From: Chloroflexota bacterium
Lineage (GTDB): Bacteria; Chloroflexota; UBA11872
NCBI GenBank assembly: GCA_026706485.1
Contig: JAPOYR010000011.1
Coordinates: 496,001-560,000, forward strand
Direction: 5' to 3'
DNA length: 64,000 nt
In this document: positions 1 through 64,000 of the stretch, piece by piece
How positions within the stretch are numbered: position 1 is the stretch's first letter
Layout of the letters: every line of letters starts with the position of its first letter
The notes under the pieces: model-generated
Seen by the model: the letters and a program-made list of their open reading frames with translations, nothing else
What the model was told of the DNA's origin: nothing
Databases searched by the model: none
Position numbers and translations under genes: made by a program

Positions 1-587
1 AATTGAGCAAGAATGCTCCCGATAGAAACATTCACCCTTGTAACGGCCGTGTGGAGAACATTCTCTCGGGAACACCCGAGATTAGTAGACCACTCATCAG
101 CAAAAATTGTTTCGCTGTTGCAAAGCGTCCCAAGGTCGTTGGCACCTGCAAAGAGCGAGACATCTAGATCATACGGATCGATCGTGGCACCGAATTGCAG
201 AACCTGCGCTTCAAGGCGCCCTCTGTCGGCGTTGAACAGCCTCACCCAAAGATTGGCGACTTCCTCTGAATCGGCAGCAGGAGTCTGCGTCGGCGAAGCA
301 TCTTCCTCAGGTGCGATCACTGTATAGCCAAGCTCACGCAGCCCCCGGATTGCCGAGTTGCGCTGGTCCGTTGCCCAGGTCGTACACGGATCCCAGCCGC
401 GGCGCTCGGCGTAGCCGCGGTAGAAGTCACTGTGATACGGGTGCATCTGGCCTAGGTAGGTCCCGTTCGGCCACGCCGGCGAGTCCTGACAGAAGTCTTC
501 ACCCTCATAGTTCAGGGCGAACACAACGCCGGTGGTGATTGCCGCAAGCGCAAGCACGGCGCCCACGACGGCAAGAATCCGTCTCAT
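1..587 (-). CDS. Secreted or membrane-anchored hypothetical protein (partial, 3' end off window)
   Basis: An uninterrupted minus-strand frame runs from an ATG at 587 to the left edge (195 codons, no stop). The start is preceded by a strong ribosome site, GGGAGGAAACC, with good spacing. The N-terminus (MRRILAVVGAVLALAAITTG) is a signal peptide or membrane anchor. The mature part is rich in Trp/Tyr with scattered cysteines, and no catalytic motif is recognised. A short Glu/Pro/Thr-rich stretch may be a linker between two small domains. Function unknown. The reading rests on the long open frame, the ribosome site and the signal sequence; the C-terminus is missing. Confidence 0.7.
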   Translation of the reverse strand, partial: MRRILAVVGAVLALAAITTGVVFALNYEGEDFCQDSPAWPNGTYLGQMHPYHSDFYRGYAERRGWDPCTTWATDQRNSAIRGLRELGYTVIAPEEDASPTQTPAADSEEVANLWVRLFNADRGRLEAQVLQFGATIDPYDLDVSLFAGANDLGTLCNSETIFADEWSTNLGCSRENVLHTAVTRVNVSIGSILAQ

Positions 588-803
588 CGGTTTCCTCCCT
601 AGAGTCAACGACCTCAGCAGCAGCCGGAGCGGATGCTCGTGGCACCAGAGCCCACAACACACGCGGTGGAGTGTCGGGGGCCCGCAAGTGACCGGAAGGG
701 TATCACCGTCAGGCGAGACGCCCTCCACGAGTCTGTTGGGCGCGGCTACGTTCCCGCCGCGCACGAGAACTTCGCATGATTTGCAGCTTGATTTGGGCCT
801 GGA

Positions 804-821
804 TTCCCGCCTTCGCGGGAA
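804..821. repeat. REP-like palindrome TTCCCGC-CTTC-GCGGGAA
   Basis: Perfect 7-bp inverted repeat with a CTTC loop, followed by the shared tail ATGACG. The same core occurs at 29038-29055 and 33412-33429, and a related TTCCGGC version at 22355-22372. All copies are intergenic, which fits a REP/MITE-type dispersed element. Confidence 0.8.
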
Positions 822-925
822 TGACGGACGGGTTGCGGCAGGGCGCAGGAAGCGGGAGCCCAAGCGCGCTGGCTGTGGTGCTCCAGGACCTATTGACAAG
901 TGTGCCCAGGCGGGAATTCTGGCTT

Positions 926-980
926 CGTTCGTGGTGAGCCTGTCGAACCACGCCCTTCGACAGGCTCAGGGCGAACGGAT
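926..980. repeat. Dispersed inverted repeat (GAGCCTGTCGAA family)
   Basis: GAGCCTGTCGAA (936-947) is followed by its exact reverse complement TTCGACAGGCTC (956-967), then AGGGCGAACG. Related copies lie at about 30190-30291 and 35836-35879. All are intergenic, and their arms could form a hairpin in RNA. Confidence 0.7.
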
Positions 981-1011
981 CGGGGCGCGCCTAAAGACTT
1001 GTTCGGAGCGC

Positions 1012-1866
1012 CTAACGCGCAGGCACCCACTTGTGCAGGTAGCTGTCGGCGCCGACTTCGCCCACGTAGATTGCGCCTTGGTCGTCGACCCAGATCCCGT
1101 GCGGTCCGCCGATTCGGTCCGGCGGCTCGCGTTCCTGGGCCCAGCGGGTGATCACCTTGCCATCAAGATCAAAGACCGTGACGCCGCGGTTGAGCTCGCT
1201 GACAAAGACCGCCCCTCGGTCCTCATCGACGTAGAAGTCGCTTGGCAGCGGAATGTCGCCCCATTCGGTGATGTAGATCCCATCGCGATCGAAGACCTGG
1301 ATGCGATCGTTCTCGCGGTCGGCCACCAGCACCCGACCGTCCCGTAGCACCCAGATGCCGTGCGGCAGCGCGAATTGACCCGGACCCGTCCCGGGCTCGC
1401 CCCAGCTGAGCTCGTGCCGGCCGGCGGCGTCGAACCGGTGACACTTGGTGTCCCCGTAGCCGTCGGACACATAGATGGAGCCGTCGTCGGTGACGAAGGT
1501 GTTCGTGGGCTGGTTGAACAATCCGGCGGAGGCGCTGGTCACGTAGGGATAGCCCAGGCGCCCGTGCAACGTGCCGTCGGTGCCGTAGATCCAGACCACA
1601 TGCGCCAGCTGATCGGTCAGCCACAGCCGCTCGTGGCGGTCCATGAAGACGCCGTGGGCATAGCAGATCTCCGCGTCACCCCAGTGGCCGATGACCTCGC
1701 CTTCGCGACCGAGCACCGTCATGGGACGCGTGCCGCGATTGAAGCAGAACACGCGGCCCAGACGGTCCGTGGCAATGCTGCCGATCCAGCCCAGGCTCCA
1801 GTCGGGCGGGAGCTTGAGCCAGCCGTCCACATAGTCGTAGGTGAAATCTCCGGATCCAACGCGCAT
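1012..1866 (-). CDS. NHL-repeat six-bladed beta-propeller protein
   Basis: About 284 residues with repeated NHL-type blades, such as GPHGIWVDDQGAIYVGE, LPHGIWVLRDGRVLVADREN and NQPTNTFVTDDGSIYVSDGY. The frame is open further upstream to 2091, but that extension is low-complexity and lacks propeller sequence. The ATG at 1866 (MRVGSGDFTYDYVDGW) is therefore preferred. The family includes peptidyl-hydroxyglycine lyase-like and ligand-binding propellers, and the substrate cannot be told from sequence. No signal peptide is seen with this start. It resembles in fold, but is not closely similar to, the SMP-30 protein at 6437-7357. Confidence 0.85.
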   Translation of the reverse strand: MRVGSGDFTYDYVDGWLKLPPDWSLGWIGSIATDRLGRVFCFNRGTRPMTVLGREGEVIGHWGDAEICYAHGVFMDRHERLWLTDQLAHVVWIYGTDGTLHGRLGYPYVTSASAGLFNQPTNTFVTDDGSIYVSDGYGDTKCHRFDAAGRHELSWGEPGTGPGQFALPHGIWVLRDGRVLVADRENDRIQVFDRDGIYITEWGDIPLPSDFYVDEDRGAVFVSELNRGVTVFDLDGKVITRWAQEREPPDRIGGPHGIWVDDQGAIYVGEVGADSYLHKWVPAR

Positions 1867-2032
1867 GCCGTTCTCCCAGGGCGGTGGCCACCGTGCGCAG
1901 CGTAGCGGGTCGCCCGACCGCGGAACGCTGGCGCGTGTGTGCCCTTCGCCACGGTGCCGCGCCGCGCGTGGGCGTAGGGTTGACGGAGACTGCTGGCCGC
2001 CACGGCAGGCGGCTCGGCGATGGAGGTGTGCG

Positions 2033-2134
2033 GTGAAGAAGAAGGTGGCGGTGCTCGTGCTGGCGATCGCGGCCGCGGCGGCGCTTGTCACGCATCGGCT
2101 GCGTCGCGAACCGGCGTCCGAGGTCTCGGCCTAG
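2033..2134 (+). CDS. Small single-span membrane protein (33 aa)
   Basis: A GTG start lies 4 nt after a clear ribosome site, GGAGGTG (2022-2028). The product is a basic N-terminus (MKKK), an Ala/Val/Leu membrane span and a short charged tail (HRLRREPASE). The layout is like small one-span proteins such as the DLW-39 type, but I cannot assign it to a family. It is divergent from the NHL gene and upstream of the DUF6159-like gene. The call rests on the ribosome site and the hydrophobic helix, so confidence is moderate. Confidence 0.4.
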   Translation: MKKKVAVLVLAIAAAAALVTHRLRREPASEVSA

Positions 2135-2262
2135 GCGCCGCGACGACCGCTGACCCGGGTGGCGTTCGCGCTGCCCGGGTCCGCTGCATTTCGGCCGCCA
2201 ATCGCGCATCACGAGGCAGAGGTCTTATCCTTAGTCGATCGATTCGCACGGCGGGCTGAGAC

Positions 2263-3108
2263 ATGTTCCAAACCATTGGGCGCACGTGGGAGCTCATCAA
2301 GATGAGCTGGGCGGTCCTGAAGAAGGACCGGGAGTTGGTGCTGTTTCCCGTGATGTCGACCGTGGCCCTGGTGATATTGGCCGGGCTGATGATGGGCGTT
2401 GGGTCCGGACTTGGCACGGTGGACCGCCTGGCCGGGACCGGGGCTTCCGAAGTGGACATCGTGCTCCTGGCCGTGACCTACTTTGTGCTGGCGTTCGTCG
2501 TCATCTATTTCAACTCGGCGCTCATCGGAGCGGCGATGATTCGCCTCGCCGGCGGTGACCCGACGGTCGGCGACGGCCTGCGCATGGCGAACAAGCGCCT
2601 GCCGCAGATCCTGGGATGGGCGCTCATCTCGGCCACCGTCGGTCTGATCCTGCAGGTGCTCCGCAGCCAGTCGCGCGACAACATGCTCGGACAGATCGTG
2701 CTCTCGCTGGTCGGTGGCGTCTGGGCGTATCTGACCTACTTCGTCGTACCGATCGTGGTCGCGGAAGGCCTGGGGCCGATCGCCGCGATTCGAAGCTCCG
2801 GCTCACTGTTCAAGCGCACGTGGGGCGAGCAGGTCACGTCGAACATCGGATTCGGCATTCTTGGGTTCATCGCCGCGCTGATCGGCGCCTTGCCCGCCAT
2901 CCTGGTGGCCTCCGTCAGCCTTCCGGCCGGCATCGCGGTTGGCATCGTGACCGTTGGACTCGCCCTGGCGATCGTGACGGCGCTGGAGGGCATTTTCAAA
3001 GCCGCGCTGTACGGCTATGTGGCGGACGGTCGCGTGCCCGAGGACTTCACGCGCGACTCGCTGGCCGGGGCCTACCAGAGCGGCGCCCGACCCTATCGGC
3101 CGTTCTAG
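2263..3108 (+). CDS. Polytopic membrane protein, DUF6159-like
   Basis: 281 residues. The N-terminus (MFQTIGRTWELIKMSW) is amphipathic and is followed by KKDRELVLFPVMS and about six membrane spans. The pattern of a first helix ending in 'D.EL..FP..S' and a long glycine-rich C-terminal half matches the DUF6159 family of bacterial and archaeal membrane proteins. Its function is unknown. The C-terminus (GAYQSGARPYRPF) is soluble. The gene stands alone, about 100 bp before the L,D-transpeptidase gene on the same strand. Confidence 0.75.
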   Translation: MFQTIGRTWELIKMSWAVLKKDRELVLFPVMSTVALVILAGLMMGVGSGLGTVDRLAGTGASEVDIVLLAVTYFVLAFVVIYFNSALIGAAMIRLAGGDPTVGDGLRMANKRLPQILGWALISATVGLILQVLRSQSRDNMLGQIVLSLVGGVWAYLTYFVVPIVVAEGLGPIAAIRSSGSLFKRTWGEQVTSNIGFGILGFIAALIGALPAILVASVSLPAGIAVGIVTVGLALAIVTALEGIFKAALYGYVADGRVPEDFTRDSLAGAYQSGARPYRPF

Positions 3109-3208
3109 TCGAAGCCGGTCCTACGCGGGGACTGTTATCATTCCGTGGCGGGTTTTGCCGTATAGCGCCGCCATCGGTCAAGCACGCGAATAGCAGGAGT
3201 AGACGGAC

Positions 3209-4258
3209 GTGTCGCAGGGTCCTCGAATCGGGCGACGCCGGCTGCTTGCGTTAGCGGCCGGCAGTGGCGCCGTGGCGGCCGGCGGCCTTGTCACTTCGGT
3301 CAGCGCCGAAGAGTCCATTGAGCCCGACCCTCATGTGGTCTACATCCACGAGACCGGTCACCACATTTCCGGCCGAATCCTCGACTGGTGGCTGCAATAC
3401 GGTCGCGAGTCGTCGATCGGATGGCCGATCACCGAACCGCTGCGTTACGGCCGCGAGCAGATCCAATACTTCGAGCGCGGCGCGCTGCGAACCGACGCCT
3501 GGACGCGCGATCCGCTTGGCGTCACCCCACTCAACCTGGGAACCGCATGGGCGCTGCAACAGGTGTCTGCCGATCAACCGCACGAATATGCGTGGTGGTT
3601 TCCACAGACGAATCGCGGAGTCCATCCTGAGTTTTGGGAGCCATACCGCGAGGGCGGCGGCGTCTTCGCGTTTGGCTTTCCGGTCCTATGGGGCGCCGAG
3701 ACCACCAGCGGGTTGCGCCAGGCCTTCAGCCGCTCAATCTGGCGGGATACGTCTCAAGGCCTCGTCCAAGATCCCGTGGGCGTCTACGTTGCCGAGTCGC
3801 GCGGCATACGCCTAGCCCCCGTCAGGCAGTCAATGATCGCCCCGCCCTACGACGCGGCGCACTGGCCGACACGGACGATCTATCCGTCGCAGCGCCGGGC
3901 GGAAGTCGATCTCACGCGGCAAGTCACGACCTTCTTCGCGGAAGACCAGCCGGTCTACGAAGCGTTGATCTCAACCGGGCTGCCGCCGGACTTCACGCCG
4001 CCCGGCGATTTCGAGATCTTCTGGCGGATCGAGCGCGCGCGGTTGATTTCCAACGGCAGCACGGTCAAGACCTATGACGTGCCCAACGTGCTGCATGTCC
4101 AATATTTCACCGAGAGTTGGATCGGGTTTCACTACGCCTACTGGCATGACGCCTTCGGCAGCGTGTATAGCGCCGGCTGCGTGAACATGCGGCTGCACGA
4201 CTCGCAGTGGGCGTGGGATTTCTGTGCGAACGGCACGCCGGTCACCGTGCACGACTAG
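3209..4258 (+). CDS. Tat-exported L,D-transpeptidase-like (YkuD fold) protein
   Basis: 349 residues with a GTG start and AGGAG upstream. The N-terminus has a twin-arginine-type signal (IGRRRLLALAAGSGAVAAGG) ending near ASAE-like residues, so export by Tat is likely. The middle part is unassigned. The C-terminal part has the YkuD-type motif HYAYWHDAFG...SAGCVNMR, with the presumed catalytic cysteine at residue 324. This family forms 3-3 cross-links in peptidoglycan or anchors proteins to it. The usual SHGC is SAGC here, so the histidine next to the active site is missing. Activity is therefore plausible but not certain. Confidence 0.8.
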   Translation: MSQGPRIGRRRLLALAAGSGAVAAGGLVTSVSAEESIEPDPHVVYIHETGHHISGRILDWWLQYGRESSIGWPITEPLRYGREQIQYFERGALRTDAWTRDPLGVTPLNLGTAWALQQVSADQPHEYAWWFPQTNRGVHPEFWEPYREGGGVFAFGFPVLWGAETTSGLRQAFSRSIWRDTSQGLVQDPVGVYVAESRGIRLAPVRQSMIAPPYDAAHWPTRTIYPSQRRAEVDLTRQVTTFFAEDQPVYEALISTGLPPDFTPPGDFEIFWRIERARLISNGSTVKTYDVPNVLHVQYFTESWIGFHYAYWHDAFGSVYSAGCVNMRLHDSQWAWDFCANGTPVTVHD

Positions 4259-4274
4259 GCATCGGCCGCGCAGT

Positions 4275-6140
4275 CTATTCGGCGAGGACCCCGCTCTCCT
4301 CAGGCTGCGGCGCGTAGGGCGCCCGCCCCGCCGGAAGCGGCTCGCGGCGCTCCGCGACGAACTCCGTGGCTTGCGCCGCCGCCGCAACCGAATCAAGGCC
4401 GAGGTATTCGATGGTGTCGGCATATGGGCGCCCGGTCGCCGGGTCCCAGCCGTGGTCGCGATAGTAGGCCCGCACTTCGTCCCTGACGGTGTCCCGGCTG
4501 AGCCGACGGTCGCGCAGCGGCCCGTGTCGCAACGGCTGGTGCAGGCGGTCCGGGAGTCGGTCGTCTTCCGGCTTTAGTCCTTCCCGCAGGTTGAAGAGCC
4601 GCGCCATGGTGACGCCGCGCTCGAAGGTCGCGTGCAACTCGTCCGGTGAAACCTCCCAGCCCGTGGCCGCGTTCAGCAGCGTCAGGGTCATGGCCTCGTC
4701 GTACTGCAGGAAGTGGCACAGGCCCACCGTGTTGCGAAGCCCGGACCGCTTGCCGGCGGCGCCGGTGTGGTCGCCGCCGGTCGGGGTGACCGGGTAGTTG
4801 CGGCGCATCTCGGGCATCGCGCGGGGATCGTGCATGGCCACCTCGAGCCCCTTGACGTGGACGACCCGCACCTCGGCCTCCGCCCCAAGCGTGCGGGCCG
4901 CCCTCAGCGAGCCCTCGGCCAGGAGGTCGCCCACGCCCTCACGGCGAGCGATCTTGCCGATCACGCGCAGCAGGTCGTCGGCGGACCCGAAGTGCAGCGA
5001 TTCGCCGCTGAGCCGGTCCTTGTCCATGAGGCCGAGCTCGACCATCTCCATGGCCCACGCGATCGTCGCGCCGCAGGAGATGCTGTCCATCCCCAACGCA
5101 TTGAGCATTTCATGGCCCTTGCAGACGGCCATGACGTCGACCACGCCGGTGTTGGGTCCGATGGCCGCCATCGTTTCGTACTCCGGACCGCCGTATTTGG
5201 GATCGACCTCGAGGTCGGGACGCGTGACCTTGACCCGTTTCTTGCAGCGCACGGAGCACGCATAGCAGCGATCCATTTCGTGCTCGGCGAGATCTTGAAC
5301 GGCCAGCGCGTCCACTTGGTCGCCGCCCGGCAGCCGGCCGTCGCGGAAGTTGTGGGCCACGAGGTGACCCTCGAGCTGCTTGGACTTAACCATGGCGCCT
5401 GTGCCCCAGGTGTGGAGCCGATGGTGCGGTTCGCCGGGCGCGAGGGTCTCCTGGGCCACCCAGCGCGCCACCCCGGCAATCGCCCGCGGGTCGGCCGCGG
5501 ACACCGGCTGCGTGCCGCGCACGGCAATGGCCTTGAGGTTCTTGGATCCCATCACGGCACCCAGGCCCGTGCGGCCGGCCACCTCGTTGAGATCGTGAAC
5601 CACACAAGCGAACCGCACCAGGTTCTCGCCGGCGGGACCGATCTGAGCCACGCGCACCTGTGGGTCGGCGAGTTCCGCCCGGATTCGGTCTTCCACCGGC
5701 CCGGTCAATTTGCCCCACAGCGGCCGGGCGTCGCGTAGTTCGACTTCGTCGTCGTGGATCCAAAGGTAGACCGGATGCGCCGCCCGCCCCTGCACGATGA
5801 TGGCGTCCCAGCCGGCCCGCTTGAGCTCGGCGCCCCAGTAGCCGCCGGCCTCGGACTCACCGAAGAGGCCGGTGAGCGGCGACTTGGCGCCTACGCTGTG
5901 CCGGCTGCCCCCGGGGACGGAAACGCCGGTAATGGGACCGAGCGCGAACACGAGGCGATTTTCGGGATCGAACGCGTCAATCTCCGGTGGGACCTCCGAA
6001 AGCAGCGTGTGGGCGATGACGTTGCGGCCGCCCATGTGCAGCCGCATGAAATCCGGCTCGGGCCGCTCCACCGACAGGCGACCGGTGGTGAGATCAACGC
6101 GCAGGAAGCGCCGGCGCACCGAGCCTGCGGAGGGCGCCAT
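4275..6140 (-). CDS. aor: Tungsten-dependent aldehyde:ferredoxin oxidoreductase
   Basis: 621 residues, full length for the AOR family, which oxidises aldehydes to carboxylic acids with ferredoxin as acceptor using W-bis-pyranopterin and a 4Fe-4S cluster. The N-terminal AOR domain is visible (VDLTTGRLSVE, GGRN, GPITGVSVPGGSR, GWGAELKRAGWD-type segment). Cluster ligands are C292-x2-C295-x3-C299 (CYACSVRC) and C475 (VGLCHF). It directly follows the MoaD-like carrier gene (2 nt between stop and start) and an SMP-30 gene, which suggests one leftward transcript. The enzyme is cytoplasmic and oxygen-sensitive in known members, so it suggests micro-oxic or anaerobic metabolism. The aldehyde substrate is unknown. 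Confidence 0.93.
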   Translation of the reverse strand: MAPSAGSVRRRFLRVDLTTGRLSVERPEPDFMRLHMGGRNVIAHTLLSEVPPEIDAFDPENRLVFALGPITGVSVPGGSRHSVGAKSPLTGLFGESEAGGYWGAELKRAGWDAIIVQGRAAHPVYLWIHDDEVELRDARPLWGKLTGPVEDRIRAELADPQVRVAQIGPAGENLVRFACVVHDLNEVAGRTGLGAVMGSKNLKAIAVRGTQPVSAADPRAIAGVARWVAQETLAPGEPHHRLHTWGTGAMVKSKQLEGHLVAHNFRDGRLPGGDQVDALAVQDLAEHEMDRCYACSVRCKKRVKVTRPDLEVDPKYGGPEYETMAAIGPNTGVVDVMAVCKGHEMLNALGMDSISCGATIAWAMEMVELGLMDKDRLSGESLHFGSADDLLRVIGKIARREGVGDLLAEGSLRAARTLGAEAEVRVVHVKGLEVAMHDPRAMPEMRRNYPVTPTGGDHTGAAGKRSGLRNTVGLCHFLQYDEAMTLTLLNAATGWEVSPDELHATFERGVTMARLFNLREGLKPEDDRLPDRLHQPLRHGPLRDRRLSRDTVRDEVRAYYRDHGWDPATGRPYADTIEYLGLDSVAAAAQATEFVAERREPLPAGRAPYAPQPEESGVLAE

Positions 6141-6142
6141 GG

Positions 6143-6391
6143 CTAGGCGCCACCTGACATCGGGACGAGGATGTCGACCAGATCGCCAGCCGCCAGCACG
6201 GCGTCGCGCTCCGCCAGCTCGCCGTTCAGGCCAAGCGTGAGACGCGGTTCGGCATCGACGCCGTAGCGTTCGAGGAGATCCTGGATCGTGGCTCCCGCCG
6301 GCACGTCAACCTCCCGCACCGCGCCGGTACCCGGAAAGTAGCGGGCAAGGTCCGCGTAGGGTCGCACACGCACGCGAAGCGGCGGCGTCAT
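6143..6391 (-). CDS. MoaD/ThiS-like sulfur carrier paired with AOR
   Basis: 82 residues with a ubiquitin-like beta-grasp pattern (RVRPYADLARYFPG, then VDVPAGATIQDLLERYG, LGLNG, GDLVDILVPMSGG). MoaD-type carriers are adenylated on a C-terminal Gly-Gly and donate sulfur for pyranopterin synthesis, and copies beside AOR genes are common. Here the protein ends GG-Ala, so one residue would have to be removed before activation. Its stop lies 2 nt before the AOR start, which indicates translational coupling. Confidence 0.85.
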   Translation of the reverse strand: MTPPLRVRVRPYADLARYFPGTGAVREVDVPAGATIQDLLERYGVDAEPRLTLGLNGELAERDAVLAAGDLVDILVPMSGGA

Positions 6392-6436
6392 CGTGCACCA
6401 TCCTCTCCCTCCGGCCCGACGCCGACCGACCAGGCG

Positions 6437-7357
6437 CTAGGGCACCGACCGCCCGCGCACCGCCGTCTCGATGCGATAGACGGACGTTTGCGCCGTGACG
6501 AACAGCGTGCTCCACCCGGACCCGCCCCAGGCCAGATTCGATGGTCGGGCGGGAGTGACGATTACCCCCAGCACGGCGCCGTCGGGCTCGACCACCCAGA
6601 CTCCGCCCGGACCGGTGCTCCACAGCCGCCCCTCGGCATCGCACTTCATGCCGTCCGGATTGTTCGGCGCCGGGTGCGCGTCCATGTCCACGAACTGCCG
6701 CGGGTTCGTCGGCGACCCGTCTTCCTCGACGTCGAACGCCCAGATGTCTCGCGGTCCGCCCGAGTCCCCGACGTAGAGCACGGATTCATCGGGCGAAAAC
6801 GCCAGCCCGTTCGGCCGCACGAACCGATCGGTCGCCAGCGCCAGCGAGCCGTCCGGCGAAAGCCGGTACACGCCGTTCACCGGCTGCTCCTTGGCGTCGG
6901 GACCCAGCGGATCGATGCCGTAGGGCGGGTCGGTGAAGTAGATGTCGCCGTTGCGGCGCACGACGAGGTCGTTGGGACTGTTGAGCCGCCGTCCCTCGAA
7001 GTACGCAGCGATGGGATCCGGCTGCGTGTTGGCGTCGAACCGCAGCACCGCCCGCGCGGTGTGGGCGCAGGCCAGGACATTGCCGTCGCGGTCCAGGGTG
7101 ATCCCGTTGGTCGAGCCGCTGCCCGCGCGAAACGTGGTGAGCTCGGGGCCCTCGGGCAGCTCGCGCCAGCGGCAGATGCGGTCGTTCGGGATGTCGCTGA
7201 AGAGCAGATGATCGCCGCGCCAGACGGGTCCCTCGGTGAAGCCAAGCCCGCTGGCGATGCGCTCGAACTGCGCTCCGGGCGCCAGCAGCTCATGCAGCCG
7301 CCCGCTGCGATCCTCGAGCGCGAGCGCGTGCTCCTCGTCGACGAAACGGTGCGCCAT
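6437..7357 (-). CDS. SMP-30/gluconolactonase-like sugar lactonase
   Basis: About 306 residues. SMP-30/gluconolactonase motifs are present: FTEGPVWRGDHLLFSDIPN, NGITLDRDGNVLACAH, SPNDLVVRRNGDIYFTDPPYG and RPNGLAFSPDESVLYVGDS, with the metal-binding Glu, Asn and Asp in their usual places. Family members hydrolyse aldonolactones in the cytoplasm or periplasm. The frame opens at 7486, but the ATG at 7357 (MAHRFVDEEH) with AAGG upstream is the natural start. It is the first gene of a leftward set with the MoaD-like carrier and AOR, separated by 45 bp, so a sugar-acid pathway link is possible. Confidence 0.88.
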   Translation of the reverse strand: MAHRFVDEEHALALEDRSGRLHELLAPGAQFERIASGLGFTEGPVWRGDHLLFSDIPNDRICRWRELPEGPELTTFRAGSGSTNGITLDRDGNVLACAHTARAVLRFDANTQPDPIAAYFEGRRLNSPNDLVVRRNGDIYFTDPPYGIDPLGPDAKEQPVNGVYRLSPDGSLALATDRFVRPNGLAFSPDESVLYVGDSGGPRDIWAFDVEEDGSPTNPRQFVDMDAHPAPNNPDGMKCDAEGRLWSTGPGGVWVVEPDGAVLGVIVTPARPSNLAWGGSGWSTLFVTAQTSVYRIETAVRGRSVP

Positions 7358-7499
7358 TCCAACCTTCAGGCGTTGCCAGTTGGTGTAAGCCCGATGATGC
7401 CCGACGGGAGCACGGCGCGCGACACCGCAAGCGGTTGACAGGTTTTCGGCGGCGCTCCTAGCCTCTTGTCGGCGCCTCTCCATCACGGCGGCATGACGT

Positions 7500-9497
<1,998 letters not shown>

Positions 9498-9583
9498 CCC
9501 CGCTGAAGCAATCCGCCCGACGTAATACCATGGCGCCGGCGCCGCGATCGGAGCGGCGCCGTTCAGCGGAGCAACGCAGGTCC

Positions 9584-10147
9584 ATGCAGGTCACCGGGTC
9601 CCGTCGAACCGCGCGCCTCGGGCGCGCCATTTGCGCGTTTCTGGGCGGCGTTTTCCTCACCGCCGCCCTGGCGGCCTGCGGCGAGTCGAGCCGCTTCTCC
9701 GACCTGGCGCCAACCCCTGAGCCGACCCCGGCCGTCGCCCAACTGCTGGCCATGGTGCCGGCGGGACGGACCGCGCCGAACCTGGCCCCGGCGCCGCCCC
9801 CGCGGACGCCCGAGGCGGTGGTCACCATGGCGGCGCCAACGCCCATCGTGATCGAGACGCCGACCCCGGCGGTGGACGGGACCAGCCCCACCCCGCCGCC
9901 ACCGACGGCGCCGCCCAGCGACTTGCCACCCGGTCATCAACTCTTCATCGCCAACGGCTGCACGGTCTGTCACGCCGAAGACCTGAGCGGCGGCATCGGA
10001 CCGGCTCTCGCGGGGCGGACCGTTGACGATCTGACCGAGGAGCGCATCCGCCAGCAGCTCGGCGAGGGCGGCAACGGCATGCCGCCGTTTCCCGACTTGA
10101 CGGAAGAGCAAATCGTTCAGCTCATGGAATTCATTCGCAGTTCCTGA
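9584..10147 (+). CDS. c-type cytochrome lipoprotein, copy 1
   Basis: 187 residues: basic n-region (SRRTARLGR), hydrophobic core and lipobox LAAC with C32, then a Pro/Thr-rich stalk, then a single cytochrome c domain. The heme site is C126-T-V-C129-H130, and the axial Met is probably M166 in NGMPPF. The frame opens at 9530, but the ATG at 9584 aligns with the GTG start of the paralogue at 10939. The protein would sit on the outer face of the membrane and carry electrons. It is followed by the first UGA-containing redoxin, and the pair is repeated downstream. Partner unknown; electron transfer to or from the redoxin is an inference from context. Confidence 0.9.
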   Translation: MQVTGSRRTARLGRAICAFLGGVFLTAALAACGESSRFSDLAPTPEPTPAVAQLLAMVPAGRTAPNLAPAPPPRTPEAVVTMAAPTPIVIETPTPAVDGTSPTPPPPTAPPSDLPPGHQLFIANGCTVCHAEDLSGGIGPALAGRTVDDLTEERIRQQLGEGGNGMPPFPDLTEEQIVQLMEFIRSS

Positions 10148-10217
10148 GTCCAAAATGACAATGCGCGTCCGCGCGCTCGTCGTAGAATCTGATGAAGGTC
10201 CGGTGAGGAGCGCCAAG

Positions 10218-10886
10218 TTGCGCGTCGGAATCGTCGCAGCGATCGCGTTGACGGTGGTCCTGGCGGCGTGCGGCGACACCACCGCGCCGGCGGAACCTGT
10301 GGCCGAGTCCGCACCGGCGGCGACCGCAGCCTCCGCGCCGGCGACGGCCACTGCCGCTCCCCCGCCCGCGCCAACACCGCAACCGACTGCCACGCAGGCG
10401 CCACAGCCAGCCGCGACGCCGACCCCGCCGCCGGCCCCAGCAAGGCCAGTTGCCGTCGACTTCTCGCTTCCGAGCGCCCAAGGCCCGCAGTACACCCTGA
10501 GCTCATTCGCCGGGCAGCAGCCGGTGGTCGTCGTGTTCTACCGCGCCTTTTGGTGAGGGACCTGCCGCACCCAGCTCGTGGAGCTGCAAAAGAACTACGA
10601 GGAGTTCCAGGCGCGCGGCGTGGAGATCCTTGCCGTCAGCACCGACTCGCTGGAAGACACCGCCGGCATCGTGGAGCGGGTCGGCATCCAGTTCCCCGTG
10701 CTCTACAACATCGAGGGCAACGTTCCCCGCGAATACGGCATCTTCAATCTCTACGGCGACGGGCTGGCGACGGGGTCGGCGTTCCTGGTCGATCTTGACG
10801 GGAACCTGGCCTGGAAGTCGATCTACAGCGGCATTCACGACCTGATCACGTCAGCCGACATCCTGGCGGCCATCGACGAGTTGTAG
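10218..10886 (+). CDS. Selenocysteine-containing redoxin lipoprotein, copy 1 (in-frame TGA at 10554)
   Basis: Read through TGA 10554-10556, the product is 222 residues: lipobox LAAC (C18), a Pro/Ala/Thr stalk of about 60 residues and a 143-residue thioredoxin-fold AhpC/TSA-type domain. The active site reads [17 protein letters not shown], whereas Cys relatives have FYR..W-C-PYC-R.QL. The TGA (codon 113) is therefore at the peroxidatic cysteine, and the second Cys is retained at 116. The frame before and after is the same, with conserved sequence on both sides. Downstream of the TGA is a SECIS-like hairpin (10572-10586). TTG 10218 is preferred as start: GAGGAG lies 7 nt upstream, and the signal peptide then aligns with copy 2. 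GTG 10203 is an alternative. Probable role: extracytoplasmic peroxide or disulfide reduction. Confidence 0.9.
10572..10586 (+). promoter_or_regulatory. Bacterial SECIS-like hairpin, copy 1
   Basis: CAGCTC-GTG-GAGCTG is a perfect 6-bp stem with a three-base loop that begins with G. The loop begins after 21 intervening nt from TGA 10554-10556. Bacterial SECIS elements lie inside the reading frame just downstream of UGA, with a small apical loop holding a G in its first two positions, and this fits. The same hairpin recurs at the same place in both paralogues. It encodes QLVEL, so protein conservation could also explain part of the identity. Confidence 0.75.
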
Positions 10887-10938
10887 CGCAACGACCGCGC
10901 AATCCGAGCCGCTCGGCTCAGCGGAGCGGCGCACGTAG

Positions 10939-11493
10939 GTGAAAGTCACCGAGTCTCGCCGAGCCGCACGCCTCGGGCGCGGCATTTGTGCGCTGCTTAG
11001 CGGTGTAGTCCTCGTCGGCGTCGTGGCCTGCGGCGAATCGAGCGGCTTTTCACTCCTTGTGCCCACGCCGGAACCGACCCCGGTCATCGCCCACTCGCTG
11101 GCCATGGTCCCAGCGGGGCGGACCGAACCTCCCTTTGAGCCGTCTCCCACAGCCCGTCCGGCGGACGAGGTGCCCACCCCGCCACCTCCCACACCTCCTC
11201 CAACCCCGACGCCGACCCCGATCGGTACGCCGACCCCCACGCCGACTCCACCCCCGCGCGAGGATCTTTCCCCCGGACATCAGCTCTACGTCGACAACGC
11301 CTGCGCGACCTGCCACGCCCAAGACCTGAGCGGCGGCATCGGACCGCCGCTTGCCTGTCGTACTCCAGAGGACCTACCAGAGGACCGCATTCGCTCGCAG
11401 CTCGCCGACGGCGGCAATGGCATGCCACCGTTCCTTGACCTGACGGAGGAGCAGGTCGGTCAGCTCATCGAGTTCATCCGCGGCTACTGCTAG
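10939..11493 (+). CDS. c-type cytochrome lipoprotein, copy 2
   Basis: 184 residues, a paralogue of the cytochrome at 9584 over its full length. It has a GTG start, basic n-region (ESRRAARLGR), lipobox VVAC (C31), a stalk rich in Pro-Thr, and a cytochrome c domain with heme site C122-A-T-C125-H126 and Met162 in NGMPPF. Two extra cysteines distinguish it from copy 1: PLACRT replaces ALAGRT, and the protein ends in Cys. They could form a disulfide. It is followed by the second UGA redoxin, so the cytochrome-redoxin pair appears tandemly duplicated. Confidence 0.9.
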   Translation: MKVTESRRAARLGRGICALLSGVVLVGVVACGESSGFSLLVPTPEPTPVIAHSLAMVPAGRTEPPFEPSPTARPADEVPTPPPPTPPPTPTPTPIGTPTPTPTPPPREDLSPGHQLYVDNACATCHAQDLSGGIGPPLACRTPEDLPEDRIRSQLADGGNGMPPFLDLTEEQVGQLIEFIRGYC

Positions 11494-11562
11494 GCGGTCA
11501 CGGCAAACCGGGGCCACGCCTCCGACGTAGAATTCAAGGGATGAGGCGTCGGGAGAATCCGG

Positions 11563-12600
11563 GTGCGCGTCAGGGTCATCGCGGTCGTCGCGCTGGCGGT
11601 CGTACTGGCTGCGTGCGGCGACACGGTCGCGCCGGCGGAACCCGCCGCCGAAGTGGCGCCCACGGCCACTGCAACTCCGCCGCCGGCGCCAACGGACACT
11701 CCCGCGCCGCCGCCACCCGCGCCGACGCCCACCAGCCCGCCGACGCCCACCGCCACTCCCGCGCCGACTCCGGTAGCCGTCGCCGCGGCGCCTACGCCCA
11801 CCGCCGTCCCGGCGCCAACCTCAACGCCTGTCCCCGCACCCACGTCCACTCCGGCCCCAACGCCCACGCCGGCGCCCGTCCCAACGTCGACGCCACAACC
11901 CACGCCCACGACGGCAGCCGCGCCGACACCGACTCCGGCTCCTCAACCGACGCCCACGCCGCAGCCCACGCCCACGCCGCAGCCGACTCCGACGCCGGCG
12001 CCCGAACCCACACCAACACCGCAACCGACGCCGACGCCAGAACCCACGCCAACACCGGCACCGACGCCGACCCCCGCGCCTGAACCCACCCCAACACCGG
12101 AGCCGACGCCGACACCACAACCAACCCCAACGCCAACAGCCGCACCGGCCACGGCCAGGCAGGCCGCCGTCGACTTCTCGCTGCCAAGCGCCCAGGGGCC
12201 GCAATACACCCTGAGCTCATACCAAGGGCAGCAGCCGGTGGTGGTGGTCTTCTACCGCGCCTTCTGGTGAACGACCTGCCGCACCCAGCTCGTGGAGCTG
12301 CAGAAGCACTACCAGGAGTTTGAGTCTCGGGGCGTGGAGGTCCTCGCCGTCAGCACCGACTCGCTGGAAGACACCGCCGGCATCGTGGAGCGGATCGGGA
12401 TCCAATTCCCGGTGCTCTACAACCTCGAGGGCAATGTTCCGCGGGAATACGGCATCTTCAATCTCTACGGCGACGGGCTCGCCACGGGGTCGGCGTTCCT
12501 GGTCGATCTTGACGGGAACCTGGCCTGGAAGTCGATCTACAGCGGTATTCACGACCTGATCAGGTCCACCGACATCCTGGCGGCCATCGACGCGCTGTAG
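11563..12600 (+). CDS. Selenocysteine-containing redoxin lipoprotein, copy 2 (in-frame TGA at 12268)
   Basis: 345 residues when TGA 12268-12270 is read as Sec. A GTG start follows GGGAG. Lipobox LAAC (C18). The stalk (residues about 19-202) is a long run of Pro-Thr-Pro repeats, three times that of copy 1. The redoxin domain (203-345) is again 143 residues and nearly identical to copy 1, including FYRAFW-U-TTC-RTQL with U at 236 and Cys at 239. The stalk probably projects the domain through the wall or outer layer. All else (frame, hairpin, context) is as in copy 1, so an accidental stop is unlikely. Confidence 0.9.
12286..12300 (+). promoter_or_regulatory. Bacterial SECIS-like hairpin, copy 2
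   Basis: CAGCTC-GTG-GAGCTG at the same distance from TGA 12268-12270 (21 nt to the loop) as in the other copies. The preceding codons differ (ACG ACC against GGG ACC), so the hairpin is kept while the codons next to the TGA vary. Confidence 0.75.
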
Positions 12601-12699
12601 CGCAACGGCGCCGCCTGCATGCCGGAGCGATTGGTCGCCGCGGCGAACCCCTGCGGCGTGCTCGGCGTAGGATTGCAGGGGAAACCCGCCGGGAGGGAC

Positions 12700-13677
12700 A
12701 TGGTGCGAATCGGGATCATCGCGGTGGTTGCGTTGGCGGTCGTCATGGCCGCGTGCGGCGAAGCCGCCGAGCCCGCGGAACCCGCCGCCGAGGTGGCGTC
12801 CGCCGCAACCGCAAGTCCGCCGCCCGCGCCAACGCCCACCAGCCCGCCGTCGCCCACCACCGCTCCCGCGCCGACCCCGGTAGTCGTCGCCGCGGCGCCA
12901 ACGCCAACCGCCGAGTCTGCACCGACCTCGACGCCTGTGCCCGTGCCAACGCCGACGCCGGCGTCCACGCCAACGGCGGCTCCGACTCCGACTCCCGCAG
13001 CGACATCAACGCCGCAACCCACACCGACTGCGGGGGCGACTCCGACGCCTTCGCCCGCGCCAACGCTCGCACCCGCACCTACGCCGACGTCGGCGCCCCA
13101 GCCCACACCAACGCCGAGAGCTACGCCAACCCCGCAACCCACGCCGACGCCGCGACCGACTCCCACCCCCGCGCCTCAGCCCACGCCGACGCCACAGCCG
13201 ACCGCCACGCCGACACCACCCCCGACATCGGCCAGACCGGCCGCCGTCGACTTCTCGCTGCCGAGCGCCCAGGGTCCGCAGTACACCCTGAGCTCATTTC
13301 AGGGCCAGCAGCCGGTGGTGGTGGTGTTCTACCGCGCCTTCTGGTGAACGGCTTGCCGTACGCAGCTCGTGGAGCTGCAGAACCACTACCAGGAGTTCCA
13401 ATCGCGCGGCGCGGAAATCCTGGCCATCAGCACCGACTCGCTGGAAGACACCGCCGGCATCATTGAGCGGATTGGCATCCAGTTCCCGGTGCTCTACAAC
13501 ACCGCGGGGGAGGTGCCCAGGGCCTACGGCGTCTTTGACCACTTCGGCGACGGCTTGGCCGTGGGATCGGCGTTTCTGGTGGGCCTCGACGGCACCGTTG
13601 CCTGGAGCTATGTCTACACTGGCATCTACGACCTGATCCCGTCTGCCGACATCCTGGCGGCCATTGACGCGCTGTAG
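12700..13677 (+). CDS. Selenocysteine-containing redoxin lipoprotein, copy 3 (in-frame TGA at 13345)
   Basis: 325 residues when TGA 13345-13347 is read as Sec. ATG start shortly after GGGAGGG; an adjacent GTG at 12703 has better spacing. Lipobox MAAC (C19). Pro-Thr-rich stalk to about residue 182, then a 143-residue redoxin domain with FYRAFW-U-TAC-RTQL (U at 216, Cys at 219). The C-terminal half is the most diverged of the three (YNTAGEVPRAYGVFDHFG against [18 protein letters not shown]), so it has been kept for some time after duplication. It lacks its own cytochrome partner and sits 99 bp after copy 2. Confidence 0.9.
13363..13377 (+). promoter_or_regulatory. Bacterial SECIS-like hairpin, copy 3
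   Basis: CAGCTC-GTG-GAGCTG, here extended by one G-C pair to a 7-bp stem, 21 nt after TGA 13345-13347. The sequence between TGA and hairpin has changed at several positions relative to copies 1 and 2, while the stem and loop have not. Confidence 0.75.
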
Positions 13678-13752
13678 GGGCGCATCGCCGCTCGGTGCAC
13701 GCCGCGTGACACACGCCTACAATCGCCGCCGGCCTCATTGACGGGAATCTCC

Positions 13753-14817
13753 ATGAATAATCCGCTACGGGCCGGCGTGGTCGGCCTCACCGGCATCGGG
13801 GCCAACCGCCCCGCGCCTGGGCCGGGACCGGGCACCGGCTTCGAGATGCCCCACTCCCACGTCGCCGCCTATCGCCATGTCGCCGGCACCGAACCCGTGG
13901 CGGTGTGCGACATCGTGCAGGAGAAGCTGGACGACTTTCACTGCACCTGGAGCGACGTGCTGCCCGACGTGCGCGGCTACACCGACTACCGCGAGATGCT
14001 GGACCGCGAGCAGCTGGACGTGATCAGCGTGGCGACGCCCGACGACCGGCACGCGCAGATCGTGATCGACGCCGTCGACGCCGGCGTGCGCGGGATCGTC
14101 TGCGAAAAGCCCATCGCCTCGACGCTGGCCGACGCCGACCGCATGATCGCCGCGGTCGAGGCCGCGGGCGTCCCCATGCTGGTGGATCACACGCGGCGCT
14201 GGATGTTCCCCTGGGTGCAGGTGGCCGAGGTGATTGCGTCGGGCGAGATTGGCGAGGTGCAGCGCATCATTGCCAACCAGGGCGGCCCACGGGCGATGCT
14301 GTTTCGCAATGGCACGCACATGTTCGACACCATCCTCTGGTACGCCGGCGGCACGCCCACCGCGGTCTACGCGATCGCGGAAGCCGGGTTCGAGGACTAC
14401 CCCCCGCGCTATGCCAGCGACGGCGGCCACGACCCCGACACCGACCCGGCCATGTCCGTGGTCGTCGAGTTCGACAATGGCGTGCGCGCCTTCTGGAACA
14501 TGTGCAAGACCATGCCGCAGGTGTTCACCCTGGAAGTGTTGGGCACGGACGGCATCGCTCGCGTCGGCGACTCGGACGACGCCACCGTCGTCGTCAAGAA
14601 CGGACGCGGCTTCGAGCATCGCACCCTTCCCCGGCCGCACTTCACGCTCGGCCACATCGCCGGCTGCGTCGACGAGATGGTGCACCTGATCCACCACGGC
14701 GGCCGCCCGTCGATGGACGGGCGCACCTCGCGTCAGGTCGTGGAAGTGCTGCTGGCCGCGCTGCACTCGCAGCACGCCGGCAACGCCCGCATCACGCTGC
14801 CCATCAGCGACGTATAG
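13753..14817 (+). CDS. Gfo/Idh/MocA family oxidoreductase
   Basis: 354 residues. The N-terminal Rossmann start (LRAGVVGLTGIGANR) has an insertion of Gly/Pro-rich sequence after the first strand. ISVATPDDRHAQIVIDAV and GIVCEKPIASTLADADRM hold the catalytic EKP lysine. The C-terminal sheet domain is complete (GTHMFDTILWYAGG). Family members oxidise or epimerise sugars or inositols with NAD(P). The ATG at 13753 is used; a TTG 15 nt upstream is also in frame. It starts about 75 bp after the third redoxin and is unlikely to share its function. Confidence 0.9.
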   Translation: MNNPLRAGVVGLTGIGANRPAPGPGPGTGFEMPHSHVAAYRHVAGTEPVAVCDIVQEKLDDFHCTWSDVLPDVRGYTDYREMLDREQLDVISVATPDDRHAQIVIDAVDAGVRGIVCEKPIASTLADADRMIAAVEAAGVPMLVDHTRRWMFPWVQVAEVIASGEIGEVQRIIANQGGPRAMLFRNGTHMFDTILWYAGGTPTAVYAIAEAGFEDYPPRYASDGGHDPDTDPAMSVVVEFDNGVRAFWNMCKTMPQVFTLEVLGTDGIARVGDSDDATVVVKNGRGFEHRTLPRPHFTLGHIAGCVDEMVHLIHHGGRPSMDGRTSRQVVEVLLAALHSQHAGNARITLPISDV

Positions 14818-14977
14818 GCGGGCAGGCTGCCGGAACGTTGCTCCGCGTTGGCGGAGGGCACTTCCATGGGCATCCCTCCGGTCTAAACGCCCGGCTTTCG
14901 CCGCATCGAGCTCGTTAGAGCCTTACATGACGGAAGCGTCAGAGTCATGTCCCAGCCGGTGGGATCAGGGTGGGGTG

Positions 14978-15460
14978 TCAACAGGTCTGAGTTAGAAAGG
15001 CCGCGACGATGATGACAAGTACCGCTGCCGCCACAAGCAAACCAAAGCCGCCATCGTGACTCCGCCGATAGGCGGAGAATCTCTCGTGGTAAATCGCCCG
15101 CACCTCTCGCGATGCCCTGGTGCGCTGGGTTTCGGCAGTGAATTCGTCCTGAGGAATGGGGTAATGGGAGATGCTGCCGTCAGCGGGTAGGAGCCGCCTG
15201 TAGCGGCGTCGAAACTCGTGATCGGACTGAATCCCCTTTCGCATGTTGCAAGGGACGCAGAGGAGTTGCAGATTGCCGATCTCGTTGCCGCCACCCCGAC
15301 TCACCGGGTGCTTGTGGTCGATTTCCAAGTAGCGGAGGCGATGGGTACGGCCGCAATACGAGCATCGGCCCTTCTGGGCCATGAAGAGTTGATTCTTTAC
15401 GCTCCGGGGAAAGACGATTCGGCGTGGGTCCGAATGGCCTGAGTTACCGCCCCATCTCAC
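14978..15460 (-). CDS. HNH endonuclease-like protein with C-terminal membrane span
   Basis: 160 residues. The GTG start is fixed by a strong ribosome site, GGGAGG (15467-15472), 6 nt upstream. HNH motifs: CSYCG, then EIDHKHPVSRGGG, then NLQLLCVPCNMRKG, with the two CxxC zinc knuckles and the DH catalytic pair. The last 25 residues are a hydrophobic helix (GLLVAAAVLVIIVAAFL), unusual for this nuclease type. It is a stand-alone gene with no methylase or specificity partner nearby. It may be a membrane-tethered nuclease. Confidence 0.85.
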   Translation of the reverse strand: MRWGGNSGHSDPRRIVFPRSVKNQLFMAQKGRCSYCGRTHRLRYLEIDHKHPVSRGGGNEIGNLQLLCVPCNMRKGIQSDHEFRRRYRRLLPADGSISHYPIPQDEFTAETQRTRASREVRAIYHERFSAYRRSHDGGFGLLVAAAVLVIIVAAFLTQTC

Positions 15461-15505
15461 CGAATTCCTCCCGACTAAGTCGGATATCGCGACGTACGCT
15501 CGAGG

Positions 15506-16687
15506 CTAGAGCGACTTGATGTAGGCCACGATCGCGAGGAGCTCTTCGCGCGAGAGCAACGTGTCGAGATCGGCCTGCATCAGGCCTGCTTCGTATCCCT
15601 CGACCACTTCCGCGTTGGGGTCCACGATCGCGCGCAGCAGATAGGCGTCGTCGGCGATGACCGTTGAGCCGTCGGCCAGCGTGACCTGGCTGAGGTAGAC
15701 GCCCTGCCAGGTGGGTCCGGTGCCGTCGGAACCGTCGGCGCTGTGGCACGCCTCGCAGCCGATGGCGCGGACGAGCGATGCCCCCAAGGCCGGATCAGGC
15801 GGCGGCGCGGTGGGAGTGGGCGTGGGCTCCGGTATGGGCGTCGGCGTTGGCTCTGGTGTGGGCGTTGGCTGCGGCACGGGAGTCGGTGTGGGCTGTGGCG
15901 TAGGCGTTGGCACCGGCGGGGGCGTGGGTGTCGGTTGCGGTGTCGGCGTCGGTGCCGGAGTGGGCGTCGGCGACGGAGTCGGGGTGGGTTCAGGCGTTGG
16001 CGTAGGTTCGGGCGTCGGTGTCGCGGTCGGTGCGGGGGTGGGGGTGGGTTCCGGCGTTGGCGTGGGCGACGGCTCGGGTGTCGGGGTGGGCTCCGGGGCC
16101 GCCGTTGGTTCCGGCGTGGGAGTCGGAGTGGCCGCCGCCGTGGGCGTGGGATTGAGTGTGGGCGACGGCTCGGGCGATGGCGTGGGCGACGTCAAGACGA
16201 CGTCTCGAGCTTCGGAGAAACCCATGACGTCTTGGATCAAGACGGTGCGGGAACCCGGCGACACATCCTGGAATACGTGCGTGAGGATGCCGTCGGAATG
16301 AGTGGTCTGATTCGGAGGGCGTCCATCCAGGGTGACACGGACATCGACGCCGGCGAACACCTGCAATTCGACGGTCACAGTGGAGTCCTCGACGGACATG
16401 CGGTGAATGTCCCACTCCCGGGTCGGCCGTGGGGTTGGGGAGGGCGTGGGTTCGCGCGTCGCTGTAGGCGCCAGCATGGCTGCGGTGGTCGGCGTTGACG
16501 TAGGCGTAGGGATAGATGTGGGGGACGAGGCCGGTGGCGTTGCCGCTGCCGGCGGCTCCGTGGTGTCCCCGCAAGCCAGGCAAAGGAAGCCCAAGGCGAC
16601 GACCAGGCCCGCTATTTGGAAGATGCTCAAGGGACCCTTCGAGTGGCGTTTGGGTGCGAGTCGACGGCCGCTTGCGCGCCTATGCAC
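15506..16687 (-). CDS. Pro-Thr-stalk lipoprotein with cytochrome c domain
   Basis: 393 residues. Lipobox CLAC (C39), then a PEGA-like beta segment ([20 protein letters not shown]), then a stalk of about 125 residues of Pro-Thr/Pro-Glu repeats, then a C-terminal cytochrome c domain with CEACH and a likely axial Met in AGLMQAD. The domain resembles small cytochromes linked to oxidase subunit II. It is related in layout, not in close sequence, to the cytochromes at 9584 and 10939. GTG 16687 is the longest start; a TTG at 16630 with AAGGG upstream would shorten the n-region. Confidence 0.87.
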
Positions 16688-16860
16688 GCGTCGGTTCGGA
16701 CAACGCGCGAGTCACCGGCATTCAGGAAACCGTGTTTGGGCCAATGCGAAGGAGTCTTGCGGTCTCATGGCGCGGCGCATAGGCGAGAGAGTATCGCGCT
16801 GGACTGGTAAATTCTGCCGTTGCCGTACGTAGGTGCCGACAGCAGGCCGCAGAGGTCGTC

Positions 16861-17826
16861 TTGGTCGTGCCGGAACAGTCTCCGCAGCGGAATCTGGCGA
16901 TCGTCTCTCGCAGCATCCTCGGTCAGGCCGTGGATTTGATCGGGACGGTCGTTTCCTATTCGGCGACGGCGCTCTTGCTCGCGGTCATTTTGCTCGTGGC
17001 CATCCTGCCCGCGCGCCTTGTCGACGCGGCCGCCGCCTGGCTGGGTCGCCGCGTGTATGCCCGCGGCGGGCGTCGCTCGCGCCAGCTGCGCGCCAACCTG
17101 TCCGTGGCCATGGGCTCATCGGCCTCGGCGCAAGACGTGAACGCCGCGGCCGGGGACGTCTATGCCAGCTACGGCCGGTATCTGGTGGAGTACTTCACGA
17201 TGATCTGGCCGGACTGGTGGCGCCGCCACCGCCGCGTCGAGATCGACTCGTCGGAACTGGCGGCGGCGCTCGATGCGGGCCGCGGCGCGATTATCGTGAG
17301 CATGCACGCCGCGAGCTTTGAAATCGCCGCCCGCGAGCTGCGACGGCGACACGCACCCATCTCGTCCGCCGGCGAACGGCTGCGGCCGCACTGGCTGGGG
17401 CGCGTCTTCGCGATGATCCGACGACAGGCAAAGATCGAGGTGCACGACGAACGCGAGGCCGCCCGCCCGTTGCTGCGCGCGCTGCGCCGCAACGAGGCCG
17501 TGGGACTGGCCGCGGACCGCGTCATCATCGGCGACGGCGTGCCCGTGCAGCTCTGCGGCGAGACGGCCATCCTCCCCAAAGGTCCCGCCTTGCTTAGCAT
17601 CATGAGCGGTGCGCCGCTCATGCCCGCATTCACCCGGCGCTTGCCCGACGGACGCGTCCAAGGCTACTTCGCGCGCGGCATCGACCTGCGCGACCTCGAC
17701 CGCTCCAACGCCGGCCTGCAGGAAGGCGTGCAACGCATGGCGGATGTGCTGACGGAGATGATCGGCTACGGCTACCGCAGCTGGTATGCCCTGCACCCGG
17801 TGTGGCCAGCGGCGCGGGTGCCGTAG
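16861..17826 (+). CDS. Lysophospholipid acyltransferase, LpxL/HtrB-like
   Basis: About 321 residues. One membrane span near the N-terminus (ATALLLAVILLVAIL), then the acyltransferase region with the H-x4-E motif (MHAASFE), and later AADRVIIGDGVPV and GPALLSIMSGAPLMP, typical of HtrB/LpxL and the actinobacterial PIM acyltransferases. The reaction would be transfer of an acyl chain to a lipid A or phosphoinositide-type glycolipid at the inner membrane. The start is TTG 16861 or GTG 16867. No lipid A genes are nearby, so the acceptor is unknown. Confidence 0.85.
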   Translation: MVVPEQSPQRNLAIVSRSILGQAVDLIGTVVSYSATALLLAVILLVAILPARLVDAAAAWLGRRVYARGGRRSRQLRANLSVAMGSSASAQDVNAAAGDVYASYGRYLVEYFTMIWPDWWRRHRRVEIDSSELAAALDAGRGAIIVSMHAASFEIAARELRRRHAPISSAGERLRPHWLGRVFAMIRRQAKIEVHDEREAARPLLRALRRNEAVGLAADRVIIGDGVPVQLCGETAILPKGPALLSIMSGAPLMPAFTRRLPDGRVQGYFARGIDLRDLDRSNAGLQEGVQRMADVLTEMIGYGYRSWYALHPVWPAARVP

Positions 17827-17924
17827 CAGCCGACGAGCCCAAACCGAGGACCGGACGGGCGGGTTGGAAACCCGCCCCTACGAGTGCGCGATTTGATCGG
17901 AGATACCGAGCGGCGGCGTTCCAC

Positions 17925-18677
17925 CTAGGTCGCGCCGCCGGTGTTCCTGAGAAACTCTCGCGCGCCGCCCTCCAGCCAGGGCGTCCAGGGCGGGTGCAGA
18001 AAGCGGGCGCCGACGTCGATCCAGTGGGCCGCGTCTGACGTGAAGGCGAGCGTGCCCGCCACTCGACCGGCGTCGACGATCTGGCGAATCGTCTTCTCGG
18101 TCAGTTCGCGAATCTCCGGCGCGGTGCTATCCAGAATCCCCATGCTTTGGCCAAGGTCCGACGGCGCGACGAAGAACACGTCGATGTGATCGACCTCGAG
18201 CAGCTCCGGCAGGTTGCGGACCGCCTGTATGTCCTCCACCAGGATCACGATCAGCGTTTCGTCGTTCGCCTTGTTCAGGTAGTCGTCCACGCCGTAGCCC
18301 TGGCGCGAGCCAAACATGCCGCGATGCCCGATGGGCGCGAACTTGGCGGCGTCCACGATTTGCCGCGCCTCGTCGGCGGTGTTGACGTGCGGTACGACGA
18401 TGCCCTGCGCACCTTGGTCCAGCGTGCGGTAGATGATGCCGGGCTCCACGCGGTTGACGCGCACGATGGACGTCACGCCCCACAGGTCGCAGGCGCGCGT
18501 GAGGTCGGCGATGTCGCCGAAGTCGACCGGCCCGTGCTCGGCCTCGATCCAGAAGCCGTCGAACCCCCACGGGCCCATGAGGTCGATCATGTCGGGCGTG
18601 TTCACGCCGGCGGGGACGGTTGCCACCCCGCCCTCGGCGAGCTTGCGCTTGATGCGGTTCGGTCGGAGTTTGGCCAT
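17925..18677 (-). CDS. HpcH/HpaI family aldolase
   Basis: 250 residues, full length for class II metal-dependent HpcH/HpaI aldolases, which cleave 4-hydroxy-2-oxo acids to pyruvate and an aldehyde. Motifs: FDGFWIEAEHGPVDF (metal-binding Glu and base His), IVRVN, GAQGIVVPHVNTADEA, ILVEDIQAVRNL. ATG 18677 with AGGA upstream is chosen over the in-frame upstream start, which adds only non-conserved residues. The BNR protein gene lies immediately upstream on the same strand (about 140 bp). Confidence 0.9.
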   Translation of the reverse strand: MAKLRPNRIKRKLAEGGVATVPAGVNTPDMIDLMGPWGFDGFWIEAEHGPVDFGDIADLTRACDLWGVTSIVRVNRVEPGIIYRTLDQGAQGIVVPHVNTADEARQIVDAAKFAPIGHRGMFGSRQGYGVDDYLNKANDETLIVILVEDIQAVRNLPELLEVDHIDVFFVAPSDLGQSMGILDSTAPEIRELTEKTIRQIVDAGRVAGTLAFTSDAAHWIDVGARFLHPPWTPWLEGGAREFLRNTGGAT

Positions 18678-18816
18678 GCTCAAACGTCCTTGTGATTGAT
18701 CGACGGCGGACCGGCGGCTGCCAGCGTAAGGCATGGGCGCCGCGGGGGCAGCGCGGGCAGGGGTTTTTATACGTGTTCGGGCAGTTGCTTCGTATCCGAA
18801 GGAAAGCCTGGGGTCG

Positions 18817-19908
18817 CTACGTGCGGGTCACGGTGATGAACGTGCCGGACACCTCGCTCATGCGCGGGTTGTTCGGGTCGGTGCGACCGTAGGCGGCCAG
18901 CAGCGTGTCGGAGGCGACCGCTTCGACCCAGTCGTAGCTGCCACAGTCCCACGGCTGCGGGCCCAGGTGCAGGCAGAAGTGCCCGATCCACGAGTGGCCG
19001 TCATCGAGGCTGAAGGCCAGCCAGTCGCCCGGACGACCGTAGATCACTGCCAGCACGCCGTTGTCCAGGCGGCAGGCATTGGGCCAGACACCGCGGTCGG
19101 CAATGGGATCGGCCACGCTCCAGGTGCGCCCGTCGTCCACCGAGCGGCTCAGGTACAGCGGGGAATAGCGGGCGTCGTAGCGCCCCCCGCTGCGCATGAA
19201 GCACAGCACTTCGCCGTTCGGCAGGGTCAGCAGCCCCGGCTCGTCGAAGCCTTCGATCCGCACGTGGTCGCCGGGCGTGAGGTCCGACGCCACCGTGGCC
19301 CGGTAGTGCCAGCTCCGTCCCCGGTCCGTCGAGCGCACGACGTAGGTGCTGTACTTGCGATGACCCGTAAATCGCCCGTGCGCGCCGGCCAGCAGGCTGC
19401 CGTCGCTGAGCACCACGATGTTGTGATCGACGTACGAGTCCACGTGGAAGCCCCAGCGCTCGCTCTCGCCTTCGGCGAGCTGCGGAACGCCGGAGATCTC
19501 CACCGCCTCCGCGGCAAACGTTTGCCCCCCGTCGGTCGAACGGAAGCCGCGGCCCAGGTACACGCCCGATCGATCCGTCTTGCCGAGCCAGGGTTCCTCG
19601 GAACCCTCTAGGCCGATCAACTCGCCGTCGGAGAACTGGTAGACGTGCCAACTCGGCCACGCCGGCGCCGGCTCCCAGGTCTGGCCCGCGTCCGGTGACG
19701 CGCGCCAGGTCATCGCGCCGTCCTCCGAGGGGACGTTGCCCGCGATCAGGCGGCCATCGCGAAGATTGAACAGGAATCCGACGGGACAGAAGCGGTCTTG
19801 CTCGGGAATCAGCGTGATGGTGTTCTCGACCTGGATCGTCAGGCCGGGCAGCTCGTAGCGCCCGCGGCACCGGGCTTCGTGGTCGACGGGCATGGTCTTG
19901 GCAGCCAT
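18817..19908 (-). CDS. BNR/Asp-box sialidase-like protein
   Basis: 363 residues with five Asp-box motifs (SPDAGQTW, STDGGQTF, STDRGRSW, SVDDGRTW, SLDDGHSW) spaced as in six-bladed sialidase propellers. No signal peptide is evident, so it may act in the cytoplasm. Catalytic Tyr/Glu and the Arg triad cannot be confirmed by eye, so the substrate may be another acidic sugar or a non-enzymatic ligand. It is upstream of the HpaI aldolase on the minus strand and divergent from the M20 peptidase. Confidence 0.8.
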   Translation of the reverse strand: MAAKTMPVDHEARCRGRYELPGLTIQVENTITLIPEQDRFCPVGFLFNLRDGRLIAGNVPSEDGAMTWRASPDAGQTWEPAPAWPSWHVYQFSDGELIGLEGSEEPWLGKTDRSGVYLGRGFRSTDGGQTFAAEAVEISGVPQLAEGESERWGFHVDSYVDHNIVVLSDGSLLAGAHGRFTGHRKYSTYVVRSTDRGRSWHYRATVASDLTPGDHVRIEGFDEPGLLTLPNGEVLCFMRSGGRYDARYSPLYLSRSVDDGRTWSVADPIADRGVWPNACRLDNGVLAVIYGRPGDWLAFSLDDGHSWIGHFCLHLGPQPWDCGSYDWVEAVASDTLLAAYGRTDPNNPRMSEVSGTFITVTRT

Positions 19909-20058
19909 TTGGCGCTCGCTTTCCGCTCACGGGGGATCGCCGGGCGCCGATGGTACCCCCAGGGGATTGCGCCGGACCCAGAGCACGCACCACCGTACGC
20001 GAGTGCGGCAAGCGCCTACCATGCGGCCAATGAGCCGTTGAATCGAGGAGAACCCGCG

Positions 20059-21366
20059 ATGACCGAGTCCCAGATCCGCGAGCGTGTGTTGGCCGAGGTC
20101 GATGCGCTGGCCGACGACCTGGTCCAGATGACCATCGACACCGTCCGCATCCCGTCGGTGAATCCCACCTATCCGGGCATCGACCAGGAGGCGGCGCGAG
20201 GCGGCGAGACCCGCGTGAACGAGTTTTGCCAGCCGCTGATGGAGGCCGCGGGCCTGGAGACCGACCTGTGGGAAGCGGAAGAGGGTCGCGCCAACCTGGC
20301 GGGCACGCTTCGCGGTGCGGGCGGGGGACGGTCGCTCCTGTTCAACGGCCACGTGGACGTGGTGCCGCCCGGACCGGACGCCAACTGGAGCAAGACCGGG
20401 CCGTGGAGCGGCGAGGTCATCGACGGCAAGATCTGGGGGCGCGGCTCCTGCGACATGAAAGGCGGCAACGCCGCCACGCTGACGGCGCTGCGCGCGGTGC
20501 TGAATGCGGGCCTGCGACCAAAGGGCGACGTGATCCTCGAGTTCGTCGTTGGCGAGGAGATGATGAACACGGAGGCCGGCACCGGCGCGGCCATTGAGCG
20601 CGGCTACACGGCGGATGCGGCGATCGTGGCCGAGGCCTCCGGACCTCCCTACCGCCTGGGCATCATCCCGGCCTCGCCCGGTCTGCTTTACATGGCGCTG
20701 ACGGTCAAGGGCCGCGCGGTGCACGCCTCGATGCGCGACGAGCTGATTCGCGCGGGTGGCGGCGGCGCGGCCATCGGCGTGTCTTCCATCGACAAGGCGC
20801 AGTTGATCATGGACGGCCTGCGCCAGCTCGAGGAGGAGTGGGGGCAAACCAAGTCGCATCCGATGTTCAAGCGACCGGGGCACTTCACGATCTACCCGGG
20901 GTTCGTGCAGGGCGGTCCGAACGGGCCGTTCGTGATCTCGGAAGAGAGCCGCGTCGAATACGCCATCTGGCACCCGCCCCAGGAGCCGGTGGACGACGTC
21001 AGGGCCGAGATCGAGACTCACATCGCGCGGGTGGCGGCCACGGACTCGTGGCTGCGGGACAACCCGCCCAAAGTCGAGTGGCTGCTCTGGTGGCCGCCGT
21101 TCGACGTCTCGCCCGACGAGCCCATCTGCAAGGCGCTCGAGGCCGCCTACACGGGCGTGTTCGGCACGGAAGCGCCCTACTACGGCTTCGCCGCCGTCGA
21201 CGACGGGGCGTTCCTGAACCGCGCGGGTATTCCGGCCATCACCATCGGCCCGGGGAGCCTGCTGGTGGCGCACGGTCCCGATGAGCACGTGGAGATCGAC
21301 GAGCTGATCGACGCGGCCAAGATCTACGCGCTGGCGATCGTCGAGTGGTGCGGCGTCGCATCATAG
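20059..21366 (+). CDS. M20 family metallopeptidase (ArgE/DapE-like)
   Basis: 435 residues. Ribosome site GAGGAG 8 nt before ATG 20059. The two-zinc site is visible: LFNGHVDVVPPG, GRGSCDMKGG, FVVGEEMMN, and AHGPDEHV near the C-terminus. A dimerisation domain follows VKGRAVHASM. Members hydrolyse N-acyl amino acids or dipeptides. The active site is complete, but the substrate cannot be named. It is followed within 40 bp by the first PhyH gene on the same strand, so they may share a transcript. Confidence 0.9.
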   Translation: MTESQIRERVLAEVDALADDLVQMTIDTVRIPSVNPTYPGIDQEAARGGETRVNEFCQPLMEAAGLETDLWEAEEGRANLAGTLRGAGGGRSLLFNGHVDVVPPGPDANWSKTGPWSGEVIDGKIWGRGSCDMKGGNAATLTALRAVLNAGLRPKGDVILEFVVGEEMMNTEAGTGAAIERGYTADAAIVAEASGPPYRLGIIPASPGLLYMALTVKGRAVHASMRDELIRAGGGGAAIGVSSIDKAQLIMDGLRQLEEEWGQTKSHPMFKRPGHFTIYPGFVQGGPNGPFVISEESRVEYAIWHPPQEPVDDVRAEIETHIARVAATDSWLRDNPPKVEWLLWWPPFDVSPDEPICKALEAAYTGVFGTEAPYYGFAAVDDGAFLNRAGIPAITIGPGSLLVAHGPDEHVEIDELIDAAKIYALAIVEWCGVAS

Positions 21367-21403
21367 GGCCCGCGGCAAGCTTCAGCCGACAGAGGCGCCC
21401 CGC

Positions 21404-22306
21404 ATGAGTCGCACCCACTCCTGCGAACCCACGATGACGGATGAGGACGTGGTGTGGTTCTGCCGCAACGGCTACTGGATCCTCGAAGCGGCGGTGCCAG
21501 ACGAGATCAACCGGCGAGCGCTGGACTATCTGGCGTCGAACACGCGCGGGGAACCCACTGAAATCCTGCAAGAGGACTGGTTCGTCGACGGCGTGATTCT
21601 CAACCCCGCGGCCGCCGGGGCGGTGCGCTCACTGCTGGGAGACGATTTCGCCCTGCCGACGCTGATGGCCAACCACCGGGGCCGGGGACCGGCCAAGCCC
21701 CAGGATTGGCACCGGGACAGCGGCTCACGCCAGGGGCCGGAACTGAACTACCTGCAGGTCTTCTACTACCCCCAGGACGTGCCGCCGGAGATGGGTCCCA
21801 CGGAGCTGCTGCCGGGCTCACACTTCCTCTACCAGCGGGAAAAGCACATGGCGCACTACGGGGCGATCAAGGGCAGCGTGCTCACCGCCGGGCCGGCCGG
21901 TTCGATCTTCATCACCGCCTACAACATCTGGCACCGCCGGGCGGCCCGCACGGCGCCGGCGGCGGCCGGCGTGCGCCACCTGCTCAAATACAACTACTGG
22001 CGGACTGTCGACCCGCGGCGAGACTGGATCGTGAACCCCGAGTTCGACGTGGCGTCGGCGGACTTCGTTGTCGACGGGCTGCGGTTCGCCGACGGGGTCC
22101 GAGATTGCGTCGACGCCGCCGAGATGTATTTCTGGCTCTGCGGAAAGATCGACGAGTTTCACTACCTGGGCGGTCAGTCGTGGCCCGCGGACATCCTGCT
22201 GTCAAAGCCCACGCCCGGTTCCGACGAACGCGCCCGCTACCGCCGGCGCTTCGGCGTGCCGGGCGACATCACCGATCGACGGGAGAGGCAATCCGGGCGC
22301 CGCTGA
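21404..22306 (+). CDS. Phytanoyl-CoA dioxygenase (PhyH) family protein 1
   Basis: 300 residues. Double-stranded beta-helix Fe(II)/2-oxoglutarate oxygenase: metal site H103-x-D105 in WHRDSG and the distal His in NIWHRR, with a 2OG-binding Arg probably in the following GVRHLLKYNYWR segment. It is strongly similar over its full length to the product of 22872-23780, including the N-terminus (THSCEPTMTDEDV), which supports the start. Members hydroxylate lipids, secondary metabolites or osmolytes. The substrate is unknown. It is likely co-transcribed with the M20 peptidase upstream. Confidence 0.92.
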   Translation: MSRTHSCEPTMTDEDVVWFCRNGYWILEAAVPDEINRRALDYLASNTRGEPTEILQEDWFVDGVILNPAAAGAVRSLLGDDFALPTLMANHRGRGPAKPQDWHRDSGSRQGPELNYLQVFYYPQDVPPEMGPTELLPGSHFLYQREKHMAHYGAIKGSVLTAGPAGSIFITAYNIWHRRAARTAPAAAGVRHLLKYNYWRTVDPRRDWIVNPEFDVASADFVVDGLRFADGVRDCVDAAEMYFWLCGKIDEFHYLGGQSWPADILLSKPTPGSDERARYRRRFGVPGDITDRRERQSGRR

Positions 22307-22354
22307 TGAGTTGAGGGGCGACCGCCGCCAACCTCCAGGTTCGGCCGAACTGGA

Positions 22355-22372
22355 TTCCGGCTTCCGCCGGAA
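22355..22372. repeat. REP-like palindrome, variant TTCCGGC-TTCC-GCCGGAA
   Basis: Perfect 7-bp inverted repeat in the gap before the 122-aa gene, followed by ATGACGG as in the TTCCCGC copies. Both arms carry matched changes relative to the other copies, so the pairing has been kept. Confidence 0.75.
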
Positions 22373-22506
22373 TGACGGAGGGATTTCGAAACGGTTTCCT
22401 CCCGCGGGAACGACGAGAGGTTGCTGAGGGGTGCCAAAAGCATGCGGCACGCGCGAGCTACGATGGGAGGCGCGAGCGCCACGGCGCGATCGGCGGAGGT
22501 CTGCTG

Positions 22507-22875
22507 ATGAAGGACCTGCGGCAGATGGTGCGACAGTGCATCGACGAGCTGCGCGAAGGGCGGCTGACCGAGGAGCGGCTGCGCGAGCTCGAGGAGGCCG
22601 TCGGCGCGGAAAAGCCGCGGCGCTGGGACCTGCTCTACCTCCAGGCAGCCAAGACTTCGGAAGTATCCGACGTGGTCGGCATGCGCATGATCCGCGACGG
22701 CAAGGTGGTCTACCCGTTGCCACCGCCCGAGGACTGGCCCTATAAGACCGTCCTCGATGCCATCAACGACGGCTGGCGGGTGGTGAAGTTCCCCGAGCTG
22801 TCGCTGCTGATGGACGAGGGCCGCACCTATGGACTCTCCTGCGAGTTCATCCTGGAACGGAGGGCCTCCGCATGA
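22507..22875 (+). CDS. Conserved-looking hypothetical protein between two PhyH genes
   Basis: 122 residues. ATG 22507 with GGAGG (22494-22498) 8 nt upstream. The N-terminal half is a charged helix (RQMVRQCIDELREGRLTEER), followed by KPRRWDLLYLQ and a beta-rich end. No family is recognised. Its stop overlaps the start of PhyH 2 as ATGA (22872-22875), so the two are translationally coupled. It may be a small partner or subunit of that oxygenase; this is only context. Confidence 0.7.
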   Translation: MKDLRQMVRQCIDELREGRLTEERLRELEEAVGAEKPRRWDLLYLQAAKTSEVSDVVGMRMIRDGKVVYPLPPPEDWPYKTVLDAINDGWRVVKFPELSLLMDEGRTYGLSCEFILERRASA

Positions 22876-23780
22876 CGCTGACCAAGCGCACCTATTCCTG
22901 CGCGCCCACCATGACCGACGACGACGTGATCTGGTTTTGCCGCAACGGCTACTGGATTCTGGAAGGCGTGGTGCCCGACGAGATCAACCGGCAGGCGATG
23001 GACTACCTGGACGACCATCCAATCTCTGAACCTTCGGAGATCCTGGAAGAGGACTGGTTCGTCGAGAACGTGATCTGCAATCCGGCGGCGGCCGGAGCGG
23101 TGCGCTCGCTGCTCGGCGACAACTTCACGCTGCCGGTGCTGATGTCGAATCACCGCGGCACCGCCCCGCGGCATCCACAAGACTGGCACCGCGACGGCGG
23201 CTCGCGCTACGGCCCGGAGGTGAACTACCTCCAGGTGTTCTACTACCCGCAAGACGTGCCGCCCGAGATGGGCCCGACGGAGCTGCTGCCGGGTTCGCAC
23301 TTTCTCTACCAGCGCGAGAAGCACATGGCGCACTACGACGCGATCAAGGGCAGCGTGCTGACCGCAGCGCCGGCGGGCTCGATTTTCCTCACGTCCTACA
23401 ACATCTGGCACCGGCGCGGCGCGCGCACGGCTCCGACCGGGATTCGCAATCTGCTCAAGTACAACTACTGGCGCACGGAGGACCCGAAACGCGACTGGAT
23501 CCAGGAGCCGGACTTCGACATCGAGTTCGCCGACTTCGTGGTGGACACGTTGCGCCACTCGGAGTTGATGCGGGACTGCGTGGACGCCGCCGAGATGTAC
23601 TTCTGGCTCTGCGGCAAGTCCGACGAGTTCCAATACCTGGGCGGCCAGGGCTGGCCGGGCGACATTCCGGAGAACAAGGCCACGCCTGAGGCGATCGCGC
23701 GCACGCGCTACCGCCACCGCTACGGCGTGCCGGGCGATATGACCGATCGCGGCAAGAAGCGCGCCGCGCGCATCTGGTGA
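22872..23780 (+). CDS. Phytanoyl-CoA dioxygenase (PhyH) family protein 2
   Basis: 302 residues, close paralogue of PhyH 1 with the same length and motifs: H106-x-D108 in WHRDGG and distal His in NIWHRRG. Shared blocks include YYPQDVPPEMGPTELLPGSH. Its start overlaps the upstream small gene, and its stop is one base before PhyH 3 (TGACATG), giving a tight cassette of three genes. The duplicated pair flanking a small gene suggests tandem duplication with functional divergence. Confidence 0.93.
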   Translation: MTLTKRTYSCAPTMTDDDVIWFCRNGYWILEGVVPDEINRQAMDYLDDHPISEPSEILEEDWFVENVICNPAAAGAVRSLLGDNFTLPVLMSNHRGTAPRHPQDWHRDGGSRYGPEVNYLQVFYYPQDVPPEMGPTELLPGSHFLYQREKHMAHYDAIKGSVLTAAPAGSIFLTSYNIWHRRGARTAPTGIRNLLKYNYWRTEDPKRDWIQEPDFDIEFADFVVDTLRHSELMRDCVDAAEMYFWLCGKSDEFQYLGGQGWPGDIPENKATPEAIARTRYRHRYGVPGDMTDRGKKRAARIW

Positions 23781-23781
23781 C

Positions 23782-24633
23782 ATGAGTTGGGACATCGAGC
23801 GGCATGCGGCCGAGCTCGAGCGCGACGGCTACACCATCCTGGAGCGCGTGCTGCCACAGGACGAGATTGACGCCTCCGTCGCGGCGATCGAGGAGACGCT
23901 GGCCTCCGAGGAGACCATTGGGCGCAAATACGGCCTGCAGAGCGCGAACCTGCGGATGGTGTTCAACGCGCAGGCCAAGCACCGGCACTTCCACGGCCTG
24001 CCGCTGCGCTACCCGGCGCCGGTGGAGGTGGCGCGGCAGGTGCTGGGTGAGGACATGTTTGCCCACGACGTCACCATCCGCGTGCCCATGCCGACCGGGG
24101 AGAAGGACCACAAACGCTTCGGCGGCAACCTGCACGCCGACTGGAGCGATTTCACGGTGAAGCCGTTCGTCGGCGGCCGGCACTACGCGCTGGGCATCCA
24201 GGCCGCCTGGGCGCTCACGGAGTTTTCGACGACGACCGGGGGGCCGGTGGTCTGGCCGGGTTCGCACCTCACGAATGAGATTCCGCCCGAGGACTCGGTA
24301 TCGCTTCCGCCCGGATGGAAGATCGCCGAAGCGCCGGCGGGATCAGTGCTGATGTGGGACGCCAGCCTGTGGCACACCGGCGGCACCAATCGCGGCGACG
24401 GCCCGCGCTACTCGCTGATCCTGTTTTTCCAACGCTGGTGGGTGAAGGGCTTCAACGACTCCTATCGCTACATGCCCCCGGAGATGCGCGCGCAAATGTC
24501 GCTGGACGAACGCAAGCTCTGGGGACAAGAGGCCGAGGTCCCGCCGAATACGCATTTCCGAGGCATGAGCCAGGAACAGATCGAGGCCCTGACGCCGGAG
24601 GAACAGGCCGTCCTCAACATCGCGGCGTACTAG
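23782..24633 (+). CDS. Phytanoyl-CoA dioxygenase (PhyH) family protein 3
   Basis: 283 residues of a different PhyH subgroup. Iron site H118-x-D120 (LHADW) and H198 in LWHTGG, with a 2OG-anchoring Arg likely in GPRYSLILFF. N-terminus (ERDGYTILERVLPQDEID) is standard for the family. Directly downstream of PhyH 2. The C-terminal helix-turn (MSQEQIEALTPEEQ) is extra to the core. Confidence 0.92.
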   Translation: MSWDIERHAAELERDGYTILERVLPQDEIDASVAAIEETLASEETIGRKYGLQSANLRMVFNAQAKHRHFHGLPLRYPAPVEVARQVLGEDMFAHDVTIRVPMPTGEKDHKRFGGNLHADWSDFTVKPFVGGRHYALGIQAAWALTEFSTTTGGPVVWPGSHLTNEIPPEDSVSLPPGWKIAEAPAGSVLMWDASLWHTGGTNRGDGPRYSLILFFQRWWVKGFNDSYRYMPPEMRAQMSLDERKLWGQEAEVPPNTHFRGMSQEQIEALTPEEQAVLNIAAY

Positions 24634-25114
24634 GACGGGCCGCGGTGCCGCCGCGCAGGGCAACAGCGCGGCCGGTGCCGTGGCATTCGGGGTTATTCGC
24701 AGGGACTCCGAACGACGAATCGAGAGAGCCATCGGTGGCCCGCGCTGCGTGCAGCGTGGGATTGGCGCCTGTCGAAATCTCCCAGGCTGCACGCAGCCTG
24801 GGCCACCGGACATGTCATTTCGAACGCAGTGAGAAATCCAAGGACGTTGGTGCAGGCTCCGCGCCCCTTAGATTCCTCGCCGAGCCTCGGAATGACAGTG
24901 GTGGGGGCGCAAGGACTTGGAGGTCCACGGCCGGGGCACGGTCCGGCTCCCTCTCCCGGGACGCGAGTGGGATGGGGTGAGGGTGATGACTGGAGGCGCA
25001 CTCGGTCGACGAATGCCGCCAAAAGCAACCGGGGCGATGCCCGGTCCGCGTTGACGCTGACACTTCGCCGCGCATAGCATCGACCCGCAGCGCCAGCCCA
25101 GCGAGGGAGCCGCC
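24634..25114. other. Non-coding gap rich in dispersed repeats
   Basis: No gene is supported. It holds a long imperfect inverted repeat (24734-24807), then a repeat-like block starting CATTTCGAACGCAGTG (about 24814-24896), then CCTCTCCCGGGACGCGAG-type sequence (about 24945-24985). The end carries the ribosome site of the RraA gene (GAGGGAG). Confidence 0.6.
24734..24807. repeat. Long imperfect inverted repeat (27-bp arms)
   Basis: The arm 24734-24760 (GGTGGCCCGCGCTGCGTGC...) matches the reverse complement of 24781-24807 at 24 of 27 positions. The spacer is 20 bp. In RNA this makes a long hairpin downstream of PhyH 3. It could act as a terminator or mRNA end protector, or be a miniature mobile element. 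Confidence 0.7.
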
Positions 25115-25804
25115 ATGTCGGTATCCGGGCCGCTCGACGAAACCACCTTTGCCGCGCTGAAGGCCGCCGACAGCCCCACGGTGTCGAACGCCATCGAGGA
25201 GCTGGGCGTGCGCGACCATCGGGTCGGGTTCGCCGGGTCGACCGTGCGCTGCATATATCCGGAGCTTGGCATCACGCTGGGATATGCCGTCACGGCGCAA
25301 ATCGACACCACGGGACCCGGCCCGATCGACGTGGGCCGCGGCATGCGGGAGTTCGCCGAGCTGCTCGCCGCCGCCCCCAAGCCCGCGATCGTCGTCGTGC
25401 AGGATGTCGGGCCGCATAAGGCGCGCGCGGCGATGTTTGGAGACTACGCCGCCACGCTCTACCGCGCGCTGGGCGCGGTGGCCTTCGTCACCGACGGCGC
25501 CATTCGCGACATTGACCAAATGCGCGAGATGCGCTTTCCGTGTTTCGCCGCGGGCACGTCGGTCTCCCACGGCAACCCGCGGCGCATCACCATGGACATT
25601 CCAATCGAGATCGATGGCATGGTGGTCGAGCCGGGCGACCTGATTCACGGCGATGTGAACGGTCTGCTCAACGTGCCGCTGGCGGCCGCTGCAGACCTGC
25701 CGGCGCAGGTGGAGCATGTTCGCGTCACCGAGCGGGCGGCCATGGACGCGCTGATCGGGCCGAACGCCTCGGTGGACGAGGCGCTCTCGAAGATGGGGCA
25801 CTGA
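25115..25804 (+). CDS. RraA family protein (HMG/oxaloacetate aldolase-like)
   Basis: 229 residues. RraA-fold motifs: SPTVSNAIEELG, the glycine-rich VDVGRG-like and GDYAATLYRALGAVAFVTDG, then the metal/substrate motif GAIRD. Family members are 4-hydroxy-4-methyl-2-oxoglutarate/oxaloacetate aldolases or unassigned, despite the old 'methyltransferase' and 'RNase E regulator' names. Ribosome site GAGGGAG upstream. Four bases separate it from the isomerase gene, so both are probably co-translated and act in one sugar-acid pathway. Confidence 0.9.
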   Translation: MSVSGPLDETTFAALKAADSPTVSNAIEELGVRDHRVGFAGSTVRCIYPELGITLGYAVTAQIDTTGPGPIDVGRGMREFAELLAAAPKPAIVVVQDVGPHKARAAMFGDYAATLYRALGAVAFVTDGAIRDIDQMREMRFPCFAAGTSVSHGNPRRITMDIPIEIDGMVVEPGDLIHGDVNGLLNVPLAAAADLPAQVEHVRVTERAAMDALIGPNASVDEALSKMGH

Positions 25805-25807
25805 GCG

Positions 25808-26701
25808 ATGGCGCTGAAGTACTCGGTGGTGCTGGCGACGCTGGCGAGCAGTCCCGGCGGACAGGTGTGGGAGGACCCGGACACGGTGCTGGGCGCCGTG
25901 GCAGACGCGGGCTACGACGGCGTCGACCTGGACGCCGAGCCCGACCGCATCGACGAGGCGCTGTTCTACGCCGTGGTCGACAAGGCGCGGAACCTGGGGC
26001 TAAGCATTCCGTCGCTGCTCGGAGCCTGGGGCGGCTGGCACGCGGGGGAGGAGCGCGACCTGGCGTCGAGCGACGAGTCGAAGCGGCAGTACGCCGTCGA
26101 CTACGCCAAGCGCTGCCTCGACCTAGGCGCGACGCTGGACGAGCCGCCGGTCTACGAGATTTGCGCGGTGTCGTTTGTGCCCGAGTATCCGGTGACCAGC
26201 AAGCCGCTAGCGGATCTGCGGCGTCAGTTCGAGCGGTCGGCGCACGAGATCGCGTCTCACGCCGAGACCGTGGGCGTGCCGGTGGCCATCGAACCCGTCA
26301 ATCGCTTCGAGGGCTACGCCGGATTCATGAACTCGGTCGTCGAGGCGGTCGCGGTCGTCGAGGCGGTGGGGTCGGACCACCTGGGCATCGTGGCCGACTT
26401 CTTCCACCTCAACATCGAGGACGGCCCGGTCACCGAAGCGCTGCGGACCGCGGGCGAGCACCTCATGCACACCCACCTGGCCGACAGCAATCGCCAGATG
26501 CCAGGCACCGGCCACCTCGACTTCAGCGACATCGTGCGCGTGCTGGACGCCATCGGCTACGACGGCTACCTGTCAATCGATTGCGTGCCGGCCAAGCCCG
26601 ACTGGCGCACCGTGCTCACGTCCACCCGCGAGTTCATGGGCCAGATCGAGGCCGGCGTGGACCTGCAGCGGCGGCTGGCGGCTGTTCAAGTCACTTCGTA
26701 G
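25808..26701 (+). CDS. Sugar phosphate isomerase/epimerase-like TIM barrel
   Basis: 297 residues of the AP_endonuc_2 superfamily. Metal-site segments are visible: AIEPVNRFEG, IVADFFHLNIED, MHTHLADSNRQMPGTGHLDF and YLSIDCV. The pattern is typical of hydroxypyruvate isomerase and tagatose/psicose epimerase relatives. Pairing with the RraA-like aldolase supports a carbohydrate or sugar-acid catabolic step in the cytoplasm; the sugar is unknown. Confidence 0.9.
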   Translation: MALKYSVVLATLASSPGGQVWEDPDTVLGAVADAGYDGVDLDAEPDRIDEALFYAVVDKARNLGLSIPSLLGAWGGWHAGEERDLASSDESKRQYAVDYAKRCLDLGATLDEPPVYEICAVSFVPEYPVTSKPLADLRRQFERSAHEIASHAETVGVPVAIEPVNRFEGYAGFMNSVVEAVAVVEAVGSDHLGIVADFFHLNIEDGPVTEALRTAGEHLMHTHLADSNRQMPGTGHLDFSDIVRVLDAIGYDGYLSIDCVPAKPDWRTVLTSTREFMGQIEAGVDLQRRLAAVQVTS

Positions 26702-26777
26702 GAAAAGCCCGACATGGTTTGGGCGGCATTCCCGTGAACTCCTCGCACCAAATCGGTGCCGCGCCCCATAGAGAGCC

Positions 26778-28931
26778 ATGAGCGTGCGCCTCGGTCGTAC
26801 GCCGCGTGGTTACACCCGTTGCGCGTGCATCCTTTTCATCGGCTTCCTCCTTCTTGCTTGTGGTCCCGATGCCGACCCCATTGCCACAGCAACACGCGAA
26901 CCGGCCGTCACCACATCGCCTGCGGTCGAGGTCACTGAACCGTCCGCAACAACTCAGACGGCAACATCAGCCAGCCACGACGGTGACGCTCCGCAAGTCA
27001 CTTTGTTCGAGGATTTCGATGGCACCAAGAAGCGAGCCATACTGTTGCCTGATGGCACTTATGTTCTCGCCGACGGAACCAAGTGCAAGTCGGGCGAAGA
27101 CTTCAAATATTGCGAACAGCTGATTGATGGGCCCGTGCCGGTATATCAATGCAGTCCGACTCCATTCGGAGCCGAGGGTGCCGAATTCTACAAAACTAGC
27201 CATTTTTCCAATGACTTCCTTCATTGGAGCAGCGACAACGTCTACCTTGTGTTCGGCTACGGTGAGTTCATCTGGACACTGAATCTCGAGAGCCTTGAGC
27301 TCATGGATCGAGTCAATGCCAATCCCGAGGTTAGCTCAGTAGTTCCATCGGGATTCAAATACGGCTTCTATGCTGATATCTCACCAGATGGCAGGCGCAT
27401 TGTATATTCAAGTTGCGAATATGAAACCGAATACAGCGATAGCTGGCTCAGGAGATTTCCTGAGAATATGCATCCTGACAATTTCGGTACACCGCACCAC
27501 ATACGCGGAAAGCGTGACTACGAGATTGCCGTCGTAGAAACCGATGGACATTCATCTGAACGCCTTACAGAGCGTCGGGGTCTGGACCACTTCCCAGCCT
27601 GGTCGCCAGACGGCACGCGCATAGCTTTTCTATCGAACGAAGATCAGAGGGAACCCCTGGATCTTCATAGTCGACCCGCGTACCGTCAATTGCTATACAC
27701 AATGGCTCCCGACGGTTCGGATGTACGCAAGGTTGTACTCACGCCTGTCGCGCTCTCGCCTCCGGTTTGGTCGTCGGACAGTCGTCGACTGGCGTTTGTC
27801 GCGCTCCAAGGATCAGAGAGGCCCTATAGGTACATTCTTCACACAGTTCAAGCCGATGGCTCTGACCTCAGCAGGATAGGCGCCATAGAACCGTTCGATG
27901 CCGATCACGAATATTTCCCGCTGCCGTCCTGGTCACCGGACGCTAGTCGGCTCGCCTATTTCGCAGCAGGGCCGACGGGCCTCGGCAGCATTTACGCCGT
28001 TCGTCCAGACGGCTCTGACAAACAACCGGTAGTCGAGGGCGTTGACGTGCGCCAAATCGCCTGGTCACCGGACGGGTCGGAGATCCTCTTCGTCACCGAT
28101 TGGCTGTACTTCGTCAACCCTGATGGAAGCAATCTGCGCCGCTTGGAGGTGCCAGCCGACCTCGAGCGGCGCATGGCCGAGGCCGGCGGAACGGCCCTTG
28201 CCGCATGGTCGCCGGATGGCTCCCAGATCGCCATTCACTATCCGGGACGACTGCTCGTGACCATGAACCGTGACGGGACCCACAACCGCATCATCTACGG
28301 TGGCGACTTCCGGCCGCGGGCGGCGCTTCCGGTCAGGGAGCCAATTGATACCGCCGTCTGCTCTGCCGGCGTCGCTGTCCCCGATCCTGAAACCAACCCT
28401 GGCCTCGTTCAGGATTGCGAGACCCTCCTTGCGGCCGTTGAAGTGCTCGCCGGCGACTCCAGATTCGGCTGGAGTCCTGACGTCCCTTTCACCCGGTGGA
28501 AGGGCGTGGTCGTCAGTGGCTCGCCACCGCGGATTAGGGAATTAGTCATTGCGTCCAGCGGGCTGTCGGGCACGATACCGCCGGAACTGGGCGATTTGCA
28601 GGCGCTGGAGCTTCTTGATCTCTCCCAAAACCCTCTCGTCGGCGAGATCCCGCCTGAGTTGGGCACCCTCGCTGAATTGGTGTTTCTGCGCCTCAAGCAC
28701 ACGTATCTCAGCGGACCCATCCCGCCCGAGCTAGGGGGTTTGTCCAAACTACAGGTGCTGCGGCTCACCAATGGCAACTTCAGCGGAATCATCCCACCGG
28801 AGCTTGCGGCCCTCACCGATCTCACGACAGTGGACATCTCGGACAACCGGCTGGTCGGCTGCGTCTCGAGCGAGTTTTCCGACATCTGGGTGACCGGCAG
28901 CGACCTCGATCGCTGCGAAAATAAGGGCTAG
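26778..28931 (+). CDS. Lipoprotein with PD40/TolB-like propeller and C-terminal leucine-rich repeats
   Basis: 717 residues. Lipobox LLAC (C28), a short Thr-rich spacer, then a propeller with five PD40 motifs (for example AWSPDGTRIAFLS, VWSSDSRRLAFVA, SWSPDASRLAYFA, AWSPDGSEILFV). The last 190 residues carry about four plant-like LRRs (GTIPPELGDLQALELLDLSQ and similar) ended by a Cys-capped segment. The combination of both binding folds on one membrane anchor points to a surface recognition or adhesion protein. The stretch 26990-27700 is less GC-rich than its neighbours, which may indicate transfer. Confidence 0.88.
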   Translation: MSVRLGRTPRGYTRCACILFIGFLLLACGPDADPIATATREPAVTTSPAVEVTEPSATTQTATSASHDGDAPQVTLFEDFDGTKKRAILLPDGTYVLADGTKCKSGEDFKYCEQLIDGPVPVYQCSPTPFGAEGAEFYKTSHFSNDFLHWSSDNVYLVFGYGEFIWTLNLESLELMDRVNANPEVSSVVPSGFKYGFYADISPDGRRIVYSSCEYETEYSDSWLRRFPENMHPDNFGTPHHIRGKRDYEIAVVETDGHSSERLTERRGLDHFPAWSPDGTRIAFLSNEDQREPLDLHSRPAYRQLLYTMAPDGSDVRKVVLTPVALSPPVWSSDSRRLAFVALQGSERPYRYILHTVQADGSDLSRIGAIEPFDADHEYFPLPSWSPDASRLAYFAAGPTGLGSIYAVRPDGSDKQPVVEGVDVRQIAWSPDGSEILFVTDWLYFVNPDGSNLRRLEVPADLERRMAEAGGTALAAWSPDGSQIAIHYPGRLLVTMNRDGTHNRIIYGGDFRPRAALPVREPIDTAVCSAGVAVPDPETNPGLVQDCETLLAAVEVLAGDSRFGWSPDVPFTRWKGVVVSGSPPRIRELVIASSGLSGTIPPELGDLQALELLDLSQNPLVGEIPPELGTLAELVFLRLKHTYLSGPIPPELGGLSKLQVLRLTNGNFSGIIPPELAALTDLTTVDISDNRLVGCVSSEFSDIWVTGSDLDRCENKG

Positions 28932-28963
28932 CCGGCGGGGCTTAGGTCCCCTCCCCAAGGGGG

Positions 28964-29094
28964 CCTTTGCAAGAGCCAGCCGGGCTTGGGGATGACCGGG
29001 CGCATTCTATCCGCCCCCGTGTTTAATGAAGGGTGGATTCCCGCCTTCGCGGGAATGACGAAGGGTTACGCAAAAGTCTCCCGAGGGAGAGGGT
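28964..29094. repeat. About 130-bp dispersed repeat, copy A
   Basis: From CCTTTGCAAGAGCCAGCCGG to CCGAGGGAGAGGG this matches 33338-33468 over its whole length, with scattered changes. It carries the TTCCCGC palindrome at 29038-29055. The end of the repeat (GGGAGAGGG, 29085-29093) lies 7 nt before the GTG of the next gene and seems to serve as its ribosome site. Confidence 0.8.
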
Positions 29095-29100
29095 GAATCC

Positions 29101-30141
29101 GTGACTGCGACTCCAACCAATACCCAAGTAGTCCTGGCGCGCCGGCCTGTCGGCGTGCCCCAGGTTGACGACTTCGAGCTTGTCGAGTCGCCGATTCCGC
29201 GGCCCACGGCCGGCGAGGTGTTCGTGCGCACGATCTACGTTTCCGTCGATCCCTACATGCGCGGGCGCCTGTGGAGGAAGCCGCTGCGCGGGCAGCCGAT
29301 TGCCCTCGGCCAGGTGATGATCGGCGAGGGCGTGGGCGAGGTGGTCTTTTCCAGCGACCCGCGCCTGCGCGAGGGCGAGATCGTTCGCGGTGAGTTCGGC
29401 TGGCAGAAATACGCCGTTACGACGCTGGAAAACCTGGAGATCATTGATCGCAACGCCGCGCCGCTCTCGACCGCGCTCGGCATTCTGGGCATGCCCGGCC
29501 TCACGGCCTACTACGGCATGGTTGAGGTGGCGCGGCCGCGCGCGGGCGAGACCGTGGTGGTCACGGGCGCCGCGGGAGCGGTGGGGAGCGCCGCCGGCCA
29601 GATCGCCAAGCTGCAGGGCTGCCGCGTGGTGGGCACCTGCGGCAGCGACGCCAAGTGCATGTACCTGGTCAACGAGCTGGGATTCGACGCGGCGATCAAC
29701 TACCGCACCCAGCCGCTGGACGACGCGCTCCACAGCGCCTGCCCCGATGGCATCGACGTGATATTCGAGAACGTGGGCGGTGAGGTACTGGAGGCCCTGC
29801 TGCGGCGCATCAATCTCCACGCCCGCATCGCCCTCTGCGGCGCGATCTCGCAGTACCACTCCCAAGAGCTCGCGCCGGTGCCGCCGCACTCGCGGACGCT
29901 CCACAGCCGCCGCGCGCGCATGGAGGGATTCCTGGTCAACGACTTCGAGGACCGCGACCCCGAGGCCATGGCCGCGCTCACCGAGTGGGTCACCACCGGC
30001 CAACTCACCTACCGCGAGAACATCGTGGCCGGCATCGAGAACGCCCCGGCGGCGTTCGTGGGGCTGTTCACCGGAGAAAACACCGGCAAGCAGCTGGTGC
30101 GGGTGAGCTCCGAGGAGGTCTCGGTCGTCGAGCCACTCTAG
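29101..30141 (+). CDS. NADP-dependent medium-chain reductase, CurA/PTGR-like
   Basis: 346 residues, the length of the zinc-less MDR subgroup that reduces alpha,beta-unsaturated carbonyls (CurA, leukotriene B4 dehydrogenase). Seen: SVDPYMRGR near the N-terminus, LGMPGLTAYYGM, the nucleotide motif VVTGAAGAVGSAAGQIAK, DVIFENVGGEVL, and a QLVRV ending. The zinc-binding cysteines of alcohol dehydrogenases are absent, as expected. GTG start. Confidence 0.92.
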   Translation: MTATPTNTQVVLARRPVGVPQVDDFELVESPIPRPTAGEVFVRTIYVSVDPYMRGRLWRKPLRGQPIALGQVMIGEGVGEVVFSSDPRLREGEIVRGEFGWQKYAVTTLENLEIIDRNAAPLSTALGILGMPGLTAYYGMVEVARPRAGETVVVTGAAGAVGSAAGQIAKLQGCRVVGTCGSDAKCMYLVNELGFDAAINYRTQPLDDALHSACPDGIDVIFENVGGEVLEALLRRINLHARIALCGAISQYHSQELAPVPPHSRTLHSRRARMEGFLVNDFEDRDPEAMAALTEWVTTGQLTYRENIVAGIENAPAAFVGLFTGENTGKQLVRVSSEEVSVVEPL

Positions 30142-30472
30142 TCGGGCAGGACCACTCACCCGCTCCTCATACCGTGTCCGTTTGCCCCTTCGGTGAACTC
30201 AGAGCAGGCTCCGAGCCTGTCGAAGGGCGTCCCCTTTTGCCCTTCGAACGGTGCGTGGTTCGACAAGCTCACCACGAACGGAATTTCCGTGCCCTTAGTG
30301 CGAGCTGCGCGCGGTAAACCGTTCGTCGACGAGAACAGTTAGCCCGACTCCACGCGCGCGGCCAACTCGCCGCCCGCCGCGCTAACCTCACAGAGCCGCA
30401 CTCACGTGTCTTTCCGCGAAGAGTTGGGCTCGGAAGCGCGGCAAATTCGGCAGAGCTCGGAAAGAGGAAGGC
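30142..30472. other. Non-coding gap with dispersed inverted repeat
   Basis: Contains a copy of the GAGCCTGTCGAA family: CGAGCCTGTCGAAGGG at about 30212-30227, and TTCGACAAGCTCACCACGAACG about 40 bp on. No gene is supported. GAGGAAG just before 30473 is the ribosome site of the phosphotransferase. Confidence 0.6.
30190..30291. repeat. Dispersed inverted repeat (GAGCCTGTCGAA family), copy 2
   Basis: Two outer arms (CCCTTCGGTGAACTCAGA... and CGACAAGCTCACCACGAACGG) enclose the shared core. Similar cores occur at 926-980 and 35836-35879, all in gaps. Confidence 0.6.
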
Positions 30473-31432
30473 ATGGGACTGCCGCCACCGGATCGAGGCG
30501 TCAGACTTGAGTGGGCCAACATGCCTGGGCGCATCCGCAGCGAGGTCGAACGGTGGCTGGGTGGTGCTGTCGTCGGCGCCGTTTCGCAGCCCACCGGCTT
30601 TACACCTGGGGTCGCGGCGCGGCTGACCGTGGACGACGGCCGCCGACTCTTCGTCAAGGCGGCCGGTCCCGAGCCCAACACTGCTACGCCTAAGGCGCAC
30701 AGGAGTGAGATCAACATTGTGACTGCCCTGCCACGCGCGGCGCCCGTCCCGCGGTTGCTGTGGTCGCACGACGAGGGAGAGAGCGGTTGGGTCGTGCTGG
30801 CGTTCGAGGACGTGGACGGTTACCACCCGATGCAGCCGTGGCGGATCGACGAGCTAGATCGCGTGGTCGCAGCAATGGAGCAGCTCAGCAACTTGCTGAC
30901 GCCATCGCCGCTGCCAGCCGCCGTGATTGGGACGGCAGTCGAGGACTTCTCCCGAGGTTGGCGGCGACTCCATGAGGAACGCCCGTCCCGGCTAGACCAC
31001 GTGGACGAGTGGTCGCGCCGTCACCTCGAGGCGTTAGCAGCAATCGAGGACACGGTCGGGCCTGCGCTGGCGGGCGACACACTGCTGAATCACGACATCC
31101 GCGCAGACAACATTCTGCTCACGCCGGACCGTATTTGGTTCGTTGACTGGCCCCATGCCCTTGTCGGTCCCGCTTGGTTGGACGTGATTGGCTTTGCACC
31201 CAGTGTGACGATGCAGGGTGGTCCATCTCCCGAGGAGGTGATCGCCAGACACTCCGCATGTCGCAACGCCGATCCTGACGCCATCACGGCGGCGGTCGTG
31301 GCGCTGGCCGGATACTTCACACACCGGGCCGTGCAGCCCCCGCCGCCCGGCCTACCCACGGTGCGCGCATTCCAGGATGCGCAGGGCGCGATTGCGCGCG
31401 AATGGGTCGCCCAACGCACCGGGCTGACTTGA
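30473..31432 (+). CDS. Aminoglycoside phosphotransferase family kinase
   Basis: 319 residues. APH-fold kinase: RLFVKAAG holds the ATP-binding Lys, the catalytic loop is LLNHDIRADNILL (Asp base and Asn), and the metal Asp is in RIWFVDWPHA. Members phosphorylate aminoglycosides, choline, sugars or other small molecules, and many environmental copies have no resistance role. An alternative start at the internal ATG 30521 (MPGRIRSEVERWLGG) is possible. No linked genes clarify the substrate. Confidence 0.85.
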   Translation: MGLPPPDRGVRLEWANMPGRIRSEVERWLGGAVVGAVSQPTGFTPGVAARLTVDDGRRLFVKAAGPEPNTATPKAHRSEINIVTALPRAAPVPRLLWSHDEGESGWVVLAFEDVDGYHPMQPWRIDELDRVVAAMEQLSNLLTPSPLPAAVIGTAVEDFSRGWRRLHEERPSRLDHVDEWSRRHLEALAAIEDTVGPALAGDTLLNHDIRADNILLTPDRIWFVDWPHALVGPAWLDVIGFAPSVTMQGGPSPEEVIARHSACRNADPDAITAAVVALAGYFTHRAVQPPPPGLPTVRAFQDAQGAIAREWVAQRTGLT

Positions 31433-31533
31433 TCGACAGCGCCGCGAGGAGCGCGACGATCGAGTGTGTCTTCGTAGACTGGCAAGCTTGCCGCCAACGG
31501 CAGTGGTCAGATGACCAAGCAGTCTAGGCGCGG

Positions 31534-32178
31534 CTAGCCGGTATCCACCCGCGCGGCGAACTCGTTCCAGGCGGCTTCGACGCGGGCGACGGCGCTGAGG
31601 GTGGCGTAGGTGTCGGGCCACATGGCGTCCACGATGGCCTTGGCGCCGCCGTCGTCACCGGATGCCGCCAGCTGCTCGATCTCGGCGGTGCGCGCAGCGT
31701 GGCGGGCGGCGGTCCCGCGCGCGAGCCGGGCCAGTTCCCGCGAGGCCCGAAAGTGCTCAAGGGCAAGGTCCGCCGTGGAGACTCCCGCGGACGGATCGTG
31801 CTCGGCGCGCTCTTCGCTGGTCGAATGGCCGTACTTGGGCGGCAGGCGAGATCCGTCCTCGGCATACATGGTGTGCGTCGGCTCGACGTGCGGCGTCACC
31901 GAGAGGTACATGATGACCGGCTCGTCGCCGACCACGCGCACCTGGTGCATTTCGTCGCGACCGGCGAAGCACAGCTCTCCCGGTCCCAGCACCGCGGTTT
32001 CGCCCTCGATTTCGAACTCGGCGCGGCCCTGCATGATCAGGAAGACCTCGGCGCCAAGGTCGTGGCTGTGGCGCGTGGCCACCTCGCCCACCTCGAACCG
32101 CAGGAAGCGCGCGCGGATCTCCGGCATGATGACGACGTTCTTGATATCGCGGCGATAGTCGAAGACTTGAAGTGGCAT
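31534..32178 (-). CDS. Cupin-domain protein
   Basis: 214 residues. The cupin core shows RHSHDLGAEVFLIMQG and GPGELCFAGRDEMHQV, with the three His and one Glu of the metal site present. The C-terminal half is a helical region rich in Ala and Arg. The ATG at 32178 is 2 nt after the stop of the upstream Gfo/Idh gene, so the pair is coupled. A regulator-like or small-molecule-modifying role in the same sugar pathway is likely; not identified. Confidence 0.85.
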   Translation of the reverse strand: MPLQVFDYRRDIKNVVIMPEIRARFLRFEVGEVATRHSHDLGAEVFLIMQGRAEFEIEGETAVLGPGELCFAGRDEMHQVRVVGDEPVIMYLSVTPHVEPTHTMYAEDGSRLPPKYGHSTSEERAEHDPSAGVSTADLALEHFRASRELARLARGTAARHAARTAEIEQLAASGDDGGAKAIVDAMWPDTYATLSAVARVEAAWNEFAARVDTG

Positions 32179-32180
32179 GG

Positions 32181-33281
32181 CTAGGCGGCTCCTTCCAGGT
32201 GCGCCAGCACGATATCGCGTACCAGCGCGACGTGCTCCACGGCCTCGCGGCCCGGCGTGAGCGGCTGCTCGCCGCGCCTGATGCACGCCGCGAAGTGCTC
32301 CAGCTCCAGCTTGAACGGGTTGGCTTGCCATGAGCGGGTGGTCGTGGCGGGGTGGCCCTCGGCGTCGATCCACTGGACGGTGACGTCGCTCGGCACGCCG
32401 CGGCTCCAGCCCGTGGGGAACGACGCGATGACGCGATCGCGCGAGCCGTAGACCGCGAGCGTCTCCTCGAAGCTGAACAGCTCCGGCAGGTCGATCCAGC
32501 TGCACACGGCGCGCGCGCCGCCGGGATACTCCAGCACGGTGGACAGGGCGACGCCGCCGGACCAGATGTCGGTGCTCACCACGCGGCGCGGACTGCCGAA
32601 CATGGCGTGCAGGTTGCCGATGTCGTGGATCATGCTGCCGTTGATGGCCCCGAAGGCGCTGAGCGTGGCGGCGTCGACCCGGTCGCGGCCCAGCGCCTCG
32701 GCGACGAGCCGGTCCGACTCGGCGCGCCCGGCTTCGATCACCTCAGCGGGCAAATCGGACGGCACGTGGTAATCGAAGGTCGCCAGGTGCAGCGCGTTGT
32801 CGGGGTGCAGGTGGTTGACCTGGATGAAACGTACGTCGTCGATCTCCGCCACCCGCCGCTGCGCGAACCGGAAGGCCGGGTCGTAGCGCTTCATGTAGGC
32901 CGCCTGGTAGACGACGCCGGCGCGGTCGGCGGCCTCGGCCATGGCCTCCGCCTCGGCAACCGTGTAGCAGACGGGCTTCTCGACCAGGATGTGCTTGCCG
33001 GCCTGGGCCGCCGCGATGGCGGGCGGCGCGTGCGAGCCGGTGGTGCAGACGATCACCGCGTCGATGTCCGCCCGCGCGACCAGCTCGTGAAAGTCCACGT
33101 GCCGTCGCTCCGGCGGCACGCCGTAGGCGTCGCCGACGTGGTCCAACAGCTCGCGCGACAGGTCGCACAGGCCGGCAATCTCGAACTCGTCCCGCAGCTC
33201 GACCAGGTGCGGCAAGTGCTGGATCTGGGCGATTCCGCCGCAGCCGATGACGCCGATCCGAAGTCTGCTCATCATCCGCAC
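32181..33281 (-). CDS. Gfo/Idh/MocA family oxidoreductase 2
   Basis: 366 residues. Rossmann motif GVIGCGGIAQIQHLP, then IDAVIVCTTGSHAPPAI and HILVEKPVCYTVAEAEAMAE with the catalytic EKP. The dehydrogenase acts on a sugar, inositol or related compound with NAD(P). The GTG at 33281 is the longest start; the ATG at 33275 or 33272 is also possible. First gene of a two-gene unit with the cupin. Confidence 0.9.
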   Translation of the reverse strand: MRMMSRLRIGVIGCGGIAQIQHLPHLVELRDEFEIAGLCDLSRELLDHVGDAYGVPPERRHVDFHELVARADIDAVIVCTTGSHAPPAIAAAQAGKHILVEKPVCYTVAEAEAMAEAADRAGVVYQAAYMKRYDPAFRFAQRRVAEIDDVRFIQVNHLHPDNALHLATFDYHVPSDLPAEVIEAGRAESDRLVAEALGRDRVDAATLSAFGAINGSMIHDIGNLHAMFGSPRRVVSTDIWSGGVALSTVLEYPGGARAVCSWIDLPELFSFEETLAVYGSRDRVIASFPTGWSRGVPSDVTVQWIDAEGHPATTTRSWQANPFKLELEHFAACIRRGEQPLTPGREAVEHVALVRDIVLAHLEGAA

Positions 33282-33337
33282 CGCCTGGAATCTTTTGTCG
33301 ACACGCCGAGCCTACCGCCTGGTTCCGCCGACGGAGA

Positions 33338-33468
33338 CCTTTGCGAAATCCAGTCGGGCTTGGCGATGACCGGGCGCATCCTGTCCACCCCCAGGTTCAA
33401 CTAAGGGTGGATTCCCGCCTTCGCGGGAATGACGAACGGTTGCGCAATGGTCTCCAGAGGGAGAGGGG
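33338..33468. repeat. About 130-bp dispersed repeat, copy B
   Basis: Same element as 28964-29094, in the same orientation. The palindrome is at 33412-33429, and the end is again a purine-rich GAGGGAGAGGG. It lies in the gap before the toxin-antitoxin genes. Confidence 0.8.
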
Positions 33469-33578
33469 ATCGGACGAGAGACGAGGGCAGCGAAACGATC
33501 TGAGGCTTGGCAAAGTAACCCACGGCCTGCTGGACGGTCCCGCCTTACTTGGCTTAGGATTTCGTAAGGAGGCCCCTC

Positions 33579-33830
33579 ATGCTCGTGAAGATCACGTCCA
33601 AGCGCCAGGTCACCTTTCCCAAGCATGTGCTGGACGAACTGGGCGTGGGGCCGGGCGACCGGCTCGAGCTGCGTGAGGGTCCCGATGGCTACATCCTGAA
33701 GCCACGGCGCATCGACTATTCCAAGCTGGGAACGCTCAGGGACAAGATCAAGCCCGGCACTCCGCCGTTCGACATCCGCAAGTTCCGGGACGAACGGGAG
33801 CGAGGGCATGGCCCTGCACCAGAGAGTTGA
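33579..33830 (+). CDS. AbrB/SpoVT-type antitoxin
   Basis: 83 residues. Swapped-hairpin AbrB DNA-binding domain: KITSKRQVTFPKHVLDELGV, GDRLELRE, GYILKPRR. The C-terminal tail is charged and flexible, as in antitoxins that neutralise PIN toxins. Very strong ribosome site AAGGAGG 6 nt before ATG. Its stop overlaps the PIN gene start as TTGA, the usual coupling in type II modules. Such pairs normally autoregulate their own promoter. Confidence 0.9.
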   Translation: MLVKITSKRQVTFPKHVLDELGVGPGDRLELREGPDGYILKPRRIDYSKLGTLRDKIKPGTPPFDIRKFRDERERGHGPAPES

Positions 33831-34273
33831 CCGCAACCGACCGGCTTGACGACGGTTCCCAGGCAGGCTTGGCCCGTCGCTACGGGGTTGACACCTCGAT
33901 CCTCGTCAGATTGATCGCCCAGGAGCCCAGAGCGGACTTCGAGCGCTGCTTGACCCAGCTTGGCGTCCTGGTCGACGAACGGGGATGCGAGATATTCGCG
34001 TCCAATCAGGCCATTGGCGAAGCCTACGCTGCACTGATCCACCATTACAGCTTGTCCAGCGCCGACGCCAGGGCCGGGCTTCGGGATGTGCTGACTAGCG
34101 GTCTCATAGCTCCACAGAACGGCCGTGCAGTCCTAGAAGCCCTCGCGGCGACCAGCAACCCCGGCCTGTTCGACCGCCTGATCGCCATTGACTACGAGCG
34201 GGCCGGGCTGGACACGCTTACTTTGGATCGGAGGATGGCCTCACTCCGCCACGTGCGTCACATCTCAGAGTGA
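33827..34273 (+). CDS. PIN-domain toxin (VapC-like)
   Basis: 148 residues with a TTG start overlapping the antitoxin stop. PIN ribonuclease acidic residues: YGVDTSILVRL (first Asp), a conserved Glu in NQAIGEAYAAL, and an Asp in LDTLTLDRRM near the C-terminus. Probably cleaves RNA when the antitoxin is lost. The pair lies in the repeat-rich accessory region. Confidence 0.88.
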   Translation: MTATDRLDDGSQAGLARRYGVDTSILVRLIAQEPRADFERCLTQLGVLVDERGCEIFASNQAIGEAYAALIHHYSLSSADARAGLRDVLTSGLIAPQNGRAVLEALAATSNPGLFDRLIAIDYERAGLDTLTLDRRMASLRHVRHISE

Positions 34274-34506
34274 GCGCCCGACCGGGCAGTGGATCACATT
34301 GCTTGTGTCGACGGCGGGGGGCCAAAAGGGACCTGCACTTGCACTCTAACCTGGGCATCGAGTCCGGGACAGGATCTACTCGTGGGCGAACAGGTTGAGC
34401 CGCCGCTGGACTACCGCCTCCGTGGGAATGTCGGAGAGGCTACGCAACGGTTTCCGTTCAGAGGGAGTGGTCTGATCAGAGACGTTCTCGCGCGGGAAAG
34501 CTCGGC
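34274..34506. other. Short gap with a decayed repeat copy
   Basis: No gene is supported. The part 34420-34500 (GGGAATGTCGGAGAGGCTAC, then CAACGGTTTCC) looks like a worn relative of the palindrome-repeat family downstream of its hairpin. Confidence 0.4.
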
Positions 34507-35679
34507 CTAGCCGCCGCTGAGGACTTTGTAGCCGTAGTTGTCCTTGGTGCGTTCGGCCACTGGGAGCACCTCGACCACGACGCGGGAGAGGCCCACCACC
34601 TCGCCGTCGGCGTCGAAGCTGTAGTCGTTGCCGAGGGCGCCGCTCCAGGTGATGTCGTAGAGGCAGTCGCGGAATCCGTCGGCGTCCTGGTCGTCGCCGG
34701 TTTGGCTGAGGCACTCGGCAGCGATGTAGACGGTGTCGTAGGCGGAGCCGAGGTGCCAGGGCAGGGTGATGTAGTCGTAGCGCTGCCGGAAGTCGGCGAG
34801 CACCGACTGCGTCTTGGCGTTGTTGGGGTCGGGCGCGGCGGTGATGGCCTTGACCCCGGTGGCCGCGTCGCCCGCGATTTCGAGCGAGGTGGTGCCCACG
34901 GTGATGGTGTCGCCGTAGATGGGGCCGGCGTAGCCCAGCTCGCGCGCCTGCTTGATGATGGTGCCCGCCGCGAACTCGGCCTGCGGCGTGACGTGGAGCG
35001 CGTCGGGGTTGGCCTCGAAGAGCTTGGTCAGCTGGGACCGGAAGTCCGTGACGTCGGAGCCAAACCGCTCCGCCGCGACGACGGCGCCGCCGTTCTCCTC
35101 GAACCGCGCGACGGTCGTGCGCCGGACGCCCTCGGCGTAGTCGGTTTCCTCGGTGATGGTGGCCAGCGTGCGGATGCCATCGGCCCAGAGCGCGTCGCCG
35201 GTACGCATGCCCACCTCGATATCGCTGATCTGGGTGCGGAAGATGTAATCGCCGGCGTCGGCGATGTCGGGGTTGCTGGCCAGCCCGGAGAAGAGGATCA
35301 CGCCGTCGGCCTCGGCCAGCGGGGCGACGCCGAGCATGGCGCCGCTGCACGACGTGCCGAGGATGATCTTCACGCCGTCGACGTCGGTGAGCTTGTTGTA
35401 GGCGTTGATCGCGTCCTGGGCGTTGCACTTCGAGTCTTCGACGACCAACTCGAGCCTACGCCCGTCGACGCCGCCAGCGGCGTTAATCTCCTCGAGAGCC
35501 ATGAGCTTGGCCTGATGGGCCACGGTGCCGTAGGTCTCGCCGGCGCCGGTGAGCGATTCCATGACGCCGATGCGATAGGGGGCGGCCTCGTCGGCATCCT
35601 CGCCGCAGGCCGCGAGGATCAACACGACACCAGCCAGTAGTCCAAGGGCGACAATTCGTTTCCATGACGAGAAGCGCAT
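34507..35679 (-). CDS. ABC-type substrate-binding lipoprotein (branched-chain amino acid type)
   Basis: 390 residues. Lipobox LAAC (C25). Type I periplasmic-binding fold: YRIGVMESLTGAGETYG, LEEINAAGGVDGRRLELVVED, DVDGVKIILGTSCSGAMLGVAP, and the LivJ-type C-terminal lobe. ATG 35679 with AAGGAG upstream. It binds amino acids, amides or similar ligands outside the membrane. No permease or ATPase genes are nearby, so it is an orphan. A decayed piece of a second copy is at 36425-36570. Confidence 0.92.
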   Translation of the reverse strand: MRFSSWKRIVALGLLAGVVLILAACGEDADEAAPYRIGVMESLTGAGETYGTVAHQAKLMALEEINAAGGVDGRRLELVVEDSKCNAQDAINAYNKLTDVDGVKIILGTSCSGAMLGVAPLAEADGVILFSGLASNPDIADAGDYIFRTQISDIEVGMRTGDALWADGIRTLATITEETDYAEGVRRTTVARFEENGGAVVAAERFGSDVTDFRSQLTKLFEANPDALHVTPQAEFAAGTIIKQARELGYAGPIYGDTITVGTTSLEIAGDAATGVKAITAAPDPNNAKTQSVLADFRQRYDYITLPWHLGSAYDTVYIAAECLSQTGDDQDADGFRDCLYDITWSGALGNDYSFDADGEVVGLSRVVVEVLPVAERTKDNYGYKVLSGG

Positions 35680-35835
35680 GAAATGCTCCTTGAATCCAAG
35701 CCGACCAGCGGCCGGCGCCGTCCGCGGAAGAGTTGCGCCCAGTTTAGGTCGTGGTCTCACGAGCGCCGCCTGCGATTGCAAAGAGGGACCGGGGGGACCT
35801 TGACCAAGCGAAACGCCGTCGCGCAGGCGCCCTCC

Positions 35836-35879
35836 AATCCGTTCGATTGCCCCTTCGACTGGCTCAGGGCGAACGGATT
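35836..35879. repeat. Dispersed inverted repeat, short copy
   Basis: Arms AATCCGTTCG (35836-35845) and CGAACGGATT (35870-35879) are exact reverse complements, enclosing CCCCTTCGACTGGCTCAGGG. Same family as 926-980. Confidence 0.7.
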
Positions 35880-35926
35880 GGGGTAGAACCGCCTTGTTCA
35901 GCCCCTTGCTAGAAAGCCGCGATCCC

Positions 35927-36424
35927 ATGCTCTTGATCTTTGGCGGCCTGCCCGCCGTGGGGAAGACGGCAATTGCCACCGAGTTGGCGCGAGGCATTGG
36001 GGCGGTGCATCTGCGCATCGATTCCATCGAGCAGGCGCTGCGCAACTCCGGCGTGGAGATTTCGGGGCCCGAGGGCTATGTGGTCGCCTATGCGGTCGCG
36101 GAGGACAACCTGCGACTGGGCCACACGGTCATCGCCGATTCCGTAAACCCGGTGGAAATTACCCGAGCCGCCTGGCGAAACGTGGCCGCGCGAGCCAGCA
36201 TTCGCTGCATCCAAGTCGAGGTCGTCTGCTCCGACCGGGCAGAACACCGGCGCCGGGTGGAGTCTCGGAAGTCCGACATCGACGGCCACCGATTGCCGAC
36301 GTGGCGCGAGGTGTACGACCGGGAGTATGAACCGTGGGAGGCCGACGTCGTCATCGACACGGCGCGACAGTCCGTCGAGGTCGGCGTCGCCGCACTGCGC
36401 GAAAGACTGGAAGGTCATGAGTAG
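35927..36424 (+). CDS. AAA-type P-loop kinase (adenylylsulfate/nucleoside kinase-like)
   Basis: 165 residues. Walker A in GGLPAVGKTAIATELA, then LRIDSIEQAL and a DSVNPVE segment as in small zeta-toxin/gluconate-kinase-like P-loop kinases. ATG 35927 (MLLIFGG) is chosen because the P-loop must lie near the N-terminus; the longer frame from 35894 adds only non-conserved residues. Substrate unknown; many such genes sit near HAD and VOC genes, as here. Confidence 0.8.
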   Translation: MLLIFGGLPAVGKTAIATELARGIGAVHLRIDSIEQALRNSGVEISGPEGYVVAYAVAEDNLRLGHTVIADSVNPVEITRAAWRNVAARASIRCIQVEVVCSDRAEHRRRVESRKSDIDGHRLPTWREVYDREYEPWEADVVIDTARQSVEVGVAALRERLEGHE

Positions 36425-36570
36425 GCCATCCAGCCGGCGGCCATCGACGCCGCGCGCGGCGTTGATATCGTCCGCGGAAACGATCCTGGCCCGATGAGCC
36501 ACGGTGCCGTCGGACTCAGCAGCGGCCGTCGGCGATTCCATGAGGCCAATGGCCGACCGAACTGCCTCGC
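36425..36570 (-). pseudogene. Decayed fragment of a second substrate-binding protein gene
   Basis: In the minus frame this gap encodes IGLMESPTAAAESDGTVAH and then DINAARGVDGRRLDGLL, clearly matching IGVMESLTGAGETYGTVAH and EINAAGGVDGRRLELVV of the intact gene at 34507. No start, signal peptide or downstream part is present. It is the remains of a tandem or transposed copy. Confidence 0.75.
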
Positions 36571-36595
36571 CCACGTCCTCGGCGAGGGGTGACGG

Positions 36596-37285
36596 GTGCT
36601 CGATTTCGACCGGTTCCAATGGGTCAGCTTCGACTGCTACGGCACCCTGGTCGATTGGGAGACTGGGATTGTCGAGGCGGTCAGCGAGGTGCTGACGCCT
36701 CGCGGCATTTACAAGTCGAGGGCCGAGATTCTGGCGCTCTTCGCGGATGTCGAGCCGCGGGTGCAGCGGGCGGGCTACCTGGAATACCGCCACGTCTTGC
36801 TTCGTGTGATGGCCCAGATCGGTAGCGAGCTCGGCTTCCAGCCCACCGAGTCCGAGCTGGCGTGCCTGGCCGACTCCCTGCCCCACTGGCCGGTCTTCCC
36901 GGACACGGTGGACGCGCTGCGGGCGCTGCAATCCCGCTTCAGGCTCGCGGTGATTTCCAACGTGGACGACGACCTGTTCACCGGGACGGCCGCGGCGCTG
37001 GGCATCGACTTCGACGCCGTGGTTACGGCGCAGCAGGTCCGCAGCTACAAGCCGGGACTGGACAACTTCCACGCCGCCGCCGCGCGCATGGCCGTGGCCA
37101 CGGATGCCTGGCTGCACGTCGCGGAGAGCCTCTATCACGACATCGCGCCGGCCAACCAATTGGGAATCGCCAGCGTCTGGGTGAATCGCTCGAATCGAGG
37201 CGGTGGCACGCGCCGCGTCGACGCCATTCCGGATCTGGAAGTGCCTGATCTCGCGACGCTGGCGCGGATAATGTGCCCACCGTGA
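36596..37285 (+). CDS. HAD superfamily hydrolase, haloacid-dehalogenase type
   Basis: 229 residues. Motif I is SFDCYGTLVDW (nucleophile Asp), motif II VISNVDDD, motif III lysine in SYKPG and motif IV VAESLYHDIAPA. Overall length and cap fit type II dehalogenase-like HADs. The 2-haloacid residues cannot be confirmed. GTG start with GAGGGG upstream. Confidence 0.88.
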   Translation: MLDFDRFQWVSFDCYGTLVDWETGIVEAVSEVLTPRGIYKSRAEILALFADVEPRVQRAGYLEYRHVLLRVMAQIGSELGFQPTESELACLADSLPHWPVFPDTVDALRALQSRFRLAVISNVDDDLFTGTAAALGIDFDAVVTAQQVRSYKPGLDNFHAAAARMAVATDAWLHVAESLYHDIAPANQLGIASVWVNRSNRGGGTRRVDAIPDLEVPDLATLARIMCPP

Positions 37286-37342
37286 CCGCCGCCGGGCGCC
37301 AGCACCGGGACCTATCGTTGACCTTGGCACGGGACTGATCCC

Positions 37343-37783
37343 ATGACTCCGAAAAGAAGCATTTTCGTGAATCTGGCCGTGAAGGACATGGACAGGTCCG
37401 TCGAGTTCTTCACCGCGCTGGGATTCGAGTTCAATCCCGCGTTCACCAACGACCAGGGCGCCTGCATGATCGTCGGCGAGAACATCTTCGCCATGCTGCT
37501 GGCGGAGAGCTTTTTCAGCAGCTTCATTCCGGGACGGCGGATCGCCGACACGTCGGATACGACCGAAGCATTGCTCGCCGTGTTCCTGGCCGAACTGGAC
37601 GAAGTCGACGCCATGCTCGACAAGGCCGTTGAGGCCGGTGGAACGGCCTTCAGAGAGCGGTCGGAGTTTCAAGGCATGTATGGCGGCGCGTTCCAGGACC
37701 TCGACGGGCATATCTGGGAAATCGGCCACATGGGTCAATCCGCGGCGTCGGATTACCCGCAAGCACCGGAGGACAACTCGTGA
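37343..37783 (+). CDS. VOC/glyoxalase family protein
   Basis: 146 residues. VOC pattern: IFVNLAVKDMDRSVEFFTALGF, then AGGTAFRE and FQDLDGHIWEIGHM with metal-site Glu. Typical unassigned VOC member (lyase, dioxygenase or binding role). Its stop overlaps the next start as GTGA, so the two VOC genes are coupled. Confidence 0.88.
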   Translation: MTPKRSIFVNLAVKDMDRSVEFFTALGFEFNPAFTNDQGACMIVGENIFAMLLAESFFSSFIPGRRIADTSDTTEALLAVFLAELDEVDAMLDKAVEAGGTAFRERSEFQGMYGGAFQDLDGHIWEIGHMGQSAASDYPQAPEDNS

Positions 37784-38244
37784 TGTCGGCATCTTCCAAG
37801 CTCAGCCCGTTCCTCTGGTTCGACGGCCGATCCGAGGAGGCCGCCGAGTTCTACGTCTCCGTGTTCCCGAACTCTCGGATTCTGAGTGTCTCGGCAATCT
37901 CGGATGGCCCCGCCAAAGGCGCAGCGCTGGTGGAGTTCGAGCTCGACGGCCAGAAGTTCGGCGCCGTGGACGGCGGACCGATGTACAGCTTTACGCCGGC
38001 CGTTTCGTTCGTTGTTTCCTGCGACTCGCAAGAGGAGATCGACTACTACTGGGACCGGCTTTCGGAAGGCGGCGAACCGGGCCGGTGCGGCTGGCTGGAG
38101 GACAAATTCGGCCTGTCGTGGCAGGTGACGCCGTCGATGCTTCCCGCCCTGATGCAGGGCAACGCGTCGAAGGTGACGGAAGCGCTGCTGGCCATGGACA
38201 AGATCGACATCGAAACGCTGCGCCGGGCTTCGGAGAGCGGCTGA
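37780..38244 (+). CDS. PhnB-like VOC protein (3-demethylubiquinone methyltransferase-like)
   Basis: 154 residues. KLSPFLWFDGRSEEAAEFYV, DGPAKGAALVEFELDGQ, then CGWLEDKFGLSWQVTPS and LLAMDKIDIETL are standard for the PhnB/3-dmu-9 subgroup of VOC proteins, whose true reaction is unclear. The GTG start overlaps the preceding stop. Confidence 0.9.
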   Translation: MMSASSKLSPFLWFDGRSEEAAEFYVSVFPNSRILSVSAISDGPAKGAALVEFELDGQKFGAVDGGPMYSFTPAVSFVVSCDSQEEIDYYWDRLSEGGEPGRCGWLEDKFGLSWQVTPSMLPALMQGNASKVTEALLAMDKIDIETLRRASESG

Positions 38245-38252
38245 GGCCGCCG

Positions 38253-38882
38253 GTGATCGCTGAGCTTGGCGCCCACCCGAGCGATGGACGGCTGCTGCTG
38301 CACGCGGAAACTCAGGCCGAGTGGCGGGCGTGGCTAGAGCAGAATCACCAAAGTGCGGACGGCGTGTGGCTCGTCTCGTGGAAGAAGGCCACGGGTAGGC
38401 CGTTCATTCCCTATTCCAACACGGTGGACGAAGCGCTGTGCTTCGGCTGGATTGACTCGCGACCCAACCGGGTGGACGACGAACGGGCGATGCGGCTCTT
38501 CACGCCACGGAAACCGAAGAGCCTCTGGTCGCGCATCAACAGGGCGAAGGTGGCGCGACTCGCGGAGCAGGGCCGGATGGCGCCGGCCGGCATGCGAATG
38601 GTCGAGACGGCGAAGGCGAACGGGTGGTGGACGATCGGCGACGAGATCGAGGACCTGGTGATCCCGCCCGACTTGGGTTCGGCCCTGGCCGCCAACGAGA
38701 CGGCGAGGGACTGCTTCGAGCATTTCGCCGCCTCGGCGAAGAAGAGCATCCTCTGGTGGATCAAGTCGGCGCGGAAACCCGAGACCCGGGCCAGGCGCAT
38801 CGCGCAGACCGTCGAACTGGCCGCCGAGAATCGCATGGCCAACCACCCCAAGGGCCGCGACCAGGGGCCGAAACGGCGCTAA
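38253..38882 (+). CDS. YdeI/OmdA-like protein
   Basis: 209 residues. Bacteriocin-protection YdeI/OmpD-associated pattern: WRAWLEQNHQSADGVWLVSW, EALCFGWIDSRPNRVDD, RLFTPRKPKSLWSRIN, and the C-terminal KSILWWIKSARKPETR. The GTG start at 38253 is 8 nt after the previous stop. Part of the same transcript as the two VOC genes by spacing. Confidence 0.85.
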   Translation: MIAELGAHPSDGRLLLHAETQAEWRAWLEQNHQSADGVWLVSWKKATGRPFIPYSNTVDEALCFGWIDSRPNRVDDERAMRLFTPRKPKSLWSRINRAKVARLAEQGRMAPAGMRMVETAKANGWWTIGDEIEDLVIPPDLGSALAANETARDCFEHFAASAKKSILWWIKSARKPETRARRIAQTVELAAENRMANHPKGRDQGPKRR

Positions 38883-38914
38883 CGTTGGGTTGGCATGGCC
38901 GTTCTGGACGCCAC

Positions 38915-40102
38915 ATGATGGTTCGGTCGCTCGTCGTTGCCGCGCTGGCGGCCTTTGTGCTGTTTGCCTGCGGCGAGGACGCATCCGAAACGGCCGAGCC
39001 TCGGGCGCCAGCGGTTTCGACCATCACCGTGCAGACGTCCCCGGCGCCCGCGCAGCCCGTGCCCACCGCAACAGCGGTGCCGTCCCCAGCGGCGACGTTG
39101 GCGGCGATCCCGCCAACACCCGCGCCTTCGCCTGCGTTCACGACTGCCGTGCCGGCGCCAGGCGTCGCGGTCTCCGAATCGCCGGCCGCGGTCGACGCCG
39201 CCAATGCGTTCCTCAACGCGCTCGACTCGGACCAACAAACGGCGGCCGTGCTCGCCTTCGATTCGCCCCTGCGGCCCAACTGGTCCAACCTCCCGCCGGG
39301 CATGACGGGATTCGAGCACAACGGCGTCCGCATCGGCGACCTGGACGACCGGCAAACCGAGCTGATGCATGAGTTCCTGCGGGCGGCGCTCAGTCCCGAG
39401 GGCTACACCAAGGTCGTCGGCATCGTGGGGGCCGAAGACGCGCTGGCCGCAGCGTCCGGACGGCAATTGAGCGCGGACAACTACTGGCTGGCGTTCTTTG
39501 GTGAGCCCACCACGGACGCCCCCTGGGGCTGGCAGTTCGGCGGTCACCACCTGGCCGTGAACGTGACGGTCGTTGACGGGCGCTCGTATCTCTCGCCAAC
39601 GCTGGTGGCTGTCCAACCGGCGTCCTACGAGGTCGAGGGTGCCACCATCGCGCCGTTGGCCGGCGAGGTGCAGGCCGGGCTGGCGCTGATGCACGCGCTG
39701 GACGACGCGCAGCAGGCGGCGGCGCGGGTGCAGCGTCCCAGCGAACTCTGGGCCGGCGCCGGCAGGGACGGCGTGACGCCACCGCTGGAGGGCTCATCCG
39801 CAGCGGGGTGGAGCAAGGCCCAGCGAGCCCTGCTGCTGGACGCGGTCGCGCAATGGATCGGCCTGCTGCCCGCCGCCAGCGCGGAGGTCCGCATGGCCGA
39901 GATTGCGGCAGACGTTGGCGAAACCTATTTCGCTTGGCACGGCGACGTTGACGCCGGCCGGCCCATCTACTACCGCATCCAGGGACCAGCGCTCATCATC
40001 GAGTTCGCCACGCAGAGCAGGTCCGGCGGCGAGCGGGCGCACTACCACTCGATCTATCGCGACCCAACGAACGAATACGGAGCGGCTGCCGCTGCCGGCT
40101 GA
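38915..40102 (+). CDS. DUF3500-domain lipoprotein
   Basis: 395 residues. Lipobox LFAC (C19), a Pro/Ala/Thr-rich stalk, then a DUF3500 domain: AVLAFDSPLRPNWSNLPPG, ALSPEGYTKVVGI, DNYWLAFFGEP, WGWQFGGHHLAVN, and near the C-terminus RAHYHSIYRDPTNEYG. Two ATGs (38915, 38918) are adjacent. Extracellular and membrane-anchored. The function of DUF3500 is unknown. Confidence 0.88.
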   Translation: MMVRSLVVAALAAFVLFACGEDASETAEPRAPAVSTITVQTSPAPAQPVPTATAVPSPAATLAAIPPTPAPSPAFTTAVPAPGVAVSESPAAVDAANAFLNALDSDQQTAAVLAFDSPLRPNWSNLPPGMTGFEHNGVRIGDLDDRQTELMHEFLRAALSPEGYTKVVGIVGAEDALAAASGRQLSADNYWLAFFGEPTTDAPWGWQFGGHHLAVNVTVVDGRSYLSPTLVAVQPASYEVEGATIAPLAGEVQAGLALMHALDDAQQAAARVQRPSELWAGAGRDGVTPPLEGSSAAGWSKAQRALLLDAVAQWIGLLPAASAEVRMAEIAADVGETYFAWHGDVDAGRPIYYRIQGPALIIEFATQSRSGGERAHYHSIYRDPTNEYGAAAAAG

Positions 40103-40258
40103 CCGCATCGAACGAGCTTCCGACCCTGACTACCGGCGATGCTGAGTCCGTCGACGGGGTCGCAGATCCAGCGTCTCCAACTTGGGCGCCGGCGGCGAAT
40201 CCGCCATAATGACTTCCCGTCAACATCGGTTGGATTCGCCTAACGAGGCAGGCACTCC

Positions 40259-41317
40259 ATGACGACGGCATCACCCGCCGTGGCGCAGGCGCCGCGGCTG
40301 ACGACGGACCAGATTGCCCAGTTCAAGCGCGAGGGGTTTCTCGTGCTGCCGGGCGTGGTCGATCCCGAGCTGTGCCGGCAGGCGCGCGACCAGATGTGGG
40401 ACACGATCGCGCAGTACCGGCCCAGCATGCGGCGCGACGATCCCTCCACCTGGACGCCGATCAGCGAGGCGGAAAACGCGAGCTATGTGCGTGAGGAGAC
40501 CGGCGGCGACCCCTACTTTGGCGGCGGGGGGCACCGGTTCTATATCCGCAATGGGGCCGAGGACCTGCTGCTGGACATCGGCGCCCGCGTCGTGTGGGAC
40601 GTCGCCGAGCAGCTGCTGGGCGAGGGCGAGGTGGTCTACCCCGCGGGCCTGGACGCCACCGGCCACACCACGGGGCCGTGCTACCTGACCGAGGGCGCGG
40701 TCAAGGGCATGGAGTCCCACCTGGGCGACAGGACGAGGGAATGGACCGGTCCGCCGACCAATAGGACCGGACCGCTGCGCCTGCCGAAAACCGGTCCCCA
40801 CTGGGTGACGGGCCAGGGCACGCGCGGCATGTATTGCACGCTGCCGAACGGATCGCCCCGCGGACCGAACTATCCCTCCGCCCATTCGGGTGAGGGCATG
40901 GGTTCCGAGAGTCGCTGGAAGGTGCAAACCGCGGTCTACTTCGACGACCTGCCGCTGGGAGCGGGCGGGCTGCACCTGTGGCCCGGCAGCCACGCACGGG
41001 TGTGGGAGGCCTACCGCGAGATCAAGCAGAGCGGCTCGGGCGAGACGTATGACGGCTACAACCACCCCGTGGTGGCCGACATCAAGGCCGACACGGAGCC
41101 GGTGGACACCCACGGTCCGGCGGGCTCGGTGGTGCTGTGGCACTCGATCATGCTGCACATGGCGGGCGTCAACACCTCGAGCGACATCATCCGCCAGGCG
41201 ACGTTGTACGCCTTTGCCAAGACGCCGGAGTCCATGCCGGACGAGAGCGTGGAGAACGAGACCCTCGACGACATCTGGGCGGATTGGTCGGACGAGGTGC
41301 GGGCGGTGGCAGTCTAG
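40259..41317 (+). CDS. Phytanoyl-CoA dioxygenase (PhyH) family protein 4
   Basis: 352 residues, longer than the others because of an insertion between the first strands and the metal site. Seen: IAQFKREGFLVLPGVVDPEL, VYFDDLPLGAGGLHLWPGSH, and the distal His in VVLWHSIMLHMAG. The first HxD is not obvious, so it may use another pair or be catalytically weak. GAGG before the ATG. Convergent to PhyH 5. Confidence 0.85.
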   Translation: MTTASPAVAQAPRLTTDQIAQFKREGFLVLPGVVDPELCRQARDQMWDTIAQYRPSMRRDDPSTWTPISEAENASYVREETGGDPYFGGGGHRFYIRNGAEDLLLDIGARVVWDVAEQLLGEGEVVYPAGLDATGHTTGPCYLTEGAVKGMESHLGDRTREWTGPPTNRTGPLRLPKTGPHWVTGQGTRGMYCTLPNGSPRGPNYPSAHSGEGMGSESRWKVQTAVYFDDLPLGAGGLHLWPGSHARVWEAYREIKQSGSGETYDGYNHPVVADIKADTEPVDTHGPAGSVVLWHSIMLHMAGVNTSSDIIRQATLYAFAKTPESMPDESVENETLDDIWADWSDEVRAVAV

Positions 41318-41342
41318 GCGGTCGGGCGGCCCCTCACCCCGG

Positions 41343-41363
41343 CCCTCTCCCCATGGGAGAGGG
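41343..41363. terminator. Possible bidirectional terminator hairpin
   Basis: CCCTCTCCC-CAT-GGGAGAGGG, a perfect 9-bp stem, lies between two convergent genes (ends 41317 and 41388). It lacks a T-run, so Rho-independent termination is not certain. It also resembles short dispersed GGGAGAGGG sequences elsewhere. Confidence 0.45.
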
Positions 41364-41387
41364 AGTCGGGCCGGCGGTTGATTCGGG

Positions 41388-42251
41388 CTAGCCGCCGGCG
41401 GCTTGCTGCCGCTCGGCGCGGACTTTGGCGGAGAGCGCGGCCAGGTGGCCGTCGTTGGCGAGGCGCTGCTCGAGGTGCCGCATGCGCTCCGGCGAGGCGG
41501 TTTGGAGCATCACGTCGCCGTAGGCGCGCTCCATCTCGTGCCGTGACAGATTGGCCACCGACTTTCGAACGGGCTCCAGGTCGTCGTCGGGTTGCCGCGC
41601 TTGCATGTTGATGGTGAACATGCGCCGCCGCGTGCCGCCCCCGAACGACGCGTGCTTGATCTCGTGATTGAATACCAAGACGTCGCCGGGTTCGGTTTCC
41701 AGCGCAACGGACGGCACCTCGGCCCCTGACAGGCCCCAAGTTTTCTCGGGCAGCGACGTGCGCTCGTCGAGCGGCGTGCGGTAGTAGTCGACGGCGCCCA
41801 ACATCCGCCAGAAGCGGCCGCCCTTGTGGTGGCTGCCCGGAATTACCCGGAGGCTGCCGGACGCGGCGTCCAGCGGATCCAGGTAGAACGCGGTCTTGAT
41901 GGGGAGCTTGGCTCCCCAGCTCGTGTCGGAATGCCAGGGCGTATCGCCGCTGTAGACGTTGCCGTCGCTGGTCATGTAGTTGAAATCCTCGCCGCAGATC
42001 GAGGACCCGATGCCGAGGACCCGCGGGTCGTCGAGCAGCGAGCACAGATACGGGTGCTGGTCGATGAACGGCACCACCACCGTCAGCCGCTCGTCAAGGT
42101 CGTCGGCCGCGCCGTCCAGCCCGCCGCCGTTGGCGGTCCACACGTCGCGGAAGGCGTCGTTGAGCGCGTCGACCTCGTCGCGGAAGAGGCCGCGCAACGC
42201 CAGGTAGCCGAAGGTCTCGAAGAATCGCAGTTGTTGCTCGGTGAGTTGCAT
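41388..42251 (-). CDS. Phytanoyl-CoA dioxygenase (PhyH) family protein 5
   Basis: 287 residues. LRFFETFGYLALRGLFRDEV, iron site in TPWHSDTSWGA, SGSLRVIPGSHHKGG, and the distal His in NHEIKHASFGG, with TRRRMFTINM as the likely 2OG Arg segment. ATG 42251 has GGAGAG upstream and is chosen over an in-frame start at 42278. Standard fold, substrate unknown. Confidence 0.92.
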   Translation of the reverse strand: MQLTEQQLRFFETFGYLALRGLFRDEVDALNDAFRDVWTANGGGLDGAADDLDERLTVVVPFIDQHPYLCSLLDDPRVLGIGSSICGEDFNYMTSDGNVYSGDTPWHSDTSWGAKLPIKTAFYLDPLDAASGSLRVIPGSHHKGGRFWRMLGAVDYYRTPLDERTSLPEKTWGLSGAEVPSVALETEPGDVLVFNHEIKHASFGGGTRRRMFTINMQARQPDDDLEPVRKSVANLSRHEMERAYGDVMLQTASPERMRHLEQRLANDGHLAALSAKVRAERQQAAGG

Positions 42252-42492
42252 GGCGCTCTCCGATCCGCTCGTGCTCACGGCCCACCCCCAAGAATGCTGC
42301 CACCTTCACCGGCGCCGCGCCAGCCGCGGTCTCGCCTGGCTGAGGCACGAACCGCAGTCCCGCCCAGCCGGGCGCCATCATCGGCGCATGTTGGCGCCGC
42401 ACGGGTCTCATTTAGAAACAAGCGTCGTGATATATTGCTTGGCCACTACCGTCGCTTTATTTCTGATTTTCCTTACATGAGAGGAGAACGAT

Positions 42493-42990
42493 TTGACTGA
42501 AATCGACGAAGTCTTGGCAAGCAACGCCAGCTATGCGGCAAACTTCCGCGCGTGGGATTTGACCGCATCGCCCGTGCGCAGCCTTGCGGTGGTGGCCTGC
42601 GCGGACGCGCGCATTGACGTGCACAGAATCCTGGGACTCAAGGAGGGCGACGCTCACGTCATCCGAAACGCGGGAGGCGTGATCACCGACGATGTGATTC
42701 GGTCGCTAATGATTTCCCAGCGACTGCTCGGCACCCGCGAGGTCATGCTCATCCATCACACCGACTGCGGCATGCTGAAATTCCGCGACGACGACTTCAA
42801 GGATGAGATTGAAGCCGAAACGGGGATTCGTCCGGCATTCGCGCTCGAAGCCTTCGCGGATCTCGACCAAAACGTGCGGCAGTCCATCGCCCGAATCCAC
42901 GCCAGCCCGTTTATTCCACACAAAGACCAGATTCGGGGGTTCATCTACGATTGCGCCTCTGGAAAGCTTGCGGAGGTCCTGGATTCATAG
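42493..42990 (+). CDS. Beta-class carbonic anhydrase
   Basis: 165 residues. Zinc ligands C36 (CADAR with Asp38), H89 and C92 (HHTDCG). Converts CO2 and bicarbonate in the cytoplasm. TTG start, decided by GAGGAG 6 nt upstream. About 350 bp downstream, on the same strand, is a SulP-type transporter, as in inorganic-carbon uptake pairs. Confidence 0.93.
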   Translation: MTEIDEVLASNASYAANFRAWDLTASPVRSLAVVACADARIDVHRILGLKEGDAHVIRNAGGVITDDVIRSLMISQRLLGTREVMLIHHTDCGMLKFRDDDFKDEIEAETGIRPAFALEAFADLDQNVRQSIARIHASPFIPHKDQIRGFIYDCASGKLAEVLDS

Positions 42991-43343
42991 TCAACTCATG
43001 GCAGAAGTTTCGGTTTCAATCGATGAATCTAATTGAGTCGTCATTCAATTATTATCCTGCATTTCACCGATGGGATTATTGCATCATCAATGCGAGGATT
43101 ACGGCCGCATTGTCCGTAAAGAAGTTTGGTGCTATAGTTCGGGATCGTTAGGATTGGCGGGGCCGGGCGGTCCGCCATGCGGCAGCGAGGGAGAGGCACG
43201 TTGCCCGCCGTAGCCCCACCCCGGCGAATGGCATCGCTGCAGTCGAATTCCCCGCGCAGCGCTTCCAGCCTCACAGCAACCCCGGTGGAATTCGCGGGTA
43301 GCCGCCGACAGGCGGAAGCGGGGGATCGATCGGGCACTCGGTC
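42991..43343. other. Intergenic region, AT-rich then GC-rich, with promoter candidate
   Basis: The first 150 bp are clearly richer in A and T than the surrounding DNA and hold a sigma70-like promoter candidate at 43110-43138. No gene is supported. The remaining 200 bp would be a long 5' leader of the SulP gene; no riboswitch is recognised. Confidence 0.5.
43110..43138 (+). promoter_or_regulatory. Sigma70-like promoter candidate upstream of SulP transporter
   Basis: TTGTCC, 17 bp, then TATAGT, in an AT-rich stretch. It would start transcription about 200 bp before the GTG of the transporter. It is a visual match only. Confidence 0.35.
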
Positions 43344-44960
43344 GTGAGCTACACCCGCCAGGACCTTCGCGGAGATCTTTTCGGCGGCGTAGCGGCTGCC
43401 GTCGTCGGGTTGCCATTTGCGCTGGCCTTTGGCGTGGCGTCGGGTCTTGGACCAATGGCCGGCCTCTACGGGGCGATCGCCGTGGGATTCTTCGCGGCAG
43501 TGTTTGGGGGCACGCGGTCCCAGATATCGGGGCCCACCGCCCCGATTGCCATGGCCATGGCGGTGGTCGTCGCCACGCACGCCGACAACATGGCCGAAGC
43601 GTTCACCGTGGTCATCATGGCGGGCCTCATCCAGGCGCTCCTGGGCGCCATTCGCGTGGGTCGCTTCGTGGCCTACGCGCCGTTTTCCGTGATCTCCGGA
43701 CTCCTGTCCGGCGTGGGCATCATCATCATCCTGGTGCAGACGCTGCCCTTCGTGGGCGCCCCGGTCGCAATCGGCGGCCCCGTGGAGACGGTGCGTGCGT
43801 GGCTGGAGGCGCGACACGACGTCAACTACAGCGCGCTGGCGATCGCCGTGGTCACGTTGGCGGTGGTCGTGGCGTGGCCCAAGCGGTTGCGGACCTATCT
43901 CCCGCCGACGCTGGTGGCGCTGCTGGCCGGAACGCTGCTCAGCGCGCTGTGGCTCAGCGATTCGCCCGTCATCGGCGACGTGCCAAAGGGCCTGCCGGAG
44001 CTGCAGTTGCCCGACGTGTCCGTCGACGCCCTGGCCGGCGCGGTGTTGCCGGCGCTGATCATCGCCCTGCTGGGAGCGATTGACAGCCTGATGACCTCTC
44101 GGGTCGCCGACTCGATGACGCGCACGCGGCACGACCTGAACCGGGAGCTGATCGGCCATGGCATCGGCAACATGGCCGTGGGATTCGTCGGCGGACTGCC
44201 GGGCGCCGGGGTGACGCCGGGCACCGTGGCGAACCTCCGCGCGGGGGGACGCACGCCGGTTTCCGGCGCATTGCGCGCGGCCATCCTGCTGGCGTTGGTC
44301 CTAGCCCTGGGGCGATACGTCGAGTTCATCCCCCACGCGGCGCTGGCCGGAATCCTGATCAAGATCGGCTGGGACATCATCGATTGGCAGTTCCTCACCC
44401 GCATCCACCGCGTGCAGCCCGAGCACCTGCTGGTCATGGCCGTCACGCTGGGGTTGACGCTGGTTCTCGACCTGGTCACCGCCGTGGCCATCGGCCTGAT
44501 CGCCGCCGCCGTGGCAAGCGCGCGCCAGTTTGAGCGCCTTGACATGGACAGCGTGGTTTCCACGCCGCTACCGGAGCAGAGCGCTGGTCCCGGTTCGGAT
44601 GGCTCGGGCAAGGAGACCTCGTTCGCCGAACGCGTGGGCCTGGTGTCGCTGACGGGGAGCTTTTCCGTGATCTCGGCGAGCAAGCTGATCAATACGATCA
44701 GCGCCGACATTCGCCTGCGCGAGGTCGTGATCCTCGACTTTTCCGACACGGTCTACATGGACGACAGCGCCGCGCTGGTGCTGGAGCGGATGATCGATAT
44801 GGCGATTGCCGAAGACACCACGTGCGTGGTGATGGGACTCGGAGGTCGGGCCGCCATCACCCTGCACGCGCTCAACGTGCTGCGGCGCGTCCCGGCCGAT
44901 CACTTCGTGGCCACGCTGGACGACGCGCAGGCGACCGCGAGACGCTTGCTGGAGAGCTAA
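43344..44960 (+). CDS. SulP family anion transporter with STAS domain (bicarbonate/sulfate)
   Basis: 538 residues. About ten membrane spans, beginning LFGGVAAAVVGLPFALAFGV and including the SulP signature region RSQISGPTAPIAMAMAVV, IALLGAIDSLMTSRVAD and GVTPGTVANLRAGG. The C-terminal STAS domain (VVILDFSDTVYMDDSAAL) is intact. SulP members carry sulfate, bicarbonate (BicA) or other anions. The adjacent beta-carbonic anhydrase favours bicarbonate. GTG start. Confidence 0.9.
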   Translation: MSYTRQDLRGDLFGGVAAAVVGLPFALAFGVASGLGPMAGLYGAIAVGFFAAVFGGTRSQISGPTAPIAMAMAVVVATHADNMAEAFTVVIMAGLIQALLGAIRVGRFVAYAPFSVISGLLSGVGIIIILVQTLPFVGAPVAIGGPVETVRAWLEARHDVNYSALAIAVVTLAVVVAWPKRLRTYLPPTLVALLAGTLLSALWLSDSPVIGDVPKGLPELQLPDVSVDALAGAVLPALIIALLGAIDSLMTSRVADSMTRTRHDLNRELIGHGIGNMAVGFVGGLPGAGVTPGTVANLRAGGRTPVSGALRAAILLALVLALGRYVEFIPHAALAGILIKIGWDIIDWQFLTRIHRVQPEHLLVMAVTLGLTLVLDLVTAVAIGLIAAAVASARQFERLDMDSVVSTPLPEQSAGPGSDGSGKETSFAERVGLVSLTGSFSVISASKLINTISADIRLREVVILDFSDTVYMDDSAALVLERMIDMAIAEDTTCVVMGLGGRAAITLHALNVLRRVPADHFVATLDDAQATARRLLES

Positions 44961-45017
44961 CCCAGCGGCAAGAACCACCCCGGCTGTACGGTCACGCCTG
45001 GAAGTGCTGTGGGTGCA

Positions 45018-47774
45018 TCACCGATCCGTTGGGCGTCGGCCTGCTCGCCGCAACATCGAGCGGCAACGGGAGAGGTCGACACCGTTCACCACCAGGCTCG
45101 CTGCCACACCTCCGGCGGCGACGGCGGCGATGGCGATGCCGAGGTCATACCAGCGCTGGGGGGCGTATTCGAAAGTGATCGCCGAGCCTTCGGCAACCGG
45201 CAAGAAATAGCCGTTCCAGAGGCCATCCGCGAGCAGCGGAGCGAATGCCTCGCCGTCCACCCAGGCCAGCCAGGTGGGGTCGTAGGCCCGGCGGAGGACG
45301 ATGAACGCCCAGCCACCGGCGCCGCGCGTGGTGGCTTCGATCCGCGTGAGCTCGCGCGTCGAGACTTCCAGGCGCGGCCGGACCAGCGCGGGCGAGGCCT
45401 GAGCCGACGTCGGACGCCATGCGGTGGGCGCGAGGGCCAGGGTGCTCACGGCTTCGAGCCCGGGACCGGCGGTGACGCTGACGTCTCCCTCCGCCGCGGT
45501 CCCGACCCGCATCCAGCGCCAGCCCGTGGTCGGAGACGTGGTGGTGAGCCGCGCGCTGGAGCTGGCGGTCGCAACGTTGATCCAGGTCGAGCGAGGGCTG
45601 GTGAAGACACGCAGCCAGACGGCGCGGTCGCGGTCGGCGGGGACGGGAATCCGCAGCGCCGCACGCTCGCCTCCGGGCGTGGCGAATGCCAGGCCCAGGC
45701 CGTAGTCCGACGCCCAGTCATCGAGGTCCTCCCGCCCAAGGCGCTTGAGCCAGGACTGCCGCTCATCCGCGTAGGCGCCGCCACGGGTCCAGCCGCCCTT
45801 CGAGCCGTGGAAGCCAAACCAGCCAGTGACGGGCATCAGCTCGACGTTGTCCGCGACGGCGAAGATTGCGTCGGTGGTTGGCTGCGCCGGGAAGACTGAG
45901 TCTGGCAGCGACGGGCGCACCCGGTGGTTGGCCAGGACGCGCGTGACGCCGGCAGGGGCGGCAAGGTCGAGTGTGTCGCTCCAAACGGCGCTGGAGGCTT
46001 CGAGCAGCGGCACGGCGGCGCCAAGATCGAACGCCAAGACGTTCGGGCCGGACGCCAGAACGGCAGCGTCGGGCAGCGCGGCGAGGGCTGCGGCCAACTC
46101 CTCACCGGCCAGTTGGTCGCGCATTACCACCACGTGGCTGAATCCCGCCCGGTGGGCGGCGGCAAGCGCCTCGGCAGGCTCGACGCCGTAGACGAACTCG
46201 ATCCATCGACCGGGGATGGAGGACGGCGGCGCCGGTGAACGCGTGTCGCCAGTGAGGGATGGGTTTGCCAGGCTTGCCGCCTCCATCAAGCGCAGCGTGC
46301 GCGCCGGGTCCCAGGGCGCGGGCCGGTCGTCGGAGGACACGACCAGGATTCGACCCTCCGGCCCGGCGGCCCCGTCCGCCGCCCGCAACACGTCGCGATA
46401 GTCCGCCGGCAACGGCCGGGGAACGTAGCCGGGTTGATCGGTGCTCCACAGGAGCGGTACGGCGGGCGCGGCATGGACGCTAAGCGCGACAACCACATAG
46501 CCGACGAGCAGTGCGGGCGCGAACGCGCTGCGCGTCCACCCACCGGCCGCAACCCGGCTGAGAAGTTCGGTGACCACGAATCCGGCGCCAAAGGCCTGCG
46601 CCATGATGAGCAGTCCGACCACCCGGTCCGGTTCGCGAAAGACCCACAGGCCGGGAATGGTGTTCACGGCTGCTTGATACATGTCGGCCGTGAGCGCCCA
46701 GTTCGACGTGGCCGCGACCAAGGCCGCGGCATACCCCCCAACGGCGAGATAGAGCGCCGGCGGTCCCCAACGGCGTAGGGCGACGGCCGCCAGCGGCAGC
46801 GCCGCCACCGCCCAGCCGGCGAACTCCCAGGGCAGCCGGCTGGCGCCGGCGGGAACCAAGAGCTCATGCCAGTTGGCGTTGGCGGCTCCCTGGAGCGTGG
46901 TCGGCAGGTCCTGGTGGCGCGCGAGCACCGTGCGCGTTTGGTCCATGAGGGTGTAGGCCGGGTCGGGGCTGCCCCCGAAGAGCTTGACGGCCACATACGG
47001 CGCGATCTGATAGGCGAGCAGCGGGACGACTGCCGCCGACCACACGAGGCCGTCGGTCAGCGCCCGGCGGCGCTTGACGGGGCACTGCACCATCGTGCCG
47101 ACGACCCACGCGGCAATCATGAGCGTGGTGAAGACCAGGTAGTGGGGTTGCGCGGCGCCCAAGAGCGCGAAGACGAGGGCGGACCCAACCGTCCAGCGCC
47201 GTTGCCCTGTTCGCGTGCCCTCGAGATAGAGCCCCAGCACGAGTGGGGCCGCCGCCCATTGAGCCAGCAGCCAGCTGTGCTCCAGGCGCGCGATGGTCCA
47301 GGGATTGACCACCAATGCCACCGCCGCGACCATGGCGCCCATGGCTGCGCAGGTGCGAGGAGTCTCAGGGCGCCAGCGGGCGAACAACGCAAAGGCCGTA
47401 AAGGCGCTGACATATCCGACGCCCGCGATCCACAGCACGATCAGGCGGGCATACGTCGCGCCGTCCATGCCAAGCGCTTTGGCAACACCAACGAGCGTGA
47501 GCGTGATCGGCAGGCGTCCGGTGCCCGCGATGCTCAGCGTCTCGCGCGGCGACCACAAGGGATAGACGCTGTGCTCGACGACGCGATCCAGGAAAAGCGA
47601 GGGATAGAGGTCACGCTGCTGCAAGTCGCCAGGGCTCGTGATGACGGCCCAGAACACGGCTACGACAATCAGCGCGCCGACGCCGAACGCCAGCGCCCAG
47701 GGGCTGGCCATCCGCCCGCCAAGTCGCCAGAGGGCAGCCAGCGGCGAAGGGCTGCGACCTGGGCGGCGAGTCAC
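45018..47774 (-). CDS. Large GT-C/YfhO-like membrane protein 1
   Basis: 918 residues. About 11-12 N-terminal membrane spans, a long soluble extracytoplasmic domain (residues about 480-880) with beta-rich sequence, and one span near the C-terminus. The first loop carries QQRDLYPSLFLDR after a short span, where GT-C glycosyltransferases hold their catalytic Asp. It is likely to act in lipid-linked sugar transfer outside the membrane. Start: GTG 47774 or, more typical for the family, the internal ATG 47711. The other two members are at 51581 and 60052. Confidence 0.8.
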   Translation of the reverse strand: MTRRPGRSPSPLAALWRLGGRMASPWALAFGVGALIVVAVFWAVITSPGDLQQRDLYPSLFLDRVVEHSVYPLWSPRETLSIAGTGRLPITLTLVGVAKALGMDGATYARLIVLWIAGVGYVSAFTAFALFARWRPETPRTCAAMGAMVAAVALVVNPWTIARLEHSWLLAQWAAAPLVLGLYLEGTRTGQRRWTVGSALVFALLGAAQPHYLVFTTLMIAAWVVGTMVQCPVKRRRALTDGLVWSAAVVPLLAYQIAPYVAVKLFGGSPDPAYTLMDQTRTVLARHQDLPTTLQGAANANWHELLVPAGASRLPWEFAGWAVAALPLAAVALRRWGPPALYLAVGGYAAALVAATSNWALTADMYQAAVNTIPGLWVFREPDRVVGLLIMAQAFGAGFVVTELLSRVAAGGWTRSAFAPALLVGYVVVALSVHAAPAVPLLWSTDQPGYVPRPLPADYRDVLRAADGAAGPEGRILVVSSDDRPAPWDPARTLRLMEAASLANPSLTGDTRSPAPPSSIPGRWIEFVYGVEPAEALAAAHRAGFSHVVVMRDQLAGEELAAALAALPDAAVLASGPNVLAFDLGAAVPLLEASSAVWSDTLDLAAPAGVTRVLANHRVRPSLPDSVFPAQPTTDAIFAVADNVELMPVTGWFGFHGSKGGWTRGGAYADERQSWLKRLGREDLDDWASDYGLGLAFATPGGERAALRIPVPADRDRAVWLRVFTSPRSTWINVATASSSARLTTTSPTTGWRWMRVGTAAEGDVSVTAGPGLEAVSTLALAPTAWRPTSAQASPALVRPRLEVSTRELTRIEATTRGAGGWAFIVLRRAYDPTWLAWVDGEAFAPLLADGLWNGYFLPVAEGSAITFEYAPQRWYDLGIAIAAVAAGGVAASLVVNGVDLSRCRSMLRRAGRRPTDR

Positions 47775-47779
47775 TGCCG

Positions 47780-48529
47780 ATGATGTTGCGGCGATTTGGG
47801 GTGGCGCGGGGTGTGCTGGCGGCCTTGAGTGTAGTCCTGGCCGTGGCGGCCGCCCTGGCGCTGGGAGGCGCGGAACGCCAGTGGCCGGCGTTCCCGACCT
47901 ACGCGTTCAACCTGGACTTTGGGCCCGCCTTTGCCGGCGGAAGCCTGGAGCAGACGTTCGCCGCTCCCGCCACGCCGCTGCGCCGCATCGAGCTGCGCGC
48001 GGTCAGCCCGTGGCCCGAGACCGTCACGGTTCGGGTGCGCGATGCTGGCGATCCGGCGGCGGTGGTGCTGGTCGAGGCCAGCGTTGGGATTGCCGCCGAC
48101 GGCTTGATACGAATTGACCTTCCGGGGACTGTGGACACGAGTGGGCGGCTTTTGCAAGTCCAAGTCGTCAATCCGCCCGAGTCACCTACGCCCTTGTCGC
48201 TCCAGGCCAATCACACCGACCCCTATGGGGGCGGACAAGCCGCCATCGGCAGCGACCCCGGCACGGGTTCGGTTGACCTGGTGCTTCAGACGTGGCGACG
48301 TGTCACGCCAACGGGGCTTGCGCTGGAGGTGCTGCGCGCGAACGCGCTCGGCGCCCTATTTGCCCTGGCGACGCTGATCGCGGTCGCTGGACTGGCGTTG
48401 GCCTGGGGCTGGCGTCGATTTGCCGACCGATCGAGATCGGTCGCGACTACGGCTGGGTTGCTGGGCGTCGCGGTGGGACTGGGGTTGCTGCGCGTCGGCT
48501 TTGAAGTCCTCGCGCCCTGGGTGACCTGA
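47780..48529 (+). CDS. Membrane beta-sandwich protein 1 (GT-C companion)
   Basis: 249 residues. N-terminal span, a soluble beta-sandwich of about 140 residues (LRRIELRAVSPWPETVTVRV, LIRIDLPGTVDTSGRLLQVQ), ending NHTDPYGGGQAA, then two C-terminal spans. Layout, YGGGQ-type end and length match the protein at 50862-51584 (DAYAAGQ). A third relative is at 58931. The gene is divergent from membrane protein 1 with 5 bp between the longest starts, so a shorter start for one of them is likely. Confidence 0.75.
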   Translation: MMLRRFGVARGVLAALSVVLAVAAALALGGAERQWPAFPTYAFNLDFGPAFAGGSLEQTFAAPATPLRRIELRAVSPWPETVTVRVRDAGDPAAVVLVEASVGIAADGLIRIDLPGTVDTSGRLLQVQVVNPPESPTPLSLQANHTDPYGGGQAAIGSDPGTGSVDLVLQTWRRVTPTGLALEVLRANALGALFALATLIAVAGLALAWGWRRFADRSRSVATTAGLLGVAVGLGLLRVGFEVLAPWVT

Positions 48530-48534
48530 CGGCG

Positions 48535-49551
48535 CTAGCCGCCCCACTCGGCGCGGCTGTGCGGTCGCGCCGCGCCGAGCAGGCGTCGCAGCGTCACCGT
48601 GCCGTAGACGACGAGCGTGATCCAGCACGCGGGCAGGTGGTAGAGCCAGGCGCGATCGGGTCGACCGAGCCAGCCAATCGCCGCCTGGACCAGCAGGGGC
48701 ACGACGGTCACTGTGGCGGCGGCGAATAGCAGGGCGCCGCGCCACGGCGGGGCGGTCGGCCCCGTCCGCATGCCCGCCGCGCTGAAGTAGAGAAAATCCT
48801 GCGCTCGGCGCGTTTGCTTGCGGGCGAACTGTCGCAGGGATTGGGCGTAGTGGTGCGCAATGCCAAGGTGCAGCTTGGCGACATGGACGAAAGGCCCGGA
48901 AGTGCCCGAGTGGAGGATGTCGACATCGAAGAGATACCCGTCGCGCACGGCGGCGGCGGCAACCGACCGCCGCGTAAAGAAGCCGTTGGCCCCCACCGTC
49001 GGCAGGTGCTCACGCCGGAACCGAACCTTGCGATAGGTGGGGGTCTCCTCGTAGACCTCGTGATCCACGCCGGTCCACTTGCCCGTGACGAGGCATTCGC
49101 GGTCGTAGGTCCCGAGAAAGAGGACGAAGGGATCGTTCATGCCGAGCAGCGCGAAGTAGCGATCGAGCGCGGGCATCGTGTCCAGGGCGGTGAACTGGAT
49201 GGGCTCGGCGCCGGCAATCTGTGGATCGGCTAACGCGTCGACGACGGCCTCCAGGGTGTCCGGCGACGGCAGCTCGTTGTCCGAGTCGACAAAGCCCACG
49301 ATCGCGTGGGTCGCGCGCTCCAGACCGGCGGCCTTGCCGGCTTCACCGGTGACCAGTGGGTTTTCGACCACCGTGCAGCCCGACGATTCGGCGACCTGCC
49401 GCGTCGTGTCGGTTGAGCCGCCGTCGGCGACGATGACTTCCAGCCGATCTGCCGGATATCGCTGGGCGCGAATCGACCGGAGGGCGATTTCAAGACTCCG
49501 CGCGCAGTTGAGCGTGGGAATGACGATCGAGATTCCGGGGGCATCCGCCAT
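48535..49551 (-). CDS. Family 2 glycosyltransferase with C-terminal membrane spans
   Basis: 338 residues. GT-A fold: ISIVIPTLNCARSLEIALRS, VIVADGGSTDTT, DSDNELPSPDTL (DxD-type metal site). Two membrane spans near the end (GALLFAAATVTVVPLLVQAA). It would transfer a sugar from a nucleotide donor to a lipid-linked acceptor on the cytoplasmic face. Convergent with the beta-sandwich gene, 5 bp apart. Confidence 0.9.
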   Translation of the reverse strand: MADAPGISIVIPTLNCARSLEIALRSIRAQRYPADRLEVIVADGGSTDTTRQVAESSGCTVVENPLVTGEAGKAAGLERATHAIVGFVDSDNELPSPDTLEAVVDALADPQIAGAEPIQFTALDTMPALDRYFALLGMNDPFVLFLGTYDRECLVTGKWTGVDHEVYEETPTYRKVRFRREHLPTVGANGFFTRRSVAAAAVRDGYLFDVDILHSGTSGPFVHVAKLHLGIAHHYAQSLRQFARKQTRRAQDFLYFSAAGMRTGPTAPPWRGALLFAAATVTVVPLLVQAAIGWLGRPDRAWLYHLPACWITLVVYGTVTLRRLLGAARPHSRAEWGG

Positions 49552-49632
49552 GGCAGGCAGTATGCCGAAGCGCCCCGTGAGCGAGTCGACTGGCTACCCG
49601 ATCCACATCGCGGAATTCGGGCGTGAGGACTC

Positions 49633-50865
49633 CTAAGCGTCGTTGCCGGACGCGCCGCCGTTGTCGGCGTCGAATCCGTATTGCCGGACGATCACGTCCA
49701 CGTTCCGCTCGGAGAACCGGCGCTCGGCCTCGGCGCGCGCTCGCTCACGGAGCGCGCACAGACCAGCGCGATCGGCCAGCATGTCCTGCAGTCCCGCCAT
49801 GAACGCCTCGGTGCCCGGCTCGACGAGCCGTCCGATCTCGGGAGTCACGGCTTCTCGCAGGCCACCGAGGTTGCTCGCGACGATTGGCGTGCCGGCCGCG
49901 CTGCCCTCGAGCACTACGATCCCCGCCGCCTCTTCGTACTGCGACGGCACCAGCAGCAGGTCAGCCGCGGCGTACATCGTCGCGATGGTGTCGAGGCGTT
50001 CGGCTGGCGGGCCGGCAGGATCCTGCATGAGCGTCAAGTTCGGCAACGCCGTTGAAGCCTCCGCGACCTCGGTTCCCATATCGCCTTCGGCGCCCAGCAT
50101 CCGGAATTGCACGTTGGGCAGCCGTCGCGCGAGATCGAGAATGATGCCCACACCCTTCTTGCGCAGGAGCCGGCCAACAAAGAGACAGGTGGGCGCCGAC
50201 TCCGGCCAACCGAGCTTGGCACGAGCTTCGACCTGGCTGCGCGGCCGAAACACTTCGAGGTCGACCCAGTGCTGGTGGGCGGTGACGCGGGCCGGATCCA
50301 GCCCGATGGCGACGAGCTCCTGCCGGGACGCCTCGCTCACGGTCAACACCCGATCGGCGCGCCCGAGCAGGGAACGCACGGCTTGCGCCAGCACTCGGCG
50401 CTGCCGCAGCTCGTAGATCGCGTGCATGCTGACGACGATCGGCTGTCGCGCACCGGTCCAGCGCATGCCCAAGGCGGCCACAGCGGCGGACAACCCGTGC
50501 GCGTGAATGACGTCAAAGCCGTCGCTATGACGTATCCGGTGTCGAATGGCGCCCGCCAGCAGGCCGGGCACCAGGTAGGCGAACACCAGCGGCGCGTATG
50601 GTTCGATGCGCGGATGCCATCCCTTCCCAAACCAGGGAATGCGGATGACTTCGCCGTTTGGGAGCGGCTCGCGCGATGGGGCCTTCACCGGAGCGACCAG
50701 CGGTTGGTGCGTGAGGAGCGTGACGCGGGTGTTTCGCCGCGCGAGCGCGGCGATGAGCGCGTCGATGTGCGTCTCGACCCCGCCACGATTGGGCGAGGCG
50801 AACGGTGACAGCATGAGCACACGCCGACGGTCGCGGGAGTGGGCGTCGCGTGCAGCCGGCGTCAT
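49633..50865 (-). CDS. Family 4 glycosyltransferase 1
   Basis: 410 residues. GT-B fold: VLMLSPFASPNRGGVETHID, DVIHAHGLSAAVAALG, VGRLLRKKGVGIIL, and the nucleotide-site PSQYEEAAGIVVLEGSAAGTPIVAS. ATG 50865 overlaps the stop of the upstream beta-sandwich gene as ATGA, giving a three-gene operon with membrane protein 2. A frame is open to 50976, but that would overlap the upstream gene. Confidence 0.92.
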   Translation of the reverse strand: MTPAARDAHSRDRRRVLMLSPFASPNRGGVETHIDALIAALARRNTRVTLLTHQPLVAPVKAPSREPLPNGEVIRIPWFGKGWHPRIEPYAPLVFAYLVPGLLAGAIRHRIRHSDGFDVIHAHGLSAAVAALGMRWTGARQPIVVSMHAIYELRQRRVLAQAVRSLLGRADRVLTVSEASRQELVAIGLDPARVTAHQHWVDLEVFRPRSQVEARAKLGWPESAPTCLFVGRLLRKKGVGIILDLARRLPNVQFRMLGAEGDMGTEVAEASTALPNLTLMQDPAGPPAERLDTIATMYAAADLLLVPSQYEEAAGIVVLEGSAAGTPIVASNLGGLREAVTPEIGRLVEPGTEAFMAGLQDMLADRAGLCALRERARAEAERRFSERNVDVIVRQYGFDADNGGASGNDA

Positions 50866-51584
50866 GTGACTGCGTCCGGCCCGTGCATGAGGGCGATGAG
50901 GAGAGCCGCGGTCACGCCGCCGCTCAGCGCCAGTGCCGCCGGCCGTCCAAACCGTCGCCGGTCGAGCGACGACCACGCAGCGCGCCCCACCACGGTTCCC
51001 ACCAGGAGGGCGACGGCGAGGCCGACGCCGAGATAGAGCGGCGACTCGGTGGCCTGCACTCGCAGTCGTGTGAGCGCACCGGCGTGGCCGGAGGCCGAGA
51101 AGGCCAGATCGACGTCAATCGGCGATCGGCCCAGCTGATCGACAAGCTGCCCAGCCGCATACGCATCGTTTCCCGTCGCTCCAACATAGAGTTCCGCCGG
51201 AGAGTCTTCGAGCGCGACGACCCGAATGGCAAGCGGTCCGGCGGGAAAGTCTACCGAGGCGATCGCGATTGAAACCTCCTGGAGCTCAGCGCTGGGTGGC
51301 GCCTCGAAGCGAGCCGAGCGGAGCGGTTGGCCATCCCCAGCGCGCAGGAGGTGAACGTTCGCGTCGGCTGCCGGACCACCCTCACTCCGCGCCCAGAGGG
51401 TGATGGTGTCTATGGGGCCGCCGGAGAAGGCGACCGACTGCGTGATCGAGCCAACCAGCGGTCCGAGCCCAAAGCTCGGCGCCACCGGATTCTTAGCGGT
51501 GGTCAGCGGCTTCCATCCCAGGCCGACCGCGGCCCCGAACATCAACGCCAGCACCGTGGCGAGGAGCCAGACGGCGATCCTCAT
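50862..51584 (-). CDS. Membrane beta-sandwich protein 2 (GT-C companion)
   Basis: 240 residues: N-terminal span (AVWLLATVLALMFGAAVGLG), beta-sandwich (PIDTITLWARSEGGPAADAN, LAIRVVALEDSPAELYVGA), then two C-terminal spans. Start ATG 51584 overlaps the stop of membrane protein 2 (ATGA), and its own stop overlaps the GT4 start. Related to the product of 47780-48529. No family name is known to me. Confidence 0.8.
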   Translation of the reverse strand: MRIAVWLLATVLALMFGAAVGLGWKPLTTAKNPVAPSFGLGPLVGSITQSVAFSGGPIDTITLWARSEGGPAADANVHLLRAGDGQPLRSARFEAPPSAELQEVSIAIASVDFPAGPLAIRVVALEDSPAELYVGATGNDAYAAGQLVDQLGRSPIDVDLAFSASGHAGALTRLRVQATESPLYLGVGLAVALLVGTVVGRAAWSSLDRRRFGRPAALALSGGVTAALLIALMHGPDAVT

Positions 51585-53656
51585 GGACGCCAACCACCTG
51601 GCCGCGGCCGGCGCGGCCACAGTGTCCACGCGCCCCATGCGAAGAGACCCGCCCACGCTAGGGCGTGGCCCGCCAGAAACGCCTGGTGCAAGCGATATTC
51701 GAGGACCAGACGGCCAGAGGCGCCGGCCGCCGTGCGGACGCGCAGCAGGTCACGCTCGGACGGTTCAACCATCGCGGCATGGCCCGGCACGTGAGCGGTC
51801 CAGAGTGGATCCCAGTGTTCCTGGGTGACAATTTCGCGCGCATGCTCTCCGGCTGGCGGTAGGTCGATGACAAGGCGATGCATGCCCTCGCGCCTCCACG
51901 GTAGCTCAATCGGTCCACGGGAACTTGCCACGTAGACCCAGGGATACGCCGGCTCGACCGTGCGAAACAGCTCGTAGTAGTCCGCGGTCAGCTCGAGCGC
52001 GAGGCCTTCGGTCCGGCGCAGAGCTTGGGCAAGCTCCCGACCGCGGAGCGTGCCCGTTGGAACGAGCACGCGGGACACCCCATGAGCGCGAAGAGTGTCG
52101 GCGAGGGCGGGCGGGCCGGCTTCGACCAGCGACACGAGGCGGTCGCCGACCAGCGAGTTTTCCGTCGCATAGGGCGTGGAGACGGACAGCGTCTCGATGG
52201 CGTGCAGGACACGACTCTGCCGCGACCAATCCGGGAAGCGCAAGGGCCACACGGCCAGAAGCGTGCGGGAGTCTGCGGCCGCGTTGCGCCGGTCAATCTC
52301 CTCGGGCACCGTGCGGAACGAGGCCGGGAACCGCTCGGGCACCAGGCTCAGGGTCCGATCGTCCCAGAGCATGCGCTGGATCCCCGGCACCATGAAGGCA
52401 ACCAGCAGTAGACCAAAGACCGCTGCCTGAATGGTTCCGACGGCCGGCAGACGGCGTGGGGCAATTCGGACGAACGTCGCTGGAGCGAGGACCAGTCCGG
52501 GCAGATAGGCCAGGGCCAGTGCGCCGGAGAGCTTGTCTGGTTCTCTGAGCGCCCAGCCAAACGGGGCATTTGCGGCGACGGCCAAATAGCCCGGACGCAG
52601 CGCCTCGTGCCAGCTGGCCATCTGAATGAAAGCTGTGGCTCCGCCGACGATCGCGGCGTATCCCAGCACTCGGCGCTGTCCTGGCTGTCGCCAAAACACC
52701 ATGGCCAGCACGGCCGCGGGAATCAGGGCAGCCATGCGCCACCCCGGCAAGGCGGCGGTGTCGGGCTTGAGGCCCACGCCGAAGAAGGTGTGCCCCGTGA
52801 GCGTGAGGGTGTCGATGACGGTTTGGCCGCTCTCGAGCACCGGCTGGACATCGGTTCCTTCGGCGTATCTGGGTCCGGTGGGCGAACCGGCGGCTGCCGT
52901 GACCAGGAGCGGGACGAGGATGAAGGCGGCGAACACGGCAGAGCCGCCGAGGAACGCCAATGCGGCTGCGCCGATCGGGAGGCGGGGGCCGGGACTGGTG
53001 ACGGCGGCGTAGGCAAACCATCCGAGGCCCACGAGCAGGCCAATCGCCATGTAGTGCGGCGAGGTGGAGACGGCAAAGGCCAGCACGGCGGCGGCCGCCA
53101 GCGCCCGGTGGGCACGGGAGCGAGCGGTGGGCGCGCGCGTCGCCGCCACGACGAGACCAAGCACAAGCGGCAGCAGCACGCCGCTCAGGTGGACGCCCAA
53201 TTGCTCCCAGCGCGCCAGGGTCCACGGATTGAGAGCCCAAAACAAGCCGGCCAGCACGAGGCCGAAGCGAGTTGCGACCGGATGTCGGGCTCGAATTCCC
53301 GGCCCCGTCACCAATCGGGCACCGAAATATCCACCGAGGAATCCCAAGAGGTGCCAGCTCAGCCAGTGCAGCTTGCCCGCCACTTCCGTGGTGAGGTCGA
53401 ATGCTTGAGCGAGATAGCCCCAGGGCACATAGGTGTAGGTGCGCATGACATTGACAAGCCCGGTGCCGTATGAGGTATCCCAGGCGCTGGTGAACCGACG
53501 GGTCCAGAACTCGTTGGCGAACGGATAGCCGAGATCGCCCTGAATGATTTCGCCCGGCGTCGCGACGACCCGCCAGCCCGCTACCAGGGTGAGCAGCAAG
53601 CCGAGCGCAATCCAAGCCGAATCGCGGGCCAGCAGCCGGGCGATGTGGGTGGTCAT
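51581..53656 (-). CDS. Large GT-C/YfhO-like membrane protein 2
   Basis: 691 residues with 12 or so spans, then a soluble domain of about 190 residues and a C-terminal span (GHALAWAGLFAWGAW). First loop: EIIQGDLGYPFANEFW, the equivalent of QQRDLYPSLF in protein 1. The large loop AFNPWTLARWEQLG-like segment (ALNPWTLARWEQLG) matches VNPWTIARLEHSW in protein 1, supporting common descent. First gene of a coupled operon with a beta-sandwich protein and GT4. Confidence 0.85.
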   Translation of the reverse strand: MTTHIARLLARDSAWIALGLLLTLVAGWRVVATPGEIIQGDLGYPFANEFWTRRFTSAWDTSYGTGLVNVMRTYTYVPWGYLAQAFDLTTEVAGKLHWLSWHLLGFLGGYFGARLVTGPGIRARHPVATRFGLVLAGLFWALNPWTLARWEQLGVHLSGVLLPLVLGLVVAATRAPTARSRAHRALAAAAVLAFAVSTSPHYMAIGLLVGLGWFAYAAVTSPGPRLPIGAAALAFLGGSAVFAAFILVPLLVTAAAGSPTGPRYAEGTDVQPVLESGQTVIDTLTLTGHTFFGVGLKPDTAALPGWRMAALIPAAVLAMVFWRQPGQRRVLGYAAIVGGATAFIQMASWHEALRPGYLAVAANAPFGWALREPDKLSGALALAYLPGLVLAPATFVRIAPRRLPAVGTIQAAVFGLLLVAFMVPGIQRMLWDDRTLSLVPERFPASFRTVPEEIDRRNAAADSRTLLAVWPLRFPDWSRQSRVLHAIETLSVSTPYATENSLVGDRLVSLVEAGPPALADTLRAHGVSRVLVPTGTLRGRELAQALRRTEGLALELTADYYELFRTVEPAYPWVYVASSRGPIELPWRREGMHRLVIDLPPAGEHAREIVTQEHWDPLWTAHVPGHAAMVEPSERDLLRVRTAAGASGRLVLEYRLHQAFLAGHALAWAGLFAWGAWTLWPRRPRPGGWRP

Positions 53657-53848
53657 TGAGACGGCTTCGGCTGGTCAGCGAAAACGCGCGCCAGCGGCAG
53701 TGAGAGGCCACGTGCGTTGAGTACTATTCCGACCACCAACCCGTCAGGGATCCAGCGCGCTCACCGGCAACGAATGCACCGTCAGGCACCTTACCTTGTG
53801 GGTTGGCTACAGCGATGATCCGGCGTCGGCCGCGCCCAGTGCTCGCGC

Positions 53849-54742
53849 ATGCGCCACTCGGCTGAATCGACTCCGACGCTGACCGCGTGGGAGCGGCTCG
53901 CCCACGTTCTGACGAATGTCGGGGACCTTTCTTATCGCCGTCGGATCCAGTCCATGGCGGAGTACCTGGACGCCAAGCCCGAGCACCGCATCCTCGATTT
54001 GGGGGCCGGCGAGGGCTTCGTGAGCCTGGCCCTGCGCGAGGCCTTTGGGAGCCGCATCGTGGCGTTGGATTCCGCGCCGCCGATTCTGCACCAGGGCGTG
54101 GATCGCGACGTCCACGGATCTCGACACGTTTGGCTGCTTGGCGATGGCGCCCACCTGCCGTTTCGCGACCGGACTTTCGACGGGGTGGTGTGCTCGGAAG
54201 TGTTGGAGCACGTGGAGGACGACACCGCCGTGGTGCGTGAGATTGCGCGGGTGCTCAAGCCCGGCGGCGTCGCCGCGCTCACCGTCCCCTGCGGCAACTA
54301 CCCCGCGCTGTGGGACCCATTGAATTGGGTGCGTGAGCGGCTTGGGCTCGGCCACTTCAGCCCGGACTCGGGATTCTGGGGCGGGCTGTGGGCCATGCAC
54401 CTGCGCCTGTATGGTCCGGATGAGTTTCGGCGGGTGGTTGCAAGCGACGAGCGCCTGGAAGTGACGCACTTCGAGGGCCTGACCCGGTGGTGCCTGCCGT
54501 TCAACCACATGCTGCTGTGGACCGGCAAGCAGCTCTACGGGCGATTGCCGGAATCTTCGGCGGCCTACCGTTCGATGGAGAAGTTCGAATACGCGCGCAC
54601 GCCCCATCAGCGCCTCAACCTGAACCCAATCACGTGGGGACTGCGACTGATGCAGGCGATCGATCGTCGCAACGACACGCTGCGGGATCCGTTTGGGCCA
54701 AGCACGAATCTGGCCATTCGCGCGGTCAGGAGATCGCCTTAG
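53849..54742 (+). CDS. Class I SAM-dependent methyltransferase
   Basis: 297 residues. Motif I ILDLGAGEGFVSLAL, motif II LLGDGAHLPFRDRTFDGVVC, SEVLEHVEDDTAVVREIARV and LKPGGVAALTVP. Typical Methyltransf_11. Within a glycan region it may methylate a sugar or lipid-linked product. Divergent from membrane protein 2; the 190-bp gap shows no recognised site. Confidence 0.92.
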   Translation: MRHSAESTPTLTAWERLAHVLTNVGDLSYRRRIQSMAEYLDAKPEHRILDLGAGEGFVSLALREAFGSRIVALDSAPPILHQGVDRDVHGSRHVWLLGDGAHLPFRDRTFDGVVCSEVLEHVEDDTAVVREIARVLKPGGVAALTVPCGNYPALWDPLNWVRERLGLGHFSPDSGFWGGLWAMHLRLYGPDEFRRVVASDERLEVTHFEGLTRWCLPFNHMLLWTGKQLYGRLPESSAAYRSMEKFEYARTPHQRLNLNPITWGLRLMQAIDRRNDTLRDPFGPSTNLAIRAVRRSP

Positions 54743-54847
54743 CCATCGGCGGCGCCGGCGTCGTTGACTCCCCGGACTCGGCAACTCGGGCGAACGGCGG
54801 CGGCACAACAGGGCGGAGGTATCCGCCAGCCTCGCGACGGGAGTCGG

Positions 54848-55996
54848 CTACGTCCGATGGTCCGCAATCGCCGCGAGTTCGCGCTCCGCGATGTCGGCCC
54901 AGTCGAGCGTGCGCACGCGGGCCCGTCCTCGCTCGGCGAGGTTCCGGCATCCGGCGTCGTCCGCCAGGAGCGCCAGGATCTCGTCGGCAAATGCCGACGC
55001 GTCGCCTTTCGGAACGGCGCGGAAGGCATCGCCCCAGACCTCTTTGAGCTCCGGCAGGTCGAAGGCGATCACCGGCATGCCAAGCGCCATCGCTTCACCG
55101 ATCGCAATCGCCCAATTCTCTTTGAACGACGGGTGCAGGAATAGCCGGGCCGTGCGAAGGGTACTGAAGGCCTGGGTGGCTTCGAGAATCAGCCCCAAGA
55201 AGTCGATATTGCCTTCGAGCCCGAGCGCGCGAACTCGCGCCTGGGCGGCCTGCATGTCGATGCCGCCACCAATGATTGCCAGCCTGGCGTTTGGCGACGC
55301 TGCCACGACGAGCTTCCAGGCGTCGATGAGCGTGAAAACCCCCTTCTCGGCCGAGACGCGCATGAACGTCGCCGCGTCGAAACGGCGGGTCTGTGTATTG
55401 CGGTCGATTGCCGCGAGTGTGGAGAGATCCACGCCGCAGGGAACACCAAGTATGCGTCCCCTTGGGAAGCCCAAGCCGACGAGCTGCCGCGTCGTGGCGG
55501 GCGATACGGCGAGCACGCGGTTGGCTCCCAGCGTCGCCACCAAGAGCGACAGCCGCTCGGAAACCAGGAACGCCAGGGATTGGTACCAGTGATGGCCCTC
55601 GCGCTGCCAGAATCTCCATACCGGGATGTTGTGCGCGACAACCGCCCAGCGCACGCGGTGGCGGTACCAGAGCTTGAGTATCAATCCGGGCAGGGTGTCG
55701 TAGAGCTGCTCGTTCGCGCTGACGATCACGTCCGGCTGCAGCCGCAGGAGCGACCGCGGAAGTCGCGCGCACACCGTGACGGCGCGCAGCATGAACGACC
55801 ACCGGCTCTCGCCGCCGTGCCAGGCGACAATGTGCGGCTGCACGATGAGGCCGCGCCTGTGGAAGAGATCGACACTCGCCACGCTTCCCATCAGGTGGAC
55901 CTCATGGCCGGCCCGCGCCCAGTGTTTTGCGATTTCGATGATTCGAACGTCGCCGCCGGCCACGCCGACGGCCACTTGGCCAGCGATGCCGTTCAC
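54848..55996 (-). CDS. Family 4 glycosyltransferase 2 (likely ATT start at 56014)
   Basis: 382 residues from GTG 55996. GT-B fold: GQVAVGVAGGDVRIIEIAKH, DVIVSANEQLYDTLPGL, FMRVSAEKGVFTLIDAW and HPSFKENWAIAIGEAMALGMP. The expected first strand (MRILLIVNG) lies six codons upstream in frame: an ATT codon at 56014-56012 preceded by AAGG with 9-nt spacing reads (M)RILLIVNG. The next in-frame stop, TAG, is 18 nt above it. A rare AUU start is therefore likely. The sugar is unknown. Confidence 0.88.
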   Translation of the reverse strand: MNGIAGQVAVGVAGGDVRIIEIAKHWARAGHEVHLMGSVASVDLFHRRGLIVQPHIVAWHGGESRWSFMLRAVTVCARLPRSLLRLQPDVIVSANEQLYDTLPGLILKLWYRHRVRWAVVAHNIPVWRFWQREGHHWYQSLAFLVSERLSLLVATLGANRVLAVSPATTRQLVGLGFPRGRILGVPCGVDLSTLAAIDRNTQTRRFDAATFMRVSAEKGVFTLIDAWKLVVAASPNARLAIIGGGIDMQAAQARVRALGLEGNIDFLGLILEATQAFSTLRTARLFLHPSFKENWAIAIGEAMALGMPVIAFDLPELKEVWGDAFRAVPKGDASAFADEILALLADDAGCRNLAERGRARVRTLDWADIAERELAAIADHRT

Positions 55997-56014
55997 GATC
56001 AGGAGAATGCGAAT

Positions 56015-56408
56015 GGTCCGGGGCCTTCGCTATCCGTCAAGCTCGTGAAGCTAGCAGAACGGCAGGGCACTTCGTGGCCCCCGACTGGTCTCAGTGGTGG
56101 TCCGCCTACCCTCGGCATCGGTGCTAGACGGGGCAGCGTGGGTACGGCACGATGACGGAAGGATCACCGCCGGCCGGGATGGCATGAGGTTCTCCGGCCA
56201 TGGCCGCGTCTACCCAGGCGATGTGCAATTCACCAAATCCCAGGCTTCGAGCGCCGTCCGATGTTTCGGGCATATCCGGCCCGAGGGCCGGGTCGGCGCC
56301 TCGGCCGTGCCGGTGAACGAACGCTGACGGCTTGCCTCGGCACGGTGCCAAGACACACGACGTCGCCGTCGCGGCACGTGCAGTCGGCCTGGATCTGAAG
56401 CGCAGCGG
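56015..56408. other. Non-coding gap before the carbamoyltransferase gene
   Basis: No supported gene. A plus-strand frame (about 56094-56327) has no ribosome site and an unusual composition. No clear promoter or hairpin is seen. It separates the divergent GT4 and carbamoyltransferase genes and should contain their control regions. Confidence 0.5.
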
Positions 56409-58208
56409 ATGACCGACAAGCCAATCGTCACGCTTGGCATTCACGACGGGATGGTGGCCGCGGCCGCCCTTGTCGTCGACGGCGAACTCCGTGCGGCCTG
56501 CGCGGAAGAGCGCCTGACGCGGAAGAAGAACCAAGCCGGCATTCCGCTGCATGCCGTCGAAGTCGTGCTGGCGACGGAGGGCCACACGATCGATGACGTC
56601 GACCTGATCGCGATCAGCACCCAGGACGGGATCATGCCGACCGTCGACGACGTGCCGGCGTCTCAGACGACACGGCGGTTCTATGACGTCTACGGCGCTG
56701 CGTGGACCCTGTTGGCGTCGATTGAGCGGCACTGGCCAGCAAGCCGAGCCCTCACCCTGCCGTCCGATGCGGCTCGTCGGCTCGGCCGGGCGGTCCTCCA
56801 GCGCGCACGATCCGCCGCCGTTGTCGCTGCAACCGGCGCCGATGCCGAGCGGATGGTGTTCTACGACCACCACACGGCGCATGCCATGGCGTTGGCTCCG
56901 CTGATCGGTCCCGAGCCGACGCTAGCGTTCACGCTGGATGGCGAGGGCGACGGCTTGAGCGGAGCGGTCGCGTGGTACCGCAACGGCCAGCCGCCGGAGC
57001 GCCTCGGCGCGGTGTCCCGCAATGCGTCACTCGGCCACGTGTACGCCGGAGTGACGGGCAACCTGCGGATGACACCGCACCAGGACGAGTTCAAAGTCAT
57101 GGGCATGGCGCCCTACGCGCACGCCGGGGCGCGCGACGCGTGCTACCAGCGTCTGCGATCCCTGCTGTGGGTGGCGAGGGACCGGGCCGGCACGCCGACC
57201 ATGGCGGCCTCGCGTGGCACGCGTCTGGTGCATCGCTTCATCGGCGATTACCTGCGGGATTTCAGATTCGACGCGCAGTGCGGGGCGGTGCAACGCCTCT
57301 GCGAGGAGACCATTCTGGAATGGATGTCGGCCTGGGTGCAGCATCTGGGTCTCGACCGCGACGGCGTGGACATCGGGCTGGGCGGCGGAGTTTTCATGAA
57401 CGTCAAGGCCAACATGCGGATCGCTCAACAAGCCTGGGCCAACTCGGTCACGCCGATTCCCAGCTGTGGCGACGAGTCCTGCGCGGTCGGTGCGGCTTTC
57501 CTCGGGTACATGGACGCCTGTGCCGCGGCCGGGCGTCAACCGCAATTTCGGCAGGCCAACCACCTCTACCTTGGGCCGGGCTGGAGCGACGCCGACATCA
57601 GGCAGACCGTCGATCGCGCAGCCGGCGAGCACGGACTGCGCGTGGAGCGTCCCGGGGACATTGCCGACCGCACCGCGGCCTTGCTGGCCGACGGCCATGT
57701 GGTCGCGCGCCTTCGCGGGCGCATGGAGTGGGGCGCCCGCGCCCTTGGGAACCGGTCCATCCTCGCCGATCCCTCGCGGCACGACAGCGTGCGTGAGATT
57801 AACAAGCGCATCAAGAGCCGCGACTTTTGGATGCCCTTCGCCGCCACGATTCTCGACGAGGCGGCGTCCACCTATCTGCAGACGCCGCCCGCCCCGACCT
57901 CGCCCCACATGATGCTCGCGTTCGACACCGTGCCCGAACGCTGGCACGAGATCGCCGCCGGGACGCACCCCTACGACCGCAGCTGCCGGGCCCAGATTCT
58001 CGAGCGTCGCGCGAATCCGGAGTACTACCGCCTGATCGAGCGCTTTCGCGATCGCACCGGGATCGGCGCCGTGCTCAACACCAGCCTCAACTTGCATGGC
58101 GAGCCGATGGTGAACTCACCGGATGACGCGCTGCGAACGCTGCTCGAGAGCGACCTGGCCTTCCTAACGCTCGAGGACTTCCTTATCAGCAAGCCGATCG
58201 TCGCCTAG
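56409..58208 (+). CDS. Carbamoyltransferase, NodU/CmcH/TobZ type
   Basis: 599 residues, full length. N-terminal Kae1-like domain: GIHDGMVAAAALVVDGEL, AEERLTRKKNQAG, and DHHTAHAMA (metal-binding His pair); FTLDGEGDG; GLGGGVFMNVKAN. C-terminal domain: GRMEWGARALGNRSILADPS and GIGAVLNTSLNLHGEPMV. Transfers carbamoyl from carbamoyl phosphate (through carbamoyl-AMP) to a hydroxyl of a sugar or natural product. Lies in the glycan region, so decoration of a surface sugar is plausible. Confidence 0.93.
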   Translation: MTDKPIVTLGIHDGMVAAAALVVDGELRAACAEERLTRKKNQAGIPLHAVEVVLATEGHTIDDVDLIAISTQDGIMPTVDDVPASQTTRRFYDVYGAAWTLLASIERHWPASRALTLPSDAARRLGRAVLQRARSAAVVAATGADAERMVFYDHHTAHAMALAPLIGPEPTLAFTLDGEGDGLSGAVAWYRNGQPPERLGAVSRNASLGHVYAGVTGNLRMTPHQDEFKVMGMAPYAHAGARDACYQRLRSLLWVARDRAGTPTMAASRGTRLVHRFIGDYLRDFRFDAQCGAVQRLCEETILEWMSAWVQHLGLDRDGVDIGLGGGVFMNVKANMRIAQQAWANSVTPIPSCGDESCAVGAAFLGYMDACAAAGRQPQFRQANHLYLGPGWSDADIRQTVDRAAGEHGLRVERPGDIADRTAALLADGHVVARLRGRMEWGARALGNRSILADPSRHDSVREINKRIKSRDFWMPFAATILDEAASTYLQTPPAPTSPHMMLAFDTVPERWHEIAAGTHPYDRSCRAQILERRANPEYYRLIERFRDRTGIGAVLNTSLNLHGEPMVNSPDDALRTLLESDLAFLTLEDFLISKPIVA

Positions 58209-58213
58209 GTGTA

Positions 58214-58990
58214 GTGACTTCACACCCGCCAGCCTTGCGTTTGCTCACGCCGTGGCCCGCCGACCCGCTGGGTAGCCAGGTGCCTGATCTGCTCCTTCTG
58301 CCTCTATCGGTCGAGCCGTCGATGCTTCCGCCCGAGGGGCGGAACCCCATCCGGTGGAACGCCGATGTCGCCGTCTATGCGCCGCAAGGAGCCGTCGGTC
58401 CGGTCATGTCGACGCCGCCTTCCGAGCCGCCGCTCATGCCTCCAGTCGGCATTCGAGTGTCCGAGGTGCGTGGCGTGGATGGCCAGCTCGCGTTCACCGT
58501 GACGCTCACCGACCACGCCCCGGACCAGTGGAGCAGGCACGATTGGCAACTCGTCGCCGGGGAGGCATCGCCCTGGGCAATTCCCACCGAGCTTGAGCCG
58601 GATGGCCGCACACCCGTGGTCGTGCAGTGGTTTGCCGGCCAGACGGAGCCGGGCCGGGGGACGACCACCCGCCATTATCTGTTCGATGCCCGGACCTCAG
58701 GCTTGGCGCCTCGCGAAGACGGTCAGGAAACCACCATAGCGACCTCGGGCGACGGCGTCGGCGCCGGGATCTGGATGCTCACCCTGCGACTGCTTCGCAC
58801 CGAAGACCAGGGCACCTACGTGGCGCAAGAGGAAGTCGCGGTCATCCCAATGCTGCAATTCGAGATAACGGACACCGGTGACGTGACCGGATTCGTCTAC
58901 GACAACGCGCGCGAGGCCGAGGTGGAGCTCTCAGCGGCGCCAGGAAGCGAAGCCTCGAGCATTCGATCTTGGTCGCCGGCCGGCGCCTAG
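58214..58990 (+). CDS. Hypothetical protein, Pro/Thr-rich with beta-rich domain
   Basis: 258 residues. GTG start 5 bases after the carbamoyltransferase stop; weak ribosome site. No signal peptide. No family recognised; the middle (GQLAFTVTLTDHAPDQWSRH, PVVVQWFAGQTEPGRGTTTR) looks like a beta-domain. The last 60 bp overlap the convergent gene 58931-60064. Codon pattern resembles a real gene, but the start may differ. Confidence 0.55.
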   Translation: MTSHPPALRLLTPWPADPLGSQVPDLLLLPLSVEPSMLPPEGRNPIRWNADVAVYAPQGAVGPVMSTPPSEPPLMPPVGIRVSEVRGVDGQLAFTVTLTDHAPDQWSRHDWQLVAGEASPWAIPTELEPDGRTPVVVQWFAGQTEPGRGTTTRHYLFDARTSGLAPREDGQETTIATSGDGVGAGIWMLTLRLLRTEDQGTYVAQEEVAVIPMLQFEITDTGDVTGFVYDNAREAEVELSAAPGSEASSIRSWSPAGA

Positions 58991-60064
58991 CGGCCGAGCC
59001 ATCGCCGCACCGAGCAGCGCCCACGCCCCGGTCAGGAACGCCAAGGCCGTGGCCACGTCTTCGGCCTCCTGCATCCAGGCCGCGGCAGCCGCGCCCCCGA
59101 GAGGGATGGGCGCGAGATACCAGTGGCGAATGGCCGCGATGATTGCGAGCCTCAGCCCGCGCACGACGCTGCCGGCGCTGTCGAACGCCGCCCGGGGCAC
59201 CCTTGCGACGATGGCGACTAGCCCGGCGATCAGCACGATCGGAAACGCCAGCATCGCGGCGATGCCTGTCGGCGTCAGGCCCTGCAGAACCCCGATGTGG
59301 GCTCCTGCATTGAGCGGCACGCTGAGGTGAGCCGCCGCCACGAAGAGCCAGGTGGCGAGAGCCACAGCCCCGACGAGCGTCACGACCAGCGCCATCGGGC
59401 GCCCGTACACGCGCGTCACCAGCACAGCGGCTGCCGCGCCAACGAGCCCCGCGAGGACCGCGACCCCGGCGGCGACGGCAATGGTCCATCGTTGGAAGGC
59501 TGCCGCCACGGCCTCCAGGTGGAACGCGGGCGGCAAGCGTTGAAACATCCGGTGGCCCAGCGCCAGGAAGCCCCGCAGCGGCTGTTCCATGATGGTGAGT
59601 TGTGACTCGGCAAGGGGATCGCCAATGTCGACCCCGCGCAGCACGACGCCGCCCCCGGGCGCTTCGAGCACGCGCACGGCCAATGTGTAGCCGTCGCTTT
59701 CGGTCGGCACGGGGAAGGTGGCCACGTATTCCGCCATGCCCGGGGCGGTGAGGCGCAGCCGGTCGGCCCACTCCACGGAGTCGCCGCGCTCAAGCCGCAC
59801 TTCAAGCGTTGGCGGCGCCACGACCGAAGCGGTCGGCCGCGCCTGGAATCCCACGAACAGCTCCGGCCCGCGCTCGGGGCTGAGCGCCTGCCGCATGCTC
59901 CACCCCGGGAGCAGCGGTCCAATCTCGAACGGCTCGCCTTCCACGCCACCGATGACCAAGGGTCCGGCGGGCCAGCCAAGCGCGGCGGCCGCGCTGAGGG
60001 CCACGGCGACGATCCAAACTGCCGGGACGACGGGTCGCCGGAGTCTCACCGTCACCGCCGCCAC
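58931..60064 (-). CDS. Membrane beta-sandwich protein 3 (GT-C companion)
   Basis: 377 residues. N-terminal span, beta-sandwich (RPTASVVAPPTLEVRLERGD, DGYTLAVRVLEAPGGGVVLR), then four or five spans, more than in the other two companions. GTG start at 60064 overlaps the end of the large membrane gene 60052, so the two are coupled, as in the 51.6-kb operon. Likely the third copy of the same partner family. It overlaps the 3' end of the convergent gene 58214 by 60 bp. Confidence 0.8.
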   Translation of the reverse strand: MAAVTVRLRRPVVPAVWIVAVALSAAAALGWPAGPLVIGGVEGEPFEIGPLLPGWSMRQALSPERGPELFVGFQARPTASVVAPPTLEVRLERGDSVEWADRLRLTAPGMAEYVATFPVPTESDGYTLAVRVLEAPGGGVVLRGVDIGDPLAESQLTIMEQPLRGFLALGHRMFQRLPPAFHLEAVAAAFQRWTIAVAAGVAVLAGLVGAAAAVLVTRVYGRPMALVVTLVGAVALATWLFVAAAHLSVPLNAGAHIGVLQGLTPTGIAAMLAFPIVLIAGLVAIVARVPRAAFDSAGSVVRGLRLAIIAAIRHWYLAPIPLGGAAAAAWMQEAEDVATALAFLTGAWALLGAAMARPLGAGRRPRSNARGFASWRR

Positions 60065-63000
60065 CTACGCGGGATTGGCGCCCAGCCGATGATCGGCATG
60101 CCGACGAGAAATCCAAGATTCACCATCAAAATCCAGAAATAGCCGAAGTTCGGTGTGAACGTCGCCGTCACCACGTCCCCGGGCGCCAGGTTCACGAACC
60201 AGCCATTGAAATGCCCGTCGACGACGACGTGATGCTCAGGGCCGACCTCATCGTCGTTGACGTGGAGCACCCAGCGCGGATCGAACCGCTCGTCGAGCCT
60301 GACGAGTTGTTCACGCGGCTCGCCCTGGTATTCGGCGGATGCCCATCCCGCTCCTTCGCCCGTTAGGGCAAGCCCGCCCCCGGCGGGAGACCGCGGCTGC
60401 GACGCATGCTCGAGGACGATGGACAGGCCGTGCGGGAGAGGGGAGACCGCAATGTCGAGGAGCTCGAACTCCAGACCCGACAGGCCTTCGCGCAGGTGGT
60501 GCACGTCAAGCGTGGCGACGGGCGACCCGGCATCCAGCGGCACCTCAACTCGCACGAACCTGTCATGCCGATTGGCCAGCTCGCGGTGCATCGCATACGT
60601 CACATAGGGGTATGCCTGGGCGCCGATCACATTGACGCCGTCGACGCCGGTGGTGACCCGACCACTGATGGCAACGGTTCGTCCGTCGGACGGCACCGTA
60701 ACTTCAACGCGCACGGCCCCGGCGCATACCGCGGTGTCGCAGGGCTGATACTCCGTGGCCTCCGGGAGTCGGTGGCTCACGCGGACGACCGGCTCTGGCG
60801 GCGGCGGCGCCCGCAGCGTGAGACGGTGTGGTCCAGCCTCGAGGTCCACGATCCCTTCCAGGATGTCGTAGCCCATCTCGGTGCCGATGTGTGTCAACGG
60901 CACCGGCGACCCGTCAATGCTGACCGTGGGCTGCAGGCCGGGCACGGCGGCGAGCCGCACCGTGTACGCGCCCGACCGTGCCAGCCGGAACGTGCGGTCG
61001 CCGTCGGTGGTGCCAAGGTCTGGCAGCACCGCATAGATGGGAAGCCGGCCGAACGCTCGCTCCGCCTCGCGTTCGGCTGCCTGAATCTCCGACGACGAGA
61101 GCAATCCCAACTTCGAAACGGCGTTGAGTCCGGGTCCGTCGGTTCGCACCAGGACCTCATGCGAGCCCGCGCGGGTGGTCGGCGCCTGGAGCCGCGTCCA
61201 CCGATAGCCGTAGCCGTCCGCTTCGCGGGTGGAGATGCGCGCGACGGATCGCCCGTCCACGATGATCTCGAGCGCGCCGCCCTCCGGGCTTACGAAGTGG
61301 CGAATCCAGAGCTCGCTGGTCGCGCCGGTGGTGTCGACCGTCGTATTAAAGGCCACGCCATCGGCTCGGGTCAGAAGCCCACGCGTCATGTCCGCAATCT
61401 CAGGATCGGCGTACCACCAAGCGTTCTTGTACGGGGCCACCCATTCCCGCGTGGCGTCGGGGACCTCCGGCCAGAAGGCATCGGCCGGGCTCCGCAACGC
61501 TCCCTGGGGCAGATAGTTGGCCGTCAGGTCGAGTGGGTCCGCGCCCAACCAGATCTCGGTGGCGGCTCGGACGGCGCCGCCGGGGGCGCCGTCGATCCCG
61601 CGCACGCCCAGTTCGCCACTGGCGATGGAAATCGCTCCCGCGTCGTCGAACATGTGCCAGGCGGTGACGAGCGGTCGGAGGGAGGGGGAGCCAACGATGA
61701 TGCGCCCAGGTACTCCCAGCCGCGATGCGGGCGGCGTGGCTACCTCGTAGACCTCGACTTCGCCCACGGACAGATCGTCCAGGCGGTCGAGACCCGGCTG
61801 AGCCGCCAGCGCGAGCCGTGGCCGCGGCCGTCGCTCTTGCCACTCCAGCCATGGTTCGCCGGTGGGCACGATGAAGCCGGCATGCGTGCTCTCCCAATGC
61901 GGATCGAGCATGACGTTGCGAAAGCGCCCGTAGGCCAAGAGTCGGTCGACGGGATACCGGTTGGGCCCATAGAGCCCCTGATTGAGGGTGGCGGTCCAGG
62001 GGCCGTTGAGGGTGGAGGCCGCCGAGCCCCAGATGGATCGCTTGGGCGGCTGGTGGACGGTGGGGGGATTTCCCTGGGTTGAGAACCGGCCGGTGCGGCT
62101 TTGATAGCTGCTCGGCCAGAACATCGGCAGATGCACCATGCGGTCGTTGTGCGGCATCGCGCGCAGGTTGTCGATCACGGCGACGGTGTCGTCGTCAATC
62201 GTGTAGGGCGGCAGATGCCCCGCAAGGTTGCCGATCCAGAAGGGGAGGGTGCTTACGGCCACGACTACACCCACGAGCACGCCGCCCACGGCGCGCCACG
62301 CACTCGGCGGGCGGGCCACGAGGTGGGCGACGCTTTGCCCCACCAGAAAGGCCAGCAGCAGGCCCGCCCCGACGGTGAGATAGCGGATATTCCTGAAGAT
62401 CGCACCCACGACCGTGCCGTCGATCACATCTTGGATGACGGAGAATGGCTCGTTGAATCCCTTTCCGATCAGCACCAGGGCAAGAAACCCGAGCACAGCC
62501 AGCAGGGCACGCTGCCGGGCTTGCCCGTGCAGCAGGACCGGCGCCACCAGTGCGAGGCCGGTCATCAGTCCGCGGGCAACGAGCCGGATGCCGCTGCCGG
62601 CCGCAAGTGGACCTTCCGGATTCTGCGAGTAGTTATAGGGCGTGCCGGTTAGGGTCAGCGCCTCGGCCAAGGTCGGCGCCGCGCCCTTGATCCATTGAGC
62701 CGCGGCCTCCAGACTCCAAGCCGACATGACCTCGTTTGCCGAGGGCACGACGATGAGCTGCCAGGTAATAAAGGCGATGGCCGGGTGCAGCAGGATGACG
62801 CTGAGCCCCATGGCGGCGACCAGCCCGAGTCGCCGCAGCCGGAGGCCTCGCGTGCCCGGAGCGGTAAAGGCCCGAAAGAGCGCATAGATGCCAATCACGG
62901 CGGTGGTGATGAACGTCATGTGTATTGAGCTGGCCGCCAACCCGATCCACAGGCTGCCGCGCACGAATCCACGAACTCCCGGGGCGCGGTCGAAGGTCTC

Positions 63001-63576
63001 ATGCGCGACCTGCAGCGCCTTGGGCAACAGCGCCACGCTGATGAGCATGGCGGCATAGCCGGTGACGAACGCATCGAGGAAGAATGGCGTGGTCATGTAG
63101 ACGACCGCCGCCGTGAATGCGGCGGGCCTGCCAAACCCGAAGCATTTGCCGGCCTGGTACATGAAGACGCCGGCCAAGGCGAGAAAGATGATGGAGGCGC
63201 GCGAGGTCAACCAGCCATCCACGCCGGGAATGAGCGCCAAGGCTCCCAGGGTGAGCTGGAAATACTGGCTCATCGCCCGCTCTTCCTCGGACTGCCCGAA
63301 ATAGTTCGTCTGCCAGGCCGAAAGCCGGTCAACAGCGAAGTCGGTGTTCTGCCAGGCGGCGAACGGGGTGGTCCAGTCGTCGCGCAGCCCCAGGTAGCCG
63401 GCATCGAAGATCAGGCCCCGGTGCCAGATCACCACCAGCACGAGAATGGCCAGATAGGCCGACGCGTCCGGGTGGCGCGCGAACAGCTCCCTGGCCCACG
63501 TGACGACACGGTGGAGCGCTTCCATCGCGGTCGAACGCCCGTGGCGCGCCACGGCCGGCGATGCCTGTTGGCTCAT
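60052..63576 (-). CDS. Large GT-C/YfhO-like membrane protein 3
   Basis: 1174 residues, the largest gene here. Spans from AYLAILVLVVIW onward (about 12), then a soluble extracytoplasmic part of about 650 residues with beta-sandwich stretches (for example HRLTLRAPPPPEP, VRVEVTVPSDGRTVAISG), and a C-terminal span. First-loop motif YLGLRDDWTTPFAAW corresponds to the RDLYPS and GDLGYPF of the other two. Internal ATG (MEALHRVVTW) is an alternative start. Likely a cell-surface sugar or glycan transferase; reaction not known. Confidence 0.85.
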   Translation of the reverse strand: MSQQASPAVARHGRSTAMEALHRVVTWARELFARHPDASAYLAILVLVVIWHRGLIFDAGYLGLRDDWTTPFAAWQNTDFAVDRLSAWQTNYFGQSEEERAMSQYFQLTLGALALIPGVDGWLTSRASIIFLALAGVFMYQAGKCFGFGRPAAFTAAVVYMTTPFFLDAFVTGYAAMLISVALLPKALQVAHETFDRAPGVRGFVRGSLWIGLAASSIHMTFITTAVIGIYALFRAFTAPGTRGLRLRRLGLVAAMGLSVILLHPAIAFITWQLIVVPSANEVMSAWSLEAAAQWIKGAAPTLAEALTLTGTPYNYSQNPEGPLAAGSGIRLVARGLMTGLALVAPVLLHGQARQRALLAVLGFLALVLIGKGFNEPFSVIQDVIDGTVVGAIFRNIRYLTVGAGLLLAFLVGQSVAHLVARPPSAWRAVGGVLVGVVVAVSTLPFWIGNLAGHLPPYTIDDDTVAVIDNLRAMPHNDRMVHLPMFWPSSYQSRTGRFSTQGNPPTVHQPPKRSIWGSAASTLNGPWTATLNQGLYGPNRYPVDRLLAYGRFRNVMLDPHWESTHAGFIVPTGEPWLEWQERRPRPRLALAAQPGLDRLDDLSVGEVEVYEVATPPASRLGVPGRIIVGSPSLRPLVTAWHMFDDAGAISIASGELGVRGIDGAPGGAVRAATEIWLGADPLDLTANYLPQGALRSPADAFWPEVPDATREWVAPYKNAWWYADPEIADMTRGLLTRADGVAFNTTVDTTGATSELWIRHFVSPEGGALEIIVDGRSVARISTREADGYGYRWTRLQAPTTRAGSHEVLVRTDGPGLNAVSKLGLLSSSEIQAAEREAERAFGRLPIYAVLPDLGTTDGDRTFRLARSGAYTVRLAAVPGLQPTVSIDGSPVPLTHIGTEMGYDILEGIVDLEAGPHRLTLRAPPPPEPVVRVSHRLPEATEYQPCDTAVCAGAVRVEVTVPSDGRTVAISGRVTTGVDGVNVIGAQAYPYVTYAMHRELANRHDRFVRVEVPLDAGSPVATLDVHHLREGLSGLEFELLDIAVSPLPHGLSIVLEHASQPRSPAGGGLALTGEGAGWASAEYQGEPREQLVRLDERFDPRWVLHVNDDEVGPEHHVVVDGHFNGWFVNLAPGDVVTATFTPNFGYFWILMVNLGFLVGMPIIGWAPIPRRWRR

Positions 63577-63701
63577 GTGGAAGGCGCGCTCACTTCACGG
63601 CCGTCACGTGGCCAGCCGCGGGGCGGCGTCAGCCACTCGCCGGCGGCCGCGGCGCACCACCAGGCCAGACGCGCGGGCCCGGTTTGCACGCTTGCCGACT
63701 C

Positions 63702-64000
63702 CTACGTCGCAACCGCACGGTCCCGCCGCAGCACCCAGCCGGCCCAGCCGAGCAACGCGAGCGCCCCGGTGCCTAGGAAGGCGTCGAGCGTCCACACCAC
63801 GGCTGTCAGGGATTCGTGACGCAGCCACAGCGTCACGGTGCACGCGATGCACAGCGGGACAAGCACAACCCATACGCGAAGCGTACCGGCCCCGATGTGG
63901 AAGTAGGTGAGCATGGTCAAGAGCGCAAGAAGTGATCCGGCAAGGGTATAGCCCCAGACGAGCTGCGGGACCGGCACGTAGCGGTCCGCGAAGATGATCT
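63702..64000 (-). CDS. Membrane protein, flippase-like C-terminus (partial)
   Basis: The frame is open to the right edge (…IIFADRYVPVPQLVWGYTL…). At least 99 residues with three spans, ending WVLRRDRAVAT. IFADRYVP resembles the 'IFG..F' turn before late spans of Wzx/MurJ-type oligosaccharide flippases, and a glycan locus is a fitting place. The N-terminal part is outside the window, so the identity is tentative. Confidence 0.5.
   Translation of the reverse strand, partial: IIFADRYVPVPQLVWGYTLAGSLLALLTMLTYFHIGAGTLRVWVVLVPLCIACTVTLWLRHESLTAVVWTLDAFLGTGALALLGWAGWVLRRDRAVAT

Follow-up and report, generated by a model that had tools for sequence, protein, structure and literature searches.

A tandem array of stalked UxxC redoxin lipoproteins in Chloroflexota with selenocysteine predicted in the active site

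The gene at 10218–10886 of a 64,000-nucleotide stretch of Chloroflexota DNA (the window; contig JAPOYR010000011.1, positions 496,001 to 560,000) is strongly supported by sequence comparison as encoding a selenoprotein: Prx1, a redox protein anchored to the membrane, whose active site would carry selenocysteine (Sec) specified by an internal TGA. The UGA at 10554 is very probably decoded as Sec by SelB and tRNA-Sec together with an mRNA hairpin, yielding a lipid-anchored protein that sequence and a high-confidence structural model assign to the peroxiredoxin (Prx)-like UxxC thiol:disulfide oxidoreductases. The Prx1 family is already known to include selenoproteins, and neither its class of chemistry nor its decoding system is novel; what is new is a two- to three-copy array of stalked Sec lipoproteins that recurs throughout the genus, in most cases with cytochrome c lipoproteins interspersed. 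The genome is a Chloroflexota metagenome-assembled genome (MAG) of 3.37 Mb in 13 contigs, about 98% complete, from a lineage that is probably sponge-associated, judging from isolate names.

Translation of 10218–10886 revealed a frame with a single internal stop, the TGA at 10554–10556, that is otherwise open until the TAG at 10884–10886. A lipoprotein signal (VVLAAC followed by G) precedes a Pro/Thr/Ala-rich linker and a redoxin domain, and when the TGA is read as a residue, the PF00578 (AhpC/TSA) match spans it as one domain (residues 79–199, E 5.8e-28), which confirms the earlier note's observation of an in-frame TGA after which the same frame continues into the rest of an AhpC/TSA-like domain. 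Signal, linker and modelled fold show Prx1 as a putatively lipid-anchored, extracytoplasmic thioredoxin-fold UxxC protein on a flexible Pro/Thr stalk, with the following parts:

10218–10886, forward strand: Sec redoxin lipoprotein 1 (Prx1), with lipobox LAAC, Pro/Thr stalk and AhpC/TSA domain
10155 (ATG), 10203 (GTG) and 10218 (TTG), forward strand: candidate in-frame starts of Prx1, the exact start being uncertain
10269–10271, forward strand: lipobox Cys codon of Prx1 (lipobox LAAC)
10446–10883, forward strand: AhpC/TSA domain of Prx1 (PF00578)
10554–10556, forward strand: TGA of Prx1, read as selenocysteine at position one of UxxC from translation and homologue alignment
10563–10565, forward strand: Cys of UxxC in Prx1, aligned with the peroxidatic Cys of peroxiredoxins

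Prx1 is the first of three tandem paralogues in the window, a copy number that the earlier note did not state, with TGA at the same codon in each (10554, 12268 and 13345). All three share FYRAFW-U, differ within UxxC (U-GT-C, U-TT-C and U-TA-C) and score 97.8, 97.4 and 101.5 bits, respectively, against PF00578, above its gathering score of 26. The rest of the array comprises:

9530–10147, forward strand: cytochrome c lipoprotein (PF13442) ending at a normal TGA stop, the conserved immediate upstream neighbour of Prx1
10939–11493, forward strand: second cytochrome c lipoprotein (PF13442), between Prx1 and Prx2
11563–12600, forward strand: Sec redoxin lipoprotein 2 (Prx2), with TGA 12268–12270 and a long Pro/Thr stalk
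12700–13677, forward strand: Sec redoxin lipoprotein 3 (Prx3), with TGA 13345–13347 and a long Pro/Thr stalk

Another cytochrome c protein, the third, carries a very long Pro/Thr stalk; it is encoded beside the array at 15506–16687 on the reverse strand and is conserved there in the genus. Genes for acetyl-CoA synthetase and a GFO/IDH/MocA oxidoreductase flank the array in 6/6 genomes of the genus. Its basic unit is one cytochrome c lipoprotein plus one Sec redoxin, laid out as cyt-Prx-cyt-Prx in three congeners, cyt-Prx-Prx in two and cyt-Prx-cyt-Prx-Prx in the window's genome. Lipobox and stalk are present in all complete redoxin copies read, with about 40 to 275 residues between lipobox and active-site motif. 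In two congeners (loci L152 and L153) a calcium-binding Excalibur domain (PF05901; the one tested scored 39.2 bits) is part of the stalk of the second redoxin copy, in keeping with a predicted extracellular position; this domain is absent from the stalks of the window's copies. The catalytic domain of Prx2 groups with the Prx1 type and its N terminus most resembles second-copy redoxins of congeners (89% to L151 4259–4506); these mixed affinities of signal and stalk (11563–12160) and catalytic domain suggest that Prx2 is chimeric, having arisen by recombination between copies in the array.

The neighbourhood raises the question of whether the redoxins act as selenol partners of the cytochrome c lipoproteins, either in a surface electron-transfer module or in ResA-like haem-c maturation. 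Cytochrome c lipoprotein genes adjoin the Sec redoxins in 6/6 genomes of the genus, the lipobox and stalk of the window's cytochromes resemble those of its redoxins, and in alignments UxxC matches the DsbE/ResA CxxC. However, no CxxCH open reading frame (ORF) occurs near the redoxin in the more distant loci read from other genera (L154–L156), so the cytochrome association is established at genus level only, and a Cys-type redoxin directly adjoining the only CcdA/DsbD-type gene found in the genome (on contig C2) is the stronger candidate for that maturation role. Next to the array itself, no dedicated CcdA was seen, nor were cytochrome c maturation genes recognised there. We therefore regard such a partnership as unlikely. 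The more elaborate idea that electrons pass between the stalked Sec redoxins and the monohaem cytochrome c lipoproteins interleaved with them, coupling external peroxide or disulfide chemistry to the respiratory chain, is a long shot.

Alignment to solved structures placed FYRAFW-U-GT-C of Prx1 on FFPLAF-T-GI-C of AhpE, the Mycobacterium tuberculosis 1-Cys peroxiredoxin that is also its closest solved fold. The Sec column thus corresponds to the Thr of PxxxTxxC and to the first Cys of the DsbE/ResA CxxC, and Cys40 falls on the peroxidatic Cys (CP); a multi-family alignment gave the same placement, so that the earlier note, which put the TGA at the peroxidatic Cys position, was off by three residues. 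Arg33 stands where peroxiredoxins have Pro, and Gly replaces the catalytic Arg of AhpE (R116, marked by the R116A entry 4xih); where AhpE has P-T-C-R, Prx1 has R-U-C-G, retaining 1/4 catalytic-tetrad positions (CP). The PxxxT/SxxC(U) signature and catalytic Arg of canonical peroxiredoxins are accordingly missing, whereas UxxC occupies the thioredoxin CxxC position in all three copies. The reading of Prx1 as a canonical peroxiredoxin whose peroxidatic residue is Sec would fit the PF00578 membership and the AlphaFold prediction for the redoxin domain (pLDDT 95.5, pTM 0.91), which has a peroxiredoxin/thioredoxin fold and finds peroxiredoxins as its top matches, AhpE being the best (Z 23.6, rmsd 1.6 over 144 residues). 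These residue placements make that reading improbable, as do true TxxU Sec-peroxiredoxins with Sec at the peroxidatic position, which occur separately (L055, L056 and L117; FYPKSFTGGUTHEL, FFPAAFTPTUSGQM); those of L055 and L056 belong to the same order and carry Sec three residues further on than Prx1. Because Sec sits on the Thr, Cys sits on CP, and the peroxiredoxin Pro and Arg are lost, Prx1 is by its sequence a UxxC Prx-like thiol:disulfide oxidoreductase (predicted activity), not a canonical peroxiredoxin. ResA, TlpA and DsbE share with it the aligned CxxC, extracytoplasmic location and thioredoxin fold, but Prx-type fold matches rank higher for Prx1.

A class-wide search with a profile built from four redoxin copies revealed exactly one TGA in 29/29 close homologues (E<=1e-25) from 17 genomes of the class, and the TGA column was identical in the homologous loci read; named relatives carrying homologues are Chloroflexota/Chloroflexi MAGs. 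Chance or sequencing error at the Prx1 TGA is ruled out by the same-codon TGA in the paralogues and in all 29 homologues. Cys occupies the Sec column only in distant homologues from other phyla (for example, FYRGGWCPYCNLQL, in a multi-family alignment), and this U/C exchange around an in-frame UGA with conserved flanks is the pattern by which bacterial selenoproteins are recognised. Downstream of the TGA, comparison of Prx1 with its orthologues from five congeners gave dN 0.012–0.037, dS 0.24–0.48 and dN/dS 0.04–0.12, values that show purifying selection on this half of the gene. The earlier note's expectations of conserved sequence on both sides of the TGA and of homologues carrying TGA or Cys at the site are thereby borne out, and the degraded downstream sequence that it would have taken as counter-evidence was not seen among homologues in the 17 genomes. 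The same data bear on the possibility that the TGA is a real stop, leaving a pseudogene or short lipoprotein, with GTG 10578 starting a separate 102-residue protein. A mechanical ORF does begin at that GTG, and the organism ends other genes with TGA (11/35 likely genes). Yet the codons between the TGA and the GTG (GTCRTQL) are conserved in all copies, the downstream half is constrained as described, no degraded copy turned up in the 17 genomes, and the 102-residue product would lack the whole active site, making a genuine stop scarcely credible.

Selenocysteine insertion in bacteria calls on a SECIS hairpin, and one is predicted downstream of each TGA:

10572–10586, forward strand: predicted bacterial SECIS hairpin of Prx1, CAGCTC-GTG-GAGCTG, with the loop 21 nt after the TGA
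12286–12300, forward strand: predicted SECIS hairpin of Prx2
13362–13378, forward strand: predicted SECIS hairpin of Prx3, with a 7 bp stem

The hairpin, (G)CAGCUC-GUG-GAGCUG(C), with G opening the loop, keeps the same register in 32 distinct sequences, its loop lying 20–21 nt after the TGA. The QLVEL motif also constrains the hairpin sequence at the protein level. In the pair counts, 96% of cells were paired, compared with 19–51% in slid control registers, and 10 cells were changed on both sides, compared with 3.2 in shuffles (0/500 shuffles as high). The covariation is clearest where the third base of a Gln codon pairs with the first base of a Leu codon, positions at which changes on both sides are synonymous: CAG..CTG occurs 25 times, CAA..TTG 10 times, CAG..TTG (a G-U pair) twice and CAA..CTG never. 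In the genus carrying CAA..TTG, TTG is used at 0/98 other Leu codons of the domain. The switch between CAG..CTG and CAA..TTG is seen inside the genus (L037), between genera (L040–L047) and in a deltaproteobacterial homologue (L083 versus L078/L090). The folding energy of a single hairpin is not unusual, about 9–17% of dinucleotide shuffles being as good, and the SECIS case therefore rests on covariation and fixed position. With G first in the loop and this covariation, the predicted hairpin fits a bacterial SECIS element.

The Sec machinery that the earlier note proposed to look for is complete in the genome: tRNA-Sec(UCA) (70.1 bits; anticodon TCA by ARAGORN), which lies on another contig than the window; selB (289 bits); selA (489.5 bits), which shares the window's contig; and selD (375.5 bits), a gene that itself contains an in-frame TGA (...GAG-U-ACK...). 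In the window itself, neither Rfam at gathering thresholds nor ARAGORN gave any hit. Across genomes, tRNA-Sec scored above the Rfam cut-off in 17/17 bearing close homologues versus 17/24 others. Together with the retained TGA and the constrained downstream sequence, this machinery upholds the note's central claim of a selenoprotein. Genome-wide reassignment of TGA, for example to Trp, has a negligible chance of being right: the Prx1 TGA is sense and directly follows TGG, but TGA terminates 11/35 likely genes in the window, and in most of these reading through would add 0–29 codons, homologues carry Cys rather than Trp at the Sec column, and the genome has a dedicated tRNA-Sec and SelA, SelB and SelD. 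At 25804, what looked like another read-through (298 codons) proved to be an RraA gene followed by a separate AP_endonuc_2 gene with TGA-GCG-ATG spacing, and no Pfam match was found in the 149 codons by which reading through would lengthen the minus-strand ORF that ends at 45018.

In the mechanism that we propose, an in-coding-sequence hairpin 21 nt downstream would direct SelB and tRNA-Sec to insert selenocysteine at UGA 10554. At the cell surface, the Sec37 selenolate would then attack a peroxide or a disulfide, and Cys40 would resolve the resulting Se-S or Se-OH intermediate to a selenenylsulfide. Re-reduction could come from a thiol donor outside the cytoplasm, for which a CcdA/DsbD-type membrane relay is one possibility. 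Sec likely confers speed and resistance to over-oxidation, and two or three tandem copies may provide a higher dose or a more varied reach. This Chloroflexota lineage would thus spend selenium on exported, lipid-anchored redoxins. Annotation with TGA as a stop would truncate each gene, and three proteins would be lost. The array also offers a clean example of a predicted SECIS within a coding sequence, covarying through synonymous changes on both sides of the stem.

Prx-like thiol:disulfide oxidoreductases (PF00578, UxxC/UxxU) are among the high-confidence predicted selenoproteins (2026 review PMC13188914, Table 1; PMC9312934), and an ocean survey counted 'Prx-like 1' (pfam00578, UxxC) 225 times (PMC2398784). 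The proteins described here have in common with them PF00578, Sec as the first residue of UxxC and many Cys homologues, and differ in the lipid anchor, the Pro/Thr stalk and the tandem arrays of two or three copies, mostly beside cytochrome c lipoproteins. Since the chemistry class and decoding system were already known, nothing is overturned; the literature searched held no description of stalked Sec lipoproteins arrayed in tandem beside cytochromes, and searches for selenoproteins in sponge Chloroflexota gave nothing relevant. NCBIfam models would leave Prx1–3 unnamed, because none reaches its cut-off and scores fall far below. The best NCBIfam match by E-value, the SelL-related redox protein NF040769, shares the Prx-like domain, but Prx1–3 score 52.9–56.3 bits against its cut-off of 120. 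They carry UxxC, whereas SelL proper has a UxxU motif. The Rcas_1661 family (NF041057), whose name points to Roseiflexus castenholzii, a Chloroflexota, comprises thioredoxin-like selenolipoproteins that also have UxxC, but at 18–33 bits against a cut-off of 190, Prx1–3 represent a different subfamily. Rcas_1661 has been listed as DsbG-like UxxC (PMC13188914).

Elsewhere in the same genome lie at least three more TGA-containing UxxC redoxins that are likely selenoproteins:

L012/L156 (G000:C7:67391–67843): further UxxC redoxin, FYRGFFUGICRAQLVEL
L013 (C4:355976–356206): further UxxC redoxin, FYRGHWUSHCRRQL
L016 (C3:51662–52057): further UxxC redoxin, FLRHVWULSCHGY

The SelD with Sec (L028, C1:28817–29743) is likewise a likely selenoprotein of this genome.

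Follow-up and report, generated by a model that had tools for sequence, protein, structure and literature searches.

Leucine-rich repeats (LRRs) of the plant type (PS) are built from 24-residue units with the consensus LxGxIPxxLGxL, and LRRs can serve contact between bacteria. Plant-type LRRs in bacteria have reportedly been described already by Matsushima and colleagues. The PS class itself is characterized as confined to extracellular plant proteins (PMC2244805). Among bacterial LRR proteins, Slr of Streptococcus pyogenes is described as a membrane-bound, surface-exposed LRR lipoprotein with a horseshoe-shaped LRR arc, and the same account reports that it binds collagen I (PMC3105044). Sponge symbionts are reported to carry expanded sets of eukaryote-like repeat proteins (LRR, FN3, and cadherin) that were laterally transferred (PMC8163846), and SAR202 and Caldilineae of sponges are reported to have LRR genes (PMC6306507).

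Here we compared with these systems a gene in a 64,000-nucleotide stretch of Chloroflexota DNA (the window). The initial annotation had described its product as a lipoprotein fusing a PD40 propeller to plant-type LRRs, with a possible role in host contact and a low-GC front part that hinted at transfer. The gene occupies positions 26778 to 28931 on the forward strand, starts with ATG, and encodes 717 amino acids (the open reading frame [ORF] coordinates are exact). The features of the gene and its surroundings are as follows.

25808 to 26701, forward strand: left flanking gene, a xylose isomerase-like TIM barrel (Pfam PF01261), 93 to 96% identical in five sister species.
26681 to 29083, no strand assigned: segment missing in five of five sister species; BLAST homology of the flanks stops at 26679 to 26680 and restarts at 29084 to 29099.
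26778 to 26861, forward strand: lipoprotein signal peptide with the lipobox LLLA-C at residue 28, read from the translation; LspA is present in the genome.
26862 to 27209, forward strand: linker (residues 29 to 144), T/P/S-rich at its start and poorly conserved, read from the translation.
27210 to 28337, forward strand: PD40 beta-propeller, matching Pfam PD40, and TolB chains both by sequence and by a fold search with a poor model.
28341 to 28532, forward strand: conserved LRR N-terminal cap with C528, C547, and W574-x-G576.
28533 to 28931, forward strand: five 24-residue plant-type LRR units and a C-terminal cap with C713, matching Pfam LRR_1, and plant receptor chains by sequence and by fold.
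28964 to 29083, forward strand: interspersed repeat adjoining the gene, for which at least 41 other genomic matches were listed.
29101 to 30141, forward strand: right flanking gene, a zinc-binding-dehydrogenase-type oxidoreductase (Pfam PF16884 and PF00107), 94 to 97% identical in five sister species.

The N terminus of the protein has the pattern of a bacterial lipoprotein, a signal peptide followed by a lipobox cysteine, which is a pattern in the sequence rather than a biochemical result. An arginine-containing stretch precedes the lipobox, and the sole hydrophobic stretch of the protein is N-terminal. The lipobox position is cysteine in 18 of 24 alignment rows, and three of the remaining six rows lack the N terminus. 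Together with the LspA gene found in the genome, these observations agree with the lipoprotein assignment of the initial annotation. Omp85 was found in none of the 21 genomes searched, with a control that was positive in 7 of 14. This result suggests that an outer membrane is absent, in which case the lipoprotein would face outward.

The fusion of a propeller to LRRs was confirmed by the domain search. Pfam PD40 matched the protein with an E value of 3.3e-18 (65.6 bits; cutoff, 20.9) and LRR_1 with an E value of 1.8e-13 (48.2 bits; cutoff, 20.6); LRR_4 and LRR_8 were also above their cutoffs, and DPPIV_N matched the propeller at 27.6 bits (cutoff, 22). The PD40 repeats span residues 145 to 520, approximately, with SPDG-type motifs near residues 150, 201, 275, 331, 385, 429, and 477, and the propeller probably has seven blades, counted by eye. 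Seven W[ST][PS]D motifs were counted in the protein, one of them in the cap and outside the propeller (residue 565), against a mean of 0.02 and a maximum of 1 in 2,000 protein shuffles. The LRR region covers residues 586 to 705, its units beginning at residues 586, 610, 634, 658, and 682, and the ORF ends 36 residues after the start of the last unit. These five units, against a shuffle mean of 0.004 and a maximum of 1 (2,000 protein shuffles), have the 24-residue length and consensus of the PS class, as the initial annotation had proposed. Conservation differs from part to part. C528, C547, W574, and G576 of the cap are invariant in 24 of 24 alignment rows, and C713 is kept in 22 of 24; the number of LRRs varies widely among the 24 relatives, and the linker is hardly conserved, with 0 to 26% identity to relatives over few aligned columns at residues 70 to 144. 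A Pfam search with the cap alone returned no families.

Plant receptor ectodomains were the leading solved relatives of the LRR part in the sequence search. The plant LRR receptors and coreceptors GSO1, FLS2, SERK1, and BAK1 in the PDB have 24-residue plant-type units, as does the protein described here, and the alignments with GSO1 and SERK1 extend into the cap. The cap differs from the plant N-terminal cap LRRNT_2 (PF08263), however, which did not match it and matched only 1 of 24 alignment rows, at an E value of 0.006. Plant LRR receptors also continue after the LRRs into a transmembrane helix and a kinase, neither of which is present here. The genome is prokaryotic and has a 16S gene of bacterial type, so this protein falls outside the plant-only definition of the PS class. 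Because solved structures are a narrow sample, the matches to plant receptors are uninformative about the direction of any transfer.

Both structure models were predicted without relatives' sequences. The model of the whole mature protein had a mean pLDDT of 43.8, with the LRR part at about 20 to 30; a model of the LRR part alone reached 54.3, and four other models reached at most 31. The best fold matches of this weak LRR model were the short plant coreceptor ectodomains BAK1, SERK1, and SERK2, and for SERK, BAK1, and SOBIR1 ectodomains most TM scores, normalized by target length, were 0.5 to 0.65. Given the poor models, the fold matches merely agree with the sequence searches.

For the propeller, TolB chains ranked after designed propellers among solved relatives by sequence. 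TolB of the Tol-Pal system shares the PD40 propeller but is not fused to LRRs; the protein scored 74.4 bits against the TolB model TIGR02800, far from its cutoff of 343.15, and Omp85, as noted, is missing from these genomes. Slr, likened here by its description and not by sequence, is also an LRR lipoprotein, but the part of its description available to us mentions no PD40 propeller. Similarly, the sponge-symbiont proteins form expanded LRR, FN3, and cadherin sets, as is the case here, but no PD40-LRR lipoprotein is among those described in the portion of that source we consulted. The whole lipoprotein-PD40-cap-LRR architecture was matched by no Pfam or NCBIfam model, with matches to propeller and LRR models only, and this architecture was not described among the listed matches of a literature search on LRR proteins covering titles and the openings of abstracts. 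Within the searches made, the architecture and its lineage limits thus appear to be new, although plant-type bacterial LRRs are already known.

The gene belongs to a family, defined by a last PD40 blade, a two-cysteine cap, and LRRs in one ORF, all of which it has. With a profile of the last blade plus cap built from 24 rows, we found six PD40-LRR fusions in this genome, including the gene itself. The initial annotation had named wide occurrence of homologues in free-living Chloroflexota with uniform codon use as the pattern that would speak against it; instead, among 400 genomes from the phylum, counting this one, 17 had matches spanning propeller and cap, 14 of the 19 in this genome's own family (f1) and 3 in another family of the same class (f4), and third-position GC was uneven. 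Profile matches of any kind at an E value of 1e-15 were found in 27 of the 400. Because at most 8 candidates per genome were scored in this search (and at most 18 in the sister-species search for the closest match), the family may have been missed in genomes rich in LRRs, G001 and G006 among them. LRR_1 itself was present in 28 of 61 relatives' genomes, distributed as 18/19 in f1, 2/5 in f2, 0/9 in f3, 6/6 in f4, and 2/2 in f5, and in 0 of 20 genomes outside the class. A whole-protein search of the window's genome gave 94 matches, mostly to parts of long proteins with LRRs only. Also in this genome, one 1,926-amino-acid protein (L054, 1751 to 7531, forward strand) is a single chain that carries many LRRs as well as PD40 repeats and a propeller of the PQQ type. 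In genome G012, four PD40 genes stand in tandem (L044, 3572 to 11689, forward strand) with zero or one loose LRR pattern match, and three of the four keep the cap motif.

Some family members have a partner gene. In 7 of 29 capped PD40-LRR genes, a set that includes the gene described here, the next ORF within 150 bp carried the LRR cap motif, and four of these seven pairs overlap by 4 bp; by the same next-ORF test, the other 22, our gene among them, had no LRR-cap partner. Two partners scanned in full carried FN3 and cadherin domains, and a third that was scanned carried LRRs only. The front domain of the partner proteins (L052, 7100 to 8260, forward strand; L050, 4757 to 6367, reverse strand; 387 amino acids queried) matched nothing in Pfam or NCBIfam, and its best match in the PDB was unconvincing (E value, 0.16). 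Its DNA is 72 to 81% identical to L032, L033, L037, L039, L041, L043, L044, and L048 and 68 to 71% identical to L042.

The site of the gene is empty in the sister species. In five of five, the two flanking genes lie 26 to 288 bp apart with no gene between them, so the gene is an accessory one here. The absent segment also covers the final codons of the left gene; the sisters have a different ending for this gene. Searching the sister loci with the protein and the gene gave nothing above chance (best E value, 1.5 for DNA and 2.0 for protein), and the closest match elsewhere in a sister species, among the candidates scored, was 56% identical over residues 424 to 694 (G002). This partial match is far below the 93 to 97% of the neighboring genes. 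The search thus yielded no orthologue, which makes insertion in this lineage the most economical reading. The segment is foreign to this site, as the initial annotation's hint of transfer implied; on its own, an empty site of this kind, as expected of horizontal acquisition, fits transfer, a move within the genome, or loss.

The surroundings of the site add the following observations. The sequence GGATTCCCGCCTTCGCGGGAATGAC is the core of the roughly 120-bp interspersed repeat, with exact copies at window positions 801, 29035, and 33409, and other repeat-like sequence was seen by eye at the same intergenic spot in G002 and G004. The left junction (26681 to 26778, 98 bases) occurs once in the genome, and a repeated left junction was rejected. 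Of 10 neighboring ORFs scanned, 9 matched enzyme or small-molecule-binding Pfam families and 1 matched none. The window also holds, at 21404 to 24633, a row of three genes for phytanoyl-CoA dioxygenase (PhyH); an unnamed ORF separates the first two, which are 73 to 83% identical in DNA over long stretches. Elsewhere in the genome, by contrast, the paralogue L049 has a syntenic counterpart in G004 (L036; 88 to 90% DNA identity). Two sources for the gene were considered and rejected. A recent copy of one of the genome's own paralogues was ruled out, since DNA matches to the compared loci were 56 to 167 bp long and protein identity was at most 38%. Phage carriage was also discarded: nine viral-contig loci matched the propeller, and none had more than one LRR unit (strict pattern, six frames).

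Base composition gave a mixed answer on transfer. Across the whole window, 360-base stretches have a mean GC of 0.673 (standard deviation, 0.038), and seven of the eight lowest start at 27001 to 27361, with a minimum of 0.472; the eighth starts at 42781. Codon use within the gene is not uniform: GC3 is 0.475 to 0.61 over codons 1 to 420 and 0.72 to 0.77 over codons 421 to 660. Against automatically picked genes (118 windows of 120 codons; mean, 0.842; minimum, 0.567), codons 1 to 420 had z values of -3.5 to -5.5, which are too strong because that picking favored high GC3; when genes were chosen only for their length (119 windows, some of them certainly in a wrong frame), the mean was 0.803 (standard deviation, 0.110), and 8 of 119 were at or below 0.61. 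The dip in the front part is therefore real, but it recurs in L050 and L051 of this genome and in L030 and L048 of sister species, with none in L036, L038, or L049, and the composition of the gene is not unlike that of its own relatives in the genome. In the tree, the gene groups with L030 (a sister species) and L050 (another locus in this genome) with support of 99/94. Since these nearest relatives have the same dip at other loci, low GC alone does not single out this insertion, and recent foreign DNA was rejected where composition was the sole evidence.

Trees of residues 145 to 380, 380 to 520, 380 to 600, and 520 to 717 all kept the gene in one group with L030 and L050, so a chimeric origin, with a low-GC front joined to an LRR cassette, was not supported either. 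L048 was part of this group in the tree of the front segment, joined it weakly in the back, and fell outside it in the full tree. A short-segment tree of residues 260 to 380 gave one large clade only; over these residues the protein is 47 to 50% identical to several family members and 31 to 37% identical to L030 and L050, at odds with the tree, so a mosaic history is possible. The dip may reflect an ancient transfer out of f4, weaker constraint acting on the front half, or recombination that differed between the two halves.

These data bear on several accounts of how the gene came to stand at its site. It is unlikely that it was ancestral there and was lost in the sisters: the subfamily does occur at other sites in the genus (L050 and L030), and the intergenic repeats seen by eye in G002 and G004 could mediate deletion, but the short intergenic distances hold no remnant above chance, and several losses are less parsimonious than one insertion unless the sisters form one clade. 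We similarly doubt that the subfamily came from a lower-GC relative in f4, with the low-GC half as foreign DNA not yet adapted. The next relatives in the tree, L029, L047, and L042, are indeed from f4, where the stretches compared have 0.55 to 0.59 GC. Their placement has modest support (92/51, 81/59, and 93/91), however, the dip common to L030 and L050 makes any transfer older than their split, and the segment trees hold these two and the gene together both in front (with L048) and in back. An assembly or binning artifact, with a foreign piece joined between two neighbors, would explain why the gene is missing at the site in all five sisters; it is very improbable for a gene that is interior to a 709,587-base contig and has same-subfamily relatives in this genome and in the genus.

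As to function, we consider it probable, judging from the sequence features, that the protein is a surface lipoprotein with the propeller as a spacer and the LRR face as the binding part and that it belongs, as an accessory member, to a set of recognition or adhesion proteins. The lipoprotein would be anchored in the cell membrane on its outer side, the PD40 propeller would keep the C-terminal LRR arc away from it, and the concave LRR face may bind an extracellular protein or glycan; the propeller itself could also be the binding part. LRR strand positions 2, 3, 5, 7, and 8 carried 3.36 to 3.80 bits of variability, versus 1.75 to 3.24 at other unconstrained positions, in 392 pooled, nonindependent units from 50 proteins counted with a pattern that fixed 12 of 24 positions. 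Because exposed positions are variable in most LRR proteins, this result is weak support for a binding face. The proposed role in host contact, in which eukaryote-like LRRs of a symbiont mimic or bind surface or matrix proteins of a host such as a sponge, is less likely. The sponge SAR202 and Caldilineae genes and collagen binding by Slr offer analogies (PMC6306507 and PMC3105044). Against it, the 16S locus matched none of three published probes for clades of sponge Chloroflexi, which at their best positions had 4, 6, and 6 mismatches, and LRRs are also able to serve contact between bacteria. Recognition of kin or neighbors and biofilm building with FN3/cadherin partners, with no host involved, is about equally unlikely. 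The large within-genome set, its species-specific content, and the partner proteins beside some paralogues speak for it, but this gene has no such partner, and its neighborhood is the enzyme and small-molecule-binding one described above.

Taken together, our favored reading of a spaced, LRR-bearing surface lipoprotein would make this gene one accessory member of a diversified surface recognition or adhesion family that is found in two families of one class and of which different species hold different members. More speculatively, the family may be a lineage-limited, rapidly turning-over set of receptors, with plant-like LRRs on PD40 propellers in bacteria without an outer membrane. Whole genes might be gained and lost at repeat-rich intergenic sites, and LRR number and face might vary to give each species its own recognition code for hosts or neighbors, with FN3/cadherin partners carrying an undescribed conserved domain at some loci. 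Surface proteins with LRRs are a recurring feature of bacteria living in association with other organisms. The clean empty site in five sister species makes it tractable to study how a surface gene is gained or lost, and the PD40-LRR family provides ready natural variants for finding ligands.
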